Source of the DNA: Clostridia bacterium | Lineage (GTDB): Bacteria > Bacillota > Clostridia > UMGS1883 | Direction of reading: 5' to 3' | Length of the DNA stretch: 55,931 nt | Assembly (NCBI GenBank): GCA_017440585.1 | Contig: JAFSGW010000049.1 | Coordinates: 1 to 55,931, forward strand | Part shown: in pieces, positions 1-55,931 of the stretch | Layout of the letters: each line of letters starts with the position of its first letter | Numbering within the stretch: the stretch's first letter is position 1 | Program-made: the position numbers and the translations under genes | Notes under the pieces: generated by a model | What the model was told of the DNA's origin: nothing | Databases searched by the model: none | Seen by the model: the letters and a program-made list of their open reading frames with translations, nothing else

Positions 1-273
1 ACCCTTAAGGTTACTCTCGCCCAGTTCAGCCTGCACCTTCATGGTGTATTTTGCGCGCGTGAGCTCTTCAACCAGGTACTTTACGTCAAAGCCTGCCTCT
101 TCGTTTAAAAGTGCAAGGCAATCCAAAGGCTTGTTAAGCACAAAGGAAAACTCCATTGTTGCATCATAGCTCTTGTACTGAGCGGAAAGGAAATCCCACT
201 CATCTGCAAAGGCTGTTACGGTAAAGCTTAAAAGCATCGCCACAGTACAGATAATTGCAATAATTTTTTTCAT
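1..273 (-). CDS. Secreted protein of unknown function, N-terminal part only
   Basis: The first 91 codons of a minus-strand gene are present; the rest lies beyond the left edge. The start codon is ATG at 273-271, preceded by an AGGAGT-like ribosome binding site. The N-terminus (MKKIIAIICTVAMLLSF) is a typical signal peptide, with a likely cleavage site after an AFA motif near residue 23. The mature part seen so far is charged and contains no domain I recognise. It is separated from the downstream end of tsf by a 410-nt gap holding a structured repeat, so it is probably transcribed on its own. Function unknown. Confidence 0.75.
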   Translation of the reverse strand, partial: MKKIIAIICTVAMLLSFTVTAFADEWDFLSAQYKSYDATMEFSFVLNKPLDCLALLNEEAGFDVKYLVEELTRAKYTMKVQAELGESNLKG

Positions 274-396
274 ATAAGTCACTCCTTAAAATCCCTTTCA
301 AAAGGGGTTCTCTTTATATAATTATACTATTTTGCCATTTTAATGTCAATTGTCATTCACGCCACTAAATGTGCATTTCACGCCAATTGCCCGGAA

Positions 397-446
397 AAGT
401 GGCTCGGAAAAATCGTTCAGGAAAGTGGTTAGGAAAAATCGTTCAG
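397..446 (-). repeat. Tandem duplication of the left end of the hairpin element
   Basis: Two imperfect copies of a roughly 25-nt unit (AAGTGGNTNGGAAAAATCG followed by TTCAG) lie next to each other. The second copy is the left terminus of the long hairpin element at 432-667, so the first looks like a leftover or duplicated end. Confidence 0.6.
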
Positions 447-667
447 AATTGACAAACCGAAGGTCTCGCAGCGTCCGCCCTGCGAGACCCCTGCCCGACG
501 ACGTACCTGTGTACGTCGAGCGGTGAGGTTTGTCGATAGCAAAAGGCATAAATAAAAGGAACCCGTCGCATTTAACGACGGGTTCCAACTTTTATTAATA
601 AACCTTTAAAATGTTCGGGAATGTAGTTCATCCCACATTTTTCCTTTTGCGGTCTGGACGATTTTAA
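432..667 (-). repeat. Long hairpin element, tsf 3' region copy
   Basis: On the plus strand this block begins GAAAAATCGTTCAG and ends GGTCTGGACGATTTT, so its ends can pair. Inside are a strong hairpin at 559-587 (arms GGAACCCGTCG and CGACGGGTTCC) and another formed around CAAACC/GGTTTG. Read in the minus direction it starts 16 nt after the tsf stop codon, and the inner hairpin is followed by a T-rich stretch, so it may also terminate rpsB-tsf transcription. A relative with the same ends and inner layout lies at 49971-50183. An open reading frame of 80 codons crosses it but looks spurious. Confidence 0.7.
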
Positions 668-683
668 CAGCCACTTCAGGAAA

Positions 684-1601
684 TTACTTCATCATGTTTG
701 CAACTTCATCTGCGAAGTTTTCTTCCTTCTTTTCAAGGCCTTCGCCTCTTTCAAGACGAGCAAAGCATTCTATTTCGATAGTTGTGCCAAGGCTCTTAGC
801 AACTTCTTCTGTGTAAGCCTTAACTGTCTGATCGGGGTTCTTTACATATTCCTGTTCAACAAGGCAGTTTTCCTTGTAGTACTTCTGGATTCTGCCTGCA
901 ACCATCTTTTCAGCAATTGCAGCGGGCTTGCCTTCGTTGATAGCCTGAGCCATAAGGATTTCCTTTTCCTTTTCAACTGTTTCAGCGGGAACTTCTTCTC
1001 TCTTTAAGAAAGCGGGGTTGATAGCAGCAATCTGCATAGCAACGTTCTTAGCGTAAGCTACGAACTCTTCGGAAGCACATACAGCTTCGTCGCCAACAGC
1101 AAACTTAACCATAACACCGATTCTGCCTTCGCCGTGAACATAACCGATAAGGTTGCCTTCGTATCTTACGAAACGACGGATGTTCATGTTTTCGCCGATA
1201 GTAGCGATCTTTTCCTTAAGAGCAGCGTCAACAGTCTTGCCTTCTTCCATTTCAAGAGCAAGAAGAGCTTCAACGTCCTGGGGGTTCTTCTTAAGGATAA
1301 CTGTAGCAACACTTGTTACAAAGTTACGGAATTCTTCGTTCTTTGCAACGAAGTCTGTTTCAGCGTTTACTTCAAGAACAACGCCTGCCTTGCATTCATC
1401 ACAAATGCTAACAGTAACGAGACCCTCGGAAGCAATTCTGCCAGCCTTCTTAGCAGCTGTAGCAAGGCCTTTTTCTCTGAGGAATTCAATAGCCTTTTCC
1501 ATATCACCGTCTGTTGCAGCAAGAGCCTTCTTACAGTCCATCATACCGCAACCTGTCTTTTCTCTTAATTCCTTAACGATCTGAGCAGTAATAGCAGCCA
1601 T
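684..1601 (-). CDS. tsf: Translation elongation factor Ts
   Basis: EF-Ts is the nucleotide exchange factor that recharges EF-Tu with GTP in the cytoplasm. The protein is 305 aa, normal for Clostridia. The N-terminal UBA-like domain (about residues 1-55) carries the family signature VKELREKTGCGMMDCKKAL, and the EF-Tu-contacting TDFVAKN motif follows near residue 80. The start ATG has an AGGAGG site eight or so bases upstream. It follows rpsB with a 16-nt gap, the usual rpsB-tsf operon. A Cys pair (CDEC) precedes the TDFVAKN motif; I attach no function to it. Confidence 0.97.
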   Translation of the reverse strand: MAAITAQIVKELREKTGCGMMDCKKALAATDGDMEKAIEFLREKGLATAAKKAGRIASEGLVTVSICDECKAGVVLEVNAETDFVAKNEEFRNFVTSVATVILKKNPQDVEALLALEMEEGKTVDAALKEKIATIGENMNIRRFVRYEGNLIGYVHGEGRIGVMVKFAVGDEAVCASEEFVAYAKNVAMQIAAINPAFLKREEVPAETVEKEKEILMAQAINEGKPAAIAEKMVAGRIQKYYKENCLVEQEYVKNPDQTVKAYTEEVAKSLGTTIEIECFARLERGEGLEKKEENFADEVANMMK

Positions 1602-1617
1602 TTTCTTATCCTCCTAA

Positions 1618-2355
1618 TTATTCAACAGTAATTTCGATTTCTTCTGCTGTTTCTTCAGCAGCTGCACCCATCTTGCCTTCTCTGCCTTCAACAACAGCGT
1701 TAGCAATTGTGCTTGTTACGAGCTTAACGGCACGGATAGCATCATCGTTGCCGGGAATTACGTAATCAACTTCTTCGGGGTCACAGTTTGTATCAACAAT
1801 TGCAACAACGGGAATACCGAGCTTCTTAGCTTCGCTAATTGCAATCTTTTCCTTTCTGGGGTCAACAACAAACATAGCAGCAGGAGTCTTTCTGAGGTTC
1901 TTGATACCGCCAAGGTACTTTTCAAGCTTTTCCATTTCGCCAAGGAGAAGGCTTACTTCCTTCTTGGGGAGAAGATCAAATGTACCGTCTTCCTGCATCT
2001 TGTGAAGCTGTTCGAGACGATCAATTCTTCTCTTGATTGTCTTGAAGTTTGTAAGCATACCGCCGAGCCATCTTGCATCAACGTAGTGCATACCAACACG
2101 GATAGCTTCTTCCTTAATTGTTTCCTGAGCCTGCTTCTTTGTACCAACGAAAAGAACTTCGCCGCCTTCCTGGGCTACTTCACGTACAAAGTCGTAAGCT
2201 TCTTCGATCTTCTTAACTGTCTTCTGAAGGTCGATGATGTAGATACCGTTTCTTTCTGTGAAAATGTATTCTGCCATCTTGGGGTTCCATCTTCTTGTCT
2301 GGTGACCAAAGTGTACACCGGCTTCAAGAAGCTGCTTCATAGAAATAACTGACAT
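1618..2355 (-). CDS. rpsB: Small ribosomal subunit protein uS2
   Basis: uS2 binds the 30S head-body junction. The protein is 245 aa and opens with [20 protein letters not shown], the classic family start; further conserved stretches are [12 protein letters not shown], the VGTKKQAQE segment and [10 protein letters not shown]. An acidic tail rich in Glu ends the protein. The start codon at 2355 follows AGAGGTG. It is first gene of rpsB-tsf, driven by the strong promoter at 2507-2535 through a leader of about 145 nt that may serve autogenous control. Confidence 0.98.
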
Positions 2356-2506
2356 GTAAAAACACCTCTCTTTTATTTAGTTTTTTTACCTTCTCACCAT
2401 GTCAGAATGAAAAGGCAGCCTCCACTCTCCTCAATGTGTACGCCAACCTCACTTTTGCGGGGCACCGGGCGTCACTCAGAGAATGTGTGAATTTTTACGC
2501 TCCGAT
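2356..2506 (-). promoter_or_regulatory. Long 5' leader of rpsB
   Basis: Transcription from the promoter at 2507-2535 would yield about 145 nt before the rpsB start. The segment is GC-richer than the flanking intergenic DNA and contains several short self-complementary stretches (for example around CGCCCGGTGCCCCGC). Ribosomal protein leaders of this length often bind the encoded protein. I see no match to a leader class I can name, so the regulatory role is an inference. Confidence 0.4.
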
Positions 2507-2535
2507 ATTGTACCATAAAGAAAAAATATTGTCAA
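2507..2535 (-). promoter_or_regulatory. Sigma-A promoter of rpsB-tsf
   Basis: Minus strand: TTGACA (2530-2535), 17-bp spacer, TACAAT (2507-2512). One mismatch to consensus in total, consistent with strong constitutive expression. Confidence 0.88.
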
Positions 2536-2628
2536 GTGTTTTTACAACCTTTTTCTCCATTTTCTCTATATACTTAATCTGCATATATTCCTGCCGGAAA
2601 GTCCTGCTATCCCATCATTTAAAAACAC

Positions 2629-2657
2629 TTGATTTTGCATAAAAATTATTATATTAT
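2629..2657 (+). promoter_or_regulatory. Promoter of the zinc-ribbon gene pair
   Basis: TTGATT (2629-2634), 17-bp spacer, TATTAT (2652-2657), ending 33 nt before the start codon of the first zinc-ribbon gene. Divergent from the rpsB promoter. Confidence 0.65.
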
Positions 2658-2690
2658 TTTTACAAGGTGCGTATCAAATGAGGTGTTACT

Positions 2691-3104
2691 ATGTCGAGCT
2701 TTTGTAAAAACTGTGGTAAATGGAAAGCAGGAGACCTTTGTGCTTTCTGCGGAACAATAATCAACGAGGATAAAACCCCAGCCTCTCCCGGGCTTATGCA
2801 TTGTCCCGGCTGCAGGCGATGGGTTGATATAAATGAGCCCTACTGCCCTGCCTGCGGAAAGGAAGTTGCCGTTAAGGAAAAGGTTTATACAAAGGTCAAA
2901 TGGGAGTTTAAGCCCAAAACCGCAAGAGAAGGTATGACCCATTGTATGCACTGTAACAAAAGGGTAAGCACTGCTGCAACAGTTTGTCCCACCTGCGGCA
3001 AAAATCCTGCCAAGCCCTTTAATGAAAACCCCACTTGTCCTTCCTGCAGCGGAGCTTTAAGCGAAACTGCTATTTTCTGCCCCCATTGCGGAATAAAGCT
3101 TTAA
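2691..3104 (+). CDS. Four-fold zinc-ribbon protein
   Basis: This 137-aa soluble protein is built almost entirely of zinc ribbons. Four CxxC...CxxC modules are visible: C5/C8-C17/C20, C38/C41-C52/C55, C85/C88-C99/C102 and C116/C119-C130/C133. No transmembrane segment or catalytic motif is seen. Such multi-ribbon proteins of the double-zinc-ribbon type usually act as scaffolds or nucleic-acid/protein adaptors, but nothing here fixes the partner. A second zinc-ribbon protein with a membrane anchor starts 16 nt downstream, so the two probably form one transcript and may work together. Confidence 0.85.
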   Translation: MSSFCKNCGKWKAGDLCAFCGTIINEDKTPASPGLMHCPGCRRWVDINEPYCPACGKEVAVKEKVYTKVKWEFKPKTAREGMTHCMHCNKRVSTAATVCPTCGKNPAKPFNENPTCPSCSGALSETAIFCPHCGIKL

Positions 3105-3120
3105 AACTGGAGTTGATATC

Positions 3121-3801
3121 GTGGCATATTGTAAGCATTGCTGGAACGAGCTTGAAAAAAACGTAAAATTCTGTGAACATTGCGGTGCACCTGCTTCGCC
3201 TGTTGACTATAAAAAGCCCGTCATTAAAATTATTATAAGACGGGTTACTGCTCTTTTGCTGACTTGTGCTATCGCAGTTCTTTACTGGATGTTTTTTATC
3301 AATGGCGTAAAGGTTGGCGAATGTACAAAGCTGTGGAATGCCGATTGCGAATTGTGGCAGAGTAAAATGAGTTCTCAGGCGGCAAAAAGCCTGGCAGGCA
3401 CCATAAGAAGGCACGCCAAGGACAGCACCTTAGGTGAAAACGTATTCGTGTTTATTGACACTGTGGGCGAAGCCTCAACAGAAATCGTGGACGGTATCTT
3501 AGAAGTAATCCCGGCACCCACTCCTGCAACAATATCCGTAAAAACAGATGCTTTCGGAACAGTTAAAAGTATGACTGTAAAAATACCGCCGCAAATTGCA
3601 GCCGAATGTACAAAGGATGATATTACACGCATCACAGCAAAGGCTACCTCGGTAATGTGCGAGCATAATAATTACGATGCTACCTACAAGCTTTTAAAAA
3701 ATGTCGGTTCAATCGACAAGGTTGTTATTACAACCGAAGGCTCACTGAACGGCTATAACGGATTTGCAATCAAAATAGAATATTCCCCTACGGAAGAATA
3801 A
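3121..3801 (+). CDS. Membrane-anchored zinc-ribbon protein
   Basis: The protein is 226 aa from a GTG start with GGAG eight bases upstream. One zinc ribbon (C4, C7, C18, C21) is followed by a basic stretch and a single transmembrane helix at about residues 40-60. The remaining ~165 residues should be extracytoplasmic and contain no domain I recognise. The layout (cytoplasmic zinc ribbon, one helix, external domain) recurs in Firmicutes zinc_ribbon_2 proteins of unknown role. It is co-directional with the four-ribbon gene 16 nt upstream and ends before a strong terminator. Confidence 0.82.
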   Translation: MAYCKHCWNELEKNVKFCEHCGAPASPVDYKKPVIKIIIRRVTALLLTCAIAVLYWMFFINGVKVGECTKLWNADCELWQSKMSSQAAKSLAGTIRRHAKDSTLGENVFVFIDTVGEASTEIVDGILEVIPAPTPATISVKTDAFGTVKSMTVKIPPQIAAECTKDDITRITAKATSVMCEHNNYDATYKLLKNVGSIDKVVITTEGSLNGYNGFAIKIEYSPTEE

Positions 3802-3820
3802 CCGCTTCAAGCTGTAAAAA

Positions 3821-3855
3821 ATGCACGCCACTCATAAAAAATGAGTGGCGTGCAT
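3821..3855 (+). terminator. Terminator after the zinc-ribbon pair
   Basis: A perfect 15-bp stem (ATGCACGCCACTCAT and its complement) with a loop of five A, starting 19 nt after the stop codon. The T-run after it is short (ATTTCTGT), so termination may be partial or bidirectional. The remaining intergenic DNA up to 3965 shows nothing else clear. Confidence 0.7.
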
Positions 3856-3965
3856 TTCTGTGTCAATCTAAAATCAATCTTCCCCGAAGCACATTAACTT
3901 CTTCAGACTTCGCGTTATTGCGTTTATTTTCTCAATCAGTAATTAATTAAACAATCAGCAGAGTC

Positions 3966-4166
3966 TTATTGTTTTTGATGTCTTTCACATCTTTTGTCAG
4001 AACAGTTCCTGCAGTCACTTTCATATATGCAACACATCATATAGTCGCATTCATCGCAACAGCACTCTATTAGATCTCCATTCTCACCATAATGTTTCCC
4101 GTTCCCCCGACAATCCTTCCCCATATTTCCCGGAGTCAAAACTATTCCTGTTGCATCTATTATCAT
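3966..4166 (-). CDS. Small cysteine-rich protein
   Basis: This 66-aa protein has nine or so cysteines clustered in its second half (CCCDEC, MMCC, CRNC, then C before a His), and a near-perfect ribosome binding site (AGGAGAAGG) ahead of its ATG, so I consider it real. No signal peptide is present. The cysteine spacing suggests a metal-binding or Fe-S cluster-binding role, but I know of no named family. It is transcribed divergently from a small HTH regulator 108 bp away, with mirrored 11-bp boxes between them, so the regulator may control it. Confidence 0.7.
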   Translation of the reverse strand: MIIDATGIVLTPGNMGKDCRGNGKHYGENGDLIECCCDECDYMMCCIYESDCRNCSDKRCERHQKQ

Positions 4167-4181
4167 TTTCCTTCTCCTCTC

Positions 4182-4261
4182 AAAAATGGACTTGTTTCAG
4201 TCCCATCATATCAGGAAATAATAATATACTCAAGAAAAAGTGCTAAAAACAGTCCATTTTT
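4182..4261. promoter_or_regulatory. Mirrored operator-like boxes between divergent genes
   Basis: AAAAATGGACT at 4182-4192 and its exact complement AGTCCATTTTT at 4251-4261 flank the 58-bp core between the Cys-rich gene and the HTH gene. The match continues imperfectly for five more bases inward. Each box abuts the ribosome binding region of one of the two genes. A dimeric regulator binding both boxes, most simply the adjacent HTH protein, is the natural reading. Confidence 0.55.
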
Positions 4262-4274
4262 TTCGAGGTGTATT

Positions 4275-4508
4275 ATGGAACAGAAAATCAAACAGGATTC
4301 CATCCAAATAGGCGCCAATATTCGCCGCATCCGCAAGGAAAGGAATATAAAGCAGGTTGACCTGGTTCGCCTTCTTCAGCTTGAAGGCATTGATATGACC
4401 CGTGAGTGCTTAGTTAAAATTGAGCGTGGCATTCAGCATATCTACGCATCCCAGCTTCGTGCAATCCGCGATGCCCTTTCCACCACATACGATGAACTAT
4501 TCAAATAA
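4275..4508 (+). CDS. Small HTH (XRE/Cro-type) transcriptional regulator
   Basis: The 77-aa protein is a single helix-turn-helix domain: the segment IGANIRRIRKERNIKQVDL forms the first helices and DMTRECLVKIERG resembles the recognition helix region of XRE proteins. No ligand or oligomerisation domain follows. An upstream in-frame extension exists, but ATG at 4275 has a GAGGTG site seven bases before it and starts the domain cleanly. Mirrored boxes lie directly upstream, suggesting control of itself and of the divergent Cys-rich gene. Confidence 0.85.
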   Translation: MEQKIKQDSIQIGANIRRIRKERNIKQVDLVRLLQLEGIDMTRECLVKIERGIQHIYASQLRAIRDALSTTYDELFK

Positions 4509-4637
4509 AAAAGTGTTTTAACACTTCAACCCCCTCGTTCCCCCAATCTTGGGGGACGAAAAGGTGCACTTTTATTTTACAAGCAAATATGCGCACATTC
4601 TGCGCGCAATTTCCTATGTAATAAAACTAATCTTCAC

Positions 4638-4715
4638 GTTTTGCAAAGCAAAACATATCGCATTGCCAAAGGCAATATATCGCGCCGAAGGCATATCGCA
4701 TCGAAGATATATCAC
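4638..4715 (+). repeat. Microhairpin string with constant ATATCGC linker
   Basis: Four short self-complementary units follow one another: GTTTTGCAAAGCAAAAC, ATTGCCAAAGGCAAT, GCCGAAGGC and ATCGAAGAT. After each comes the linker ATATCGC (the last is ATATCAC). The hairpin sequences are unrelated, but the linker is fixed. The same linker in the opposite orientation joins hairpins at 55830-55911. The string lies in the gap between the HTH gene and nadC; two open reading frames crossing it look artefactual. Confidence 0.8.
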
Positions 4716-4748
4716 AAAAACGGAGAAAAGCCAAACAAAAGCAAATTT

Positions 4749-4846
4749 AAAGACCATTTCGGGACTGTCCCAACAAACATCCGCAGATGTTCTTTGGTTC
4801 GTCGTCTCCCGACGATACCAAAGGGGGACTGTCCCAAATGGTCTTT
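4749..4846. repeat. GGGACTGTCCC long hairpin, copy 1
   Basis: The outer arms AAAGACCATTT and AAATGGTCTTT pair, followed inward by GGGAC and GTCCC and two inner hairpins (around ACATCCGCAGATGT and CGTCGTCTCCCGACG). It sits between convergent genes (HTH on plus, nadC on minus) and resembles 44962-45055 almost throughout. A bidirectional terminator role fits, though the T-run here is short. Confidence 0.75.
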
Positions 4847-4880
4847 CGTTGCCTTAAAATGCTTTTTCTCCGTTTTTATC

Positions 4881-5732
4881 TCAAATGGCGTGTAAATTCT
4901 TTAAGCTTACATCCAGAATAGGTGCAGAATGTGTAAGTGCACCGCTTGACACAAAGTCAACGCCTATATCTGTAATTCTCTTGATGTTTTCGGCAGTTAC
5001 ATTGCCCGAGCACTCAGTTAACGCACGTCCGTCAATAATTTTAACAGCCTCTCTCATATCATCGTCTGTCATGTTGTCAAGCATGATGATATCAGCGCCT
5101 GCTTCAACAGCTTCACGTACCATATCAAGGTTTTCGCACTCAACCTCAATCTTTGTAACAAAGGAAATGTAATCACGTGCCATCTTGACAGCCTTTGCAA
5201 TACCGCCTGCAGCACCTATGTGGTTGTCCTTAAGCATTACACAGTCGGAAAGGTTGTAACGGTGGTTGTTACCGCCACCCTGCTTAACGGCATATTTTTC
5301 AAAAATACGCATGTTGGGGGTTGTCTTACGTGTATCAAGAAGCTTTGTCTTTGTGCCCTCCAAAAGAGAAGCCACCTTATTTGTGTATGTAGCAATACCG
5401 CTCATTCTCTGAAGGTAGTTAAGTGCTGTTCTTTCACCTGAAAGAAGTACTCTTATGTCGCCCGTTACGGTTGCAAGAAGCTGTTTGTTGGAAACATGGT
5501 CGCCATCCTTTACGTAAAGCTCAACCTCTGTGTTTTCATCCAGAAGCTCAAACACTCTCTTGAAAACACCAAGCCCTGCAATAACGCCGTCCTCTTTACA
5601 GATGAGCTGAACCTCACCCTTGCAGTATTCGGGCATAACAGCCTGAGTGGAAATATCCTCACTGGAAATGTCCTCTTTAAGTGCCATCATAATTAAATCG
5701 TCACAAACAAGTTTCATTGTAATATCATTCAC
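4881..5732 (-). CDS. nadC: Nicotinate-nucleotide pyrophosphorylase (quinolinate phosphoribosyltransferase)
   Basis: NadC converts quinolinate and PRPP to nicotinate mononucleotide, CO2 and PPi in de novo NAD synthesis. The 283-aa length is standard. Visible family marks include the LLDTRKTTPNMR segment with KQGGGNNHRYNLSD shortly after, the KDNHI motif, the barrel strand IEVECENL, and IMLDNM. The start is GTG at 5732 with AAAGGAGAG eight bases before it. It overlaps the end of nadB by 8 nt, so the two are translationally coupled. Confidence 0.96.
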   Translation of the reverse strand: MNDITMKLVCDDLIMMALKEDISSEDISTQAVMPEYCKGEVQLICKEDGVIAGLGVFKRVFELLDENTEVELYVKDGDHVSNKQLLATVTGDIRVLLSGERTALNYLQRMSGIATYTNKVASLLEGTKTKLLDTRKTTPNMRIFEKYAVKQGGGNNHRYNLSDCVMLKDNHIGAAGGIAKAVKMARDYISFVTKIEVECENLDMVREAVEAGADIIMLDNMTDDDMREAVKIIDGRALTECSGNVTAENIKRITDIGVDFVSSGALTHSAPILDVSLKNLHAI

Positions 5733-7041
5733 GGTTTAATCTCTCCTTTTCAATTTCATCAAGAACCAGTTTCTTATAGCGTTCCATCAATGCATCAACA
5801 TCTGTGTACTTTTCATTTTCAAGTTCTTTTTCAAAGTCCACGCCTTCGCCCTTCGTCTTTGCATTTTCCGCATATGTATCATACTTTTCGGTTATATCCT
5901 TCGCTGCACGCTTTGCAAAAACAATCGCCTCCAAAAGCGAGTTTGAAGCCAGACGGTTTTTACCGTGCACACCGTTGCAGGCAGTTTCGCCAACGGCGTA
6001 AAGGTTATCCATAGTAGTTTTTGAGTACATATCAACCTTTATGCCACCCATAAAGTAGTGCTGTGCAGGTGTAATGGGAATAGGCGTTTTTGTTATATCA
6101 TAGCCGTGCTTTAAGCACTTTTCGTAAATGTTAGGGAAATGGCTCATTATTTCCTCTTCACCAATAGGTGTCAGGTCAAGCCACACATGCTCACTGCCTT
6201 CCTTTTCCATTTCGGCAAAAATAGCATTTGCCACAACATCACGGGGCAGAAGTTCTTCAACAAATCTCTCCATTTTCGAGTTCTTCAGAAGACCGCCCTC
6301 GCCACGGCAGGACTCACTTATCAAAAACCTTCTGCCGTATTCCTTTGAATAAAATGCCGTGGGATGAATTTGCACATAGTCCATATCCAAAAGCTCAATT
6401 CCGTGCTCTATGCATATAGCCTGAGCATCCCCCGTTAAGTGACGGTAGTTTGTGGAGTCCTTATAAAGACCGCCTATACCGCCCGTTGCAAAAACTGTGC
6501 AGTCAGCCTTTACAGAGGTAAGCTTGCCCTCTTTGTCAACGCCCACAATGCCTAAGCACACGTTGTCACGCTCAATAATGTCTATCATTGTAAAATGCTC
6601 AATAAGCCTTACGTTATCAAGCTCTCTCACTCTTTCAAGCAATGTGGAGGTAATTTCCTTGCCCGTAATATCCGCATGGAAAAGTATTCTCTCCGTGGAG
6701 TGAGCACCCTCACGGGTATACTCAAGATTACCCTCCTCATCCCTTTCAAAGTCAACGCCCCAGCCAATCAGGTCGTTTATAACGTCGCGGGAGTGGGTAA
6801 TCATAATATCTACACTTTCGGGGTTATTTTCGTAATGACCTGCTCTCATTGTGTCCTCATAAAAACTGTCATAGTCCCCTTCATCCTTTAAAACACAAAT
6901 ACCGCCCTGAGCCAGGAACGAGTCGTTCCTTTCAGCAGTATCCTTTGTAACAATAAGAATATCCATATCGCGCGGCAGATTAAGTGCACAGTTAAGAGCG
7001 GATGCACCGCTGCCGACAATTACAACATCAGCCTTAAGCAT
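5725..7041 (-). CDS. nadB: L-aspartate oxidase
   Basis: NadB oxidises L-aspartate to iminoaspartate with FAD. The N-terminal dinucleotide-binding motif VIVGSGASAL (residues 8-17) is followed by LAQGGICV, the active-site region HSTERILFHADITGKE, the IHPTAF stretch and the C-terminal FAD segment GVHGKNRLASNSLLEA. At 438 aa it lacks much of the helical C-terminal domain found in the roughly 540-aa E. coli enzyme. It is the first gene of nadB-nadC; nadA, the usual third member, is not in the window. Promoter at 7082-7110. Confidence 0.93.
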   Translation of the reverse strand: MLKADVVIVGSGASALNCALNLPRDMDILIVTKDTAERNDSFLAQGGICVLKDEGDYDSFYEDTMRAGHYENNPESVDIMITHSRDVINDLIGWGVDFERDEEGNLEYTREGAHSTERILFHADITGKEITSTLLERVRELDNVRLIEHFTMIDIIERDNVCLGIVGVDKEGKLTSVKADCTVFATGGIGGLYKDSTNYRHLTGDAQAICIEHGIELLDMDYVQIHPTAFYSKEYGRRFLISESCRGEGGLLKNSKMERFVEELLPRDVVANAIFAEMEKEGSEHVWLDLTPIGEEEIMSHFPNIYEKCLKHGYDITKTPIPITPAQHYFMGGIKVDMYSKTTMDNLYAVGETACNGVHGKNRLASNSLLEAIVFAKRAAKDITEKYDTYAENAKTKGEGVDFEKELENEKYTDVDALMERYKKLVLDEIEKERLNRE

Positions 7042-7081
7042 ATATAGCTTCTCCTTCCATTACATACACATATATATCTAT

Positions 7082-7110
7082 ATTTTACATCATTCAAAAA
7101 AAAGTGTCAA
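7082..7110 (-). promoter_or_regulatory. Promoter of nadB-nadC
   Basis: TTGACA (7105-7110), 17-bp spacer, TAAAAT (7082-7087) on the minus strand. The -35 box directly touches the terminator of the preceding gene. No obvious NAD-repressor palindrome is seen. Confidence 0.85.
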
Positions 7111-7149
7111 GACAAAACAAAAGAGCCCTGAGGGCTCTTTTGTTTTGTC
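7111..7149 (-). terminator. Terminator of the secreted GH43 operon
   Basis: An 18-bp perfect inverted repeat with a 3-nt loop; the core GAGCCC/GGGCTC is followed by TTTTGTTTT on the minus strand. It immediately precedes the nadB -35 box. Confidence 0.92.
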
Positions 7150-7231
7150 TTGAAGGCGTCCGAAAAGCATATTCAGCTCTCTGCACCTTTTTCCATTATG
7201 TAAGGATTTCAGATTTTTCTATCCTCTTTTA

Positions 7232-8956
7232 TCAGAATATAACCTCGTAGTCATCAAGGCTGAATATATCGGAATATTCACCGTCACCGGAGAGGTCAAG
7301 CTCAACAGGCACGCTGTAATATACGCACTCAACATATTTTTCCTGCTCGGTGTCATATCTCAGGTACACATAATTATTATGTGTTGACATATCCGCAAAT
7401 TTAGTGCTTGTACTGCTCATCTTACTGCTTCCTACAGTAACAACATACTTACCGTTCTGAATTGCAAGACCCACCTTGCGTCCCATAGCTCCCGATGCAC
7501 CTATATACTCCACAGTTTCGCTTCCTCCAATATTGCAGGTAAGCTTTGCTCTGTTCTTTCTTGTAGCTTTACCCACAATATTCTTATACTTTGTGCTGCC
7601 GTCTCCGGGGTTGTATTCACCGTAGGAAGCTTCAAATTTCTCCTTACTTACAGGTATACCCATGCTTGCCAGAAGCTCAACTGCAGAAACCTTGTTTTCC
7701 TGATTTGTGCCTACCATAATAACGCTGCCGGGTACAACGTCCTTCATGCTTTCTGCAAGACCCATAACCGTAATAACATCAGAAAGCTCATATGTAACCT
7801 CATTTCCGTCCTTAAAGCCCTTAATCTGTGTGGCAGTAACCTCGCTTACTACGGTAACCTTATCCTCCTGGTTAAAGGTGTAGGAAATAGTGTTGGGAAG
7901 CTTAAACTTAAAGCTTAAAACTCCGTTTTCAAGCTTTGCATCGGAAATATATGTTGTAGCTACAGAATTGTTGTTATTTATTCTTATGTAATCCATCCAC
8001 CATGTGGGGATTGCAACCGGGTTGAAGAAACCGTCTTCATCACCTAAAGGCGTAATTGTAACAGATGTGCTTCCGTCAGAATTCAATACGCTTTCCACGT
8101 TAAAATACAAATCTCCCGTATAAGCGCCATCGCCAGTAAGCCTTGCACTCATTGTACCATTCTTTGAATATGTAAGGCGAATACCTGACTGATTTACATA
8201 TGCAGCCAATACTTCCTTCACCGCAGAATCGATTGTATAGGGCAAATCGCTGTCGAGCTCAGCAGAGCTGTTTTTTAAAATACCCACGCTCACCTGATAA
8301 ATGCTTCTTGTAACGGAGCCTTCCGTGAATTCTGCAGTTGTTCCGTCAAAAATGGGAACACGTGCATATGCTGTTGCTGTGAACTTACGGTTGTAGTTGC
8401 CTTCTGCAAGGTTTGCAACAACAGCCGTGAAAATGCTGTGCTCTTCGTTCTGGAACCTTTCCGCCTTTATGTAAGCTGCCTCTTCACTGCCCTCTGCAGT
8501 AATCTTAACACCAAACTCCACTCCGCTGTCGTTAAGAACTGTATCTGCATAATCACAGCTTGCCAGGAACCTGATACCGCTGTCCTTTGTATCGGAAAGC
8601 TTGCCCTCTTCTGTAACAGTAACATTGCCCACTCTCACCTGTGCACCGTCAACCATACGAAGTCCCAGTGCGAGTGCACCTGCATTTGTAAGGTCAAGGT
8701 CGCCCGTAAGCTTGAAATATTTACCTGCAGGGTAATAAACTCCATCTGCCTCTATTACAACCGCATTCTCATTTTCCGCCGCAAGCTTAACACTGTCCTT
8801 TTCGGAAACAGTTCTGTCTGCATTTATAGGGGCACCGTTAACATAAACCGTTATGCCTTCACCAAGTGTGATTTTGTACGCCTCTGCCGCATTTGCCACA
8901 TTTACCATCCCTGTCAGCATAACCATCGCAATCAATACCGCTAAAATTCGTCTCAT
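7232..8956 (-). CDS. Large secreted protein of unknown function
   Basis: The 574-aa protein has a clean signal peptide (MRRILAVLIAMVMLTGM, likely cleaved after NAA near residue 23). The mature protein is rich in beta-strand-like alternating residues, Thr, Val and Asn, with no cysteine cluster and no C-terminal anchor that I can see. An early segment (ITVYVNGAPINADRTV) resembles a small beta domain, and SGIRFLASC recurs in cell-surface proteins of clostridia. No catalytic motif is recognised. It starts 21 nt after the GH43 gene and shares its promoter and terminator, so it is probably an accessory surface protein for carbohydrate handling. Confidence 0.8.
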   Translation of the reverse strand: MRRILAVLIAMVMLTGMVNVANAAEAYKITLGEGITVYVNGAPINADRTVSEKDSVKLAAENENAVVIEADGVYYPAGKYFKLTGDLDLTNAGALALGLRMVDGAQVRVGNVTVTEEGKLSDTKDSGIRFLASCDYADTVLNDSGVEFGVKITAEGSEEAAYIKAERFQNEEHSIFTAVVANLAEGNYNRKFTATAYARVPIFDGTTAEFTEGSVTRSIYQVSVGILKNSSAELDSDLPYTIDSAVKEVLAAYVNQSGIRLTYSKNGTMSARLTGDGAYTGDLYFNVESVLNSDGSTSVTITPLGDEDGFFNPVAIPTWWMDYIRINNNNSVATTYISDAKLENGVLSFKFKLPNTISYTFNQEDKVTVVSEVTATQIKGFKDGNEVTYELSDVITVMGLAESMKDVVPGSVIMVGTNQENKVSAVELLASMGIPVSKEKFEASYGEYNPGDGSTKYKNIVGKATRKNRAKLTCNIGGSETVEYIGASGAMGRKVGLAIQNGKYVVTVGSSKMSSTSTKFADMSTHNNYVYLRYDTEQEKYVECVYYSVPVELDLSGDGEYSDIFSLDDYEVIF

Positions 8957-8977
8957 AAAAGCAACCTCTTTCTTTTG

Positions 8978-11971
8978 TTATCTTAACGGTCTGAGGCTTT
9001 CCATGCTCTCAAACCAATAAGTCCTTACTTTAACCCCTGTTTTTTTGTATCCGAGAACAACCTCGTTCCCGGTGGCAAAATCCACAAGCCTCTGCTCGGC
9101 ACTTATCATTGTGCCCTCTTCGTTATACTGTGTTATAACCGCTGTAAAGCTTTTTACCCCGGCATTGTCCTGTACAAAGGTAATTGTATCCTCACCAATA
9201 TTGCAGGCAATGGTCAGCTCCTTACCAAAAAGCTCTTTAACCTCAGCCTCCGTTATTGCTCTGTCATAAATATAGAACTCGTCAATTGTGCCGTCAAAAT
9301 ATTTGTCATTTGACCACATGGACTTACCTATATAACAGTAGGGTATGGTGTGCTTTATCTCGTAGGGGTCAAGCCTCACGTTTTCTGCTTCGCCTGCCAA
9401 TTCCCCGTCAATATATATCCGCATCACATCCCCCTCCTGCATCATAACAAGATGGGTCCATCTGCCCGTTTCAATATCAACATCCACCGAAATGCCCTTT
9501 TCGTAACTATGGCTTCCTGCGGTGATTGCACCTCTCAGGCGGTTTTGAGCGTAGAAAGGCGTTAAAAACATATATCTGTTTGTATCTGTGCCAAAGTCAA
9601 ACACTCTCTGGGTTTGCTCCTTTACATCGGGCTTTATCCATGCAGCTACGGTATAGTCCTCAAGACCCGTAAGTGCCTCGGAGGGGATTACTGCATAGCT
9701 GTCACTTGTGCCGTTAAGCTCAAGCCCCAACCCGCCGCTTATACCCTGCGCAATTGTGGCGGAGGAGGTCAACTGCGCATCATTAAAATTTCCCGACTTA
9801 TCGTATCCGTCTTCAAAATCGTAGTAAATAACGGGGTTTTTCTTTGCCTCAATTCTCTCGGCAACGCTCTTTCCGTACTTTTTCTCAAGAGCATCCACCT
9901 CAGCTTTTGAAACTGTTATAACATAACCGTGTCTGGGGGTAAAATCGAAGGAATAATCCCTTCTGTCAAGCTGATTAAAATTAACCATGTCCTCGGTTTC
10001 CGTCATAATAAAGAAGCCGTCATTATAAGCATCATAAATAAGGTGGTATTTGTCCTCATTCATAAGCTTGAATATACCGCTGCCCTCAATTGCCACATCG
10101 TTGCCACGGCTGTTCTTTCTGGGCAAAGCATTTATTCTCTCACTGTAAGGACCGCCTGCATGAAGGCTCTTCACAACATATATACCGCCTGCACTCTCAT
10201 CCTTAACGTACATATAGTACACTCCGTCCTTATAAACAATGTCGGAGTCAATATCGCTCAGATTATCCTGCCTCTTATACAGAATTTCAGGCTTTGTTAT
10301 AAGGGTTTTCATGTCATGGGAATAAACCTTGTACATCTGCGTAGCACCGCCACTTGAAAGTGCAAGGTATATCATATATGCACCGTATTCACCCGTTTCC
10401 TCATCATAGAACTCAGGGTCCCATATAGCCTGGGGTGCCCATGCACGGTTGTACCAGCCAAACTGGTTAAAGTCAATAATTGTACCCTCGTCCCAGGTTA
10501 TTAAGTCTTCGCTTTCAAAAATGATAATACTCGACTGACTTGACCAGCCGTCATAGGAGCGCATGTCCGTAAATATAGCATAGTAAAGCCCGTTCTGACC
10601 CTGCATAATGAAGGGGTCACGCATACACTTATGCCCTATTGTGCTCTCCAGGACAGGATTACCACCATTAATTTTGTTGAAATTGTAGCCGTCACGGCTT
10701 AAACCGTAGTACATTCTTTCCTGCTCGGGACGGTTACCCTCAAAGTATGCAAAAAGATATGCAAAATCCTCTTCCTTAACTGTAATATCATACTTTTTGC
10801 TTACTGTTTTTCCGTTATATGTACTGAAAAGATAAAGCTCTGTGGACTTATCGCCCATGCCCGAGGGATTACGCTTAATTTCGCCCTCGTCTGTTATAAC
10901 GCTCTCGTCCATAGACTCCCAGCGAAGCTTGCTTCCGTATTTGCTCTCCTTTGTAAGATACAAATCCTCCTTCAGGTTTTTAAGGTTGCCCACAAGGAAA
11001 ACTGCATCAATGTCCATCTGTGCCATCTCTTCATCAGTGTACTGATGAATAACATTAAAGCCGAACACTCTCTTTGCACTGTTGCCTTCGCTGTCTGTAA
11101 AGGTTGCAGTAAGGTTTGCCCAGGCATCAATATCAAGCCTTGTAACCTTACCTTTATTTGTAAGCACCTGCTCGTTGTCGCTTTCCCATGTAACCTTTAA
11201 GCCTGCATATTCCTCAGGCAGGGTAATGTCCCCGTAAAGGTCATAGCTTTCAAACATGTAGTTTTCCGCAACTATGGCAACATCAGCCTTTTTCGATGCC
11301 GCCTTATGCTCTTTGTAAATTTCTTCAATTTCATCTGCTGTAAGAGCTCTTCCGTACACCCTGAAGTCCTCAATATAGCCTTTGAAGTAGCTGTCACCTG
11401 TGTACTGGCTCTTTGCAAGGTAATTCTGGTTTGTGTCACCAAGGCTCGAGGGGAGAAGGTCGCTTGTGGTTTCATTCACCATGTTGCCGTCAACGTACAT
11501 CCTCTTTGTCTTTCCGTCCATAACAATGGCAACAGATGCCCATTCTCCTCGCTGCACACTGTCCGTTTTCATCTCTGCCTGTTCACTCCACCAGCCAACG
11601 TTTGTCATGGCAAAACGCATATTACTTCCCGAGTTTGTATTCAGAAACAGATAATTGTTTGAGCCCGTGCCCACAGTAAAGGTAAACTGGTTTGCCCCGT
11701 CCATTTCAGGGCGGACATTTATAAGAAAAGTAACCTTCTCCTCACCAGATACAATATTGTCTGGCATATGGATATAATCGTCTGACCCGTCAAAATAGGC
11801 GTAGGAGTTTTTAATCTGTGCTCCGTAGTTTACGCCCTTTGTAATTTCACCTTCAAAATCGTAATGCAGAATAGCATTTTCGTCCTCTGCAAAAACAGCA
11901 GGTATAACCGAAACAGTCATCACAGCCCCCAGTATTCCCGCCAAAACCTTTTTCATTTTTCTCTTTATCAT
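8978..11971 (-). CDS. Secreted GH43-family glycoside hydrolase with two LamG domains
   Basis: The 997-aa protein has a signal peptide, a LamG/concanavalin-like domain (about 30-220), two atrophied bacterial Ig-like domains (about 233-312 and 320-398), a five-bladed GH43-type catalytic region (about 400-705), a second LamG domain (about 712-915) and a short C-terminal tail. In the catalytic region I see the acidic RDPF motif near residue 450, WAPQAIWDPEF near 510, DSDIVYKDGVYYMYV near 570 and the acid IEGSG near 627, the usual GH43 layout. GH43 enzymes attack arabinan- or xylan-type side chains; the precise substrate cannot be read from sequence. Start at 11971 is supported by GGAGGAG six bases upstream. 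No sortase signal is seen. Confidence 0.85.
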   Translation of the reverse strand: MIKRKMKKVLAGILGAVMTVSVIPAVFAEDENAILHYDFEGEITKGVNYGAQIKNSYAYFDGSDDYIHMPDNIVSGEEKVTFLINVRPEMDGANQFTFTVGTGSNNYLFLNTNSGSNMRFAMTNVGWWSEQAEMKTDSVQRGEWASVAIVMDGKTKRMYVDGNMVNETTSDLLPSSLGDTNQNYLAKSQYTGDSYFKGYIEDFRVYGRALTADEIEEIYKEHKAASKKADVAIVAENYMFESYDLYGDITLPEEYAGLKVTWESDNEQVLTNKGKVTRLDIDAWANLTATFTDSEGNSAKRVFGFNVIHQYTDEEMAQMDIDAVFLVGNLKNLKEDLYLTKESKYGSKLRWESMDESVITDEGEIKRNPSGMGDKSTELYLFSTYNGKTVSKKYDITVKEEDFAYLFAYFEGNRPEQERMYYGLSRDGYNFNKINGGNPVLESTIGHKCMRDPFIMQGQNGLYYAIFTDMRSYDGWSSQSSIIIFESEDLITWDEGTIIDFNQFGWYNRAWAPQAIWDPEFYDEETGEYGAYMIYLALSSGGATQMYKVYSHDMKTLITKPEILYKRQDNLSDIDSDIVYKDGVYYMYVKDESAGGIYVVKSLHAGGPYSERINALPRKNSRGNDVAIEGSGIFKLMNEDKYHLIYDAYNDGFFIMTETEDMVNFNQLDRRDYSFDFTPRHGYVITVSKAEVDALEKKYGKSVAERIEAKKNPVIYYDFEDGYDKSGNFNDAQLTSSATIAQGISGGLGLELNGTSDSYAVIPSEALTGLEDYTVAAWIKPDVKEQTQRVFDFGTDTNRYMFLTPFYAQNRLRGAITAGSHSYEKGISVDVDIETGRWTHLVMMQEGDVMRIYIDGELAGEAENVRLDPYEIKHTIPYCYIGKSMWSNDKYFDGTIDEFYIYDRAITEAEVKELFGKELTIACNIGEDTITFVQDNAGVKSFTAVITQYNEEGTMISAEQRLVDFATGNEVVLGYKKTGVKVRTYWFESMESLRPLR

Positions 11972-12004
11972 AAATCTCCTCCAAAGTCATAATCATACAT
12001 AATA

Positions 12005-12033
12005 ATTATACCATTACACGCTGTTACTGTCAA
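12005..12033 (-). promoter_or_regulatory. Promoter of the GH43 operon
   Basis: TTGACA (12028-12033), 17-bp spacer, TATAAT (12005-12010): a perfect consensus on the minus strand. The -35 box directly follows the T-run of the preceding terminator. Confidence 0.9.
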
Positions 12034-12062
12034 CAAAAAAGGTACGGAAAACTCCGTACCTT
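12034..12062 (-). terminator. Terminator after the CARF-nuclease gene
   Basis: Stem GGTACGGA/TCCGTACC (12041-12060) with a 4-nt loop, followed on the minus strand by six T, then directly by the -35 box of the GH43 promoter. Confidence 0.9.
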
Positions 12063-12064
12063 GG

Positions 12065-13132
12065 CTAAATTATGAACTTTTTCACAAAGTCCTTTTTAGT
12101 AAGCTTTTTCACATTTTTAATAACCCTTATACCCATTTCCTCTGCCCTTTTCATAAAGGCAAAATCAGGCTCAAAGGATGAAATCACAAGCATCTTTTTT
12201 GCATACCTTCCCCCGAAACGGCTTGCCACAGTGTCAAGCTTATAAAGCTCTGTGGAATCAACCATCCCGTTTTTGCAGGAAATGAAATATCCCACAGCAC
12301 CACGGGTAAGAAGCACATCAATTTCGTTTTCAACCTCGCCTCTTCCAATCCAGTCAAGCATTACACCGCTCTGTCCGTCATCAAACATTCCTGCTTCCTT
12401 TGCACATATAAAGGTATACATTTCAAGTGCCGTGCCCTGTCTTGAAACAAGGTATCTCACAAGAGTGTTCTTGTACCTTAGTGCATTATCTCTGCCCTTT
12501 ACAAGCCCTGCTCCTCTGAGCTTTGCCCATACCTCGGAGGTTTTGTCACTGCCCTGGTTTTTCCACTTGCCCATAGCACCGTTCCATGCCTGAGGGTCAC
12601 TTTTACAAATCTCCCACACCTTTTCAATGTCACGCTCGGCATCCATGTTTCTTTTCCAGCTTGACGCTTCAATTTCACGGTTTTCATTGGTTGCACGACC
12701 GCCGTGCAGTCTTATAAGCTCCTCCACTGTAAGCTTTATGGGGTAAACTGTGTATTTTTTTGCCGAGTTAACCGCCGTGACAGTTCCCTCCGCCACGTTT
12801 ACAGAGTGCATGGGAAGGCTGTGCTTTTTTGCAACCTCGCCCATGGCAACAAGCATAATATCGTTTCCGCCGGATATGTCAAAGTCGCAATCCGGGAACC
12901 TTAAAGCAATCTCTTCAATCTTTGCCCTGGCTGTTCCCACACAGCTTACGTCAACGTCCTCAGCGATAATTTCTGTTTTAATATTCTTATTTTTAAGAAT
13001 TCTGCCAAGTGCCTCAGAAAAATCCCTTCCCTTGCCCTCTTCATGAAGAAGAACAAGCCTTTCGGGTTTTAAAAGGAGCACACCTGCCGCATTATCCAAT
13101 GCTTCTTCGTCAAAAAATTCAACAACTGTCAT
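12065..13132 (-). CDS. CARF-domain nuclease of the DUF1887/Card1 type
   Basis: The 355-aa protein matches the three-part layout of DUF1887 effectors. The N-terminal CARF-like Rossmann domain (1-140) opens with VEFFDEEALDN and has a ligand-loop candidate SGGNDIMLVAMG near residue 85. A winged-helix region follows (about 150-240). The C-terminal PD-(D/E)xK nuclease has ENEIDV near 268-273 and SCKNG near 284, keeping the acidic and lysine residues. Known relatives (Card1, Can2) are switched on by cyclic tetra-adenylate from type III CRISPR systems and cut nucleic acids. No cas gene or CRISPR array is in this window; it is the last gene of a housekeeping block, 12 nt after a CvpA-like gene. Family call is strong; the activating signal is unknown. 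Confidence 0.88.
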   Translation of the reverse strand: MTVVEFFDEEALDNAAGVLLLKPERLVLLHEEGKGRDFSEALGRILKNKNIKTEIIAEDVDVSCVGTARAKIEEIALRFPDCDFDISGGNDIMLVAMGEVAKKHSLPMHSVNVAEGTVTAVNSAKKYTVYPIKLTVEELIRLHGGRATNENREIEASSWKRNMDAERDIEKVWEICKSDPQAWNGAMGKWKNQGSDKTSEVWAKLRGAGLVKGRDNALRYKNTLVRYLVSRQGTALEMYTFICAKEAGMFDDGQSGVMLDWIGRGEVENEIDVLLTRGAVGYFISCKNGMVDSTELYKLDTVASRFGGRYAKKMLVISSFEPDFAFMKRAEEMGIRVIKNVKKLTKKDFVKKFII

Positions 13133-13144
13133 CTTAATCGTTCC

Positions 13145-13765
13145 TTATTCAAATGGTGTTATATTACTCATTATGCCCACAGCACGGGAGCCTTCTATCC
13201 ACTCTGCCACAACTTCGTTTGAGCTTGAGAGCACACCTAAAAGCAAAACCGCAAGCCACACTACGATAAGGCTTATTGCCAGGCCGCAGCCAAAGCCCAC
13301 AAGAGAGTCGATTTCGTGAATGAGGGGTAGCTTTGTTACAAAGTTCACCGCTCCCGACAAAAGTGAAATAATAAGCTTTGTCACCACAATCAGAAGCACA
13401 AAAACAATTATGTTTATTATAAGCCTTGTAATCGTTTTTGCAAAGGTGTCGGAAAAGCTCTCAACTGCAGTTTCCGCCGTTTCTAAAAATGCTTCTCTCA
13501 CAAAATCGGGCAAAGCGTCAATGCTTTCCATTTCCGCCTCTTCCTCCTTATTATCCACCTTAATATGCTCACGAACTATTTCCTCTAAGTTTTCAGGCAG
13601 CGGTGTTTCATACACCCACTCTGTAAGATAAGGGTACAGCATTGAAGCCACAACAATTGAAAGCACAAAGCCGCCAAGGCTCATAAGTGCCCTCATACCG
13701 CCACGCTTCATCATAATAAAGGAAAATATCAGCACAAAGGAGAGTGCCGCTATATCAAAAACCAA
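13145..13765 (-). CDS. CvpA-family membrane protein
   Basis: The 206-aa protein has four hydrophobic segments (about residues 2-18, 28-45, 110-135, 155-180) and the N-terminal pattern FDIAALSFVLIFSFIMMKRGGMRALMSL seen in CvpA/colicin V production proteins (split here: FDIAALSF, then KRGGMRAL). An acidic loop lies between the second and third helices. The start is a TTG at 13765, supported by AGGAGG eight bases upstream. CvpA proteins are implicated in envelope homeostasis; the exact role here is unknown. The CARF-nuclease gene starts 12 nt downstream. Confidence 0.8.
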   Translation of the reverse strand: MVFDIAALSFVLIFSFIMMKRGGMRALMSLGGFVLSIVVASMLYPYLTEWVYETPLPENLEEIVREHIKVDNKEEEAEMESIDALPDFVREAFLETAETAVESFSDTFAKTITRLIINIIVFVLLIVVTKLIISLLSGAVNFVTKLPLIHEIDSLVGFGCGLAISLIVVWLAVLLLGVLSSSNEVVAEWIEGSRAVGIMSNITPFE

Positions 13766-13777
13766 AGCTTATGCCTC

Positions 13778-14908
13778 CTATCTCATAATAGTGGTGTTAC
13801 CGCCTGCAAAAATCAGTGCCGAGCTTCCTCCCTTGAATGGGATTGCACTCTTTATGGGCGACGTCGCCTCAAAGCTCTTCTTTATTTTGCCGTTGGGCTT
13901 TACCACATCAAAAACCTTTCCGTGTGCCACGCCCACATATCCCCCGTTAACAGAAATATGCTCAATCTTATCAGTGAATGCTGTCTTCCCGCGAAGCTGG
14001 GCATTTTTGTCGTAAATTTCAAGCACACTGCTTCCCACGGGTGCATCCTCGCTTCCCTCAAAGGCAAAGCAGAAAATATCATCCTCGGTTATGTCCGCAT
14101 GGTGAAGACTTCTTCCCGCAAAGCTTACAGAGCCTGCCTTTGCCCCGTCGGAGCGGTAAAAGTCTGCCCCGTTACTACCTAAGCACACAAAGGAGCCGTT
14201 TTTGTTGAAATGCACATTCACATAAAGGTTCGATTCCACAAAAAACTCGCTCTGTCCGTCCTCACGGTTAAACTCTGCCATAACCACATTGCTTCCGGGG
14301 GTTGTAAGGTCAACATTTGCCTCAATCACAATAAGTGTGCGGTTATTGGCACTTATATCCATATCAATAAAGGTATTTTTCGAAATTCTGTAGCGGTAAA
14401 TTGCCTCACCGTTTTTATGGTAAACGGTAATAACTGCATTATAACCCGTCTCCTCAGTGGCAACGGCAAAAAAGCCATTGGCGTTTGTAACAAGTGAAAC
14501 AACCCTGCCGTCGCACTCTATCTCACTTATAACCTCGCCCTCTTTATACATTCTCACCGTCCTGCCTCTGTAGTCGCCCACAACGCAGTACTTTCCTCTC
14601 GTATGCATAATAGGGTCGGAAAGCATAAAATTACTCTCGGTAAGAATGTTTGCATTTTTGTCAACAATGGTAAAATTACCCCCCGACACAATTGCAACGT
14701 GCTCACCGACAGCCGAAGGTTTACCCTTCATGGCAGAGCCTAAGGGTGAATTTGATGCACCGCTCACTCCTAATACTATACGCTCGCCTTCCCCCGTTAT
14801 GCTTGCTTCTTCATAAATCTGGAAAATTGCAATCACCACAAAAAACAGCAGTGCAATTGCCAGAGCCACTGTTATTATAAGCTCCTTAATTTTTGTATTC
14901 TTTACCAT
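13778..14908 (-). CDS. DUF5711-like membrane-anchored beta-propeller protein
   Basis: From the ATG at 14908 (AAGGTG six bases upstream) the protein is 376 aa; a longer TTG start at 14941 is possible but poorly supported. One transmembrane helix at about residues 8-30 is followed by an external region of repeated short beta segments (for example HVAIVSGGNFTIVDKNAN and YCVVGDYRGRTVRMY), typical of a WD40/PQQ-like propeller of the DUF5711 type. No catalytic residues are recognised. It lies between truA and the CvpA-like gene on one strand with gaps of 13 nt or less, so it is probably co-transcribed. Confidence 0.75.
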   Translation of the reverse strand: MVKNTKIKELIITVALAIALLFFVVIAIFQIYEEASITGEGERIVLGVSGASNSPLGSAMKGKPSAVGEHVAIVSGGNFTIVDKNANILTESNFMLSDPIMHTRGKYCVVGDYRGRTVRMYKEGEVISEIECDGRVVSLVTNANGFFAVATEETGYNAVITVYHKNGEAIYRYRISKNTFIDMDISANNRTLIVIEANVDLTTPGSNVVMAEFNREDGQSEFFVESNLYVNVHFNKNGSFVCLGSNGADFYRSDGAKAGSVSFAGRSLHHADITEDDIFCFAFEGSEDAPVGSSVLEIYDKNAQLRGKTAFTDKIEHISVNGGYVGVAHGKVFDVVKPNGKIKKSFEATSPIKSAIPFKGGSSALIFAGGNTTIMR

Positions 14909-14921
14909 CTGTATCACCTTT

Positions 14922-15653
14922 TCAATACACAACTTCTTCAAGTCTTAACCCTTCAGGCGGTGCCGTCACGCCACCTAATCTGCGGTCCTTCTCATCAAGA
15001 ATTTTCTTTACTTCCCCAGATGAGAGCTTGCCGTTACCAACATAAACAAGAGTCCCCACAATAATACGTACCATATTGTACAAAAAGCCGTTTGCCGTTG
15101 CCGTAATGGTAATAAGGTTCCCTTCCTTTTCCACAGTAACCCTTTTAAGGTTTCTCACGGTGGTTTTTGCACTTGACCCCGATGCCATAAAAGCCGTAAA
15201 GTCCTTTTCCCCCACCATGTAGCCTGCCGCTTCCTTCATTTTTTCAACGTCAAGGTGTATGGGATAATGCCACACAAAGCGGGATAAAAACGGGTCATTA
15301 TGCTCACAGTTAAGTATTCTGTAGCGGTAGGTTTTCTCCACCGTATGGTACCTGGCGTTAAAATCCGCAGGCACCTCACAGCACTCAACTGCCCTTATAT
15401 CATCAGGCAGAAACTGATTTAATACAAGGGGTATTTTATGTACGGGTATGGAGGTTTCGCAGTTAAAGTTTGACACATGCATTAAGGCATGCACTCCTGC
15501 ATCAGTCCTCGAACAGCCCGTAACAACTATTTTCTTTTTCATTACCTTCTCTAAGGTATCCTCTAAAACCTCCTGCACCGTAATACCGTTTGGCTGTCGT
15601 TGCCAGCCGTGGTAACAGGTGCCGTCATATTTCAGTGTGAGCTTTAAATTCAT
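14922..15653 (-). CDS. truA: tRNA pseudouridine(38-40) synthase TruA
   Basis: TruA converts U38, U39 and U40 in tRNA anticodon arms to pseudouridine. The 243-aa protein starts MNLKLTLKYDG and has the catalytic aspartate in GCSRTDAGVHA (D51), the YHGWQRQ motif, and FTAFMASGS. I place the start at 15653, where ATG overlaps the ecfT stop as ATGA, rather than at the longer upstream option; this agrees with the family N-terminus. Directly downstream of ecfT, a common clostridial order. Confidence 0.96.
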   Translation of the reverse strand: MNLKLTLKYDGTCYHGWQRQPNGITVQEVLEDTLEKVMKKKIVVTGCSRTDAGVHALMHVSNFNCETSIPVHKIPLVLNQFLPDDIRAVECCEVPADFNARYHTVEKTYRYRILNCEHNDPFLSRFVWHYPIHLDVEKMKEAAGYMVGEKDFTAFMASGSSAKTTVRNLKRVTVEKEGNLITITATANGFLYNMVRIIVGTLVYVGNGKLSSGEVKKILDEKDRRLGGVTAPPEGLRLEEVVY

Positions 15654-16462
15654 AACAAAAATCCCACCATACGATAAATTACTGTAATAATCACAACTGT
15701 CAGCATAAACAAAAATGCAACAGTGTCGCACTTTTTATACTCAAGCCTTTTAAATGCCGTGCGGTTACTGCCCCCTTGGTAGCAGCGGCACTCCATCGCC
15801 ATGGCAAGCTCGTCTGCACGCCTGAAGGCACTCACAAAAAGGGGCACAAAAAGCGGTATCATTCCCTTTACCTTCTTTAAAAAGCCACCGCCTTCAATGT
15901 CATTTCCTCTTGCCGCCTGAGCCTTCATTATTTTTTCTGCCTCCTCTGTGAGGGTAGGTATAAACCTTAAGGCAATGCTCATCATCATTGCCACCTCATG
16001 GGAGGGAAACTTTATTTTTTCCAAAGGCTTAAGAAGCCTTTCGATACCGCTTGTCAATACCATAGGCGAGGTTGTAAGGGTTAAAAGAGTGCTCACCGTC
16101 ACCAGAAGTATAACACGGAGCATCATACCGAAGGCAGAAAAAAGAGCCTCCTTTGTCACACTAAGAACCCATGCCTTAAAAATAACCTCTTCTCCGCTTC
16201 CCATAAAAATATTGATAATCGCCGTAAACACAACAATCAGCCACACGGGCTTCATGCCCTTTACAATATAGGAAAGGGGCACGCGGGAAAGGGCAATAAA
16301 AAGACAGGTTAACACCGTCACAAAGGCATAGTCAACCACACCATGTGCAGTAAAAATCAGAACCATCATCACCGCAAGGGCAATTATCTTGCACCTTGGG
16401 TCAAGTGAATGCACAAAGGATTTCCCGTTATAATATTGTCCTATAGTGATATCTCTGAGCAT
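15650..16462 (-). CDS. ecfT: ECF transporter transmembrane protein EcfT
   Basis: EcfT couples the two ATPases to interchangeable substrate-binding S components for vitamin or metal uptake. The 270-aa protein has the expected hydrophobic segments and the two coupling motifs: ARG in KAQAARGND (about residue 172) and a second charged/Arg pair near FRRADELAMAMECR. Gap to ecfA2 is 4 nt and it overlaps truA by 4 nt. No S-component gene is present, as expected for a group II (shared) ECF module. Confidence 0.95.
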   Translation of the reverse strand: MLRDITIGQYYNGKSFVHSLDPRCKIIALAVMMVLIFTAHGVVDYAFVTVLTCLFIALSRVPLSYIVKGMKPVWLIVVFTAIINIFMGSGEEVIFKAWVLSVTKEALFSAFGMMLRVILLVTVSTLLTLTTSPMVLTSGIERLLKPLEKIKFPSHEVAMMMSIALRFIPTLTEEAEKIMKAQAARGNDIEGGGFLKKVKGMIPLFVPLFVSAFRRADELAMAMECRCYQGGSNRTAFKRLEYKKCDTVAFLFMLTVVIITVIYRMVGFLL

Positions 16463-16466
16463 TTTT

Positions 16467-17315
16467 TTATCCTTTCAGTCTTTCATATATGGCATCTGCT
16501 GCCGCCTCCGGTGTTAAAAGGGTTTTGTCAAAGCTGTGTCCCATTTCATTAAGCCTTATAAGAAGCCTTGTAACCTGAGGCACATCAAGCCCTGCCGCTT
16601 CAAGCTCACCGCTTCTTTCAAAAACCTCTTTCACACTGCCCTGCATTAAAACACTGCCCTCATTCAAAACAAGCACCTTGTCTGCATAAAGGGCAACATC
16701 GTCCATGCTGTGGCTCACGAAAACTATGCTTTCGCAAAGTTTCCCCTTTATGTCCCCAAGCATTTTAAAAAGCATATCACGCCCTACGGGGTCAAGCCCT
16801 GCAGTAGGCTCGTCAAGCACCAATATTTCAGGTCTCATTGCAATTATGCCTGCAATGGCAACCCTTCTTTTTTCACCGCCCGAGAGCTCAAAGGGAGAAA
16901 GAGTGGCATACTCCTCTCCAAGCCCGACAAGCTCCATTGCCTCTTTTGCACGCTTTATGCACTCTTCCTCATCCAAGCCTAAATTGGAAGGTCCGAAGCA
17001 AATGTCCTTTAACACCGTCTCCTCAAAAAGCTGATGCTCAGGGTACTGAAATACAAGCCCAACCTTACCCTTAATTTTGCTCATAGGGTTTTTAAGCTTT
17101 GAAACATCCTCGCCGTGGAGCAGAACTTCTCCACCCGAAGGTTTTATAAGTCCGCTCATTATTTCCGTCAGGGTGGACTTACCCGAGCCCGTATGGCCTA
17201 TAATGCCCCATACCTCGCCCTTTTCCACCTTAAAGGAAACATTGTTGAGTGCCCGTCTTTCATGGGGAGCTTTATTTTCATATGTGTAGCTAACATCAAT
17301 TAATTCAATCAACAT
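16467..17315 (-). CDS. ecfA2: ECF transporter ATPase EcfA2
   Basis: One of two ABC ATPases powering the ECF module. From ATG at 17315 (GAGGGAGAG upstream) it is 282 aa. Walker [10 protein letters not shown] lies at residues 40-48, the Q-loop in [13 protein letters not shown], the signature LSGGEKRR, and Walker B with catalytic Glu in [13 protein letters not shown], followed by the H-loop SHSMDD. A longer start exists, but this one matches the family and overlaps the ecfA1 stop by 7 nt. Confidence 0.95.
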
Positions 17316-18154
17316 TCTCTCTCCCTCAGAAGTGTATCCAGTGCCTCGGCACATTCCTTTGTGCGGAGCATTTCACCCCTTATATCAATTCCTTTTTTTA
17401 TAAGAAGATTGCAAAGCTTTGTAACAGCGGGCACATCAAGCCCCAAACGGGTTATTTCTTCAACAGATGAAAAAACCTTGCCCGGCTTGTCATCCATAAC
17501 AATTTTTCCCTTATCCATCACAATAACTCTCTCGCTTTTCGCCGCTTCCTCCATAAAATGAGTAATAAGCACAATTGTTATGCCCATTTCGCCATTAAGC
17601 TTCTTTATTGTTTCCATTACTTCTTTTCTGCCCTTAGGGTCAAGCATTGCGGTAGGCTCGTCAAAAATTATGCACTCAGGCTTCATTGCAATAACCCCTG
17701 CAATGGCAACTCTCTGCTTCTGTCCGCCGGACAAAAGGTGAGGCTCTTTGTGTCTGTACTCGTACATGCCCACGCTCTTTAATGCCTCATTTACCCTTTT
17801 GTGCATTTCTTCATAGGGCACACCCAAATTTTCCAACCCGAAGGCAACATCCTCTTCTACGGTTGTTGCAACAATCTGGTTGTCCGGGTTCTGAAAAACC
17901 ATGCCCACACTGCGCCTTATTTCAAAAAGGTTTTTCTCTTCATCCGTAGGCATTCCATTTGCATAAACCCGCCCCTTTTGCGGCACAAGAACACCGTTAA
18001 AATGCTTGGCAAGGGTAGACTTCCCCGACCCGTTTCTGCCCAATACGGCAACAAAACTGCCCTTTTCAATCTGAAGGGATACATCATCAAGTATTATTCT
18101 GTTTTCGCCTTCTTCACTTTCGTAGCAGAAAGTAACATTTTCACACTTTAACAT
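17309..18154 (-). CDS. ecfA1: ECF transporter ATPase EcfA1
   Basis: Partner of EcfA2. The 281-aa protein shows Walker [10 protein letters not shown] (39-47), Q-loop [21 protein letters not shown], signature [10 protein letters not shown], Walker [14 protein letters not shown] and H-loop THFMEE. EcfA1 versus EcfA2 is assigned by gene order and the [16 protein letters not shown] signature typical of EcfA1. It follows the methyltransferase gene by 18 nt and overlaps ecfA2, so these genes are probably one transcript. Confidence 0.94.
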
Positions 18155-18172
18155 AGCTTATTCCTTGTTCAT

Positions 18173-19027
18173 TCAATCTTTTTTCTCCCAGCGTGCCGTT
18201 GCACCGCAGGGCAGATAAATTCCGCTTGATACGGGGAGCCCTATCTCATCTGCAGTCACCCTGCCCTCAGGCAGGCAAAGGGAAAGAATGTTTTTCATAA
18301 CCGCAGGCTGAAGCCCCGTTGTGTATGAGTTTATGAGGAAAAATATGGGGTCATCCGACAAAAGGAGAGCACATTTTTCAACAAATTCCCACAGGCTTTC
18401 CTCTAACTTCCACACCTCGCCACCGGGGCCACGTCCGTAAGAGGGCGGATCCATAATAATAGCATCGTACTTTTTGCCCCGTCTTATTTCTCTTTCAACA
18501 AACTTTAAGCAGTCGTCCACAATGTATCGTATATAGTTATTCTCCAGTCCGCTTGACTGTGCATTTTCCTTTGCCCATGCAACCATGCCCTTTGAGGCAT
18601 CCACATGGCACACGTTTGCACCTGCCGCAGAGCAGGCTACCGTTGCACCGCCCGTGTAGGCAAAAAGGTTTAAAACGTTTGCCCCGGGTCTTTCTTTGAG
18701 CTTTTGGGCCATCCAGTCCCAGTTAACTGCCTGCTCGGGGAAAAGCCCCGTATGCTTGAAGCCCATTGTCTTTATATTGAAGGTAAGGTGCTTATAGCTT
18801 ATTGTCCATCTGTCGGGAGTATTTTTTACATAATCCCAACTGCCGCCGCCTGTGGAGGAACGGCTGTAGATAGCATTTGCACTCTTCCACGCCTTTTCAT
18901 TGCATTTTTTCTTCCATATAACCTGAGGGTCGGGACGGGAAAGTATAACATTCCCCCATCTTTCAAGCTTCATTCCGTCACATGTATCTATACATTCATA
19001 ATCTTTCCAGTCTTCAGTTGCCCACAT
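18173..19027 (-). CDS. Class I SAM-dependent methyltransferase, RlmI/RlmK type
   Basis: The 284-aa protein has the SAM-binding motif VLNLFAYTGGATVACSAAGA, the acidic loop HVDASKGMVAWAKEN and the catalytic-type motif MDPPSYGRG, which match the RlmI/RlmK 23S rRNA cytosine methyltransferase branch, though the N-terminal PUA domain is missing. Target is likely a large rRNA or other RNA, unproven. The ATG has AGGAGG upstream and a good promoter lies at 19065-19093. First gene of the ecf-truA-CARF block. Confidence 0.85.
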   Translation of the reverse strand: MWATEDWKDYECIDTCDGMKLERWGNVILSRPDPQVIWKKKCNEKAWKSANAIYSRSSTGGGSWDYVKNTPDRWTISYKHLTFNIKTMGFKHTGLFPEQAVNWDWMAQKLKERPGANVLNLFAYTGGATVACSAAGANVCHVDASKGMVAWAKENAQSSGLENNYIRYIVDDCLKFVEREIRRGKKYDAIIMDPPSYGRGPGGEVWKLEESLWEFVEKCALLLSDDPIFFLINSYTTGLQPAVMKNILSLCLPEGRVTADEIGLPVSSGIYLPCGATARWEKKD

Positions 19028-19064
19028 AACAAGTCCTCCTCATTGTGCACATTATATCTATTCT

Positions 19065-19093
19065 ATTGTACATTAAAAGATAGCTTTCGTCAA
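19065..19093 (-). promoter_or_regulatory. Promoter of the methyltransferase-ecf-truA block
   Basis: TTGACG (19088-19093), 17-bp spacer, TACAAT (19065-19070) on the minus strand, 38 nt ahead of the start codon. Confidence 0.8.
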
Positions 19094-19104
19094 CCTAAAG
19101 TGTC

Positions 19105-19133
19105 TTTACAAATCGAAAACCTTGTTATATAAT
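19105..19133 (+). promoter_or_regulatory. Promoter of the ThrE-type exporter pair
   Basis: TTTACA (19105-19110), 17-bp spacer, TATAAT (19128-19133). Divergent from the methyltransferase promoter with the two -35 boxes about 11 bp apart. Confidence 0.78.
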
Positions 19134-19170
19134 CAAAATATATTATCAACCTTCACGGAGCTGAAATTTT

Positions 19171-19944
19171 ATGAGAACCAATAAGGATACGGAAAACCTT
19201 TTAACCGTCATAATGAACCTTGGCAAGGAAATGCTCATGTGCGGTGCCGAGGTAAATCGTGTTGAAGACACAATCTCCCGTCTTTGCACGGCCTACGGGC
19301 TTGAAAACGCTGAAATTTTTTCAATCACAAGCCTTATTATTGTAACCGTTAAGGACGATGAATACCGAAGCCACGTACAGTCAAGGCGTGTGGCAGGCTA
19401 TGTTTTCAACTTTTATCGTCTTGAGGAGTTAAACGCCCTCTCCCGCACAGTCTGTCAGTCAACCCCCTCCGCGGAGGACTTTCAGGTTATGCTTGATGAA
19501 ATAATAAAGCACAGCCATTTTTCAAAGCTCTTGCGTATGATAGGCTTCATCTTAACATCCGGTGGCTTCTGCCTGCTCTTCAAGGGGTCCTTTACCGATG
19601 CCTTGTGTGCAGGTCTGATTGCAGTTGTAATTTTCCTCATTGAACGCCTTTTCACACGCTTTGCCATCAACGGCATGTTCTACAACTTTGTATCCTCCCT
19701 TTTTGCAGGGGTTTCGGCATACTATTTTGCAAACCTTAACATAGGGGCACATCTTGACAAAATCATGATAGGCAACATAATGCTCCTCATTCCGGGGCTT
19801 ATGCTCACAAATGCAATAAAAGACATGATGAACGGCGACACAATGGCAGGCTTCCTCCGCTTCTGCGAGGCTCTGCTTACAGCACTTGCCATTGCACTGG
19901 GCTTCTGGCTTGCAATGATTGTTACGGGGGTTTTGACATGGTAG
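19171..19944 (+). CDS. Threonine/serine exporter family, large subunit (YjjP/ThrE-N type)
   Basis: The 257-aa protein starts with a cytoplasmic domain holding LGKEMLMCGAEVNRVEDTISRLC, the hallmark of the ThrE N-terminal (DUF1212) family, followed by about five hydrophobic helices from residue 115 on (including GNIMLLIPGLMLTNAIKDM). In many Firmicutes ThrE is split into two proteins, as here: the next gene overlaps by 7 nt and supplies the smaller half. Amino-acid export is known for some members only; substrate here is inferred. Confidence 0.88.
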   Translation: MRTNKDTENLLTVIMNLGKEMLMCGAEVNRVEDTISRLCTAYGLENAEIFSITSLIIVTVKDDEYRSHVQSRRVAGYVFNFYRLEELNALSRTVCQSTPSAEDFQVMLDEIIKHSHFSKLLRMIGFILTSGGFCLLFKGSFTDALCAGLIAVVIFLIERLFTRFAINGMFYNFVSSLFAGVSAYYFANLNIGAHLDKIMIGNIMLLIPGLMLTNAIKDMMNGDTMAGFLRFCEALLTALAIALGFWLAMIVTGVLTW

Positions 19945-20387
19945 AAAATATTATCCTTGTTCTTGCCGCAGTTATAGGCACGGTGGGCTTCTCCTTCATG
20001 CTTCGTTTAAGGAAGGAGCGTCTTCCCATAATCGCAATTTCCACGGCACTTTGCTACAGCATATATCTTCTTTGCATTCATTTTGAGGCATCTGACCTTA
20101 TGGCAAACTTCGTTGCTGCACTTTTCGCCGCCTTCGCAGCGGAATTTCTTGCAAAGTTTATAAAGGCGCCGGTTACGGTGTTCCTCATCCCCACAATTCT
20201 GCCCCTTGTGCCCGGTTCAAGCCTTTACTACACAATCGAGGCTTTCTTTCAGGGGGACTTAAAAAATGCACTTTTATATTTTTCAGCCTTAGGCAGAACA
20301 ATAGGTGCAATACTCCTTGCAATCGTTATTGTAAACACAATTATGAAATGTATAAGAAATTATCAGAACGCAAAAAATCACCGCTGA
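19938..20387 (+). CDS. Threonine/serine exporter family, small subunit (YjjB/DUF3815 type)
   Basis: The 149-aa protein is four or five transmembrane helices long and includes the loop VFLIPTILPLVPGSSLYYTI typical of the ThrE C-terminal family. It overlaps the large subunit gene by 7 nt, so the two halves are made together. The stop codon itself lies in the loop of the following terminator. Confidence 0.87.
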   Translation: MVENIILVLAAVIGTVGFSFMLRLRKERLPIIAISTALCYSIYLLCIHFEASDLMANFVAALFAAFAAEFLAKFIKAPVTVFLIPTILPLVPGSSLYYTIEAFFQGDLKNALLYFSALGRTIGAILLAIVIVNTIMKCIRNYQNAKNHR

Positions 20388-20398
20388 GCGGTGATTTT
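20374..20398 (+). terminator. Terminator with the stop codon in its loop
   Basis: Stem AAAATCACCGC / GCGGTGATTTT with the TGA stop of the exporter gene as the 3-nt loop, followed by TATTTTA. A fragment of the GGGACTGTCCC-type repeat (GTGACTGTCCCCAATGGTTT) follows at 20418-20438 in this convergent junction. Confidence 0.85.
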
Positions 20399-20443
20399 TA
20401 TTTTATCGGAAACATCGGTGACTGTCCCCAATGGTTTACCTTT

Positions 20444-21223
20444 TTAAGATACCATTTCCAATCTTAATTTATCTGCAATCATTGCAATAAACTCGCTGTT
20501 TGTGGGCTTGCCCTTATCGTTGTTGACCGTGTAGCCGAAAAGGGAATACAATTCCTCCTCACTGCCTCTCACACATGCCACCTCAATAGCATGGCGTATT
20601 GCCCTTTCAACCCGTGAGGGCGAGGTGTTGTGCTTTTCCGCCACCTTGGGGTAGAGCTGCTTTGTAACTGCATTAATAAGCTCCGTATCGTTAATACTCA
20701 TGATAATGGCATCTCTCAGATACTGATATCCCTTTATATTTGCAGGTACGCCCACTGCATGAATTGTATTCGTAACGGAAATTTCCAGTGTTCTTTCCGA
20801 GGGCACCGCCTTTGAATATTTTATACGCTCTCCTCTTCCCGTAAGCGGTCTTTTGCACAAAAGCTTTATTCTTTCACAAAGCAGTGCTTCTTCAAAGGGC
20901 TTTATCATAAAATAATCTGCACCCATTTCAAGGCAGGTTGCACATATCATATCGTTTACGTTTTCCATCATCATGATAACTACAGGCTTTTTCCCTTTAA
21001 TCTCGCCAAGCCTCTGCAACACGCCTATTCCGTCAGTTTTAGGCATAATTACATCCAGCAAAAGCACATCTGCTCCCTTATCCACAGCCTCCTTCACTGC
21101 ATTTTCTCCATCCTCAAGCATGGAAACAATCTTAATATCACTGTCTTTCTCCAGGCATTCGGCTATGCTTTCTCTCACATCTTTGTTGTCATCACAAACT
21201 ACTACTTTAATTATGCTTTCCAT
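20444..21223 (-). CDS. spo0A: Sporulation master regulator Spo0A
   Basis: Spo0A is the response regulator that starts sporulation once phosphorylated. The 259-aa protein has a receiver domain with acidic pocket D11/D12, phosphoacceptor D57 in [12 protein letters not shown] and lysine in MIKPF, and a C-terminal DNA-binding domain with [16 protein letters not shown] and the end segment [18 protein letters not shown]. Start ATG has an AGGAGG-type site (the complement TCCTCC is at 21234). SpoIVB, the usual next-door neighbour in clostridia, is 5.7 kb away. No 0A box is clear upstream. Confidence 0.98.
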
Positions 21224-21368
21224 TATACTTCAATCCTCCTGTAAAAATTTGGTATTTTTCTTTGTGGGTATATATTACCATTTATTTACAGTTTTATCAA
21301 GCATTTATTTTAAAAAATTGGAAAATTTTTCCTTTCTTTTTCTACAAAGTCCTCTTTTACACAACAAA

Positions 21369-21393
21369 AAAAGTTCGCATCAAGCGAACTTTT
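21369..21393 (-). terminator. Terminator of the SNF symporter gene
   Basis: Stem AAAAGTTCGC / GCGAACTTTT with a 5-nt loop; T-rich on both sides. It ends the symporter transcript before spo0A. Confidence 0.88.
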
Positions 21394-21420
21394 TCTGTTT
21401 TATTTACTATTCCGACAATA

Positions 21421-22815
21421 TCAGAATATGCCTAAAGCCTTAAGCAAAAGAATTGTCATAACAACGGGTGCCACGAACTTGATAATTACAATATACAAGC
21501 CGCGTCTGCCAAATTTTTCACCGTTGAGCTGAACTTCATCAATAACCCACTTGGGCTTAACAATCCAGCCAATGAGAACACATGTCATAATTGTAATAAA
21601 AGGCATAATAACGCTGTTACTTACATAGTCTGCCACGTCAAGAATCTGACCGACAGTTCCGTTGGGAAGTGCCAATTCAAAGTAGAACACGTTGTAGCCA
21701 AGGCACACAACAAGAGCACCGATTGCCGCACAAGCCGCCACAAGAAGGCTCATCTGCTTACGTGACTTCTTGAAGTATTCCATACAGCTTGCCACAACTG
21801 TTTCCATAATGGAAACGGAGCTTGTAAGAGCCGCAAAAGCAACCATAACAAAGAAAAGTATAGCCACAATGTGACCTGCAAAGCCCATGTTTTCAAAAAC
21901 CTTGGGAAGTGTTACGAACATCAAGCCTGCACCCGCCTCTTCCGTCATTCTTTCGGGTCCGAAGAATACGCATACCGCAGGAACAATCATCATACCGGAA
22001 AGGATAGCAACCATCGTGTCAAAAAGCTGAATCTGAGTAACAGACTTATTGATGTTGACATCCTTTTTAACGTAGGAGCCGTAGGTAATCATAATACCCA
22101 TGGCAACACTTAAGGAGTAGAACATCTGATTCATTGCATCAAGCACAACATTAATGAACTTACCAAAGGTCATGCCCTCAAAGTTGGGCACAAAGTATAT
22201 TGCCGCACCCTCCAGGCCTGTTCTTGTAACACCGCTTGCATCTGTGTAGGAAAGTGTAAGCGAATAAATTGCAATACCTGCAATAAGAAGCAAAAGTGCA
22301 GGCATAACAATCTTGGAAAACTTTTCAATACCCTTTTCAACGCCGGCATACACAATCACAGCTGTTATCAGAAGGTAAATGAGCATAAATACAATGGGTG
22401 AAACGGGAGAGGAAATAAAGCTTCCGAAGTAACCGTCCTGAGCAACCGTTGCTCCGTTAAAGGTTACATACTCTGTAAAATACCTTAAAATCCAACCGCC
22501 TATAACAGTGTAATACATCATAATAATGGCAGGAACAACAAATGTAAGATGTCCTACCCACTTCCACTTTTTGCTTATTGCACCGTATGCATTACCTGCA
22601 TTCATGCCCGTTTTTCTGCCAATTGCAATATCTGTCATTAAAAGTGCAAAGCCAAAAAGCAAAACAAGTGCAATATAAACCAGAATAAACAAACCGCCAC
22701 CGTGCTTTGCAGCAAGGTTGGGGAATCTCCAGATGTTACCAAGACCTACCGCACTGCCTGCCGCCGCAAGCACAAAGCCGATAGAGCCGGTGAAACTGCT
22801 TTTTTTCTGTTCCAT
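21421..22815 (-). CDS. Sodium-dependent transporter of the neurotransmitter:sodium symporter family
   Basis: LeuT-fold symporter that probably imports an amino acid with Na+. From the ATG at 22815 (AAGGAGAAAG upstream) it is 464 aa. The first helix carries AAAGSAVGLGNIWRFPNLA with GGG soon after, the signature of the family, which binds Na+ and substrate. About 11-12 helices follow. A longer start exists upstream but lacks a ribosome site. Substrate is not predictable from the sequence. It separates spo0A from the MATE gene, with its own promoter. Confidence 0.94.
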   Translation of the reverse strand: MEQKKSSFTGSIGFVLAAAGSAVGLGNIWRFPNLAAKHGGGLFILVYIALVLLFGFALLMTDIAIGRKTGMNAGNAYGAISKKWKWVGHLTFVVPAIIMMYYTVIGGWILRYFTEYVTFNGATVAQDGYFGSFISSPVSPIVFMLIYLLITAVIVYAGVEKGIEKFSKIVMPALLLLIAGIAIYSLTLSYTDASGVTRTGLEGAAIYFVPNFEGMTFGKFINVVLDAMNQMFYSLSVAMGIMITYGSYVKKDVNINKSVTQIQLFDTMVAILSGMMIVPAVCVFFGPERMTEEAGAGLMFVTLPKVFENMGFAGHIVAILFFVMVAFAALTSSVSIMETVVASCMEYFKKSRKQMSLLVAACAAIGALVVCLGYNVFYFELALPNGTVGQILDVADYVSNSVIMPFITIMTCVLIGWIVKPKWVIDEVQLNGEKFGRRGLYIVIIKFVAPVVMTILLLKALGIF

Positions 22816-22852
22816 GTTCTTTCTCCTTACATAAATAAGACTACAGCATAGT

Positions 22853-22881
22853 ATTATAACATAATATTTTCCAAAAAGCAA
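22853..22881 (-). promoter_or_regulatory. Promoter of the SNF symporter
   Basis: TTGCTT (22876-22881), 17-bp spacer, TATAAT (22853-22858) on the minus strand. Confidence 0.72.
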
Positions 22882-22899
22882 CAAAAAACATCCTCTTTA

Positions 22900-22928
22900 T
22901 TGACTTATTTTCCAACTTGCAATATAAT
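22900..22928 (+). promoter_or_regulatory. Promoter of the MATE gene
   Basis: TTGACT (22900-22905), 17-bp spacer, TATAAT (22923-22928), 40 nt before the start codon. Confidence 0.82.
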
Positions 22929-22968
22929 TGATTTCATCAGTATTTATCGTTAAACCGAGGCTTTACAC

Positions 22969-24339
22969 ATGAAAGAAAAACAAAACCTTTACCATACCTT
23001 AAGCTTAATATTGTCCCTTGCTCTGCCAACCATGGCAGAACAGCTCATGCAGACTGCCGTGCAATATATCGACACGGCAATGGTGGGCACCTTAGGCACC
23101 TCTGCCACAGCGGCGGTAGGCTCAACGGTAACCGTAAACTGGCTTGTAAATTCCACCGTTTCCGCTTTGGGGGTGGGCTTTTTAACATTCATCGCCCGCT
23201 CGTTAGGTGCAAAGGATGAAAAAGGTGCACGCAGTATTACTGCCCAAGCGGTTTTCGTAACTTTTGTTGCAGGGTTGCTTTTAACCCTTATAACAGTAGC
23301 CTTAAGCCCCTTTATCCCTGCATGGATGCAGGTTGATGAAGCTATCTGCCATACCGCTTCTATATATTTCATGATAATTTATCTTCCCATGCTTCCCCGC
23401 AGTGCCACCATCATTTTCGGCACCCTCTTACGTGCCGCAGGCGACAGTAAAACCCCTATGAAGGTGGGCATGGCAGTAAATATCATAAACGTTCTTTTAA
23501 ACTTTTTCTTAATCTTCCCCACCCGCGAGTGGCACGGCTTTACAATCTACGGTGCCGATTTAGGCGTTATCGGTGCGGCAATTGCCAGCAGTATTTCCTT
23601 TGTGGCAGGAGGCATCTATATAACCTTCAGGCTTTTCACCCACAAAAAAATTTCGCCCCTCGGCGAAATTTTTCTCCCTGATATGAAAATTTTAAAGCCC
23701 TGCTTCTCGGTTGCAATTCCAAACATGATACAACGCTTCGGCACATCCCTTGGCTACGTTGCCTTTGCAGGTATGGTAAATTCCTTAGGTGAGGTGGCAA
23801 CCGCCGCCCACACCATAGCAAACACGGTGGAATCTGCCTTCTACATACCTGCCTACGGCATGCAGACAGCTGCGGCAACTCTTTCCGGCAACGCCTTAGG
23901 TGAAGGCAACAGCAAAAAAATGAAGGACATGGGCAGGGTTATCAATATTATTGAAGTAATCCTCATGTTGATTTCAGGCTCAATCCTCTTTGTGTTTGCA
24001 CCCCGTATGGTAATGCTCTTTTCAAAAGAAAATGAAGTAATCCTCCTTTGCACCACCGTTTTACGTATGGTTGCCCTCTCCGAGCCCTTCTACGGCGTTT
24101 CAATCATAATCGAAGGCATCCTTCAGGGCGTGGGCAAAACAAAAATCCCCCTTATATTCAACATAACGGGCATGTGGGGTGTAAGGATTGTGGGCACCTT
24201 TATCTGCACACAAATCTTCTCCCTCTCCCTTGTTTCTGCCTGGGCTTGTATGATAGCCCATAATATGCTCCTGTTTGTCCTTTTCACAATATACTTCAAA
24301 AAAGGCAGCTGGAATCCTCTTTCGGAAAGGAAAATATAA
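22969..24339 (+). CDS. MATE-family multidrug/metabolite efflux transporter
   Basis: The 456-aa protein shows the MATE layout of 12 helices in two halves, with ALPTMAEQLMQTAVQYIDTAMVG in the first half (the two halves of this motif flank the usual P...D pair) and the repeat equivalent SVAIPNMIQRFGTSLGY in the second. The exchange is probably H+ or Na+ driven; the substrate is unknown. The next gene starts one nucleotide after its stop, so the two are likely co-transcribed. Confidence 0.94.
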   Translation: MKEKQNLYHTLSLILSLALPTMAEQLMQTAVQYIDTAMVGTLGTSATAAVGSTVTVNWLVNSTVSALGVGFLTFIARSLGAKDEKGARSITAQAVFVTFVAGLLLTLITVALSPFIPAWMQVDEAICHTASIYFMIIYLPMLPRSATIIFGTLLRAAGDSKTPMKVGMAVNIINVLLNFFLIFPTREWHGFTIYGADLGVIGAAIASSISFVAGGIYITFRLFTHKKISPLGEIFLPDMKILKPCFSVAIPNMIQRFGTSLGYVAFAGMVNSLGEVATAAHTIANTVESAFYIPAYGMQTAAATLSGNALGEGNSKKMKDMGRVINIIEVILMLISGSILFVFAPRMVMLFSKENEVILLCTTVLRMVALSEPFYGVSIIIEGILQGVGKTKIPLIFNITGMWGVRIVGTFICTQIFSLSLVSAWACMIAHNMLLFVLFTIYFKKGSWNPLSERKI

Positions 24340-24340
24340 C

Positions 24341-26014
24341 ATGACAAAAAAATTCTTTGCATTACTAATTTCAATCATTCTTGTTTTTTCAGCACTGCCA
24401 TCCTTTGCCGAAACCTCCACGAAAAATGCGGACAGGCTCAACACCTTAGGTCTTTTCCGCGGCACCGACTCGGGCTATGCCCTGGAGGGCAGTGCAACCC
24501 GTATCCATGCACTTATTATGCTTATCCGCCTTCTTGGTGAGGAGGATGAAGCACTCGCCTACAAGGGCGAATGCCCCTTTACCGACATAACTGCAGACAC
24601 CTATAAGCTTTATGCAGGCTATGCCTACTCTAAGGGCTACACCTCAGGCACGGGCAACAACACCTTCACTCCCGACAGCACCGTCACCTTCCGTGACTAC
24701 ACAACCTTCCTGCTCCGTGCATTAGGCTACAGCGACAAGGCAGGCGATTTTACTTATAAGGAGTGCTTTTATCTTGCCGCCCTCATCGGGCTTATTGAGG
24801 AAAACTCCGCATATATCCTCTCAACTACGGAAAAACCCTTCTACCGTGCCGACATGGTAGACTTATCAGTATCAGCCCTCACAACAAACACAAAAAATTC
24901 CGATACCTCTCTTGCAACAGAGCTTCTTCAGAAGGGCGTATTCAGTAAAAATGCCGCCCAAAGTGCCAATATTCTTACTCCTCAGGAGAGCTATCACTAC
25001 ACAGAGCACGACTATTCCACTACCTTTACCCACCATGAGGAAACCTTCTCGCTTCCTTCAGGCAAGGTAACGGCAAATGTTATTTATGTAAACCTTAAAA
25101 ACCCCTCTGTTAAAGTAAAGGCGGCTATTGCAAATAACACCATAGGCACAACACTTCCCTTTTCCGACATTGTGGCAGGAAGCAATGCCAAAGTAATTGT
25201 AAACGCCAACTTCTTTGAGGCATATGCCTCAATTCCCTACCCCGTAGGTCACATTATGGCAGAGGGTCAGTTTTTATACGGTGTATCGGGCATGTATTCC
25301 TTCGGCTTCACCAAAAACAATGAAATAACCGTAGGCTCCCCCTCTCTTTTCTTCACCGTAACAGCCCCCTCCGCCTCCTGGTCCTGCTATGAGCTGAACT
25401 CACAAACCCAGACGGCGGACTATTCCGTTATCTACACCCCTGCCTTCGGCAAGACCTTTACAACAAAATGCCCTGCCATGACAGTAACTGTTGAAAACGG
25501 TGTAATAACAAATGTAAATAATGTGTCAACGGGTACAACGGTCTCCATTCCCCAAACGGGCTACGTTATGTTTTTAGGCACAAACTACACCAAAACCCAT
25601 TATTTTGCAACCCCCACCGTGGGCACACCCGTCACTATGGCACCCACCTTCTTTGTTGCCGATAAGGAGGGCTTCACCTTAGATGATGTAACAACCATCG
25701 TGTCGGGCGGTCCCCGTCTTGTTAAAAACGGTGCAATTTACAACACCCTCGAAGCCTTTTACAACGAAGCCCGCTTCACCACAATGGCAACCACCCGCAC
25801 AGCCATAGGTCGCGACAGTAAGGGTAACCTTTATATTATCTCAACCCCACGGGCAACCATCGGGCAGTTAAAGGAGCTCATGCTTCATTTAGGCTGCACT
25901 GATGCCATAAACCTTGACGGTGGTGCTTCCACAGCCCTTGCAATAGATGGCAGCATCCTCCGCTCCCCCGGCAGAAACCTTGCAACCACATTACAAATTT
26001 TTGTTGAAAACTAA
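24341..26014 (+). CDS. Secreted protein with SLH-like repeats and a NAGPA (DUF2233) domain
   Basis: From ATG at 24341 (GGAAAGG upstream) it is 557 aa. A signal peptide (ending SFAET) is followed by S-layer-homology-like segments (FTDITADTYKLYAGYAYSKG, then TFTPDSTVTFRDY), which anchor proteins to the cell wall. The C-terminal half matches phosphodiester glycosidases of the NAGPA family, with NANFFEAY and the late motif NLDGGASTALAIDG. These enzymes cleave GlcNAc-phosphodiester or related bonds in wall polymers. The ATG at 24275 lies inside the MATE gene and is not favoured. Gap to the next gene is 11 nt. Confidence 0.86.
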   Translation: MTKKFFALLISIILVFSALPSFAETSTKNADRLNTLGLFRGTDSGYALEGSATRIHALIMLIRLLGEEDEALAYKGECPFTDITADTYKLYAGYAYSKGYTSGTGNNTFTPDSTVTFRDYTTFLLRALGYSDKAGDFTYKECFYLAALIGLIEENSAYILSTTEKPFYRADMVDLSVSALTTNTKNSDTSLATELLQKGVFSKNAAQSANILTPQESYHYTEHDYSTTFTHHEETFSLPSGKVTANVIYVNLKNPSVKVKAAIANNTIGTTLPFSDIVAGSNAKVIVNANFFEAYASIPYPVGHIMAEGQFLYGVSGMYSFGFTKNNEITVGSPSLFFTVTAPSASWSCYELNSQTQTADYSVIYTPAFGKTFTTKCPAMTVTVENGVITNVNNVSTGTTVSIPQTGYVMFLGTNYTKTHYFATPTVGTPVTMAPTFFVADKEGFTLDDVTTIVSGGPRLVKNGAIYNTLEAFYNEARFTTMATTRTAIGRDSKGNLYIISTPRATIGQLKELMLHLGCTDAINLDGGASTALAIDGSILRSPGRNLATTLQIFVEN

Positions 26015-26025
26015 GGAGAAAAAAA

Positions 26026-26844
26026 ATGGCAGACATTATCCATATAACCGAATTTTCCGACCCAAGGCTCGACGTGTATGCACGCCTTACCGAGGCACAG
26101 CTCTTAAACCGTGAATTTCCTGCAGAAGGGCTTTTCATTGCAGAAAGCCCCAAGGTTATAGATCGTGCATTGGATGCAGGCTATAAGCCCGTATCCATAC
26201 TGGTTGAAACAAGCTGTATAAAGGGCGAAAGCGAACAGATTATTGCACGCTGTGGCGACATTCCCGTTTTCACCGCACCTATGGAGGTTTTAAAAAACCT
26301 TACGGGCTACCTTTTAACCCGTGGGCTTCTCTGTGCAATGCGCCGCCCCATGCTCCCTCCCTTTGAAGAGGTAATTAAAAATGCCCACCGAATAGCCATT
26401 TTAGAGGAGGTTATGAACCCCACCAATGTGGGTGCAATCTTCCGCTCTGCAGCGGCAATGGGCATGGATGCAGTGCTTTTAACCCCCGGCTGTTCAAACC
26501 CCTTGTACCGCAGAAGTGCACGTGTAAGTATGGGCACGGTTTTCCAGATTCCATGGACAATTCTTCCCTCCTGGGATGAAAGCACCCGTGCCACTCTTAA
26601 CAAAATGGGCTTTAAAACAGCAGCTATGGCTCTTTCCGACAACTCCGTTTCAATTGACGACGAAAACTTAAAAAGCGAGGACAAGCTTGCCATAATTTTA
26701 GGCACCGAGGGCGACGGGCTTAAAAATGCCACCATCGAAGACTGTGACTATACGGTTAAAATCCCCATGTATCACAATGTAGACTCTTTAAACGTGGCAG
26801 CCGCCTCTGCAGTTGCCTTCTGGGAATTAAGAAAGGGGCTGTAA
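26026..26844 (+). CDS. TrmH/SpoU-family RNA 2'-O-ribose methyltransferase
   Basis: The 272-aa protein has an N-terminal substrate-binding domain (ETSCIKG region) and a SPOUT catalytic domain with the three knot motifs: EVMNPTNVGAIFRSAAAMG, LGTEGDGLK and IPMYHNVDSLNVAAASAVA. The target is probably a ribose in rRNA or tRNA, unspecified. AAGGAG precedes the ATG, and the gap to the NAGPA gene is 11 nt, so the two share a transcript. Confidence 0.92.
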   Translation: MADIIHITEFSDPRLDVYARLTEAQLLNREFPAEGLFIAESPKVIDRALDAGYKPVSILVETSCIKGESEQIIARCGDIPVFTAPMEVLKNLTGYLLTRGLLCAMRRPMLPPFEEVIKNAHRIAILEEVMNPTNVGAIFRSAAAMGMDAVLLTPGCSNPLYRRSARVSMGTVFQIPWTILPSWDESTRATLNKMGFKTAAMALSDNSVSIDDENLKSEDKLAIILGTEGDGLKNATIEDCDYTVKIPMYHNVDSLNVAAASAVAFWELRKGL

Positions 26845-26861
26845 AAATTGCCCGGGCCCCT

Positions 26862-26893
26862 AAAAAACGCTGAGTTTTTACTCAGCGTTTTTT
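26862..26893. terminator. Bidirectional terminator between trmH-family gene and spoIVB
   Basis: Stem AAAAAACGCTGAG / CTCAGCGTTTTTT, 6-nt loop. T-runs on both strands; the left arm end touches the spoIVB stop codon. Confidence 0.93.
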
Positions 26894-28073
26894 AACTTTC
26901 CGATGCACAAATCATATTTTCTATAAATATCCCGTACCCCTTTGTGGGGTCATTTACCAGCACATGTGTCACCGCCCCGATAAGCCGTCCCTCCTGCAGT
27001 ATGGGGCTTCCGCTCATCCCCTGCACAATACCGCCCGTTTTGTCAATAAGCCTTTGGTCGGTAACCTTTATCATAAGCCCCTTTGTGGGGTTTTTGCTTC
27101 CCTTTGAAACCTTTGTTATTTCAATTTCGTAGTCCTCTGCCTCTTTTCCGTCAAGGCTTGTCCTTATAAAGGCAACGCCTTTTTTAATTTCGCTTTTATG
27201 CCCCAAGGGCACCCTTTCTCCACCAGGCACTTCAGAAAGCCTTCCGAAAACACCCTCCTTTTCGTTTTTCGTAATATCGCCAATAACCTTCGCATCCTTC
27301 AGAAAAGCCCCCTTCAGCTCTCCGGGCACACCCTTTTCACCCTTTTTAATTTCTGCAACAGAGCACTCTTCAACAGACCCGTTTTTCACTGAAAACTTCA
27401 CTCCTGTGTCCGCATCCGAAACGCCGTGCCCCAGAGCCCCGTAGGTCATGGTTTCCTCGTCCATATAGGTAAGGGTTCCCACCCCTGCTGTGCTGTCACG
27501 CACCCATAAGCCTATCCTTTTTTTGCCGTCAAGCCTTGATGCCTCAGGGGTAACCGTAACCTCTCTTACATCACCCTCACGTTGGGTTTCCAAGGTAGCC
27601 GCACCCTCGCACATGGCTATTTTTTCCGAAAACTCCTCTGCCGAGCCAACCTTTTCACCGTTCAAGGAAAGTATCACATCCCCTTCCTTTATTCCTGCCC
27701 TTTGTGCAGGGGACTCGCCCTCTTCATTAACTCTTCCCACCGCAACCACAATCAGATTGTCCGAATACAGCCTTATGCCTATAGCCTGTCCCCCGACAAT
27801 TACCTCATCATCCTCTAAAACCTTTACCCTTACAGCCTTGTATGGAATGCCGAATATGGATAACGATGCCTCATAGTCCCCCTCTTTACGGGGGACTATG
27901 GCATTTTTCGCCGTTTCTACCGATTTGTCAAAAACCTTAAGGCGTGCTATACTGCTCTGGCTCCAGCTTCTGTCCTTATATAAAATCAGGCTGTCGGGCA
28001 CGCTTAAATACATGGCGGCAATGCTCACCACAAACAGCATAAGGCACACTACACTCAAAATTCTCTTTCGCAC
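26892..28073 (-). CDS. spoIVB: SpoIVB sporulation serine peptidase
   Basis: SpoIVB is secreted from the forespore and triggers sigma-K activation. From GTG at 28073 (AAAGGGG upstream) it is 393 aa. An N-terminal membrane-anchor helix is followed by a PDZ domain (about 100-185, with AGIKEGDVILSLNGEKV) and an S55 peptidase domain with catalytic His in ALGHGVS (near 214) and Ser in GMSGSP (near 351). A longer ORF reaches into the upstream gene but lacks an ATG/GTG with a good site. The PdaA-like gene ends 16 nt before it, so both should be on one transcript. Confidence 0.95.
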   Translation of the reverse strand: MRKRILSVVCLMLFVVSIAAMYLSVPDSLILYKDRSWSQSSIARLKVFDKSVETAKNAIVPRKEGDYEASLSIFGIPYKAVRVKVLEDDEVIVGGQAIGIRLYSDNLIVVAVGRVNEEGESPAQRAGIKEGDVILSLNGEKVGSAEEFSEKIAMCEGAATLETQREGDVREVTVTPEASRLDGKKRIGLWVRDSTAGVGTLTYMDEETMTYGALGHGVSDADTGVKFSVKNGSVEECSVAEIKKGEKGVPGELKGAFLKDAKVIGDITKNEKEGVFGRLSEVPGGERVPLGHKSEIKKGVAFIRTSLDGKEAEDYEIEITKVSKGSKNPTKGLMIKVTDQRLIDKTGGIVQGMSGSPILQEGRLIGAVTHVLVNDPTKGYGIFIENMICASES

Positions 28074-28089
28074 ATAAAAAACCCCTTTA

Positions 28090-28869
28090 TCATGGTATGT
28101 ACTCACTAAGGGGCAAAAACTCATAGCCCATATCACGCGCCGAATCAATAATTTTTCCCAAAGCCTCTGCATTATCAATACTTACTGCATGTAGCAGTAT
28201 AACGCACCCTGGGTGTATGTTCTCCATTGTTTTGTTATAGGCGTAATCTGCACCACGCCTTTTGTCACGGTACCAGTCGTCATAAGCAAAGGACCAGAAC
28301 ACGTTTTTATAACCTAAGGTGCTTGTTACCTTTAAGGTTTTTTCGCTATAGGCTCCCTCAGGCGGTCTGAAAAACTCCATATGTCGGTTATATTTTCCGT
28401 AAAATGCCCGATCCAGGCTCAATACCTCTTCCTCAATTTTGCCGGTTTCCTCAATATCGGGCACACAAGGGTGGTTCATGGTATGGTTTCCCACAATATG
28501 CCCCTCGTTAACCATTCTGTCAACAAGCTCACTCTCCGCTTTGAAATAGTCACCCGTTATGAAAAAGGTTGCCTTAACACCCTTTTCCTTCAAGGTGTCG
28601 AGTATTTTTCCCGTCTGTCCGTTTTCATAGCCCTCATCAAAGGTAAGATACAAGTATTTTTCCTCACCTCTGCCCATATATATACATCCGTATTTATCCA
28701 TAAGCTTTATCTGATGCTCGGTAAATTCAGGTTTTTCTGGTGCATTCCGCCTCATTCCCCAGCTTTCCTTTTCCGAAGAAACCGTGTCGGACGAAACTGT
28801 TTCTGCCACGTCGCTTCTTCCGCACCCCGAAAAAACCAAAACAAAAATTATAAATAAAATTTTTAACAA
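28090..28869 (-). CDS. PdaA-like polysaccharide deacetylase lipoprotein
   Basis: The 259-aa protein has a lipobox (VFSGC, Cys16), so it should be membrane-tethered. The NodB domain shows TFDEGYENG (motif 1), HTMNHP (motif 2) and the FRPPEGAYS segment (motif 3), matching the PdaA branch, which removes N-acetyl groups to make spore-cortex muramic delta-lactam. The position directly before spoIVB supports a sporulation role. Named pdaA only tentatively, because the N-terminal lipobox is unlike B. subtilis PdaA. Confidence 0.85.
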   Translation of the reverse strand: MLKILFIIFVLVFSGCGRSDVAETVSSDTVSSEKESWGMRRNAPEKPEFTEHQIKLMDKYGCIYMGRGEEKYLYLTFDEGYENGQTGKILDTLKEKGVKATFFITGDYFKAESELVDRMVNEGHIVGNHTMNHPCVPDIEETGKIEEEVLSLDRAFYGKYNRHMEFFRPPEGAYSEKTLKVTSTLGYKNVFWSFAYDDWYRDKRRGADYAYNKTMENIHPGCVILLHAVSIDNAEALGKIIDSARDMGYEFLPLSEYIP

Positions 28870-29185
28870 AAAAACACCCCGTATTTATAATACGAGGCAG
28901 CTCTCCTTATTATTCCTTTCAGTCTCCACACAACTCAATTTCCCGCCACCGCGAAGGGTTCGGGAAAGAAGGTTTCCCGAATAAAATAGACGGGGTTAAT
29001 CGCATTCACCCCGTCGAAAGTGCCGATTTTAGGAACCCCGAGCGTCCGTTCTCGGGGTTCTTGCACGAGAAATCGGTACTTTGTTCCTTGTAAAAGCATT
29101 GACAAAAAAGATTGCTCCTGCAAGCTTTTTTGGCGCGTGTCAAAGACACGCAAACAAAAAAACACCCCGTATTTATAATACGAGG
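28865..29185. repeat. 33-bp direct repeat enclosing a 255-bp hairpin-rich segment
   Basis: AACAAAAAAACACCCCGTAT and the following 13 bases occur identically at 28865-28897 and 29153-29185. The inner DNA holds several hairpins (GACGGGGT..ACCCCGTC near 28995-29020, GAACCCCGAG..CTCGGGGTTC near 29033-29060, AAAAAAGCTTGC..GCAATCTTTTTT near 29104-29131, GCGTGTC..GACACGC near 29134-29151). Only the second copy continues into a complete terminator for secF. This looks like a duplication of the terminator arm or an insertion between two copies. No gene is visible in the stretch. Confidence 0.7.
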
Positions 29186-29191
29186 TGTTTT
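29159..29191 (-). terminator. Terminator of secDF
   Basis: Stem AAAACACC... / ...GGTGTTTT with an inner CGTATT/AATACG pair, 18 nt past the secF stop codon. Confidence 0.82.
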
Positions 29192-29208
29192 GAAATTTAT
29201 TCTTAAAA

Positions 29209-30222
29209 TTACTTGTTGGAAGCATTCTTCCACATTGCCCAGAATGTAGGAGCAACGAAGAGAGAAGAATAAGCACCGCAAACGATACCAACAATGATGG
29301 GAAGAGCAAATTCCTGAATGGAAGATACGCCCAATACAAAGAGAGCACCGATTGTGAAAAGTGTAGTAAGAGAAGAATAAAGTGTTCTTGTGTAGCTTGT
29401 TGTGATAGCCTTGTCAGCCTTTTCATCCCAAGTAGCCTTCTTACCAAGCATTCTGTTGTTTTCACGAACACGGTCAAATACAACGATTGTAGCGTTGATG
29501 GAGTAACCGATAATTGTGAGAACTGCAGCTACAAAGCTTGTGTTCATTGTGAACTGGAACAAGGAGTAGAAGCCGAACATAAGAATTACGTCATGCGCAA
29601 GAGCCATAACAGCACATACACCGCTCTTGAAGTCGAAACGGATGCTGATATAAATAAGCATAAGGATGATTGCTAAAAGCACAGCCTTGAATGTGTCGCC
29701 GATAAGTCTTGCAGAAGTTGTAGCGGAAACCTTATCAATGCTGATAGCAGCCTTAACAAGACCCTTAACTTCTTCTGCTGCTTCTTCTGTAGCCTCTTCT
29801 ACAGCTACATCTGTTGCATCTTCAACTGCAACGGGAGCTACTTCTTCAGCTTCTGTTGCATTTGTTGCATCTTCTGCCACTTCTTCACCGTTGAAGTAAG
29901 AAAGAAGACCATTTACAACCATTTCTGTTTCTTCATTTGTGAGCTCTGTAGCCTTAATGAAGATACCGTCAGTGCCTATAGCCTGCACCTGAACGGAAGC
30001 ATCAGCCTTAGCGTCTGTTACAATAGCAGCAACCTCTGCTTCAAGCTCGCCGTCATACTTAAAGCCTTCGGGCATATGTTCAATTTCAAATGTTGTACCG
30101 CTTGTAAAGTCAATACCTAAGTTAAATCCTCTGAAAGCCATTGAGAGAATGGACACAACAACGAGGACGATGGATATTGCAAAGAAAATTTTTCTGTATG
30201 CACAAGGATTCTTAAACAACAT
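29209..30222 (-). CDS. secF: Protein translocase subunit SecF with acidic low-complexity insert
   Basis: SecF works with SecD to pull secreted proteins out of the SecYEG channel using the proton gradient. The 337-aa protein has the N-terminal helix, the GIDFTSGTTFEI loop, and the C-terminal RND-type block of helices (GYSINATIVVFDRVREN). Between the loop strand and the next helix, about residues 88-130, lies a Glu/Ala/Val/Thr-rich stretch (EEVAEDATNATEAEEV and on) that typical SecF lacks. The start codon overlaps the secD stop as TAATG, so secD and secF are coupled. Confidence 0.95.
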   Translation of the reverse strand: MLFKNPCAYRKIFFAISIVLVVVSILSMAFRGFNLGIDFTSGTTFEIEHMPEGFKYDGELEAEVAAIVTDAKADASVQVQAIGTDGIFIKATELTNEETEMVVNGLLSYFNGEEVAEDATNATEAEEVAPVAVEDATDVAVEEATEEAAEEVKGLVKAAISIDKVSATTSARLIGDTFKAVLLAIILMLIYISIRFDFKSGVCAVMALAHDVILMFGFYSLFQFTMNTSFVAAVLTIIGYSINATIVVFDRVRENNRMLGKKATWDEKADKAITTSYTRTLYSSLTTLFTIGALFVLGVSSIQEFALPIIVGIVCGAYSSLFVAPTFWAMWKNASNK

Positions 30223-31538
30223 TACGCATCCCTCCTTTTAGAAGCACCGTAAACCCACGGATTTTTAACACCAAAGCCTACCATAATCTTAAGAAGGAAC
30301 TTTGTAAGGAAAATTGCTGTAAGAAGGCTGACTGCAATACCGATACCAAGTGTGATTGCAAAGCCCTTGATTGTACCTGTACCGAAGAAGTAAAGCACAG
30401 CACAAGTAATAAGTGTTGTTACGTTAGAGTCGATGATTGCTGTCAAAGCTCTCTTGAAGCCGGAATCTACGCTTGCACCAACGCTCTTACCGCAGTTGAG
30501 CTCGTCCTTGATTCTTTCGAAAATAACAACGTTTGCGTCAACAGCCATACCGATAGAAAGGATAATACCTGCAATACCGGGAAGTGTAAGAGTTACTCTG
30601 TAACCGCCTTCAACAAAGAAGCCTGCCATTATAAGGCATACGATAGAAATGTATGCTACCAAAGATACATCTGCAACTAAACCGGGCAAACGGTAAACAA
30701 GAAGCATGAAGAGCATAACAAGGATAACACCGATAAGTGCTGCAAAGAGAGATGTATCAAGAGCTTCCTGACCAAGTGTGGGACCAACTGCACGGAGCTC
30801 TGTATCCTTCAAGGAGAAGGGAAGTCTACCGGAGTTGATAACGTCAGCAAGCTCCTTAGCTGTGTCCTTATCAAAGTCGCCTGTGATAATACAGCTGTCG
30901 GAGTCAATAACCTCGTTAACCATAGGCCAGGAATAGGGCATACCGTCAAGAGCGATAATAATTACGTTACCGCCTTCAGCAGTACGTGTAAGAGCCTCTT
31001 CTGTAGCAACCTTGAACTTTTCACGGCCTGCATTTGTAAGAGAAAGTGTTACATAGTGACCCTGGTTGCCGTACTGGTCCATGGGGCCGAAAGTAGCTGT
31101 AGCAGACTGTACAAATTCTTCTGTACCGTCCATTACAACGTTACCGTCGATATCCATAAACTGAAGTGCAGCAGTCTGACCAATGTATGAAACTGCTTCG
31201 TTGGGATCGTCAATGTTGGGAATTTCAACACGGATGCCGTAGTCGCCCTGACGGGAAACTGTAGCTTCTGTTTCGCCCATGCTTGTCAATCTTACGCGGA
31301 TAATGTTTTCAGCAGATGCAACGTCGTCTGCGCTTACTGTGCTGAGGTCTTCAACATCAGGCTCGAACACGATAACGCTACCGCCTACTAAGTCGAGGCC
31401 CTGCTTAACGCCGTACTTGGGGTCAAGAACGCCGGGCACTCTGAAATTGCCGATGGATACATCGCCGAATACGACAACAGCCATAGTTGCGATAATAACC
31501 ATCACCAATGCAAATGAAATAATATTCTTTGCTTTCAT
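30222..31538 (-). CDS. secD: Protein translocase subunit SecD
   Basis: From ATG at 31538 (GGGAGG upstream) the protein is 438 aa. One N-terminal helix is followed by the P1 head region (VKQGLDLVGGSVIVFEPD and the SSADD-like VRLTSMGETEATVSRQGD strand) and the RND-type helices with the D/N motifs AVDANVVIFERIKDEL. Length is on the short side but normal for Firmicutes. Has its own promoter (31586-31614) in the gap behind scfB, and is coupled to secF. Confidence 0.96.
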   Translation of the reverse strand: MKAKNIISFALVMVIIATMAVVVFGDVSIGNFRVPGVLDPKYGVKQGLDLVGGSVIVFEPDVEDLSTVSADDVASAENIIRVRLTSMGETEATVSRQGDYGIRVEIPNIDDPNEAVSYIGQTAALQFMDIDGNVVMDGTEEFVQSATATFGPMDQYGNQGHYVTLSLTNAGREKFKVATEEALTRTAEGGNVIIIALDGMPYSWPMVNEVIDSDSCIITGDFDKDTAKELADVINSGRLPFSLKDTELRAVGPTLGQEALDTSLFAALIGVILVMLFMLLVYRLPGLVADVSLVAYISIVCLIMAGFFVEGGYRVTLTLPGIAGIILSIGMAVDANVVIFERIKDELNCGKSVGASVDSGFKRALTAIIDSNVTTLITCAVLYFFGTGTIKGFAITLGIGIAVSLLTAIFLTKFLLKIMVGFGVKNPWVYGASKRRDA

Positions 31539-31585
31539 GTGGATTTTCCTCCCTTGTATTTTTATGTCTAAAATAACCAAATTAT

Positions 31586-31614
31586 ATTATATAAATTTTA
31601 AAGCATTAAGTCAA
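31586..31614 (-). promoter_or_regulatory. Promoter of secDF
   Basis: TTGACT (31609-31614), 17-bp spacer, TATAAT (31586-31591) on the minus strand. It starts a fresh transcript just after the hairpin element behind scfB. Confidence 0.82.
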
Positions 31615-31638
31615 CACTTTTTTTCTTCATATTATTCT

Positions 31639-31745
31639 GACGAATAAAGAAAATCGTTCAGATTGCCTTTTTGAAGTCGGGGAGCTGTGCTATCTGCACC
31701 GCCCACGGCTCCAAAAGGGTGAGATGGACGATTTTATTCTTCGTC
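31639..31745 (-). repeat. Short hairpin element behind scfB, with extended stem
   Basis: The element proper is 31650-31735; pairing extends outward to 31639 and 31745 because the last codons of scfB (GACGAAGAATAA) match GACGAATAAAG on the far side. Core on the plus strand: AAAATCGTTCAGATTGCC at the left, GAGCTGTGCTATCTGCACC in the middle and GATGGACGATTTT at the right. The tip is a GTGC/GCAC hairpin. The stop codon of scfB is part of the stem. Confidence 0.78.
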
Positions 31746-33092
31746 CAGTGCTTCGCGTGCTTTAATTGCAATAGCACATTCCACTCTCTTCTTTTCCATT
31801 TCGCAGGCTAAAAGATAGGGCTTATTAATGTCCTTATTCATGCTTATTGCATTAGCCGCACAACCGCCGGAGCAGTAGAAACGTGCCCAGCAGTCTCCGC
31901 AGGGCTCCTTTGTGTAAATGTTGCTCTTTACGAACACATCTCTTATATCCTTGTCCACAACGCCTTCAAAAACGTCGCCCATCTTATACTTGGGGTCGTT
32001 AACAAACTGATGGCAGGGATAAATATCACCTGAGGGAGTAACTGCCGCATACTCGTGACCTGCACCACAGCCGGAGAGCATCTTATATGCGCAGGGGCTT
32101 TCATGCAAATCAATCATGTAATGGAAGAAGTTAAACCACTTGCCGTTCTTTCTTGCTTCAAGTATTTTTTCCGCAAGGCGGTCATATTCTTCAAAAATAC
32201 GGGGCAAATCTTCCTTCCTGAGAGCGTAATCTTCACTTTCCTGTGCAACAACGGGTTCAACGCTTATCTGCTCAAAGCCTAAATCAGCAAGGTGCATAAC
32301 GTCCTCTGCAAAGTCTAAATTATCTCTTGTAAAGGTGCCGCGCACGTAATAGTTTTCCTGATTACGGCTCCGGGCAACCTTAATGAACTTGTTAACAATG
32401 GAATCATAGCTTCCTGAGCCGTCCACCCTCACTCTTACCTTATCGTGAACTTCCTTTCGTCCGTCAATGGAAAGAACAATGTTACCCATGTTCTCGTTAA
32501 TATATTCCATTTTCTTGTCGTCTAAAAGAATGCCGTTTGTAGTAATTGTAAAGCGGAAGTTTTTGCCGTGCTTCTCACCTTCTGCCTTTGCATACTCGGT
32601 AATTTCCTTTACAGTTTCAAAATTCATAAGGGGCTCTCCGCCGAAATAGTCAATTTCAATATTTCGTCTTGCACCGCTTTCCTTTATTACAAAGTCAATA
32701 GCCTTCTTACCAACCTCAGGCGACATAATCTCACGCTTACCCATGTACTCACCGCCGTGAGCAAAGCAGTAACGGCAACGAAGGTTACAGTCGTGAGCAA
32801 TATGAAGGCACAACGCCTTTATAACGCTCTTCTTTTCCTTATGGGAAACAAGGGCTCTGTAAATATCCTTTGTAAAAAGCTGGTTCTTTTCCTTTAAAGC
32901 GATAAGCTCCTCAACCGCTTCCATGCTCTTTTCGTCGTCAAGCCCTGCTTCCTTTGCACCCATTTGGTCAAAGTTACCCTCTTCGTCAAAAAAGTCAAGC
33001 ATGCGGTAGGAAATATCGTCAAGAATGTGAACCGTTCCGCTGCATACGTCAAGTGCACACTTCACACCCAACGTGTCAAACTTATGTACCAT
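31734..33092 (-). CDS. scfB: SCIFF radical SAM maturase (ranthipeptide thioether synthase)
   Basis: A radical SAM/SPASM enzyme that installs thioether cross-links in the SCIFF peptide. The 452-aa protein has the N-terminal peptide-binding domain (about 1-95), the radical SAM cluster motif CNLRCRYC (C102, C106, C109) and a C-terminal SPASM region with further Cys residues (SGCGAGHEYAAVTPSGDIYPC, then CGDCWARFYCSGGC). This matches the SCIFF maturase family in length and motifs. The peptide gene scfA lies upstream, and secDF downstream. A hairpin element follows each of scfA and scfB. Confidence 0.96.
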   Translation of the reverse strand: MVHKFDTLGVKCALDVCSGTVHILDDISYRMLDFFDEEGNFDQMGAKEAGLDDEKSMEAVEELIALKEKNQLFTKDIYRALVSHKEKKSVIKALCLHIAHDCNLRCRYCFAHGGEYMGKREIMSPEVGKKAIDFVIKESGARRNIEIDYFGGEPLMNFETVKEITEYAKAEGEKHGKNFRFTITTNGILLDDKKMEYINENMGNIVLSIDGRKEVHDKVRVRVDGSGSYDSIVNKFIKVARSRNQENYYVRGTFTRDNLDFAEDVMHLADLGFEQISVEPVVAQESEDYALRKEDLPRIFEEYDRLAEKILEARKNGKWFNFFHYMIDLHESPCAYKMLSGCGAGHEYAAVTPSGDIYPCHQFVNDPKYKMGDVFEGVVDKDIRDVFVKSNIYTKEPCGDCWARFYCSGGCAANAISMNKDINKPYLLACEMEKKRVECAIAIKAREALDEE

Positions 33093-33114
33093 AATTTCAT
33101 CTCCTATACAACAT

Positions 33115-33142
33115 AAAATCTCAGGAAAAATCCTGAGATTTT
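33115..33142 (-). terminator. Terminator or attenuator between scfA and scfB
   Basis: A 12-bp stem AAAATCTCAGGA / TCCTGAGATTTT with a 4-nt loop and a T-rich tail on the minus strand. Partial termination here would give more peptide mRNA than maturase mRNA; this is inferred from layout. Confidence 0.75.
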
Positions 33143-33190
33143 ACTAACGTCTTTAAATAATCTTCACGCTACACGGCAAAAGATGCCGAT

Positions 33191-33272
33191 AAGTGTTCAG
33201 ATTGTCTTTTTATCAGACGAGTGCTGTGCTACCTGCACCGCCTCGGCGGATAAAATGGCAAGATGGACGCTT
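33191..33272 (-). repeat. Short hairpin element behind scfA
   Basis: The ends AAGTGTTCAG and GATGGACGCTT pair; the middle carries GTGCTGTGCTACCTGCACCG and a stem TTTTATC/GATAAAA. It has the same design as the element behind scfB, but the arms differ in sequence while still pairing. The scfA stop codon lies at the right end. Confidence 0.75.
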
Positions 33273-33426
33273 AGCGACCTCTTTTGCCCTTCTTTTCACA
33301 CTTCTGGTTAGCCACTGTACAAGATGTCTTGCATGCGCTCTGGCAAGATGTCTGGCATTCGCCGCAGCCGCCGTTTTCTACGCTGAGAGCAAGGTTTGCT
33401 TCATTTAAAGTTTTAACGTGCTTCAT
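33271..33426 (-). CDS. scfA: SCIFF six-cysteine ranthipeptide precursor
   Basis: A 51-aa ribosomally made peptide of the SCIFF (six cysteines in forty-five residues) family. The six Cys lie at residues 21, 24, 28, 32, 36 and 43, and the core CGECQTSCQSACKTSCT is diagnostic. The leader (MKHVKTLNEANLALSVE) is recognised by the maturase. From the ATG with AAGGAGG upstream rather than the longer reading frame. The maturase ScfB is expected to form thioether links; the product's biological role is not known. Confidence 0.97.
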   Translation of the reverse strand: MKHVKTLNEANLALSVENGGCGECQTSCQSACKTSCTVANQKCEKKGKRGR

Positions 33427-33474
33427 AACAATGTCCTCCTTAAATCGGAATACTCCGAATATAGTATTTTCTGT

Positions 33475-33503
33475 ATTATAGCACACTTTTTTCCTCTTTG
33501 CAA
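33475..33503 (-). promoter_or_regulatory. Promoter of the SCIFF genes
   Basis: TTGCAA (33498-33503), 17-bp spacer, TATAAT (33475-33480) preceded by TGC (extended -10) on the minus strand. The short leader includes the small inverted repeat CGGAATACTCCG (33446-33457). Confidence 0.82.
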
Positions 33504-33513
33504 CAATTTTTTC

Positions 33514-33906
33514 TCATCTTCTTATATTTATTCCCACAACACCGCCTATAATTCCAAGCACCAGGCAGTATAAAATGTTCATGGCAACCGCTTTTGTAAA
33601 TTCAATACCGCCAAAAAGCAGATATCCCAGAAAGTATACAAGAAGCATATACAGTCCGCCCGACAGACCGCCCGTTACAAAGCCCCGTCTTTTTGCCCTT
33701 GCGGCACTTAAAAGCCCTGCCATAAATACAGAAAAATAATTAAGTACATATACCGACGGCGTTATTGCCTCCTCGCTTATGGGGGTATAGCAAATCAGAA
33801 GTGCAAGCACCCCCATAAGTATAATTGTAATTAAAAATGCCGTCACCACCGTTTTTGCTATCACCTTAAGGTTTAAAATCACGTTTCTTTCGCTTTCTGT
33901 TTCCAT
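33514..33906 (-). CDS. Small four-helix membrane protein next to the SCIFF genes (TIGR04086-like)
   Basis: The 130-aa protein has four predicted helices (about 15-35, 48-65, 72-95, 105-125), RAKRRGFVTGG in the central loop and a short basic C-terminus. In many Clostridia a small membrane protein of this kind (TIGR04086-like) sits beside scfA, so the position agrees; the family assignment is from memory of gene order and shape, not a search. Function unknown. Start ATG has AGGGGTG upstream. Confidence 0.7.
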   Translation of the reverse strand: METESERNVILNLKVIAKTVVTAFLITIILMGVLALLICYTPISEEAITPSVYVLNYFSVFMAGLLSAARAKRRGFVTGGLSGGLYMLLVYFLGYLLFGGIEFTKAVAMNILYCLVLGIIGGVVGINIRR

Positions 33907-33935
33907 CCCGTCACCCCTTTTTTACTTTAATATAT

Positions 33936-34196
33936 TCACATGGTGACAATAAATTCCTCCGATAAGGAAAAGAGGTTCCCCGGTGACACATTTTCACGGT
34001 ACAAATAGTCGCAAAGCCTTACCGCCTCACTTCTTTCGGGTGAAAAATCCTCAATTTCCTTCTTTTCGCCTTCCGTCTCTATCCCCACGTTATACATATC
34101 ACAGTTAAATTCCCTGCTGTACTTTTTTATAACGTAATAGCAATACTCCACCTCACCCTCTTCCTTTTTAACAATAAGTCTTCTTTCGTATTCCAT
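33936..34196 (-). CDS. Small soluble protein, DUF6514-like
   Basis: From ATG at 34196 the protein is 86 aa; the site AGGAGG is seven bases before this ATG but only one base from the alternative at 34202. It contains YCYYVIKKYSREF and acidic segments, followed by VRLCDYLYRENVSPGNLFSLSEEFI, resembling the DUF6514 family of small Firmicutes proteins. No membrane segment. It is transcribed in the same direction as the membrane protein downstream, 29 nt apart. Function unknown. Confidence 0.72.
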   Translation of the reverse strand: MEYERRLIVKKEEGEVEYCYYVIKKYSREFNCDMYNVGIETEGEKKEIEDFSPERSEAVRLCDYLYRENVSPGNLFSLSEEFIVTM

Positions 34197-34419
34197 AGCC
34201 ATGCCTCCTTACAGGGCACAGTATAGCCTCTCCCCTCTTTTTGGTAAACGGACAGATATCCCCCTCTCTTTGTTTCCATTTTTTACCTGTTTTCAAGCCT
34301 TGCTCCGCCTCTATTTTTGTAACTTCCCGTAACACTTTTTTAACATCTTGTTTTTCCGCCCTCCCGTTTTTTAACATATTTCCCGTAATTACGTCATTTA
34401 TTTTGTCGCATCAAAAAAA

Positions 34420-34439
34420 GCAGATGCTTTCGCATCTGC
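34420..34439 (-). terminator. Terminator of the RNase J gene
   Basis: Stem GCAGATGC / GCATCTGC with a 4-nt loop, T-rich on the minus strand (complement of AAAAAAA at 34413-34419), a few bases after the stop codon. Confidence 0.88.
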
Positions 34440-34447
34440 TCTTTTTG

Positions 34448-36124
34448 TTATTCGTTAATGTCTACCTCTTGTATAATAGGTAAAATCATAGGCTTACGCT
34501 TTGTTTTTTCATAAATAAAGTCACCCAATGCACTTCTGAGGTTTGTTTTGATTGCGGTCCAGTCGCTGTTTTTGGAGCGAAGGGTGTCATTTATGCTGTC
34601 TGTTGCAACCTGCCTCAATGCCTCCATCAAATCCTCGTTTTCCCTCACGTAAACAAAGCCTCGGGAAATAATGTCAGGCCCTGCCACAAGCTTCTTTTTG
34701 GGTGTAAGTGTGATGGATGCAATAATAATGCCGTACTGGGAAAGATGCTTTCTGTCACGAAGAACAATGTTGCCAACGTCACCAACGCCGTAGCCGTCAA
34801 CCAAAACCTTTCCTGCAGGAACGGTGCCCGTAACCTTGCCCTCTTCACGGTCAAGCTCTAAAACCTGACCATTCTCCAGGCGGAAAACCTTCTCCTCGGG
34901 TATGCCCATGCTGTAGGCAATTTCCGAGTGCTTCAGAAGGTGGCGGTGCTCACCGTGGACGGGAATAAAGTACTTAGGCTTTGTAAGACCCATAATAATC
35001 TTCAGTTCCTCACGGCAGGCGTGACCTGAAACGTGCACCTCCATCAGCGACTGATGAATAACCTCCGCACCCTTATGATAAAGCTCGTTTATAACGTTGG
35101 ACACGGGCTTTTCATTGCCGGGGATGGGGCTTGCAGAAATAATTACAAGGTCATCCTTTGTAATTTCAACCTTCTTGTGGTCAGAAAACGCCATTCTTGT
35201 CAATGCACTCATAGGCTCGCCCTGACTGCCCGTTGTAATAATAACAATCTGATGATTGTTGTACTTTCTTACCTCATCAAGGGAAATAAGGGTGCCCTTA
35301 GGTATTTCAAGGTAGCCTAAATTTGTTGCAACCTCAATCATGTTTATCATGCTTCTGCCGCTTACAGCAACCTTTCGGTTATGCTTCACCGCAGCTGCAA
35401 TAATCTGGTTCACTCGGTCCACATTACTTGCAAAGGTAGCAACAATAATTCTCTTCTTTGTTTTTTCAAAAATGCTGTCAAATTTTTCGCCAACTGTGCT
35501 TTCGCTCATTGTATAGCCGGGTCGCTCCGCATTTGTAGAGTCGCTCATAAGGGCAAGCACACCCTGTGTACCCAGCTGACCAAAGCGTGCAAGGTCAATC
35601 ATTGTTCCCTGAATGGGCGTGCAGTCAATCTTAAAGTCACCCGTGTGCACAATAACGCCTGCAGGGGTCTTTATTGCAACACCTGCCGCATCGCTGATCG
35701 AGTGGTTAACCCTTAAAAATTCAACGCTGAAATTTTTTGAAACATTAATTACATCCCCTGCATTAACACGGTTTAACTTGGATACCGACAGCCTGCCGAA
35801 CTCCTTCAGCTTCTGTTCAATAAGGCCAATCGCCATCCTTGTGCCGTACACGGGAACATTAATCTCATTCAAAAAATACGGTATACAACCGATATGGTCC
35901 TCGTGGCCGTGTGTGATGAACAGTGCTTTCACCTTGTCCTGATTTTTCAAAAGATAGGTGATGTCCGGAATCACCGCATCAACACCGGGCATATCCTCGT
36001 CGGGGAAGGCCATGCCGCAGTCGAGCACGATTATTTCGTTGCCGTACTCGAACACGGTAAGGTTCTTACCGATTTCCCCAAGGCCACCGAGAGGAATAAC
36101 TTTTATTTTATTTTTCTTTGCCAT
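34448..36124 (-). CDS. Ribonuclease J
   Basis: A 5'-3' exo/endoribonuclease with a metallo-beta-lactamase fold, central to mRNA decay. From the ATG at 36124 (GGAGG five bases upstream) it is 558 aa. The zinc motif HGHEDH lies at residues 72-77 (in ITHGHEDHIGC); later metal ligands occur in IVHTGDFKID and HVSGHACREEL, and the beta-CASP part includes DSTNAERPGYTMSE. Whether this is RNase J1 or J2 type cannot be told. It has its own promoter and terminator. Confidence 0.95.
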   Translation of the reverse strand: MAKKNKIKVIPLGGLGEIGKNLTVFEYGNEIIVLDCGMAFPDEDMPGVDAVIPDITYLLKNQDKVKALFITHGHEDHIGCIPYFLNEINVPVYGTRMAIGLIEQKLKEFGRLSVSKLNRVNAGDVINVSKNFSVEFLRVNHSISDAAGVAIKTPAGVIVHTGDFKIDCTPIQGTMIDLARFGQLGTQGVLALMSDSTNAERPGYTMSESTVGEKFDSIFEKTKKRIIVATFASNVDRVNQIIAAAVKHNRKVAVSGRSMINMIEVATNLGYLEIPKGTLISLDEVRKYNNHQIVIITTGSQGEPMSALTRMAFSDHKKVEITKDDLVIISASPIPGNEKPVSNVINELYHKGAEVIHQSLMEVHVSGHACREELKIIMGLTKPKYFIPVHGEHRHLLKHSEIAYSMGIPEEKVFRLENGQVLELDREEGKVTGTVPAGKVLVDGYGVGDVGNIVLRDRKHLSQYGIIIASITLTPKKKLVAGPDIISRGFVYVRENEDLMEALRQVATDSINDTLRSKNSDWTAIKTNLRSALGDFIYEKTKRKPMILPIIQEVDINE

Positions 36125-36168
36125 AATTGCCTCCATTTCCTTTTAGTGCCGTTCAACAAATCTACATA

Positions 36169-36197
36169 AGTATATCATTTTTTTATAAAAAAGTCAA
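36169..36197 (-). promoter_or_regulatory. Promoter of RNase J gene
   Basis: TTGACT (36192-36197), 17-bp spacer, TATACT (36169-36174) on the minus strand. Confidence 0.8.
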
Positions 36198-36260
36198 CTT
36201 TACTTTATATCATATAATCCCATATAGAAAATTATGCCTGCTTTTACTTCAATTAAACAA

Positions 36261-36286
36261 AAACCCGAGCATTTCTGCTCGGGTTT
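36261..36286 (-). terminator. Terminator of the ABC exporter operon
   Basis: Stem AAACCCGAGCA / TGCTCGGGTTT with a 4-nt loop, T-rich on the minus strand (complement of AAACAAAAA). Confidence 0.9.
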
Positions 36287-36291
36287 TCTCA

Positions 36292-38133
36292 TTATTCCGT
36301 AAACTGACCGTTATACAGACTCGCATACATTCCGTTAAGCTTAAGAAGCTCCTCATGAGTACCGCTCTCCTGCACTCTGCCGTCATTTATAACAACAATC
36401 TTATCCGCATTTTTAATTGTGGAAAGTCGGTGTGCAATAACAAAACATGTTCTGCCGTACATGAGGTTTTTCATAGCCTCCTGAATTTTTATCTCCGTTC
36501 TTGTATCAACAGAAGATGTTGCTTCGTCAAGTATAAGTATCTCGGGGTCTGCAATCATGGCTCTTGCAATAGAGAGTAGCTGTCTCTGACCTACCGACAC
36601 ATTTGAGGCATCATCTGTTAAAACAGTGTCGTAGCCCTCGGGCAGTCTTTCAATAAATTCGTGACAGTTTGCCAAATCTGCCGCATACATAACCTCTTCG
36701 TCACTTGCGTCAAGGTTGCCGTAGCGTATGTTTTCCCTTACGGAAACGGAGAACATATGTGTGTCCTGAAGAACAATGGCAATTTTTGCTCTTACAGAGT
36801 CCTTCTTAACGTTCTGTATGTTTGTTCCGTCAATTAAAATTTCGCCGCGGTTTACATCGTAAAAGCGTGTCAAAAGGTTAACAATGGTTGTTTTACCTGC
36901 ACCGGTAGGTCCAACGAAGGCTATTGTCTGACCGGGTTTTGCTTCAATTGACACATCCTTCAGTATAAGCCTCTTTTCGTCATAGCCGAAGTCAATATCC
37001 TTAACTTCAACATGACCTTCAATGTGACCAAGCTCAACATGGTCCTCCTCCCCAACATATTCGTTGGGCTCATCCATAACCTCAAACACTCTTTCCGCAC
37101 CGGCAAGGGCTGACTGGATAGTTGCAAAAAGGTTTGCAATCTCGTTTATGGGACGGCTAAACTGTGTTGAGCAGGAAAGGAACACAACAATGTCACCAAC
37201 CTCCAAAGGCTCAATGCCGAAAATTGTAACAACGGCTAAAATACCGCCCACAAAAGCCGTAACCGCATAGTTAAGGTTGTTGAACATGTTCATGATGGGG
37301 CCAACGGAGCCCGAAATAACCTGAGCCTTTACGGCATTTTCGTAATACTCACGGTTTTTCTTTTCAAAGTCCTCACATACTTCGTCCTCTCGGCAGAAAA
37401 CCTTTACCGCATACTGACCTGAAATTGTTTCCTCAATATGGCCGTTAAGCTCACCCAACGCCGCCTGCTGACCCTTGTAAAAACGTGATGTGTACTTTGC
37501 AATTTTCTTTGTTATAAAAAGCATTAAAGGTACAAGCACAAGTGTTACCAAAGTTAAGGGAATACTTATGTAAAGCATCATGCAGAAGGTACCTATAAGC
37601 ATTATCACGCCCGACACAATCTGTGCAATAGAGGTTGACAAGGTCTGGCTTAAGGTGTCCACGTCGTTTGTCATACGGCTCATCAGCTCGCCGTGGGTAC
37701 GCTTGTCGAAATATGCGATGGAGAGCTTTTCCATTTTTGAAAAAAGGTCCATTCTTATCTTCTGCACGGTTTTCTGGCTTATTACGGCTAAAAGTATGCT
37801 CTGCACGCCCTGAGCCGCCGCACTTATAAGGTAAAGCCCCACAAGAAGTGTAAGGTTTCTTAAAATAAAGTCAAAATCTATCTCAGGTGCCGCTATTGCA
37901 TTTATAACGGGCTTCTGCAGATATGTTCCTCCAAGGGCGGAAAGGGTCTGAAAAACAACCAGCAGTAAAACTGCCACAACTGCAGCCTTGAAGCTTCCCA
38001 GATAGCCTATAACTCTCAAAAGGGTGCCCTTTGCATTTTTAGCCTTTTCCGTAGGTCTCATACCGGGGCCTCCGGGTCTTCCGCCGGGTCCGCCGCCGGG
38101 GCGGCCCATGCCTCCACGTGGTTCTGCTCTCAT
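36292..38133 (-). CDS. ABC exporter subunit B (canonical nucleotide site)
   Basis: A half-transporter with six-helix membrane domain (about 45-330) and ATPase domain (about 370-600). Walker A is GPTGAGKTT, the signature is NVSVGQRQ, and Walker B ILILDEATSSVD keeps the catalytic Glu. The first ~35 residues are an unusual Gly/Pro/Arg-rich tail (GGMGRPGGGPGGRPGG). It overlaps its partner by 4 nt, so the two likely form a heterodimeric exporter with unequal ATP sites. Substrate unknown. Confidence 0.93.
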   Translation of the reverse strand: MRAEPRGGMGRPGGGPGGRPGGPGMRPTEKAKNAKGTLLRVIGYLGSFKAAVVAVLLLVVFQTLSALGGTYLQKPVINAIAAPEIDFDFILRNLTLLVGLYLISAAAQGVQSILLAVISQKTVQKIRMDLFSKMEKLSIAYFDKRTHGELMSRMTNDVDTLSQTLSTSIAQIVSGVIMLIGTFCMMLYISIPLTLVTLVLVPLMLFITKKIAKYTSRFYKGQQAALGELNGHIEETISGQYAVKVFCREDEVCEDFEKKNREYYENAVKAQVISGSVGPIMNMFNNLNYAVTAFVGGILAVVTIFGIEPLEVGDIVVFLSCSTQFSRPINEIANLFATIQSALAGAERVFEVMDEPNEYVGEEDHVELGHIEGHVEVKDIDFGYDEKRLILKDVSIEAKPGQTIAFVGPTGAGKTTIVNLLTRFYDVNRGEILIDGTNIQNVKKDSVRAKIAIVLQDTHMFSVSVRENIRYGNLDASDEEVMYAADLANCHEFIERLPEGYDTVLTDDASNVSVGQRQLLSIARAMIADPEILILDEATSSVDTRTEIKIQEAMKNLMYGRTCFVIAHRLSTIKNADKIVVINDGRVQESGTHEELLKLNGMYASLYNGQFTE

Positions 38134-39863
38134 TCCTCTCCCTCCTTTTCCATCTGTGAATAGTAAATTTCCTGATAAACACTGTTATTTGCCATAAGCT
38201 CATCGTGGTTACCCATGCCCACAATTTCGCCATTTTCCATAACAAGTATCTTGTCTGCATCTCTCACTGCAGAAATTCTCTGTGCAATAAGGATAAGTGT
38301 GCTCTCGCCCATTTCCTCACGAAGGGTTTTTCTTATCTTGCCCTCCGTTGCAGTATCAACAGCACTTGTGGAGTCGTCAAAAATAAGTATCTTCGGCTTC
38401 TTTATAAGTGCACGGGCAATGGAAAGCCTCTGCTTCTGTCCGCCTGAGAAGTTAACACCACGCTGAGAAAGTACAGCATCGTAGCCATCAGGGTTTTTGG
38501 AAATAAATTCTGCCGCCTGAGCACGCTCTGCTGCTTCTCTCATCTCCTCCTCGGTGGCATCGTCCTTACCCCATCTGAGGTTTTCCTTAATTGTGCCCGA
38601 GAAGAGAATAACGTTCTGCAATACCATACCAATGCCTTCACGCAAGGTTTCAATGTCGTAATCACGAACGTCTGTGCCGTCAACCACAACCTGACCTCCC
38701 GTTACATCGTAAAGACGGGGTATAAGGTTCACAAGGGTAGACTTACCCGAGCCCGTAGAACCGAGTATTGCAAGGGTTTCACCGGGTTCAACACTGAAGG
38801 TAAGGTTCTTTAAAACGTCCTCACCGCCTGCACCACGGTAACGGAAGGAAACGTTCTTAAACTCAACTCTTCCTTCCTTAACCTTTTCTGTTCTGGGTGC
38901 CTTTCCGTTTACAATGTCCACCTTTTCGTCCAGAACCTCGCTTATTCTTGCCGCCGATGCAGAGGCACGTGAAAGTGACATAAACATCATGCTCATCATC
39001 ATAATGGAGGAAAGTATTCTTGTTGCATACATAATGAAGGCAGAAACGTCACCAACCTCCATATCCCCTGCACCAACCAAGGTAGCACCAAACCACATTA
39101 TTGCCACAACGGAAATGTTCATAACAATGGACACACCGGGCATCATAAGTGCCATAAGCTTGTGTGCACGAATAGAAATGTCAACATAATCGTCGTTCGC
39201 CTCACCAAAACGCTTTGTTTCGTGTTCAGCACGGTTATAAGCCTTGACAACTCTTATACCCGTTAAATTTTCCTGAATAACAGCATTCACCTTATCAAGC
39301 TTACCCTGCACCACCTTGAAAAGGGGAAAGGTCTTTTTAATGTTAATGGCAATAATGCCCACAATAAGGGGTATCGCTATAAGGAAAATAACTGCAAGCT
39401 TAGGCTGAAGCCTTACGGCATATATAATACCGCCCACAAAAAGCATGGGAGAACGTACCATCATCCTGAGTGCCATACCCACAATGTTCTGAAGCATTAC
39501 AACGTCGTTTGTGGTTCTTGTAATAAGGCTTGCCGTTGAAAACTTGTCAATATTTGAAAAGGAAAACTCCTGTATCTTTTTATAAATATCGTCACGGAGC
39601 CTGTAGCCGAAATACTGGCTTGCCTTTGTGGCAAAATATCCGCAGCCCACGCCGCCTATCATACCCACTATGGCAACACCCATCATTTCAATACCCTTAT
39701 TAAGTATGTACATATAGCCTGCCCCTCCGCGTATGCCCACGTCCACAATGTCGCTCATTATGTCGGGCTGACGAAGGTCGCAGAAAACCTCAAGTATCAT
39801 TAAAACGGGAGCAAGTATTACCCATATCCATGCCCCGTTAAGATATTTCAAATATCTTTTCAT
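38130..39863 (-). CDS. ABC exporter subunit A (degenerate Walker B)
   Basis: 577-aa half-transporter. Membrane domain about residues 15-310, ATPase domain about 335-570 with Walker A GSTGSGKST, signature NFSGGQKQRLS and Walker B ILIFDDSTSAVD, where Asp replaces the catalytic Glu. Pairs of one canonical and one degenerate subunit are typical of heterodimeric exporters such as BmrCD or TM287/288. It lies between the MarR gene (4-nt overlap) and subunit B (4-nt overlap), so all three are one operon. Confidence 0.93.
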   Translation of the reverse strand: MKRYLKYLNGAWIWVILAPVLMILEVFCDLRQPDIMSDIVDVGIRGGAGYMYILNKGIEMMGVAIVGMIGGVGCGYFATKASQYFGYRLRDDIYKKIQEFSFSNIDKFSTASLITRTTNDVVMLQNIVGMALRMMVRSPMLFVGGIIYAVRLQPKLAVIFLIAIPLIVGIIAINIKKTFPLFKVVQGKLDKVNAVIQENLTGIRVVKAYNRAEHETKRFGEANDDYVDISIRAHKLMALMMPGVSIVMNISVVAIMWFGATLVGAGDMEVGDVSAFIMYATRILSSIMMMSMMFMSLSRASASAARISEVLDEKVDIVNGKAPRTEKVKEGRVEFKNVSFRYRGAGGEDVLKNLTFSVEPGETLAILGSTGSGKSTLVNLIPRLYDVTGGQVVVDGTDVRDYDIETLREGIGMVLQNVILFSGTIKENLRWGKDDATEEEMREAAERAQAAEFISKNPDGYDAVLSQRGVNFSGGQKQRLSIARALIKKPKILIFDDSTSAVDTATEGKIRKTLREEMGESTLILIAQRISAVRDADKILVMENGEIVGMGNHDELMANNSVYQEIYYSQMEKEGEE

Positions 39864-40297
39864 TTTCTCTCCTCCATTTCAAGAAGCCTCTCCAGGCTGT
39901 CACACTTTTTTGCAAGCAATTTTCTGAAAGCTTCAATTTCCTCAGGAGTGAAGCCCTCATAAATTTCCTTTTCAAGGTTTTCTATTGCTTCATCGCATTT
40001 TTTCTGAACTTCAAGACCCTTCGGGGTTATATAAACCCTCATTATTCTTAAGTCCGCTTCGTCATTTTTTCTCACAATAAGACCGTTCTTTTCCATAGTC
40101 TGAAGCATAACGGTGGTAGTTGCCGCCGTCACGTGCTCTCTTTTTGCAATTTCCGACTGTGTGCACCCGTCATTTAATGACAGATATTTAAGAATGGGCG
40201 GTTGCCCCTTCCCAAGCCCGAACTGACTGAGTGTCTGATGAAACAGACAAAAATGCAGTCTGTTAACACGGCGCATGAGCTTTTCAACCTCTCTCAT
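39860..40297 (-). CDS. MarR-family regulator of the ABC exporter
   Basis: From ATG at 40297 (GGGAGG six bases upstream) the protein is 145 aa. The winged-helix part includes GCTQSEIAKREHVTAATTTVMLQTMEKNGLIVRK and DEADLRIMRVYITPKG (the wing), typical of MarR. As first gene of a MarR-ABC-ABC operon with an operator covering its own -10 box, it likely represses the exporter until a ligand binds. A 27-nt longer start at 40324 would overlap the operator and is not favoured. Confidence 0.92.
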   Translation of the reverse strand: MREVEKLMRRVNRLHFCLFHQTLSQFGLGKGQPPILKYLSLNDGCTQSEIAKREHVTAATTTVMLQTMEKNGLIVRKNDEADLRIMRVYITPKGLEVQKKCDEAIENLEKEIYEGFTPEEIEAFRKLLAKKCDSLERLLEMEERK

Positions 40298-40315
40298 AAT
40301 GCACCTCCCAAATTT

Positions 40316-40345
40316 AGTTAGCATGCTAATTTTAGCATACTAACT
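40316..40345. promoter_or_regulatory. MarR operator
   Basis: AGTTAGCATGCTAA (40316-40329) and TTAGCATACTAACT (40332-40345) form a 14-bp inverted repeat with one mismatch, 2-bp centre. It covers the -10 region of the operon promoter, the expected design for autorepression. Confidence 0.85.
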
Positions 40346-40357
40346 ATTTTCTGTCAA
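40329..40357 (-). promoter_or_regulatory. Promoter of the marR-ABC operon
   Basis: TTGACA (40352-40357), 17-bp spacer, TAAAAT (40329-40334) on the minus strand; -10 lies inside the MarR operator. Confidence 0.85.
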
Positions 40358-40415
40358 CCCCCTTGACAGATATGATATAATCAAATATAATCGCAAAACT
40401 TACTAAAGCCCACAA

Positions 40416-40499
40416 CCGGGACATTCCCTACCCAAAGCCAACCCGCAACCTCGCATTTTCACAGACAAAAGTGAAAATGAATGAATGGGTGTGTCCCGG
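40416..40499 (+). repeat. Nested hairpin with GGGACA/TGTCCC arms
   Basis: CCGGGACA (40416-40423) pairs with TGTCCCGG (40492-40499), and inside CATTTTCAC (40454-40462) pairs with GTGAAAATG (40471-40479). It resembles the GGGACTGTCCC repeats in its outer arms and lies in the gap between divergent genes, ahead of the NUDIX gene. Confidence 0.6.
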
Positions 40500-40562
40500 T
40501 ACATTTAAAAACTGTTGCAATTACCTAATCAAAGTATTCTGCAACCCACCCGGAGGCACCTT

Positions 40563-41027
40563 ATGCTACAAACAACTCTCTGTTACATTGAAAAGGACCA
40601 TAAATATCTTATGCTCCACCGTGTTAAAAAAGAAAAGGATATGAATCGCGACAAATGGATAGGCATAGGCGGTAAATTAGAAGAGGGTGAAACCCCTCTT
40701 ACCTGCGTTCTCCGCGAAGCGAAGGAGGAAACGGGGCTTACCCTTTATAACCCCACCTACCGTGGCATTATCTATTTTCGCAACAGCTATTACTACGACG
40801 AGGACATGCACCTTTTCACCTGTACGGATTTTTCGGGCGAATTAAAGGAATGTGACGAAGGGAATTTAGAATGGGTGGATAAGGATGAAATCTATTCTCT
40901 TCCCTTGTGGGAGGGGGACAAAATCTTTCTTGAAGCATTGGTACGTGACAACCGCTTCTTTGAACTTACCCTTAACTACAACAAAGATACACTTTTATCC
41001 CATGAACTGAAATACGGCGATGCATAA
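40563..41027 (+). CDS. NUDIX hydrolase, 8-oxo-dGTP diphosphatase-like
   Basis: From ATG at 40563 (GGAGG six bases upstream) the protein is 154 aa. The NUDIX box GGKLEEGETPLTCVLREA and KEETGL spans about residues 36-58 with the catalytic EExxEx Glu residues. N-terminal MLQTTLCYIEKDHKYLMLHR and the WIGIGGK segment fit MutT/MTH1-like enzymes that clean up 8-oxo-dGTP. Actual substrate unproven. The upstream in-frame extension is ignored. Confidence 0.9.
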   Translation: MLQTTLCYIEKDHKYLMLHRVKKEKDMNRDKWIGIGGKLEEGETPLTCVLREAKEETGLTLYNPTYRGIIYFRNSYYYDEDMHLFTCTDFSGELKECDEGNLEWVDKDEIYSLPLWEGDKIFLEALVRDNRFFELTLNYNKDTLLSHELKYGDA

Positions 41028-41040
41028 GCACCGCCGTATT
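41011..41040. terminator. Terminator overlapping the end of the NUDIX gene
   Basis: AATACGGCG (41011-41019) pairs with CGCCGTATT (41032-41040), followed by TTTTATTACTTTATT. The left arm is coding. It serves the convergent NUDIX and cytidylate-kinase-like genes. Confidence 0.75.
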
Positions 41041-41045
41041 TTTTA

Positions 41046-41630
41046 TTACTTTATTAAACTTTCAATTATCTTCGCACAGCCCTCAATGCCGAACTTAGAG
41101 GAATCAAGGCACACATCGTAGCTGTCTGCCACGCCCCAACGCTTTGTGGAATAGAAGTTGTAGTAGTTACTTCTTTCCTTGTCAATTCTCTTAACTCTCT
41201 TTTCAGCCTTACCGGGCAGAATGTTGTCACGGTCAATAGCCCTCTGCACTCTGTCCTCAAAGGGAGCAGTAATGAAAACATTAATAACGTTGTCATAGTC
41301 CTTAAGCACATAGTCGGCACATCTGCCCACTATTACACAGCTCTCTCTGTCCGCAATTTTCTTAATGGTCTGCATCTGTGCCAAAAACACCTTGTGGTTA
41401 AGAGGCATTTCACCATGGTCGTACTTGCCTGCAGAGAAGGAAAGAAAAGCAGAAATGGGCTTTTCGTCAATCTTCTCAAAAACCTCATGGCAAAGACCCG
41501 ACTCCTTGGCAGCTTCAATCAGAAGCTCGCTGTTGTAGCACTTAATGCCTAAATCCTCGGCAATCTTTAATCCTACCATTCTGCCACCTGAGCCATAGCT
41601 GCGTCCGATTGTAATTATAAACTTCTTCAT
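41046..41630 (-). CDS. Cytidylate kinase-like family protein
   Basis: The 194-aa protein has the P-loop GRSYGSGG (residues 9-16), a mid-region DHGEMPLNH, and VIVGRCADYVLKD, the pattern of PF13189-type nucleotide kinases common in Firmicutes. The natural substrate is not established; true Cmk is a different branch. It follows typA by 16 nt in the same direction, so it may be co-transcribed. Start has AGGAGAAAGG upstream. Confidence 0.88.
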   Translation of the reverse strand: MKKFIITIGRSYGSGGRMVGLKIAEDLGIKCYNSELLIEAAKESGLCHEVFEKIDEKPISAFLSFSAGKYDHGEMPLNHKVFLAQMQTIKKIADRESCVIVGRCADYVLKDYDNVINVFITAPFEDRVQRAIDRDNILPGKAEKRVKRIDKERSNYYNFYSTKRWGVADSYDVCLDSSKFGIEGCAKIIESLIK

Positions 41631-41646
41631 ACCCTTTCTCCTCTCC

Positions 41647-43482
41647 TTATTCTAATCCTTTTTTCTTTCTGTTTGCTTCCTTTGCTCTCAAGTCTGCATT
41701 CAGAATTTTCTTTCTTATTCTCAGATGGTTGGGAGTAACCTCCACAAGCTCATCATCTGCAATAAATTCAAGGCATTCCTCAAGGCTCATAACCTTGGGC
41801 GATGTAAGGCGAAGTGCTTCGTCACTGCCTGCCGCACGCATGTTTGTTGCCTGCTTACGCTTGCACACGTTTACAACAATATCCTCGCCACGGGCATTTT
41901 CGCCAACAACCATGCCCTCGTACACTTCAACGCCTGCACCAATGAACATTGTGCCACGATCCTGGGCATTGAAAAGACCGTAAGCCACGCTTTCGCCCGT
42001 TTCGTATGATATGAGAGAACCGCGTGAGCGTGTTGAAAGGTCTGTTTGCACGTAAGGCTCGTAGGAGTCAAACACGCTGTTTATAACGCCCGTACCCTTT
42101 GTGGCTGTCATAAGCTCACTGCGGTAGCCTATAAGCCCACGGGAAGGAATGCGGAATTCCATCTTTGTATACCCCTGTGCAGAGGGTGCCATGTTCGTCA
42201 TTGTGCCTCGTCTTAAGCCAATACCCTCCATAACAACACCCGTGTATTCATCAGGCACGTCAACTGTTAAAATTTCAATAGGCTCACATAAAACACCGTC
42301 AATTGTTTTATTTATTGTCTGAGGACGGGACACCTGGAATTCATAGCCCTGACGGCGCATGTTTTCAATAAGCACGCTTAAGTGAAGCTCACCTCTGCCC
42401 GATACAACAAAGCTGTCGGGTGAATCTGTTTCTTCAACCTTTAAGCTTATGTTGCTCTCCAGTTCCTTCATCAGTCTGTCACGGATGTGACGGCTTGTAA
42501 CGTATTCTCCGTCCCTTCCTGCAAAGGGTGAGTTGTTAACAGAGAAGGTCATGGATAAAACGGGCTCATCCACCTCCACAAATTCCAAAGGTTCAACAAC
42601 GCCCTGTTCGCATATTGTGTCACCAATATTTATCTTTTCAATACCGGAAATTGCAACAATTTCGCCTGCACCTGCCTCGTCAACCGCTTCCTTCTTAACG
42701 TCCTTATAGGTAAGAATTTTTGTTGCACGTGCATTATAAGAGCTTTCGCCCTCCTTGCAAACTGTTACGGGCATATTTGTCTTCACAACACCGCGGTTAA
42801 TTCTGCCCACGGCAATTCTGCCGGTGAAGGGGTCATAGTCAATGTTACTTACAAGCATCTGGAAGCTTCCGTCTCTTGTGTCATTGGGTGCAGGAATATG
42901 CTCTAAGATAACATCAAAAAGCACGCTTAAATCATCGGGGTGCTTTTCAGGTGCCAGAGATGCCCAGCCGTCTCTGCCCGACACGTACACAACGGGTGCA
43001 TCAAGCTGTTCCTCTGTTGCATCAAGGTCAATGAAAAGGTCTAAGAGCTCGTCTGTTACCTCGTAGGGGCGTGCATTGGGTCTGTCAACCTTGTTAATTA
43101 CCATAATGGGGCAAAGGTTAAGTGCCAATGCCTTCTTTAAAACAAACCTTGTCTGAGGCATACAGCCTTCAAAGGCGTCAACTAAAAGGAGCACGCCGTC
43201 AACCATCTTCAATCCCCGCTCTACCTCGCCGCCAAAGTCAGCGTGACCGGGCGTGTCAAGAATATTTATCTTCACACCCTTGTATTCAAGAGAGGTATTC
43301 TTGGCTAAAATTGTAATACCTCTTTCCTTTTCAAGGTCGTTTGAGTCCATCACTCTTTCGTCAACCTGCTCGTTTTCACGGAAAACACCGCTCTGCTTGA
43401 GCATAGCGTCAACCAGGGTTGTCTTACCGTGGTCAACGTGAGCAATAATTGCAATATTTCTTATATTTTTGGGGTCTGTCAT
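41647..43482 (-). CDS. typA: Translational GTPase TypA/BipA
   Basis: A ribosome-associated GTPase involved in assembly and stress. The 611-aa protein carries G1 AHVDHGKT (residues 14-21), the switch and G3 DTPGHADFGGEVERG, NKVDRP, the EF-G-like domains, and the TypA-specific C-terminal region ending near FIADDELVEVTPNHLRIRK. Length is standard. The hairpin element behind the upstream HD-domain gene lies at 43558-43642. Confidence 0.97.
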   Translation of the reverse strand: MTDPKNIRNIAIIAHVDHGKTTLVDAMLKQSGVFRENEQVDERVMDSNDLEKERGITILAKNTSLEYKGVKINILDTPGHADFGGEVERGLKMVDGVLLLVDAFEGCMPQTRFVLKKALALNLCPIMVINKVDRPNARPYEVTDELLDLFIDLDATEEQLDAPVVYVSGRDGWASLAPEKHPDDLSVLFDVILEHIPAPNDTRDGSFQMLVSNIDYDPFTGRIAVGRINRGVVKTNMPVTVCKEGESSYNARATKILTYKDVKKEAVDEAGAGEIVAISGIEKINIGDTICEQGVVEPLEFVEVDEPVLSMTFSVNNSPFAGRDGEYVTSRHIRDRLMKELESNISLKVEETDSPDSFVVSGRGELHLSVLIENMRRQGYEFQVSRPQTINKTIDGVLCEPIEILTVDVPDEYTGVVMEGIGLRRGTMTNMAPSAQGYTKMEFRIPSRGLIGYRSELMTATKGTGVINSVFDSYEPYVQTDLSTRSRGSLISYETGESVAYGLFNAQDRGTMFIGAGVEVYEGMVVGENARGEDIVVNVCKRKQATNMRAAGSDEALRLTSPKVMSLEECLEFIADDELVEVTPNHLRIRKKILNADLRAKEANRKKKGLE

Positions 43483-43557
43483 TGTTATGTCATCCTTCCG
43501 ATGTGTAAATTAAAATTTCTCATTTGTAACCGAAAAATATTTTTTCAAATCGTAGAG

Positions 43558-43642
43558 AAAATTGTTCAGATTGCCGTTTTGTGGGGTTGGAGCTGTGCTA
43601 CCCGCACCGCCCAATCACACAAAATGGTGAGATGGGCAATTT
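43558..43642 (-). repeat. Short hairpin element behind the HD-domain gene
   Basis: Left arm AAATTGTTCAGATTGCC, right arm GGTGAGATGGGCAATTT; inner stem TTTTGTG/CACAAAA; centre GAGCTGTGCTACCCGCACC. Between this copy and the scfB copy, C-G at the fifth position of the outer stem becomes T-A and the inner stems also exchange bases while pairing is kept. Starts three bases after the HD gene's stop codon. Confidence 0.78.
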
Positions 43643-43644
43643 AA

Positions 43645-44247
43645 TCACGATTTTTCAGTTACGAACGCGCTCCATGTGTCAGCAAACTGTAACAATAATA
43701 ACAGAGGGCATTCCTTTGTGGCAACGCTCTTGTTGTCGTCAACGTACTGTCCGTCGTGGTAAATTATTGCCTGCACCTCTTCCTCAGAAAGGCTTATATA
43801 GGGAAGTGCCAGATACAAGCTTCTCACGGGTACCGACAAATAAGTAAGGTTATTGTTAAAGCTGTAGGGCACGCTTGCACCGTAGCCAAACTGCTTCTGT
43901 CTTGCAGTAGGTTCATTTTTTATATACTGGGGGTTACCGGGCATACCAACCTTACCAAGGTCATGTATAAGGGCAACTATAACACAGCTCTCGTCACTTA
44001 TGGAGGGGTAAAGAGCGTGCTTTATACGAAGCATATTTTCACACACATTCACGCTGTGCTCCAAAAGCCCCTGTTCCTTTGAAAGGTGAAACCTTGTGGA
44101 GGCAGGTGCCGTAAGATATTCAGTTTCATTTTCAATAAAGCTTATAAGGCGGTCAAATTCTTCCTTTCTTTCAACAACCACACTTTTAAGTCTTTCGTAT
44201 CGTTCCATTACTGTAGGCATATATCTACTCCATTCATATTCATTCAA
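43645..44247 (-). CDS. HD-domain phosphohydrolase-like protein
   Basis: The 200-aa protein has an HD pattern: GLLEHSVNVCENMLR (first His), ALIHDLGKVG (HD pair) and later residues of the metal site (HDGQY). Such proteins hydrolyse phosphates of nucleotides or other substrates; no adjacent gene tells which. Start ATG lies at 44247 behind a weak site, with a consensus-like promoter 4-32 nt upstream. Confidence 0.85.
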   Translation of the reverse strand: MNEYEWSRYMPTVMERYERLKSVVVERKEEFDRLISFIENETEYLTAPASTRFHLSKEQGLLEHSVNVCENMLRIKHALYPSISDESCVIVALIHDLGKVGMPGNPQYIKNEPTARQKQFGYGASVPYSFNNNLTYLSVPVRSLYLALPYISLSEEEVQAIIYHDGQYVDDNKSVATKECPLLLLLQFADTWSAFVTEKS

Positions 44248-44250
44248 TTA

Positions 44251-44279
44251 ATTATATAATGAAATCTCTTTCTTTGCAA
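44251..44279 (-). promoter_or_regulatory. Promoter of the HD-domain gene
   Basis: TTGCAA (44274-44279), 17-bp spacer, TATAAT (44251-44256) on the minus strand; the -10 lies only 3 nt from the start codon, so the gene may be translated from a very short leader or a later start. Confidence 0.55.
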
Positions 44280-44301
44280 CCTATTTTTTGGTGTCACGCA
44301 G

Positions 44302-44330
44302 TTGCACAGAGGCAAAAAAAATGGTATTAT
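44302..44330 (+). promoter_or_regulatory. Promoter of the AAA kinase gene
   Basis: TTGCAC (44302-44307), 17-bp spacer, TATTAT (44325-44330), 20 nt before the start codon. Confidence 0.68.
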
Positions 44331-44350
44331 AAACAAAGGATGTGATTTTT

Positions 44351-44962
44351 ATGGTAACAGAAGTTAAAAAAATAGTAATAACGGGCGGTCCCTGCGGCGG
44401 TAAAACAACAGCCTTAGAGCGTATCCGCACACATTTTTCCAATTTAGGCTACACGGTGGTCATTATCCCCGAAACTACCACCGAGCTTATTTTAGGGGGC
44501 ATTTCTCCTCAGACCACCCTCACCAATCAGGACTTCCAGCATTGCCTTTTAATGCTTCAGATGGAAAAGGAAAAATACTTCGAGTGGGGTGCCGTACGCC
44601 TTAAGGGGGCAGAGAAAATACTTCTCCTTTGTGACCGTGGTGCCATGGATAATAAGGCATACACCTACAAAGGTGAGTTTTCAAACATCCTCTCTCTTGT
44701 AAAAACAACAGAGGATGAGCTTCTCTCCCGTTACGATGCGGTTTTCCACCTTGTAACTGCGGCAAAGGGTGCAGAGGAGTTCTATACCTTCTCCAACAAT
44801 GCCGCACGCTACGAAACAATAGAAGAAGCAGTGGAAATGGACAACCGCCTCATAAAAGCGTGGCAAAATCATCCCCACCACACAATTATCGACAACTCTA
44901 CCGATTTTGACACAAAGCTTAACCGCCTTGTGGGCAAAATTTCACAATTTCTTGCAACATAA
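44351..44962 (+). CDS. AAA_28-type nucleotide-binding protein (NadR-like kinase fold)
   Basis: From ATG at 44351 the protein is 203 aa; a GTG 9 nt upstream leaves no room for a site. Walker A GGPCGGKT at residues 12-19, then PETTTELILGGI, and LLCDRGAMDNKAY as the Walker-B-like segment. This pattern fits AAA_28 / NadR kinase-like proteins that phosphorylate small molecules or bind inositol phosphates in eukaryotes; the bacterial role is unclear. The TAA stop overlaps the start of the long hairpin repeat. Confidence 0.85.
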   Translation: MVTEVKKIVITGGPCGGKTTALERIRTHFSNLGYTVVIIPETTTELILGGISPQTTLTNQDFQHCLLMLQMEKEKYFEWGAVRLKGAEKILLLCDRGAMDNKAYTYKGEFSNILSLVKTTEDELLSRYDAVFHLVTAAKGAEEFYTFSNNAARYETIEEAVEMDNRLIKAWQNHPHHTIIDNSTDFDTKLNRLVGKISQFLAT

Positions 44963-45055
44963 AAGACCATTTCGGGACTGTCCCAACAAACATCCAATGT
45001 TCTTTGGCTTGTCGTCGCCCGACGAGCCAAAGGGGGACAGTCCCAAATGGTCTTT
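44962..45055. repeat. GGGACTGTCCC long hairpin, copy 2
   Basis: AAAGACCATTT at the left and AAATGGTCTTT at the right pair, with inner GGGACTGTCCC and GGGGGACAGTCCC parts and the CGTCGCCCGACG hairpin. It fills the space between the convergent AAA gene and pyruvate kinase gene, with a T7 run after the right arm and AAAA before the left, so it probably ends both transcripts. Confidence 0.82.
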
Positions 45056-45057
45056 TT

Positions 45058-46518
45058 TTATATAACTTCAATACTCATAGTATTTGTACCGTTACGGCTT
45101 TCAATATCGTTATCGAAAAGCACAATAACCGTGTCGCCCTTCTTTACAAGCCCTGCATCAATAGCCTTTTCTCTCGCCTGCTTGATAATGTCTCTGGGGC
45201 GGTCACGTCTTTCACCCATAAGGGGCACAACGCCGTAATACGCCGAAAGGCTCTTGTAAACCGCTTCGCTTGTAACAATTGCCACAATGGGTATCTCAGG
45301 GCGGAAACGGGAAAGCTCACGTATTGTGGAGCCCCCCTGGGAAACTGCAATAATTGCCCTTGCATTAATCTCGGGCACAATACTCTGCACCGCATGGCAT
45401 ATAACCGACATGTAAGGGTACTTCGTATCCCTTTCCTTATATTCGCTCTTGTCCTTAAGGTGGTGATTTTTTTCCGCCTCACGGCAAATGCCCGAGAGTG
45501 CCATAACGCTTTCCACCGGGTACATGCCTGCCGCACTTTCGCCCGAGAGCATAACACAGGTGGTGTTATCGTAAACGGCGTTTGCAACGTCGCTTATTTC
45601 AGCTCTTGTTGGGCGTGCATGTGTAATCATGGACTCTAACATCTGTGTTGCGGTAATAACAATCTTACCTTTTTCCGCACAGCGTCTTATAATGGTTTTC
45701 TGTGTTGCGGGAAGCTTTACATAGGGTATCTCAACACCCATATCACCTCTTGCAACCATAATGCCGTCGCTCACGTCAATAATTTCGTCAAGGTTATCCA
45801 CGCCGTCCTGGTTTTCAATCTTTGCAATAATCTCAATACCGGAATAGCCAAGCCTTGTTATAAACTTCCTTATATCCTTCACGTCCTCCGCACATCTTAC
45901 AAAGGATGCGGCAACGTACTGAATGCCCTGAGAAAGACCAAACTTAATGTCCTCCTCGTCCTTTAAGGACAAATACATCATTTCAACATGATAATCGGGG
46001 AAATTAAGGCTCTTGCGGTTAGAAAGTGCACCTGCTCTTTCAGCACGGCAAAGTATATATTCCTCTCCTATCTCCATAACGGAAAACTCCATATTTCCGT
46101 CATCGGCAAGAATAATATGAGGCGTGTCTTTTTCAAAACGCTCCTTAACCTCTCTTCCCGTTTTTCTCCATTCGTCAATAAGCCTGGGGTAGGATATGTT
46201 TATCTTCTTTTCGCAGGGTGCAGATGAATCCGCTTCCTTTGTAAAGGCAAACAGCTCACCCTCTTCAATTTCCATTCTTCCGCCCTCAAAAATGCCCACT
46301 CTCACTTCAGGACCCTTTGTGTCAAGAAGCAGGCCAACGCTCTTGCCCTTTTCCTCAGCAACAGCCTTCACAATATCCATTCTCGCCTTCTGCTCCTCAT
46401 AGGTCGAGTGGGAAAAATTGAATCTTGCCACATTCATGCCGGCATCTATCATTTTGCCCACAACCTCACGGGATTCGCTTGCAGGGCCTATTGTGCATAT
46501 AATTTTAGTCTTTCTCAT
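45058..46518 (-). CDS. pyk: Pyruvate kinase, short form
   Basis: Pyruvate kinase makes ATP and pyruvate from phosphoenolpyruvate. The 486-aa protein starts MRKTKIICTIGPASES, has the barrel motif LLLDTKGPEVRVG, AKIENQDGVDNLDEI and the signature GDMGVEIP, and ends after the allosteric C domain. It lacks the extra PEP-binding-like domain present in the ~585-aa Bacillus enzymes. The M24 peptidase gene lies 1 nt upstream on the same strand, so co-transcription is likely. Confidence 0.97.
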   Translation of the reverse strand: MRKTKIICTIGPASESREVVGKMIDAGMNVARFNFSHSTYEEQKARMDIVKAVAEEKGKSVGLLLDTKGPEVRVGIFEGGRMEIEEGELFAFTKEADSSAPCEKKINISYPRLIDEWRKTGREVKERFEKDTPHIILADDGNMEFSVMEIGEEYILCRAERAGALSNRKSLNFPDYHVEMMYLSLKDEEDIKFGLSQGIQYVAASFVRCAEDVKDIRKFITRLGYSGIEIIAKIENQDGVDNLDEIIDVSDGIMVARGDMGVEIPYVKLPATQKTIIRRCAEKGKIVITATQMLESMITHARPTRAEISDVANAVYDNTTCVMLSGESAAGMYPVESVMALSGICREAEKNHHLKDKSEYKERDTKYPYMSVICHAVQSIVPEINARAIIAVSQGGSTIRELSRFRPEIPIVAIVTSEAVYKSLSAYYGVVPLMGERRDRPRDIIKQAREKAIDAGLVKKGDTVIVLFDNDIESRNGTNTMSIEVI

Positions 46519-46519
46519 G

Positions 46520-47704
46520 TCAGTCCTCCAGAATTTTTATGATGGCATCCTGCTCACCTGCAGTAACCTCAACCCTGCCGTCAGAGTGAATATACACGTC
46601 TGTTTCCGTTCTTATGCCAAATTCGCCAAGGTAAATACCCGGCTCAATGGAAAAGCCCGTGCAGGGAAGCAGTGTTCTTTCATCATGTGTTTCAAAGTTG
46701 TCAATATTTGCACCCATAGCGTGCACCGTTGCACCGGGTCCTATTGAGTGGCCCGTTCTGTGCAGAAAGTATTCTCCGTAGCCTGCATCCTTAATAAAAT
46801 TTCTGCAGGCATCGTCAACCATGTAGCCCGGAAGATGTTTTCCTTCGCCCTCTGCCTTGTAAAGCAGCTCGCATGCAGCAAGTCTGCCACCCTTTGCCAC
46901 GTTGAACACATTCACATACTTATCGGGGATATCGCTTCCGCAGTAGCCCATCCAGGTAATGTCCGCATAAACGCTCTCGTCCTTCTTTTCTCTTGCCCAG
47001 AGGTCAATTAATACTATATCGCCCTTTTTAATTTCACTGCTCTTTTCCCTTGTGGGCTCATAGTGTGAATTTGAGCTGTTTTCATTAACACCAACAATTG
47101 CACGGTCTGTAGCGTACATGTTACGTCTGTCAAATTCCTGCATAATAAATTCCTGCACCATGTACTCGTTCACAAATTCTCCCGCCTTAAGCTTTTCGCC
47201 TATAAGCTTAAAGGCCATATCCTTTGTTTCCTGCACATTTTTTGCCGCATACATATGGCTCTTATAGTTTTCCTCGCTCCACACGGCAGTTAAAAGGGTA
47301 AACATGTCCATGGAGGAAACAACCTTTTTTCCAAGGCTTCTCACATAGTCAACTATCCCTCCGTCAGCCCAGGAAACAATGGGAATTGCACACATGGGAG
47401 AGTATTCCATTGCCACAGCTTTGTCATTTTTCAAAAGCTTTTCAAGATTTTCAAAAAGCTCCTGCCATGTAACATACATTATTCTTTCACAAGGAAGATT
47501 TTCGTATGCATTGCGGTCAATAATATGGTAAATCACAACGGGCGTGCCCACCTTCGGCACGTAAACATAAGCCCTTCTCGTTGTAAACTTTTTCCCTATA
47601 ATCTGACACATTGCAGGGTTGCTTCCGCGGAAATCGCTTATCAGCCAGGAGTCAATGCCCTTTTCCTGCATGTGCTTTTGTATTGCATCAAAATTCTTTA
47701 TCAC
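46520..47704 (-). CDS. M24-family peptidase (Xaa-Pro peptidase-like)
   Basis: From GTG at 47704 (GAGGTG six bases upstream) it is 394 aa. An N-terminal creatinase-like domain is followed by the pita-bread domain with metal ligands in DLWAREKKDESVYADITWMGY (Asp residues), a His in LHRTGHSIGPG and Glu in FSIEPGIYL. The peptidase type (Xaa-Pro dipeptidase or aminopeptidase) is assigned by fold. A longer start at 47776 lacks support. The pyk gene starts 1 nt after its stop. Confidence 0.9.
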   Translation of the reverse strand: MIKNFDAIQKHMQEKGIDSWLISDFRGSNPAMCQIIGKKFTTRRAYVYVPKVGTPVVIYHIIDRNAYENLPCERIMYVTWQELFENLEKLLKNDKAVAMEYSPMCAIPIVSWADGGIVDYVRSLGKKVVSSMDMFTLLTAVWSEENYKSHMYAAKNVQETKDMAFKLIGEKLKAGEFVNEYMVQEFIMQEFDRRNMYATDRAIVGVNENSSNSHYEPTREKSSEIKKGDIVLIDLWAREKKDESVYADITWMGYCGSDIPDKYVNVFNVAKGGRLAACELLYKAEGEGKHLPGYMVDDACRNFIKDAGYGEYFLHRTGHSIGPGATVHAMGANIDNFETHDERTLLPCTGFSIEPGIYLGEFGIRTETDVYIHSDGRVEVTAGEQDAIIKILED

Positions 47705-47722
47705 GCCTATCACCTCAGTTAT

Positions 47723-47751
47723 AGTATATCGCACAAAACAAGTAATTTCAA
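47723..47751 (-). promoter_or_regulatory. Promoter of the M24 peptidase-pyk pair
   Basis: TTGAAA (47746-47751), 17-bp spacer, TATACT (47723-47728) on the minus strand. Confidence 0.75.
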
Positions 47752-47809
47752 TCGGAACATTTTTAATTTTTAACAATTTATAAATTGTTTGCCATTTCTT
47801 AATTAATGG

Positions 47810-47838
47810 TTGCCTGATAAAAAAAATTGTGTTATAAT
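47810..47838 (+). promoter_or_regulatory. Promoter of the coiled-coil membrane protein gene
   Basis: TTGCCT (47810-47815), 17-bp spacer, TATAAT (47833-47838), 44 nt before the GTG start. Confidence 0.72.
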
Positions 47839-47881
47839 ATAGTAGATTATAGTAAAATTTAAGTTTTTAGGGGGATTTTAC

Positions 47882-48973
47882 GTGTCAGTTAACAAGAAAA
47901 AACCAATCTCCATAACAATGGCTGCAGCCCTTGTTATGTGTATTATAACCTTTATTCTGGGCTTTGTAATTTCATCCTTCGCATTTTTGGACTCAAGGCT
48001 TGAGTCTGCAAACGAAAATGTGGCTGAGCTCAATCAGTTAATAAGTGAAAAAAACGACGAAATCAAAGCTCTTAAAGCAACTATCGAGCAAAAGGATGAA
48101 AACAACATCATCTTAGCCGAGCAGATTCAGACCCATCTTGAAACTATTGAGTCATTAAAGGGCGAGGTTTCCCATCTTCAGGATGATGTAGACACAATCT
48201 CCGAAGCGGCAATCAATTCCGAAGGCTCCGTTGCAGGCACTTTCCTTCTCTCCTTTGCATCCCTCACCCTTTCACAGCAGCTCATTTTCCTTGTTCTCCT
48301 GCTGGTTGTCCTTATCTTTATTATAAGCATAACCTGCACTGTTATCGCAACAAAATCCTCTCCCAAAAAGGAAAAGAAGGAAAAGAAAAAGAAGGCAAAG
48401 GAAGTAACTGAGGAAGAAACCGCATCAGAAGAAGTAGCAGAAGAACCGGTAGCTGCTCCTGAGGAAGAAACAGTGGAAGAGAGTGAAGAGGCAGAAGAAC
48501 CTATAGAGGAAGCTCCCATCAATGAGCCCACAATGCCAATAGGCGACAAAATCCTTCCCTCTGTTGAAAAGGCAATCGATCTTTTGTATCACAACAACCT
48601 TGAGGACTCCATCGCTGATTTAGGCGGTTTCAAGTTCGGCATCACAAACTTCGACGAAATCCTTTCCGACAAACGCCGTCCCAAGTCCTTCGGCAACTCC
48701 GAAAACGGTGACTTCGTGGCGTTTATGTCCGCAACCCGTAATTCCAAAAAGCTTTACATAATCCCCCGTTCCCTTGTCCTTTCCGATTCTACCGTGGCTC
48801 TCCGTGGCGTAACTGATTTATTCAACCTCACAAATGAAAACGGTGAAAAGGTTGACCATGGTGCAGTTAAAATCAAAACTGTTTCTGCTCCTGCAGTGTT
48901 CTCCTGCGGTGATGCAGGCTGGGCAATTGAATCAAAGGGTTCAATCACAGCTCTTGGCACAAAGTCATATTAA
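47882..48973 (+). CDS. Two-helix membrane protein with coiled coil and acidic linker
   Basis: The 363-aa protein starts at GTG behind GGGGG. It has a helix at about 13-33, an external coiled coil (about 35-105: LESANENVAELNQLISEKND and on), a second helix (about 118-152), a Lys/Glu-rich linker (KKEKKEKKKKAKE, then acidic to residue ~210) and a folded C-terminal part (about 220-363). No enzyme motif is recognised. The layout suggests a sensor or scaffold spanning the membrane. It ends with a strong terminator. Confidence 0.72.
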   Translation: MSVNKKKPISITMAAALVMCIITFILGFVISSFAFLDSRLESANENVAELNQLISEKNDEIKALKATIEQKDENNIILAEQIQTHLETIESLKGEVSHLQDDVDTISEAAINSEGSVAGTFLLSFASLTLSQQLIFLVLLLVVLIFIISITCTVIATKSSPKKEKKEKKKKAKEVTEEETASEEVAEEPVAAPEEETVEESEEAEEPIEEAPINEPTMPIGDKILPSVEKAIDLLYHNNLEDSIADLGGFKFGITNFDEILSDKRRPKSFGNSENGDFVAFMSATRNSKKLYIIPRSLVLSDSTVALRGVTDLFNLTNENGEKVDHGAVKIKTVSAPAVFSCGDAGWAIESKGSITALGTKSY

Positions 48974-48979
48974 AATCTA

Positions 48980-49006
48980 AAAATCCCCGAAAATTTCGGG
49001 GATTTT
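48980..49006 (+). terminator. Terminator between the coiled-coil gene and pdxK
   Basis: Stem AAAATCCCCGAAA / TTTCGGGGATTTT, one-base centre, then TACTATTGACA: the -35 box of the next promoter begins within 6 nt. Confidence 0.9.
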
Positions 49007-49011
49007 TACTA

Positions 49012-49040
49012 TTGACAAATAAATTTTTAGGTATTATTAT
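49012..49040 (+). promoter_or_regulatory. Promoter of pdxK
   Basis: TTGACA (49012-49017), 17-bp spacer, TATTAT (49035-49040). Confidence 0.78.
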
Positions 49041-49073
49041 ATATAGAAAGATTTCCAGAAAGGTCTGATTTTT

Positions 49074-49910
49074 ATGGATTACAAAAGAGTTCTCACAATA
49101 CAGGATGTTTCATGTGTAGGTCAGTGCTCACTTACAGTGGCACTCCCCATCATTTCTGCCTGCGGTGTTGAAACAGCAGTGCTCCCCTCGGGCGTGCTCT
49201 CCACTCACACGGGCGGTTTCTCGGGTTATACCTTCCGTGATTTAACCGACGATATGCCTGCCATCGAAGAGCACTGGCAGAAGGAAGGCATAAAGTTTGA
49301 CTCCGTCTACACAGGCTACCTTGGCTCCACTCTCCAGATTGACATGGTTTCCCACATTATGGACACCTGCCTTAAAAATGGCGGCACAACAATTGTTGAC
49401 CCTGCTATGGCAGACAACGGCAAGCTCTACTATGGCTTTGACGAAGCCTTTGTTAAAAAAATGGCACAGCTTTGTGCCAAGGCAGACATCATCGTCCCCA
49501 ACATAACAGAAGCCTCCTTCATGACAGGGGTGGAATATAAAACAGAATATGACCGCAGTTATATCGATACCATCCTTTCCGCCCTCACAAAAATGGGTGC
49601 AAAAACAGTTATCCTCACGGGCGTAACCTACACAAATGACACAACGGGCGTTGTTGTTTCCGAAAACGGTCAGTATTCCTACTACGAGCATAAAAAGCTC
49701 CCGGGCGGTTGCCACGGCACGGGCGACGTTTATGCCTCTGCCTTTGTGGGTGCATTAATGCGTGGCTTCTCCACCTTTGATTCTGCCGCACTGGCTGCAG
49801 ACTATACCCTCCTCTGTATCGAAAAAACACTTCCCGACGCAAAAGAGCACTGGTACGGCGTAAAGTTTGAAACCTGCATTCCCGAATTAGTACAAATGAT
49901 AAATAAGTAA
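49074..49910 (+). CDS. Pyridoxamine/pyridoxal kinase
   Basis: Phosphorylates vitamin B6 forms to pyridoxal 5'-phosphate precursors. The 278-aa ribokinase-fold protein has the N-terminal RVLTIQDVSCVGQCSL (typical pyridoxal kinase), the mid LPSGVLSTHTGGF segment and the catalytic GGCHGTGDVYASAF (GTGD loop). PdxK and PdxY names cannot be told apart from this alone. Site AAAGG upstream of the ATG, own promoter and terminator. Confidence 0.93.
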   Translation: MDYKRVLTIQDVSCVGQCSLTVALPIISACGVETAVLPSGVLSTHTGGFSGYTFRDLTDDMPAIEEHWQKEGIKFDSVYTGYLGSTLQIDMVSHIMDTCLKNGGTTIVDPAMADNGKLYYGFDEAFVKKMAQLCAKADIIVPNITEASFMTGVEYKTEYDRSYIDTILSALTKMGAKTVILTGVTYTNDTTGVVVSENGQYSYYEHKKLPGGCHGTGDVYASAFVGALMRGFSTFDSAALAADYTLLCIEKTLPDAKEHWYGVKFETCIPELVQMINK

Positions 49911-49912
49911 TC

Positions 49913-49942
49913 AAAAAGGACTCGCAATTGCGAGTCCTTTTT
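49913..49942 (+). terminator. Terminator of the pyridoxal kinase gene
   Basis: A perfect palindrome: AAAAAGGACTCGCAA followed by its complement, T-run at the end, 3 nt after the stop codon. Confidence 0.92.
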
Positions 49943-49970
49943 GATTTATCCCACTAACCAAAGGTGATAG

Positions 49971-50183
49971 GAAAAATCGTTCAGAATTGGCAAACCGAAT
50001 CCGAAGTCGTACATAGGTACTACGAGAGGTGAGGTTTGCCGATAACAAAAAGGCATAAAATCAGAGAAAGCCATCGCAAAAATGCGATGGCTTTCAACAC
50101 TGATAGTGTCAGTAATTATTCTTTTTGTCGTCCAATGATTATTATATCTCTATTTACGCCTTTTTGTGGTCTGGGCGATTTTA
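49971..50183 (-). repeat. Long hairpin element behind the triple-repeat protein gene
   Basis: Ends GAAAAATCGTTCAG and GGTCTGGGCGATTTT pair. Inside: GGCAAACC/GGTTTGCC around 49989-50040 and GAAAGCCATCGC/GCGATGGCTTTC at 50066-50095. Read on the minus strand it begins 9 nt after the stop codon of the 348-aa gene. Close relative of 432-667: same ends, same order of inner hairpins, but different sequences in the inner hairpin arms. The short terminator of the convergent kinase gene is separate. Confidence 0.72.
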
Positions 50184-50192
50184 ACATCACCT

Positions 50193-51239
50193 TTATTTAA
50201 CTATTACTTCTATTGCTACAGCCTGAGGAGGAAGGGAGAATGTCATGGCATCAGCATGGATAACATCAACCGTCATACCTTCTTCTAAGCTTTCAAATCT
50301 GTAAAGCATTCTGTTCATAACGTGGTGGTAAAATGTTTCTTCACTTACGTTGAACTGCACACGGCTGCCGTCTTCCTTTTCAACTGTAAAGGAGCCCTCG
50401 CCGATTTTTACAATCTTACCGCTTGTTGTAACGTTTTCTGCCTTAACCTCTTCTGCATTCATAATAATAATTTCATATGCCGCAACCTGAGGAGGAAGTG
50501 AAGCTGTCATAGCCTCTGCATGGTTAACCTTTATAACCATTCCTGCTTCAAGGTCAGCTATTGTATAAAAACGTCTGTTCATTTCATGGTGAATGTTTGT
50601 TTCTTCGCTAACCATGAACATTACTTCGCCCATAGTCTCTGTCTGAGCTAAAATGAACTTTTCACCAACTTCTGTAACAGTAGCCTCTGCAAACATCTTT
50701 TCTTCTTCCTGAGCCTCATTTAAGAACACAACCTCTTTTGCATATGTCTGAGGAGGAATGGATGCAGTCATTGTTTCTGCAAAATAAACCTTAAGGGAAG
50801 CGCCCACAGTAACATCGTTGAATCTGTAAAGCATTCTGTTCATTTCATGGTGGAAGTGTGTGTTGTCGTCAACTCTGAACATTACTTCACCAAGCTTTTC
50901 TGTATCAGCTAAGAAATAGCCTTCACCAACCTCAGTTACAGTTGCCTTTGTGGAATAATCCTCATAAGCCTTCTTCATTGCATCCACCTCTTCAAAGAAG
51001 CTTTCTTCAGCATAAGTCACGTCATAATCAAGGGAAACCTTTTCCCCTACCTTTTCTTCTACAACAAAACCGCCGTCACGGATAACAACAGTCTTTTCGT
51101 CCTGCTTCCAGCTAACCTCAAAGCCCTTTTCCTCCAATGTTGCTCTTACGGGCAACACTGCACCCTCTGCAAAAGCTACTGTGCCGGAAAGTAAAACTGC
51201 AGCAAGTGTGAGTGCCGCACCTCTTGTAATCATTTTCAT
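50193..51239 (-). CDS. Secreted protein with three HH-x-MNR repeats
   Basis: The 348-aa protein has a signal peptide (cleaved near SGTVAFAEG), a short segment like a copper-amine-oxidase-type N-terminal/stalk domain (LPVRATLEEKGFEVSWKQDEKTVVI), and three tandem repeats of about 80 residues beginning near 105, 188 and 268. Each repeat has (E/G)xxxVTEVGE-like start, a central HHEMNR or HHVMNR motif and a SLPPQ/SIPPQ close, with charges at equal places. His, Met and Asn suggest metal or ligand binding, but no family is recognised. Promoter at 51368-51396. Confidence 0.75.
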   Translation of the reverse strand: MKMITRGAALTLAAVLLSGTVAFAEGAVLPVRATLEEKGFEVSWKQDEKTVVIRDGGFVVEEKVGEKVSLDYDVTYAEESFFEEVDAMKKAYEDYSTKATVTEVGEGYFLADTEKLGEVMFRVDDNTHFHHEMNRMLYRFNDVTVGASLKVYFAETMTASIPPQTYAKEVVFLNEAQEEEKMFAEATVTEVGEKFILAQTETMGEVMFMVSEETNIHHEMNRRFYTIADLEAGMVIKVNHAEAMTASLPPQVAAYEIIIMNAEEVKAENVTTSGKIVKIGEGSFTVEKEDGSRVQFNVSEETFYHHVMNRMLYRFESLEEGMTVDVIHADAMTFSLPPQAVAIEVIVK

Positions 51240-51367
51240 AATTATGTACCTCTCTGTTTAAAATTTCTATGTATTTAAGGCGTTTTAACCGCCTTTCACA
51301 TATAATACTCCCAAACCCCCGAAAAGGTTGCATCGGTTTCAATAAAATTTTTATTTTTTTCGCATCT

Positions 51368-51396
51368 ACTATACCACAGACATAAAACTTTGTAAA
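51368..51396 (-). promoter_or_regulatory. Promoter of the triple-repeat protein gene
   Basis: TTTACA (51391-51396), 17-bp spacer, TATAGT (51368-51373) on the minus strand. The leader of about 120 nt contains a hairpin AAGGCGG...CGCCTT (51278-51296). Confidence 0.72.
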
Positions 51397-51419
51397 TACG
51401 CTCTTTTTTATTAATTTTG

Positions 51420-51950
51420 TCAGCTTCTGCTTTTCCCTGCCGACAAAAACACCAGCACCGCACACACCACATCAACACAGAATATGAACTGCCCTATTCC
51501 CAAAATAATTGCAAACTTTTTATCCAAGCCATATTCTCTGCAGCATCCTGCAGCTGCAACAGCACCAATAACGCCCGTCATAAAAACAACTGCACAATCA
51601 AAAAGCACAAACAGCATTCCTGCAACAGGGGTTAACAGCATCATCGAAAGCGAAAAATATACACCTTCTGCAAATATAAGAATATATGCAGGTATCTGCA
51701 ACAGCTTTACTATCATATTTGCTTTGGCAATTTCTCTGCCATCCCATTTTCTTACAACAGCAAGTGTGGCAGTTACAATCGTAGCAATCAATGCCAATAA
51801 AAATATTCCTATAACAAGTAATATAAAATTAGGGAAATTTCCGAATACCTCATCTATTATCTTTCCGTCAAAAAATAAAATTCCGCCCATGCCCAACAAA
51901 AAAACATAAGGCAAAATCAATGGGAATATTAAACCTATGTACTTTTTCAT
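51420..51950 (-). CDS. Small polytopic membrane protein A
   Basis: From ATG at 51950 (AAGGTG six bases upstream) it is 176 aa, with about five helices. Segments MIVKLLQIPAYI, VLFDCAVVFMTG and FCVDVVCAVLV align with the next gene's LVKLIHIPAYI, FLFDCVTIALSG and FCIDVIVAIGV, so the two are tandem paralogues. No function is known to me. A slightly longer start at 51965 overlaps the upstream stop. Confidence 0.75.
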   Translation of the reverse strand: MKKYIGLIFPLILPYVFLLGMGGILFFDGKIIDEVFGNFPNFILLVIGIFLLALIATIVTATLAVVRKWDGREIAKANMIVKLLQIPAYILIFAEGVYFSLSMMLLTPVAGMLFVLFDCAVVFMTGVIGAVAAAGCCREYGLDKKFAIILGIGQFIFCVDVVCAVLVFLSAGKSRS

Positions 51951-51961
51951 ATCAATCACCT

Positions 51962-52462
51962 TCATTCAGCTGTATTATCTGCTCTTTTCCTCACACACAA
52001 ATAAACGCCTATTGCCACAATCACATCAATGCAAAACACAAAGGAAAAAACAGAACATACCAAAGCTTCACCGGTTTTAAGCACACCTTCATTTTTCGCT
52101 CTTAAAACTGCCGTAAGCTCTAATGTGCCCGACAATGCAATCGTAACACAGTCAAACAAAAATATTAAAATCGTTACAGCTAAAAACTGAACAAGCATAG
52201 CTCCACCCACACCAATCATAAAAAAGAAAATATATGCAGGTATATGTATAAGCTTCACAAGCATCGCCAAAAACACCTGTTTCTTAACACTTTCCTTATT
52301 TTTCAATGCAAGCACCATATTCAGAATGCAAACAGCTAACGCCACCAAAAAAGCTACTGCCGTCCCCAGAAGTGTTACTTCAAGGTCAATACTTCCCATC
52401 AACAAAATAACAGGCACATAAGGAAACAAACCCACCACTATCGCACATATAATATTTTTCAC
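51962..52462 (-). CDS. Small polytopic membrane protein B, paralogue of A
   Basis: From GTG at 52462 (GAGAGGTG six bases upstream) it is 166 aa, with about five helices and the same HIPAYIFFF, FLFDC and FCIDV segments as its neighbour. The start region GGTGATTGATGTGAAAAA nearly matches that of the flanking genes, and the upstream gene's TGA lies inside the ribosome site, so translation is probably coupled. Function unknown. Confidence 0.72.
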   Translation of the reverse strand: MKNIICAIVVGLFPYVPVILLMGSIDLEVTLLGTAVAFLVALAVCILNMVLALKNKESVKKQVFLAMLVKLIHIPAYIFFFMIGVGGAMLVQFLAVTILIFLFDCVTIALSGTLELTAVLRAKNEGVLKTGEALVCSVFSFVFCIDVIVAIGVYLCVRKRADNTAE

Positions 52463-52467
52463 ATCAA

Positions 52468-53106
52468 TCACCTCTCGCTGAATATCTCCCCAAGCCTTTC
52501 AACAGCCTGAGCCTCATTATCTCCCGTGGCACATACCAATTCTCCATCCTTGTATGCTTTTACCTCAACCTCGGTTAATTCGCCCTTGTAATTTCTCTTT
52601 TCAAAAACCTCGCCGTCAATCAGCACCTGACGACCGCAAACAATCACACGAAGTGTCTCTTTTCTGTAGCAATACTTCGCCCCGAATGCCTCATTGCACA
52701 CCTCTATTGTGTAGCCTATGGCAAGCATCGTAATAATTGCAAAGTAAAACATCATGGTTAAGTTTGCACTGAAGTGAATGCTTGCACCCCAGGCATCGTC
52801 GCCACGGTAGTTTTCAATCATCTTCGATATAACAAGCACAACCCACACAATCACAAGCATTGCATCAAAAAGAAAAATCTGCCTCACGTTCATCTTTTTC
52901 GTTCCGTTGTCCTCAAACTGCTCCATTATACGTTTATACGCCTTACGGCAAACAAACAAAACCCCGAAGGACACCACATACTGTACCAGAAGCTCCATTG
53001 CAACCTGCGCCTTGTCTCCCTCTGCCTTTATCACCATAAAAACATACATCAAAAGAAATCCCACTATAATTAAAGCGGTTAAAATACTTTCAAGCTTCTT
53101 TTTCAC
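52468..53106 (-). CDS. Four-helix membrane protein with cytoplasmic tail
   Basis: From GTG at 53106 it is 212 aa (an ATG at 53118 would overlap the upstream gene and stands too close to its site). Helices at about 9-28, 37-56, 80-98 and 115-137, then a soluble tail of about 75 residues ending GEIFSER. Weakly similar in initiation sequence, not in protein sequence, to the following two genes. Same direction, within a few bases of both neighbours. Function unknown. Confidence 0.72.
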   Translation of the reverse strand: MKKKLESILTALIIVGFLLMYVFMVIKAEGDKAQVAMELLVQYVVSFGVLFVCRKAYKRIMEQFEDNGTKKMNVRQIFLFDAMLVIVWVVLVISKMIENYRGDDAWGASIHFSANLTMMFYFAIITMLAIGYTIEVCNEAFGAKYCYRKETLRVIVCGRQVLIDGEVFEKRNYKGELTEVEVKAYKDGELVCATGDNEAQAVERLGEIFSER

Positions 53107-53111
53107 ATCAG

Positions 53112-53549
53112 TCACCATCCTCTGAAATCAAGCATAGCACTTTTGTTATATTCCAAAATAAAATATTTATCAGGTTCATCAAACTCTGTTTCAAACTTAA
53201 GTCCCATACAACCCATCCCGATAGTATGCTCTCCGTGTTCCTTCACATTCTGCATCCTCCAGAAGTGTTCATCCTCTTTAAAATGCTCTGCTAAAGTAAC
53301 ATAATCCAAGTCGCTTTTTATCAGAACAACAACATATAAATCCGTATGGTCACCCGTTCCCGAGCTGTTGCCACATTGAGCAATATGCTCTACCACAGTT
53401 GTGTTTTCAGGCATTTTTAAGCCTTCAATAACATCTTCTGTAAATCCCACAAGCAAAAAATCATTAATCTTCATAGGCACAGCAATCAATGCCCATATCA
53501 CAACTATAACTATAATTATTACTTTAATTGCCGTCAGTAGCTTCTTCAT
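53112..53549 (-). CDS. Single-helix membrane-anchored protein
   Basis: The 145-aa protein has an N-terminal helix (KVIIIVIVVIWALIAVPM) and a soluble outside part with a motif-free mix, including VVEHIAQCGNSSGTGDHTDLYVVVL and C-terminal FILEYNKSAMLDFRGW. No family recognised. It overlaps the next gene's start region. Site AGAGGGG upstream of the ATG. Upstream lies the first 34-bp GTAGGGACCGACG block (53576-53609). Confidence 0.7.
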   Translation of the reverse strand: MKKLLTAIKVIIIVIVVIWALIAVPMKINDFLLVGFTEDVIEGLKMPENTTVVEHIAQCGNSSGTGDHTDLYVVVLIKSDLDYVTLAEHFKEDEHFWRMQNVKEHGEHTIGMGCMGLKFETEFDEPDKYFILEYNKSAMLDFRGW

Positions 53550-53575
53550 TCGCCCGTTTCCCCTCTCTAAAGCTA

Positions 53576-53609
53576 TTTTGTAGGGACCGACGTCCCCGGC
53601 GGTCCGCCC
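53576..53609. repeat. GTAGGGACCGACG palindromic block, copy 1
   Basis: A 34-nt block (TTTTGTAGGGACCGACGTCC and 14 more bases) identical to 54385-54418, with internal GGACCG/CGGTCC arms. Each copy lies between the end of one and the start of the next small membrane protein gene. Confidence 0.82.
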
Positions 53610-53641
53610 TCCAACAAAAATTTAATATTTGAAATCCCACA

Positions 53642-54361
53642 TCAGACAGACATCATAGCTTCAAACCAACCAAAATATTTCAGATACAAATGCCTGTGTT
53701 TCATGGGTGTTAATGTTTTTTCCTGCCAATCAAAGGACTCTCCATATTGCGATACCTCGCAAGCATATCTGTGATATTCCGCATCCGGACCACCCCAGCT
53801 TGATGTTCCGATTCTGTTATAAGCTACCTTAAATTCGTAATTATAAATTTCTTTTCTGTAAAAATATATGGGTGCCTCGGTTAAATCTTTATCAGTTGCC
53901 CGAAGATCAAGACAAACACAGGGATAAGCCGTTGACGGTGTGCTTCCTTTATCCTCCTCTGTTTCATAAAACCCTATGCTTACATAAGTAACCGGCGATT
54001 TTGTATCATTCGACTGCGAAACGCTGATTCGGCATATATCACCATATGTACCCTCGTATTTGCTGACAATACGGCTGCAATCCTCCTCCGAAAGCCAGAG
54101 CACGTCCCAGTATTCAAGAGGCAGTCTTTCAAGAACCGCACTGTCATTTAAAACAGACAACAGCAATTCCTTATCATGTTCTGTAACTAAAGCATCAGGG
54201 CATACGTCAAGTACTTCGTCTTTTGTCATTTCATCCTTTGACTGTTGAACCGCATAGTATGGGTCAATTTTATCCAGTACAAAGCATCTTGCCACAACCG
54301 CAATATTCCAGATTACAATAAACAATAATATAAAGCCTGCCACACTCTTTGCTATTTTCAT
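53642..54361 (-). CDS. Membrane-anchored protein of unknown function
   Basis: The 239-aa protein has one N-terminal helix (AGFILLFIVIWNIAVV) and an external globular part with Asp/Glu-rich stretches, and cysteines in EEDCSRI, YGDICRIS and PCVCLDL. No recognisable domain. GGGGGAACAG precedes the ATG. It belongs by position to the small-membrane-protein run. Function unknown. Confidence 0.7.
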   Translation of the reverse strand: MKIAKSVAGFILLFIVIWNIAVVARCFVLDKIDPYYAVQQSKDEMTKDEVLDVCPDALVTEHDKELLLSVLNDSAVLERLPLEYWDVLWLSEEDCSRIVSKYEGTYGDICRISVSQSNDTKSPVTYVSIGFYETEEDKGSTPSTAYPCVCLDLRATDKDLTEAPIYFYRKEIYNYEFKVAYNRIGTSSWGGPDAEYHRYACEVSQYGESFDWQEKTLTPMKHRHLYLKYFGWFEAMMSV

Positions 54362-54384
54362 TCTGTTCCCCCTCTTTAAATCTG

Positions 54385-54418
54385 TTTTGTAGGGACCGAC
54401 GTCCCCGGCGGTCCGCCC
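54385..54418. repeat. GTAGGGACCGACG palindromic block, copy 2
   Basis: Identical over 34 nt to 53576-53609, again between two same-strand genes of the accessory run. Confidence 0.82.
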
Positions 54419-54423
54419 GGCAT

Positions 54424-54555
54424 TCAGTTAATCTTAATACCTTTATGAATTTCAAAACCGCCAATATCAAAACCCGACATAAGCAGCAACAAAATTACCA
54501 ATACTGCAACTGCAATGCTTATACCGACAAGCCACTTTTTAGTTTCTTTATCCAT
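54424..54555 (-). CDS. 43-aa single-helix membrane peptide
   Basis: This short gene is easily missed. It reads MDKETKKWLVGISIAVAV and on, with one hydrophobic helix (about 9-28) and a short tail ending IHKGIKIN. The ATG at 54555 has GAGGAAC upstream and the stop is TGA at 54424. It lies between the 239-aa gene and the divergent 164-aa gene, near the 34-bp repeat. Small membrane peptides of this kind often act as toxins, or as subunits of membrane complexes; no family is recognised. Confidence 0.65.
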   Translation of the reverse strand: MDKETKKWLVGISIAVAVLVILLLLMSGFDIGGFEIHKGIKIN

Positions 54556-54658
54556 ACAAGTTCCTCAATTCCGGATTGTCATAATCCCATTTTAATTAAT
54601 CTCATTATAGCAAATAAAATAAGCACTTTCAACAGTCATTCGTGCCACAAAGCACCTC

Positions 54659-54687
54659 TTTACTTTTCCGGCAAGTCAATATATAAT
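54659..54687 (+). promoter_or_regulatory. Promoter of the 164-aa gene
   Basis: TTTACT (54659-54664), 17-bp spacer, TATAAT (54682-54687), 25 nt before the ATG. Confidence 0.68.
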
Positions 54688-54712
54688 TAAACTGAAAGGC
54701 AGGGTTATAGAA

Positions 54713-55207
54713 ATGGCTATTTTTACAAAAACAGGATACAAAACAAAATACTGCTTAACACATCCCTGGAAGGTTATAGCTCATAAATGCTATGACCTCC
54801 GAAACGCCTGGCAGAGAGCCAATAAAGGCTACTCCTATGAGGATGTATGGAATATGGACTCCTGGTTTCTTCGCATAGTCCCTCAGATGCTCAGTGAATT
54901 TATTAGAGACCATCACGGACACCCCGTAGATATGCCGGAAGAAGAATGGGACAAAATCTTAATTCAAATGGAAAAAGCTTTCCGCAACGCTTATGAGGAA
55001 ACAACAGAATTTGAAAACCCCTATGAATTGGAATATTTAAACTCTTTAGAGCTTGACCCGAAAAACAGTACCATACAAAGCACTGCAGATGAGGCATTAA
55101 AAAACAACTACCATAATGCAGAAGAATCCCGTGAAAAACTTATGCAACAATCCTTCGACGAAGGTATGAAGTTATTCCACGAGCATTTTTACTCCTTGTG
55201 GGACTAA
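54713..55207 (+). CDS. Soluble hypothetical protein
   Basis: The 164-aa protein is charged, with many aromatic residues (YEDVWNMDSWFLRIV, then EEEWDKILIQMEKAFRNAYEE) and mostly helical by pattern. No signal, helix or catalytic motif is recognised. It ends 24 aa after ESREKLMQQSFDEGMKLF. Own promoter; no gene follows on this strand. Could be accessory or phage-derived, with no direct support. Confidence 0.72.
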   Translation: MAIFTKTGYKTKYCLTHPWKVIAHKCYDLRNAWQRANKGYSYEDVWNMDSWFLRIVPQMLSEFIRDHHGHPVDMPEEEWDKILIQMEKAFRNAYEETTEFENPYELEYLNSLELDPKNSTIQSTADEALKNNYHNAEESREKLMQQSFDEGMKLFHEHFYSLWD

Positions 55208-55248
55208 TCTCCCCGATAAAACACACTCACTTTATTACATATAACCTC

Positions 55249-55277
55249 GTAGGGGCGACCATTGGTCGCCCGTTTTC
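55249..55277. repeat. GTAGGGGCGACC palindromic block, copy 1
   Basis: GTAGGGGCGACCATTGGTCG and nine further bases, identical to 55752-55780. GGGCGACC pairs with GGTCGCCC. Similar in style to the GTAGGGACCGACG blocks near 53.6 and 54.4 kb. Confidence 0.78.
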
Positions 55278-55290
55278 CTTATCCGCACAA

Positions 55291-55462
55291 TTCAAATGAA
55301 GCATTGCACGTTGCCATATAAAGCTGTTTCTATTAAATCAAAAATAGGATTTTGCCTTAGCAAAATCCTCACCATAACCCGTCCTTGGACGGATTTCATT
55401 GCGAAGCAATTTCACCGCCTTCAAAGAAGGCGATTTCACCAATCCGCAGGATTGATTTCATT
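55291..55462 (+). repeat. Microhairpin string with TTTCA-type linker, copy 1
   Basis: Starts TTCAAATGAAGCATTGCACG. A series of short hairpins follows: AGGATTTTG/CAAAATCCT (55346-55369), CCGTCC/GGACGG (55379-55392), ATTGCGAAGCAAT (55398-55410), CGCCTTCAAAGAAGGCG (55416-55432), AATCCGCAGGATT (55441-55453), mostly joined by ATTTCA or TTTCACC. It is about 95% identical to 55572-55744. No gene is seen in 55208-55931. Confidence 0.78.
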
Positions 55463-55517
55463 GAAAAAGGACATCACCCTTTATCCCCCGTAAAGTGCAA
55501 TTCACGCCACACCCCAC

Positions 55518-55556
55518 AAATTTACCAAATGGGGACAGTCCCCTTTTGGTAAATTT
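55518..55556. repeat. GGGGACAGTCCCC hairpin
   Basis: AAATTTACCAAA pairs with TTTTGGTAAATTT, and GGGGA with TCCCC around a CAG centre. It is a compact version of the hairpins at 4749 and 44962, between the two copies of the TTTCA-type string. Confidence 0.72.
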
Positions 55557-55571
55557 CCCTCACCGTTTAAT

Positions 55572-55744
55572 TTCAAATGAAGTATTGCACGTTGTGCAAT
55601 ATAAAGCTGTTTCTATTAAATCAAAAAAGGATTTTGCCTCAGCAAAATCCTCACCATAACCCGTCCTTGGACGGATTTCATTGCGAAGCAATTTCACCGT
55701 CTTCAAAGAAGGCGATTTCACCAATCCACAGGATTGATTTCATT
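55572..55744 (+). repeat. Microhairpin string with TTTCA-type linker, copy 2
   Basis: Nearly identical to 55291-55462 with a few changes, among them CACCGTCTTC for CACCGCCTTC and CCACAGG for CCGCAGG. The ATTGCACGTTGTGCAAT hairpin near the start is fuller here. Confidence 0.8.
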
Positions 55745-55751
55745 TAACCCT

Positions 55752-55780
55752 GTAGGGGCGACCATTGGTCGCCCGTTTTC
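55752..55780. repeat. GTAGGGGCGACC palindromic block, copy 2
   Basis: Identical over 29 nt to 55249-55277, directly behind the second TTTCA-type string. Confidence 0.8.
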
Positions 55781-55829
55781 TTGTTCGCACAATTCAAATA
55801 AAGCATTGCACGTTGTGCAATGCAATTTT

Positions 55830-55911
55830 GCGATATATTTGCTGTGCAAATGCGATATATCCTCGCTATGCTCGGATGCGATATATTTTTATTAAAATAA
55901 AAATGCGATAT
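55830..55911 (-). repeat. Microhairpin string with constant GCGATAT linker
   Basis: Linker GCGATAT at 55830-55836, 55852-55858, 55878-55884 and 55905-55911 separates the hairpins ATTTGCTGTGCAAAT, ATCCTCGCTATGCTCGGAT and ATTTTTATTAAAATAAAAAT. GCGATAT is the complement of the linker ATATCGC at 4638-4715, so this is the same type of string on the other strand. A further hairpin ATTGCACGTTGTGCAAT precedes it. The string may run past the right edge. Confidence 0.82.
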
Positions 55912-55931
55912 GACATAAATCCCTTCACGCC

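Follow-up and report, generated by a model that had tools for sequence, protein, structure and literature searches.

The string of four short hairpins at positions 4638-4715 of the 55,931-nt stretch of Clostridia DNA analyzed here (the window) is, in our judgment, probably a half-copy, itself non-autonomous, of an apparently mobile element of gut bacteria that is dispersed in Clostridia and linked to a gene of the 23S rRNA intervening sequence protein family (IVP; PF05635), a reading that is based on sequence comparison. The four hairpins are set on fixed 7-nt linkers (ATATCGC three times, then ATATCAC), and the observation of the initial annotation, which had drawn attention to them, is real and general.

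Hairpin strings in the window and across genomes

The initial annotation had described four unrelated palindromes separated by exactly the same 7 nt. All four hairpins lie exactly where it had placed them, between 4638 and 4708 (Table 1), and the linkers at 4655, 4677, and 4693 are indeed ATATCGC, but the fourth, at 4709, reads ATATCAC. The palindromes are also less unrelated than had been supposed, given that hairpin classes recur and are tied to particular positions, as with AAATYCC..GGRATTT for the outermost one; moreover, the TCACGTTTTGCAAAGCAAAAC start of the innermost hairpin recurs at locus L022 (contig C57) and, with variants, at L029. The string is one half of a larger element, located behind the minus-strand nadC gene, and may be a dead relic. 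The long inverted repeat that adjoins it corresponds to a terminator-like hairpin (hp0) at the nadC 3' end, the loop of which holds a palindromic insert (4749-4846).

Table 1 Positions of the hairpin strings and adjoining features in the window
Position	Strand	Feature	Details
4275-4508	+	Small helix-turn-helix gene, opposite flank of the string	PF12844, under curated cut-off
4638-4654	+	Innermost hairpin of the half-string, preceded by TTCAC	GTTTTGCAAAGCAAAAC; GTTTTGC AAA GCAAAAC, stem of 7 bp
4655-4661	+	Linker	ATATCGC
4662-4676	+	Hairpin	ATTGCCAAAGGCAAT; ATTGCC AAA GGCAAT, 6 bp
4677-4683	+	Linker	ATATCGC
4684-4692	+	Hairpin	GCCGAAGGC; GCC GAA GGC, 3 bp, C-GNA-G triloop
4693-4699	+	Linker	ATATCGC
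4700-4708	+	Hairpin	ATCGAAGAT; ATC GAA GAT, 3 bp
4709-4715	+	Outermost linker, variant	ATATCAC
4716-4877		Long inverted repeat, beginning right at the outermost linker	Arms 4716-4744 / 4849-4877, 76% complementary
4881-5732	-	nadC (quinolinate phosphoribosyltransferase); the string follows its 3' end	PF01729, E 6e-63
55388-55463	-	Gut-1-type string, sister linker family	Linker ATTTCAC/ATTTCAT; RF01706, 63.1 bits (gathering score 50)
55670-55745	-	Second Gut-1-type string, in a tandem duplicate of the region of the first	RF01706, 56.7 bits
55830-55911	-	Second ATATCGC half-string (B-half)	3 hairpins, 4 linkers
55912-55931	-	Beginning of an element center, truncated by the contig end	GGCGTGAAGGGATTTATGTC on the minus strand

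When the window was searched de novo for 7-mers of any sequence whose copies enclose hairpins (two or more units), only two strings were recovered, i.e., 4638-4715 and, on the minus strand, 55830-55911, and the same search returned no string in 30 dinucleotide-shuffled windows. The second half-string includes a tandem-GA hairpin, ATCCGAGCATAGCGAGGAT, and is identical over 107 nt to a copy in genome G000 (contig C40). Other repeats were noted in the same window. A dispersed palindrome with the cores GGGACTGTCCC / GGGGACAGTCCCC occupies the loop of the nadC terminator-like repeat (4749-4846) and reappears near the contig end (55520-55557); a Gut-1-bearing segment of ~177 nt is duplicated in tandem (55291-55465 and 55572-55747; 95% identical) and is also found at G000:C40; and the palindrome TAGGGGCGACCATTGGTCGCCCG, present twice (55250-55272 and 55753-55775), represents a further dispersed repeat.

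Searching the genome for ATATCGC-N(6-20)-ATATCGC yielded 68 linker-hairpin-linker matches, compared with a single match for the reversed pattern; 66 of the 68 units are hairpins, and shuffled linkers gave about none. The pattern was present in all four genomes of the genus (4/4) and, in high number, in genome G020, which belongs to another genus of the same family. A scan of GTDB representative genomes returned at least 120 stretches with the pattern; among the stretches listed, those from Clostridia metagenome-assembled genomes nearly all had hairpins between the linkers and those from other phyla almost never did, the latter serving as a natural control for hairpin presence. Among IMG/VR viral contigs with a three-linker pattern, 28 of 230 linker units passed the hairpin filter. 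Neither of the refuting outcomes named in the initial annotation was seen, in that other strings conserve the linker and hairpin placement was nonrandom; the strings sit just behind genes, tRNAs, and terminators. A CRISPR array or an iteron was rejected, because palindromes vary here between copies of a constant 7-mer and because matches to the pattern from beyond the Clostridia are almost hairpin-free; the earlier portrayal of the string as the reverse of a CRISPR array is descriptive only.

Complete elements consist of two inverted halves around a center, in the order hp0, A-half, center, and B-half. The A-half reads GCGATAT-hp1-GCGATAT-hp2-GCGATAT-hp3-GCGATAT-hp4, the center ends in GTGA(R)GGGATTTATATC, and the B-half reads ATATCGC-hp-ATATCGC-hp-ATATCGC-hp-ATATCGC. 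Behind a gene or tRNA, the A-end often sits against a hairpin that is commonly a terminator. In addition, the center holds a direct copy of the 3' arm of hp1, which changes along with hp1 (GGGATTT, GGAATTT, GAGATTT, GGATCT, GCGGATCT); at least five shared nucleotides were found in 32 of 94 reads (both orientations), as against 11% when the center of another element was used and 5% for shuffled centers.

Stem covariation and the folding strand

Alignment of 22 distinct A-halves revealed invariant linkers and variable stems. Among 264 stem pair cells, 99.6% were paired, with 65 double changes and not one one-sided change, and the covariation score reached 0.640, compared with 0.221 for shuffled and at most 0.177 for slid structures; because selection of the A-halves relied on linker spacing and on a stem criterion for hp1 alone, the pairing of hp1 is inflated in these values, the other two hairpins being unaffected. 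Consistently, at orthologous sites of G000 and G002 (L029/L260, L014/L299, and L021/L274), the linkers were kept while both arms had changed, and the number of units at one orthologous site differed as well (~6 hairpins at L028, two in G002). Replication slippage, one of three options offered in the initial annotation, is not supported, as slippage would not yield these compensated arm changes, the ordered A-center-B layout, or the strand-specific loops described below.

The strand that folds is the one reading ATATCGC. On this strand, we counted 38 tandem G.A mismatches and none of the complementary T.C type, 82 C-GNA-G loops versus 1 reversed, and 52 C-GNNA-G loops versus 0. Strings with the linkers ATTTCAY, ATTTAGC, ATATCGA, and ATATCAY have the same strand direction, those of the ATATCAY type being devoid of any tandem mismatches. 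Loops of the C-GNA-G and C-GNNA-G types are exceptionally stable when formed in DNA, as in the mini-hairpin d(GCGAAGC). Because such loops are stable in DNA and no G-U changes were seen, DNA is favored over RNA, and the folded form is probably DNA.

The Gut-1 motif (RF01706) was derived from human gut metagenomes and proposed to be a noncoding RNA (Weinberg et al. 2010, PMC2864571). Against RF01706, ATATCGC elements score 22-45 bits in their left half, i.e., under the gathering score of 50, and their alignments display the three hairpins with a repeated linker that characterize Gut-1; in the same genome, strings of the ATTTCAC type, often in inverted pairs, score above this cut-off, and the stretch 4638-4715 itself had no Rfam match at E<=1. 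As both linker types match RF01706 and inverted pairs occur, Gut-1 appears, from these matches, to be a sister string with the linker ATTTCAC and half of the same kind of element. The strings could be structured RNAs (small RNAs or 3' regions of transcripts) with a role in protein binding or in the protection of mRNA ends, their dispersal being incidental. The listing of Gut-1 in Rfam as a small RNA agrees with such a role, as does the location of strings directly behind genes, tRNAs, and terminators, and tandem G.A pairs and GNRA-type loops would fit RNA too. However, the two halves fold best on opposite strands, so one transcript cannot serve both; the lack of any G-U or one-sided change in 264 pair cells would be unusual in an RNA; the loops are mostly of the 3-nt C-NNN-G or the GNNA type, including GTCA, which is not a GNRA loop; and, judged by eye, apparent promoters lie between the string and the IVP gene in several copies. 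We therefore regard structured RNA as an unlikely explanation.

Mutation alone might also produce such patterns, if template switching in quasi-palindromes recopied one arm from the other without any function being involved. Compensated changes without one-sided intermediates would be expected from this process, and whole-arm replacements were seen at orthologous sites (L029/L260). Nevertheless, the linkers are fixed, tandem G.A mismatches are retained rather than corrected, loop and mismatch types are strand-specific, and the element spreads as a unit with IVP, all of which make this account improbable.

Linkage to IVP genes and dispersal

Several B-end flanks were found to be homologous across genomes and linker families, and the gene common to them is that of the PF05635 (23S_rRNA_IVP) protein. 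The copy in the genome of the window matches PF05635 (E 6e-22) and PDB 2rld (E 6e-20, five chains). IVP is a ring-forming four-helix bundle of ~115 aa that belongs to the Avd/S23p family; members of the IVP family form pentamers and resemble Avd (PMC4990558, PMC10053308). We found no paper linking IVP to hairpin arrays. Samples at the family, order, and class levels provided 95 IVP genes; for 24 of these, an identical 7-mer linker, detected de novo and joining two or more hairpin units, was located within 400 nt 5' of the gene, whereas such linkers were found in 0 of 475 shuffles and 0 of 171 more distant windows. The linkers recovered beside individual IVP genes were ATTTAGC, ATATCGA, ATTTCAY, ATATCGC, ATATCAY, ATATAAC, AATTCAT, and others.

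Linker type follows the IVP tree rather than the host family. On a tree of 43 IVPs, the linker requires 11 changes (minimum, 8; shuffled mean, 28.4; 0 of 200 shuffles as low) and the host family 25, a congruence that may reflect joint inheritance without contact, because string and gene adjoin. We infer from the sequences that IVP may read, i.e., bind, the linker. The suggestion in the initial annotation that the linker is a protein-binding platform is the best supported of its three options, albeit indirectly, through the change of linker with the type of the adjoining IVP protein. In G000, an ATATCGC-type IVP is present (L354), so that the linker equals that of the resident IVP type. In contrast, G002 and G020 have many ATATCGC strings, yet the linker was assigned to no IVP gene of either genome; IVP would therefore be dispensable at times, have been lost, or act across types. 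Several incomplete genomes had strings and no IVP, and the string copies of the window itself contain no IVP gene.

IVP genes without hairpin strings were accompanied by inverted arrays of their own short repeats in 15 of 47 cases, compared with 0 of 27 controls (Clostridia), and, under the more tentative reading given below, such a class of elements could be very widespread. At these loci (L333, L336, L362, L365, L370, L387, L392, L419, L425, and L426), short repeats such as TGCAGAA, AGTGGAA, GTGGGTA, or GAATTAG stand in tandem 5' of the gene and as reverse complements 3' of it. Separately, a short open reading frame begins within a few dozen nucleotides of the IVP stop codon at L353, L413, L381, L341, L334, L402, and L400; it varies between copies as if it were cargo, and one version appears nucleotidyltransferase-like by eye.

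Most linked IVP genes have the string immediately on their 5' side, separated by a promoter-like stretch, and the string could therefore be viewed as a regulatory operator of IVP, solo copies having hitch-hiked by recombination. This is very improbable, given that dozens of strings have no IVP gene nearby and that complete strings occur behind tRNA and other genes.

The dispersal of elements is evident from near-identical units in unrelated surroundings. L334 (G020) and L383 (G076, of another family) have 606 nt in common at 92.7% identity, a stretch that begins ~256 nt ahead of the IVP start codon and ends 4 nt past the stop, and two loci of G142 have 636 nt in common at 98%. Likewise, the IVP-less ATATCGC copies L300, L301, and L302 (G020) share 241-266 nt at 95-97% at differing loci (blastn), and the L022 and L027 elements of G000 are absent from the orthologous G002 sites (L244 and L282). 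From these sequence comparisons, in a sample of one genome per species, the dispersed elements are apparently mobile. The idea of a mobile hairpin factory put forward in the initial annotation is partly supported: elements are dispersed over differing loci and host families, unit number varies at orthologous sites (L028 versus G002), and an inverted copy of the host gene end is often found within the end hairpin.

With regard to the latter, in 56 of 112 A-ends beside coding genes the outermost linker lay no more than 3 nt from the end of a stem of 8 bp or longer, compared with 20 of 400 control positions. At L355, L395, L400, L413, L122, and L027, the host-side arm of hp0 is part of the coding sequence, and its reverse complement forms the element-side arm; judging by its C-terminal motif, the host gene of the first five is one that we take to be rlmD (23S rRNA methyltransferase), and these five rlmD-end elements carry different linkers. 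The uninserted genes L097 and L282 have no such palindrome. More broadly, different linker types were noted at the 3' end of rlmD at L395, L400, L403, L413, L355, L107, and L122. The host-specific inverted copies, a small set, suggest fold-back copying at insertion. Part of the hp0 signal may stem from ordinary terminators, because element-free terminators also have extended stems (at L290, a natural terminator with a long stem and no element), and the notion of hp0 as a universal inverted copy is thus only partly supported. Target-site duplication was not apparent, in that the end repeats of full elements were as in mismatched controls, except at L301, L302, and L310, which have long direct repeats. 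A 25-nt direct repeat, ATTGCGACACATAAGGTTTAGATGC, flanks the strings of L300, L301, and L302 on one or both sides.

Under the explanation that we favor, a complete element is made of two inverted arrays of at least three hairpins with a type-specific 7-nt linker, the folding strand reading the linker outwards from the center, and its autonomous form carries the IVP gene beside the string and apparently moves as a unit of ~0.6 kb. The IVP ring is envisaged to bind the single-stranded, folded array, with the linker conferring type specificity and the hairpins acting as interchangeable spacers, for which shape and loop would matter and stem sequence would be free. The complex would then insert at the 3' ends of genes, in many cases at a terminator or the end of a tRNA, where fold-back priming could copy the host end into a new hp0 hairpin. 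Known routes of movement gained no support: neither Y1 transposase (absent from G002 and G020) nor RVT_1 (absent from G000 and G020) fits the distribution of the strings, and a general target-site duplication was not seen. More tentatively, and with less confidence than doubt, such elements might constitute a class of mobile DNA that is free of transposase and reverse transcriptase and relies on an Avd-like IVP ring and host polymerases, with recognition of its own linker and fold-back insertion at gene ends; each insertion would make a new hairpin from host sequence.

Movement of REP/BIME-like elements by a RAYT or an IS200/IS605 Y1 transposase acting on single-stranded hairpins would account for the strand-specific hairpins, the BIME-like inverted composite layout and intergenic dispersal, and, through Y1 chemistry, the absent target duplication, but is scarcely credible, as the Y1 transposase (PF01797) was absent from the string-rich G002 and G020, the hairpin sequences are variable rather than conserved, and the linked gene is IVP, not TnpA.

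Relation to known systems

We know of no function for the Gut-1 RNA motif, described in 2010, or, despite solved structures, for the S23p/IVP proteins; the hairpin strings place both in a context and suggest a role that can be tested. Provided that IVP does read the linker, its clades would constitute a natural lock-and-key series, with eight or more joint changes of protein and DNA word. Furthermore, dispersed hairpins at the DNA level can, as our analysis suggests, give rise to the covariation in repeated elements that usually counts as proof of a structured RNA, and some cataloged RNA motifs may therefore be mobile DNA. Gut-1 shares with the present elements the three-hairpin string, the repeated 7-nt linker (GUGAAAU), and inverted pairs in the same genome; unlike them, it was described as a noncoding RNA from the human gut only and not as half of an inverted, dispersed, IVP-linked element.

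Among short mobile elements, MITEs are similar in comprising short non-autonomous copies with an autonomous relative. However, the autonomous unit of the strings has no transposase gene, and target-site duplication is not general, so we did not assign them to the MITEs of a DDE transposon. REP/BIME elements with their RAYTs likewise form dispersed intergenic hairpins, inverted composites, and strand-specific structures; here, the hairpins vary and the linker is constant, the reverse of REP, and no Y1 transposase is needed. Membership was rejected on the variable hairpin sequences and the absence of PF01797 from G002 and G020.

Diversity-generating retroelements (DGRs) offer a precedent for the favored reading on the protein side, as IVP resembles the DGR protein Avd (PMC10053308), and on the DNA side, as the DGR target needs a DNA hairpin in which structure and loop matter and the stem sequence may vary (PMC3240598). 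Nonetheless, RVT_1 was absent from G000 and G020 at E<=1e-8, and membership among DGRs was rejected. The 23S rRNA intervening sequence (IVS) is a selfish stem-loop element that encodes S23p/IVP (PF05635) and is located at a hairpin (PMC4990558), and the autonomous relatives of the string encode PF05635 too. In contrast to the IVS, which lies in a 23S rRNA helix, the strings are intergenic, at the ends of protein and tRNA genes, and they are linker-hairpin arrays that occur in many, mostly gene-less, copies per genome.
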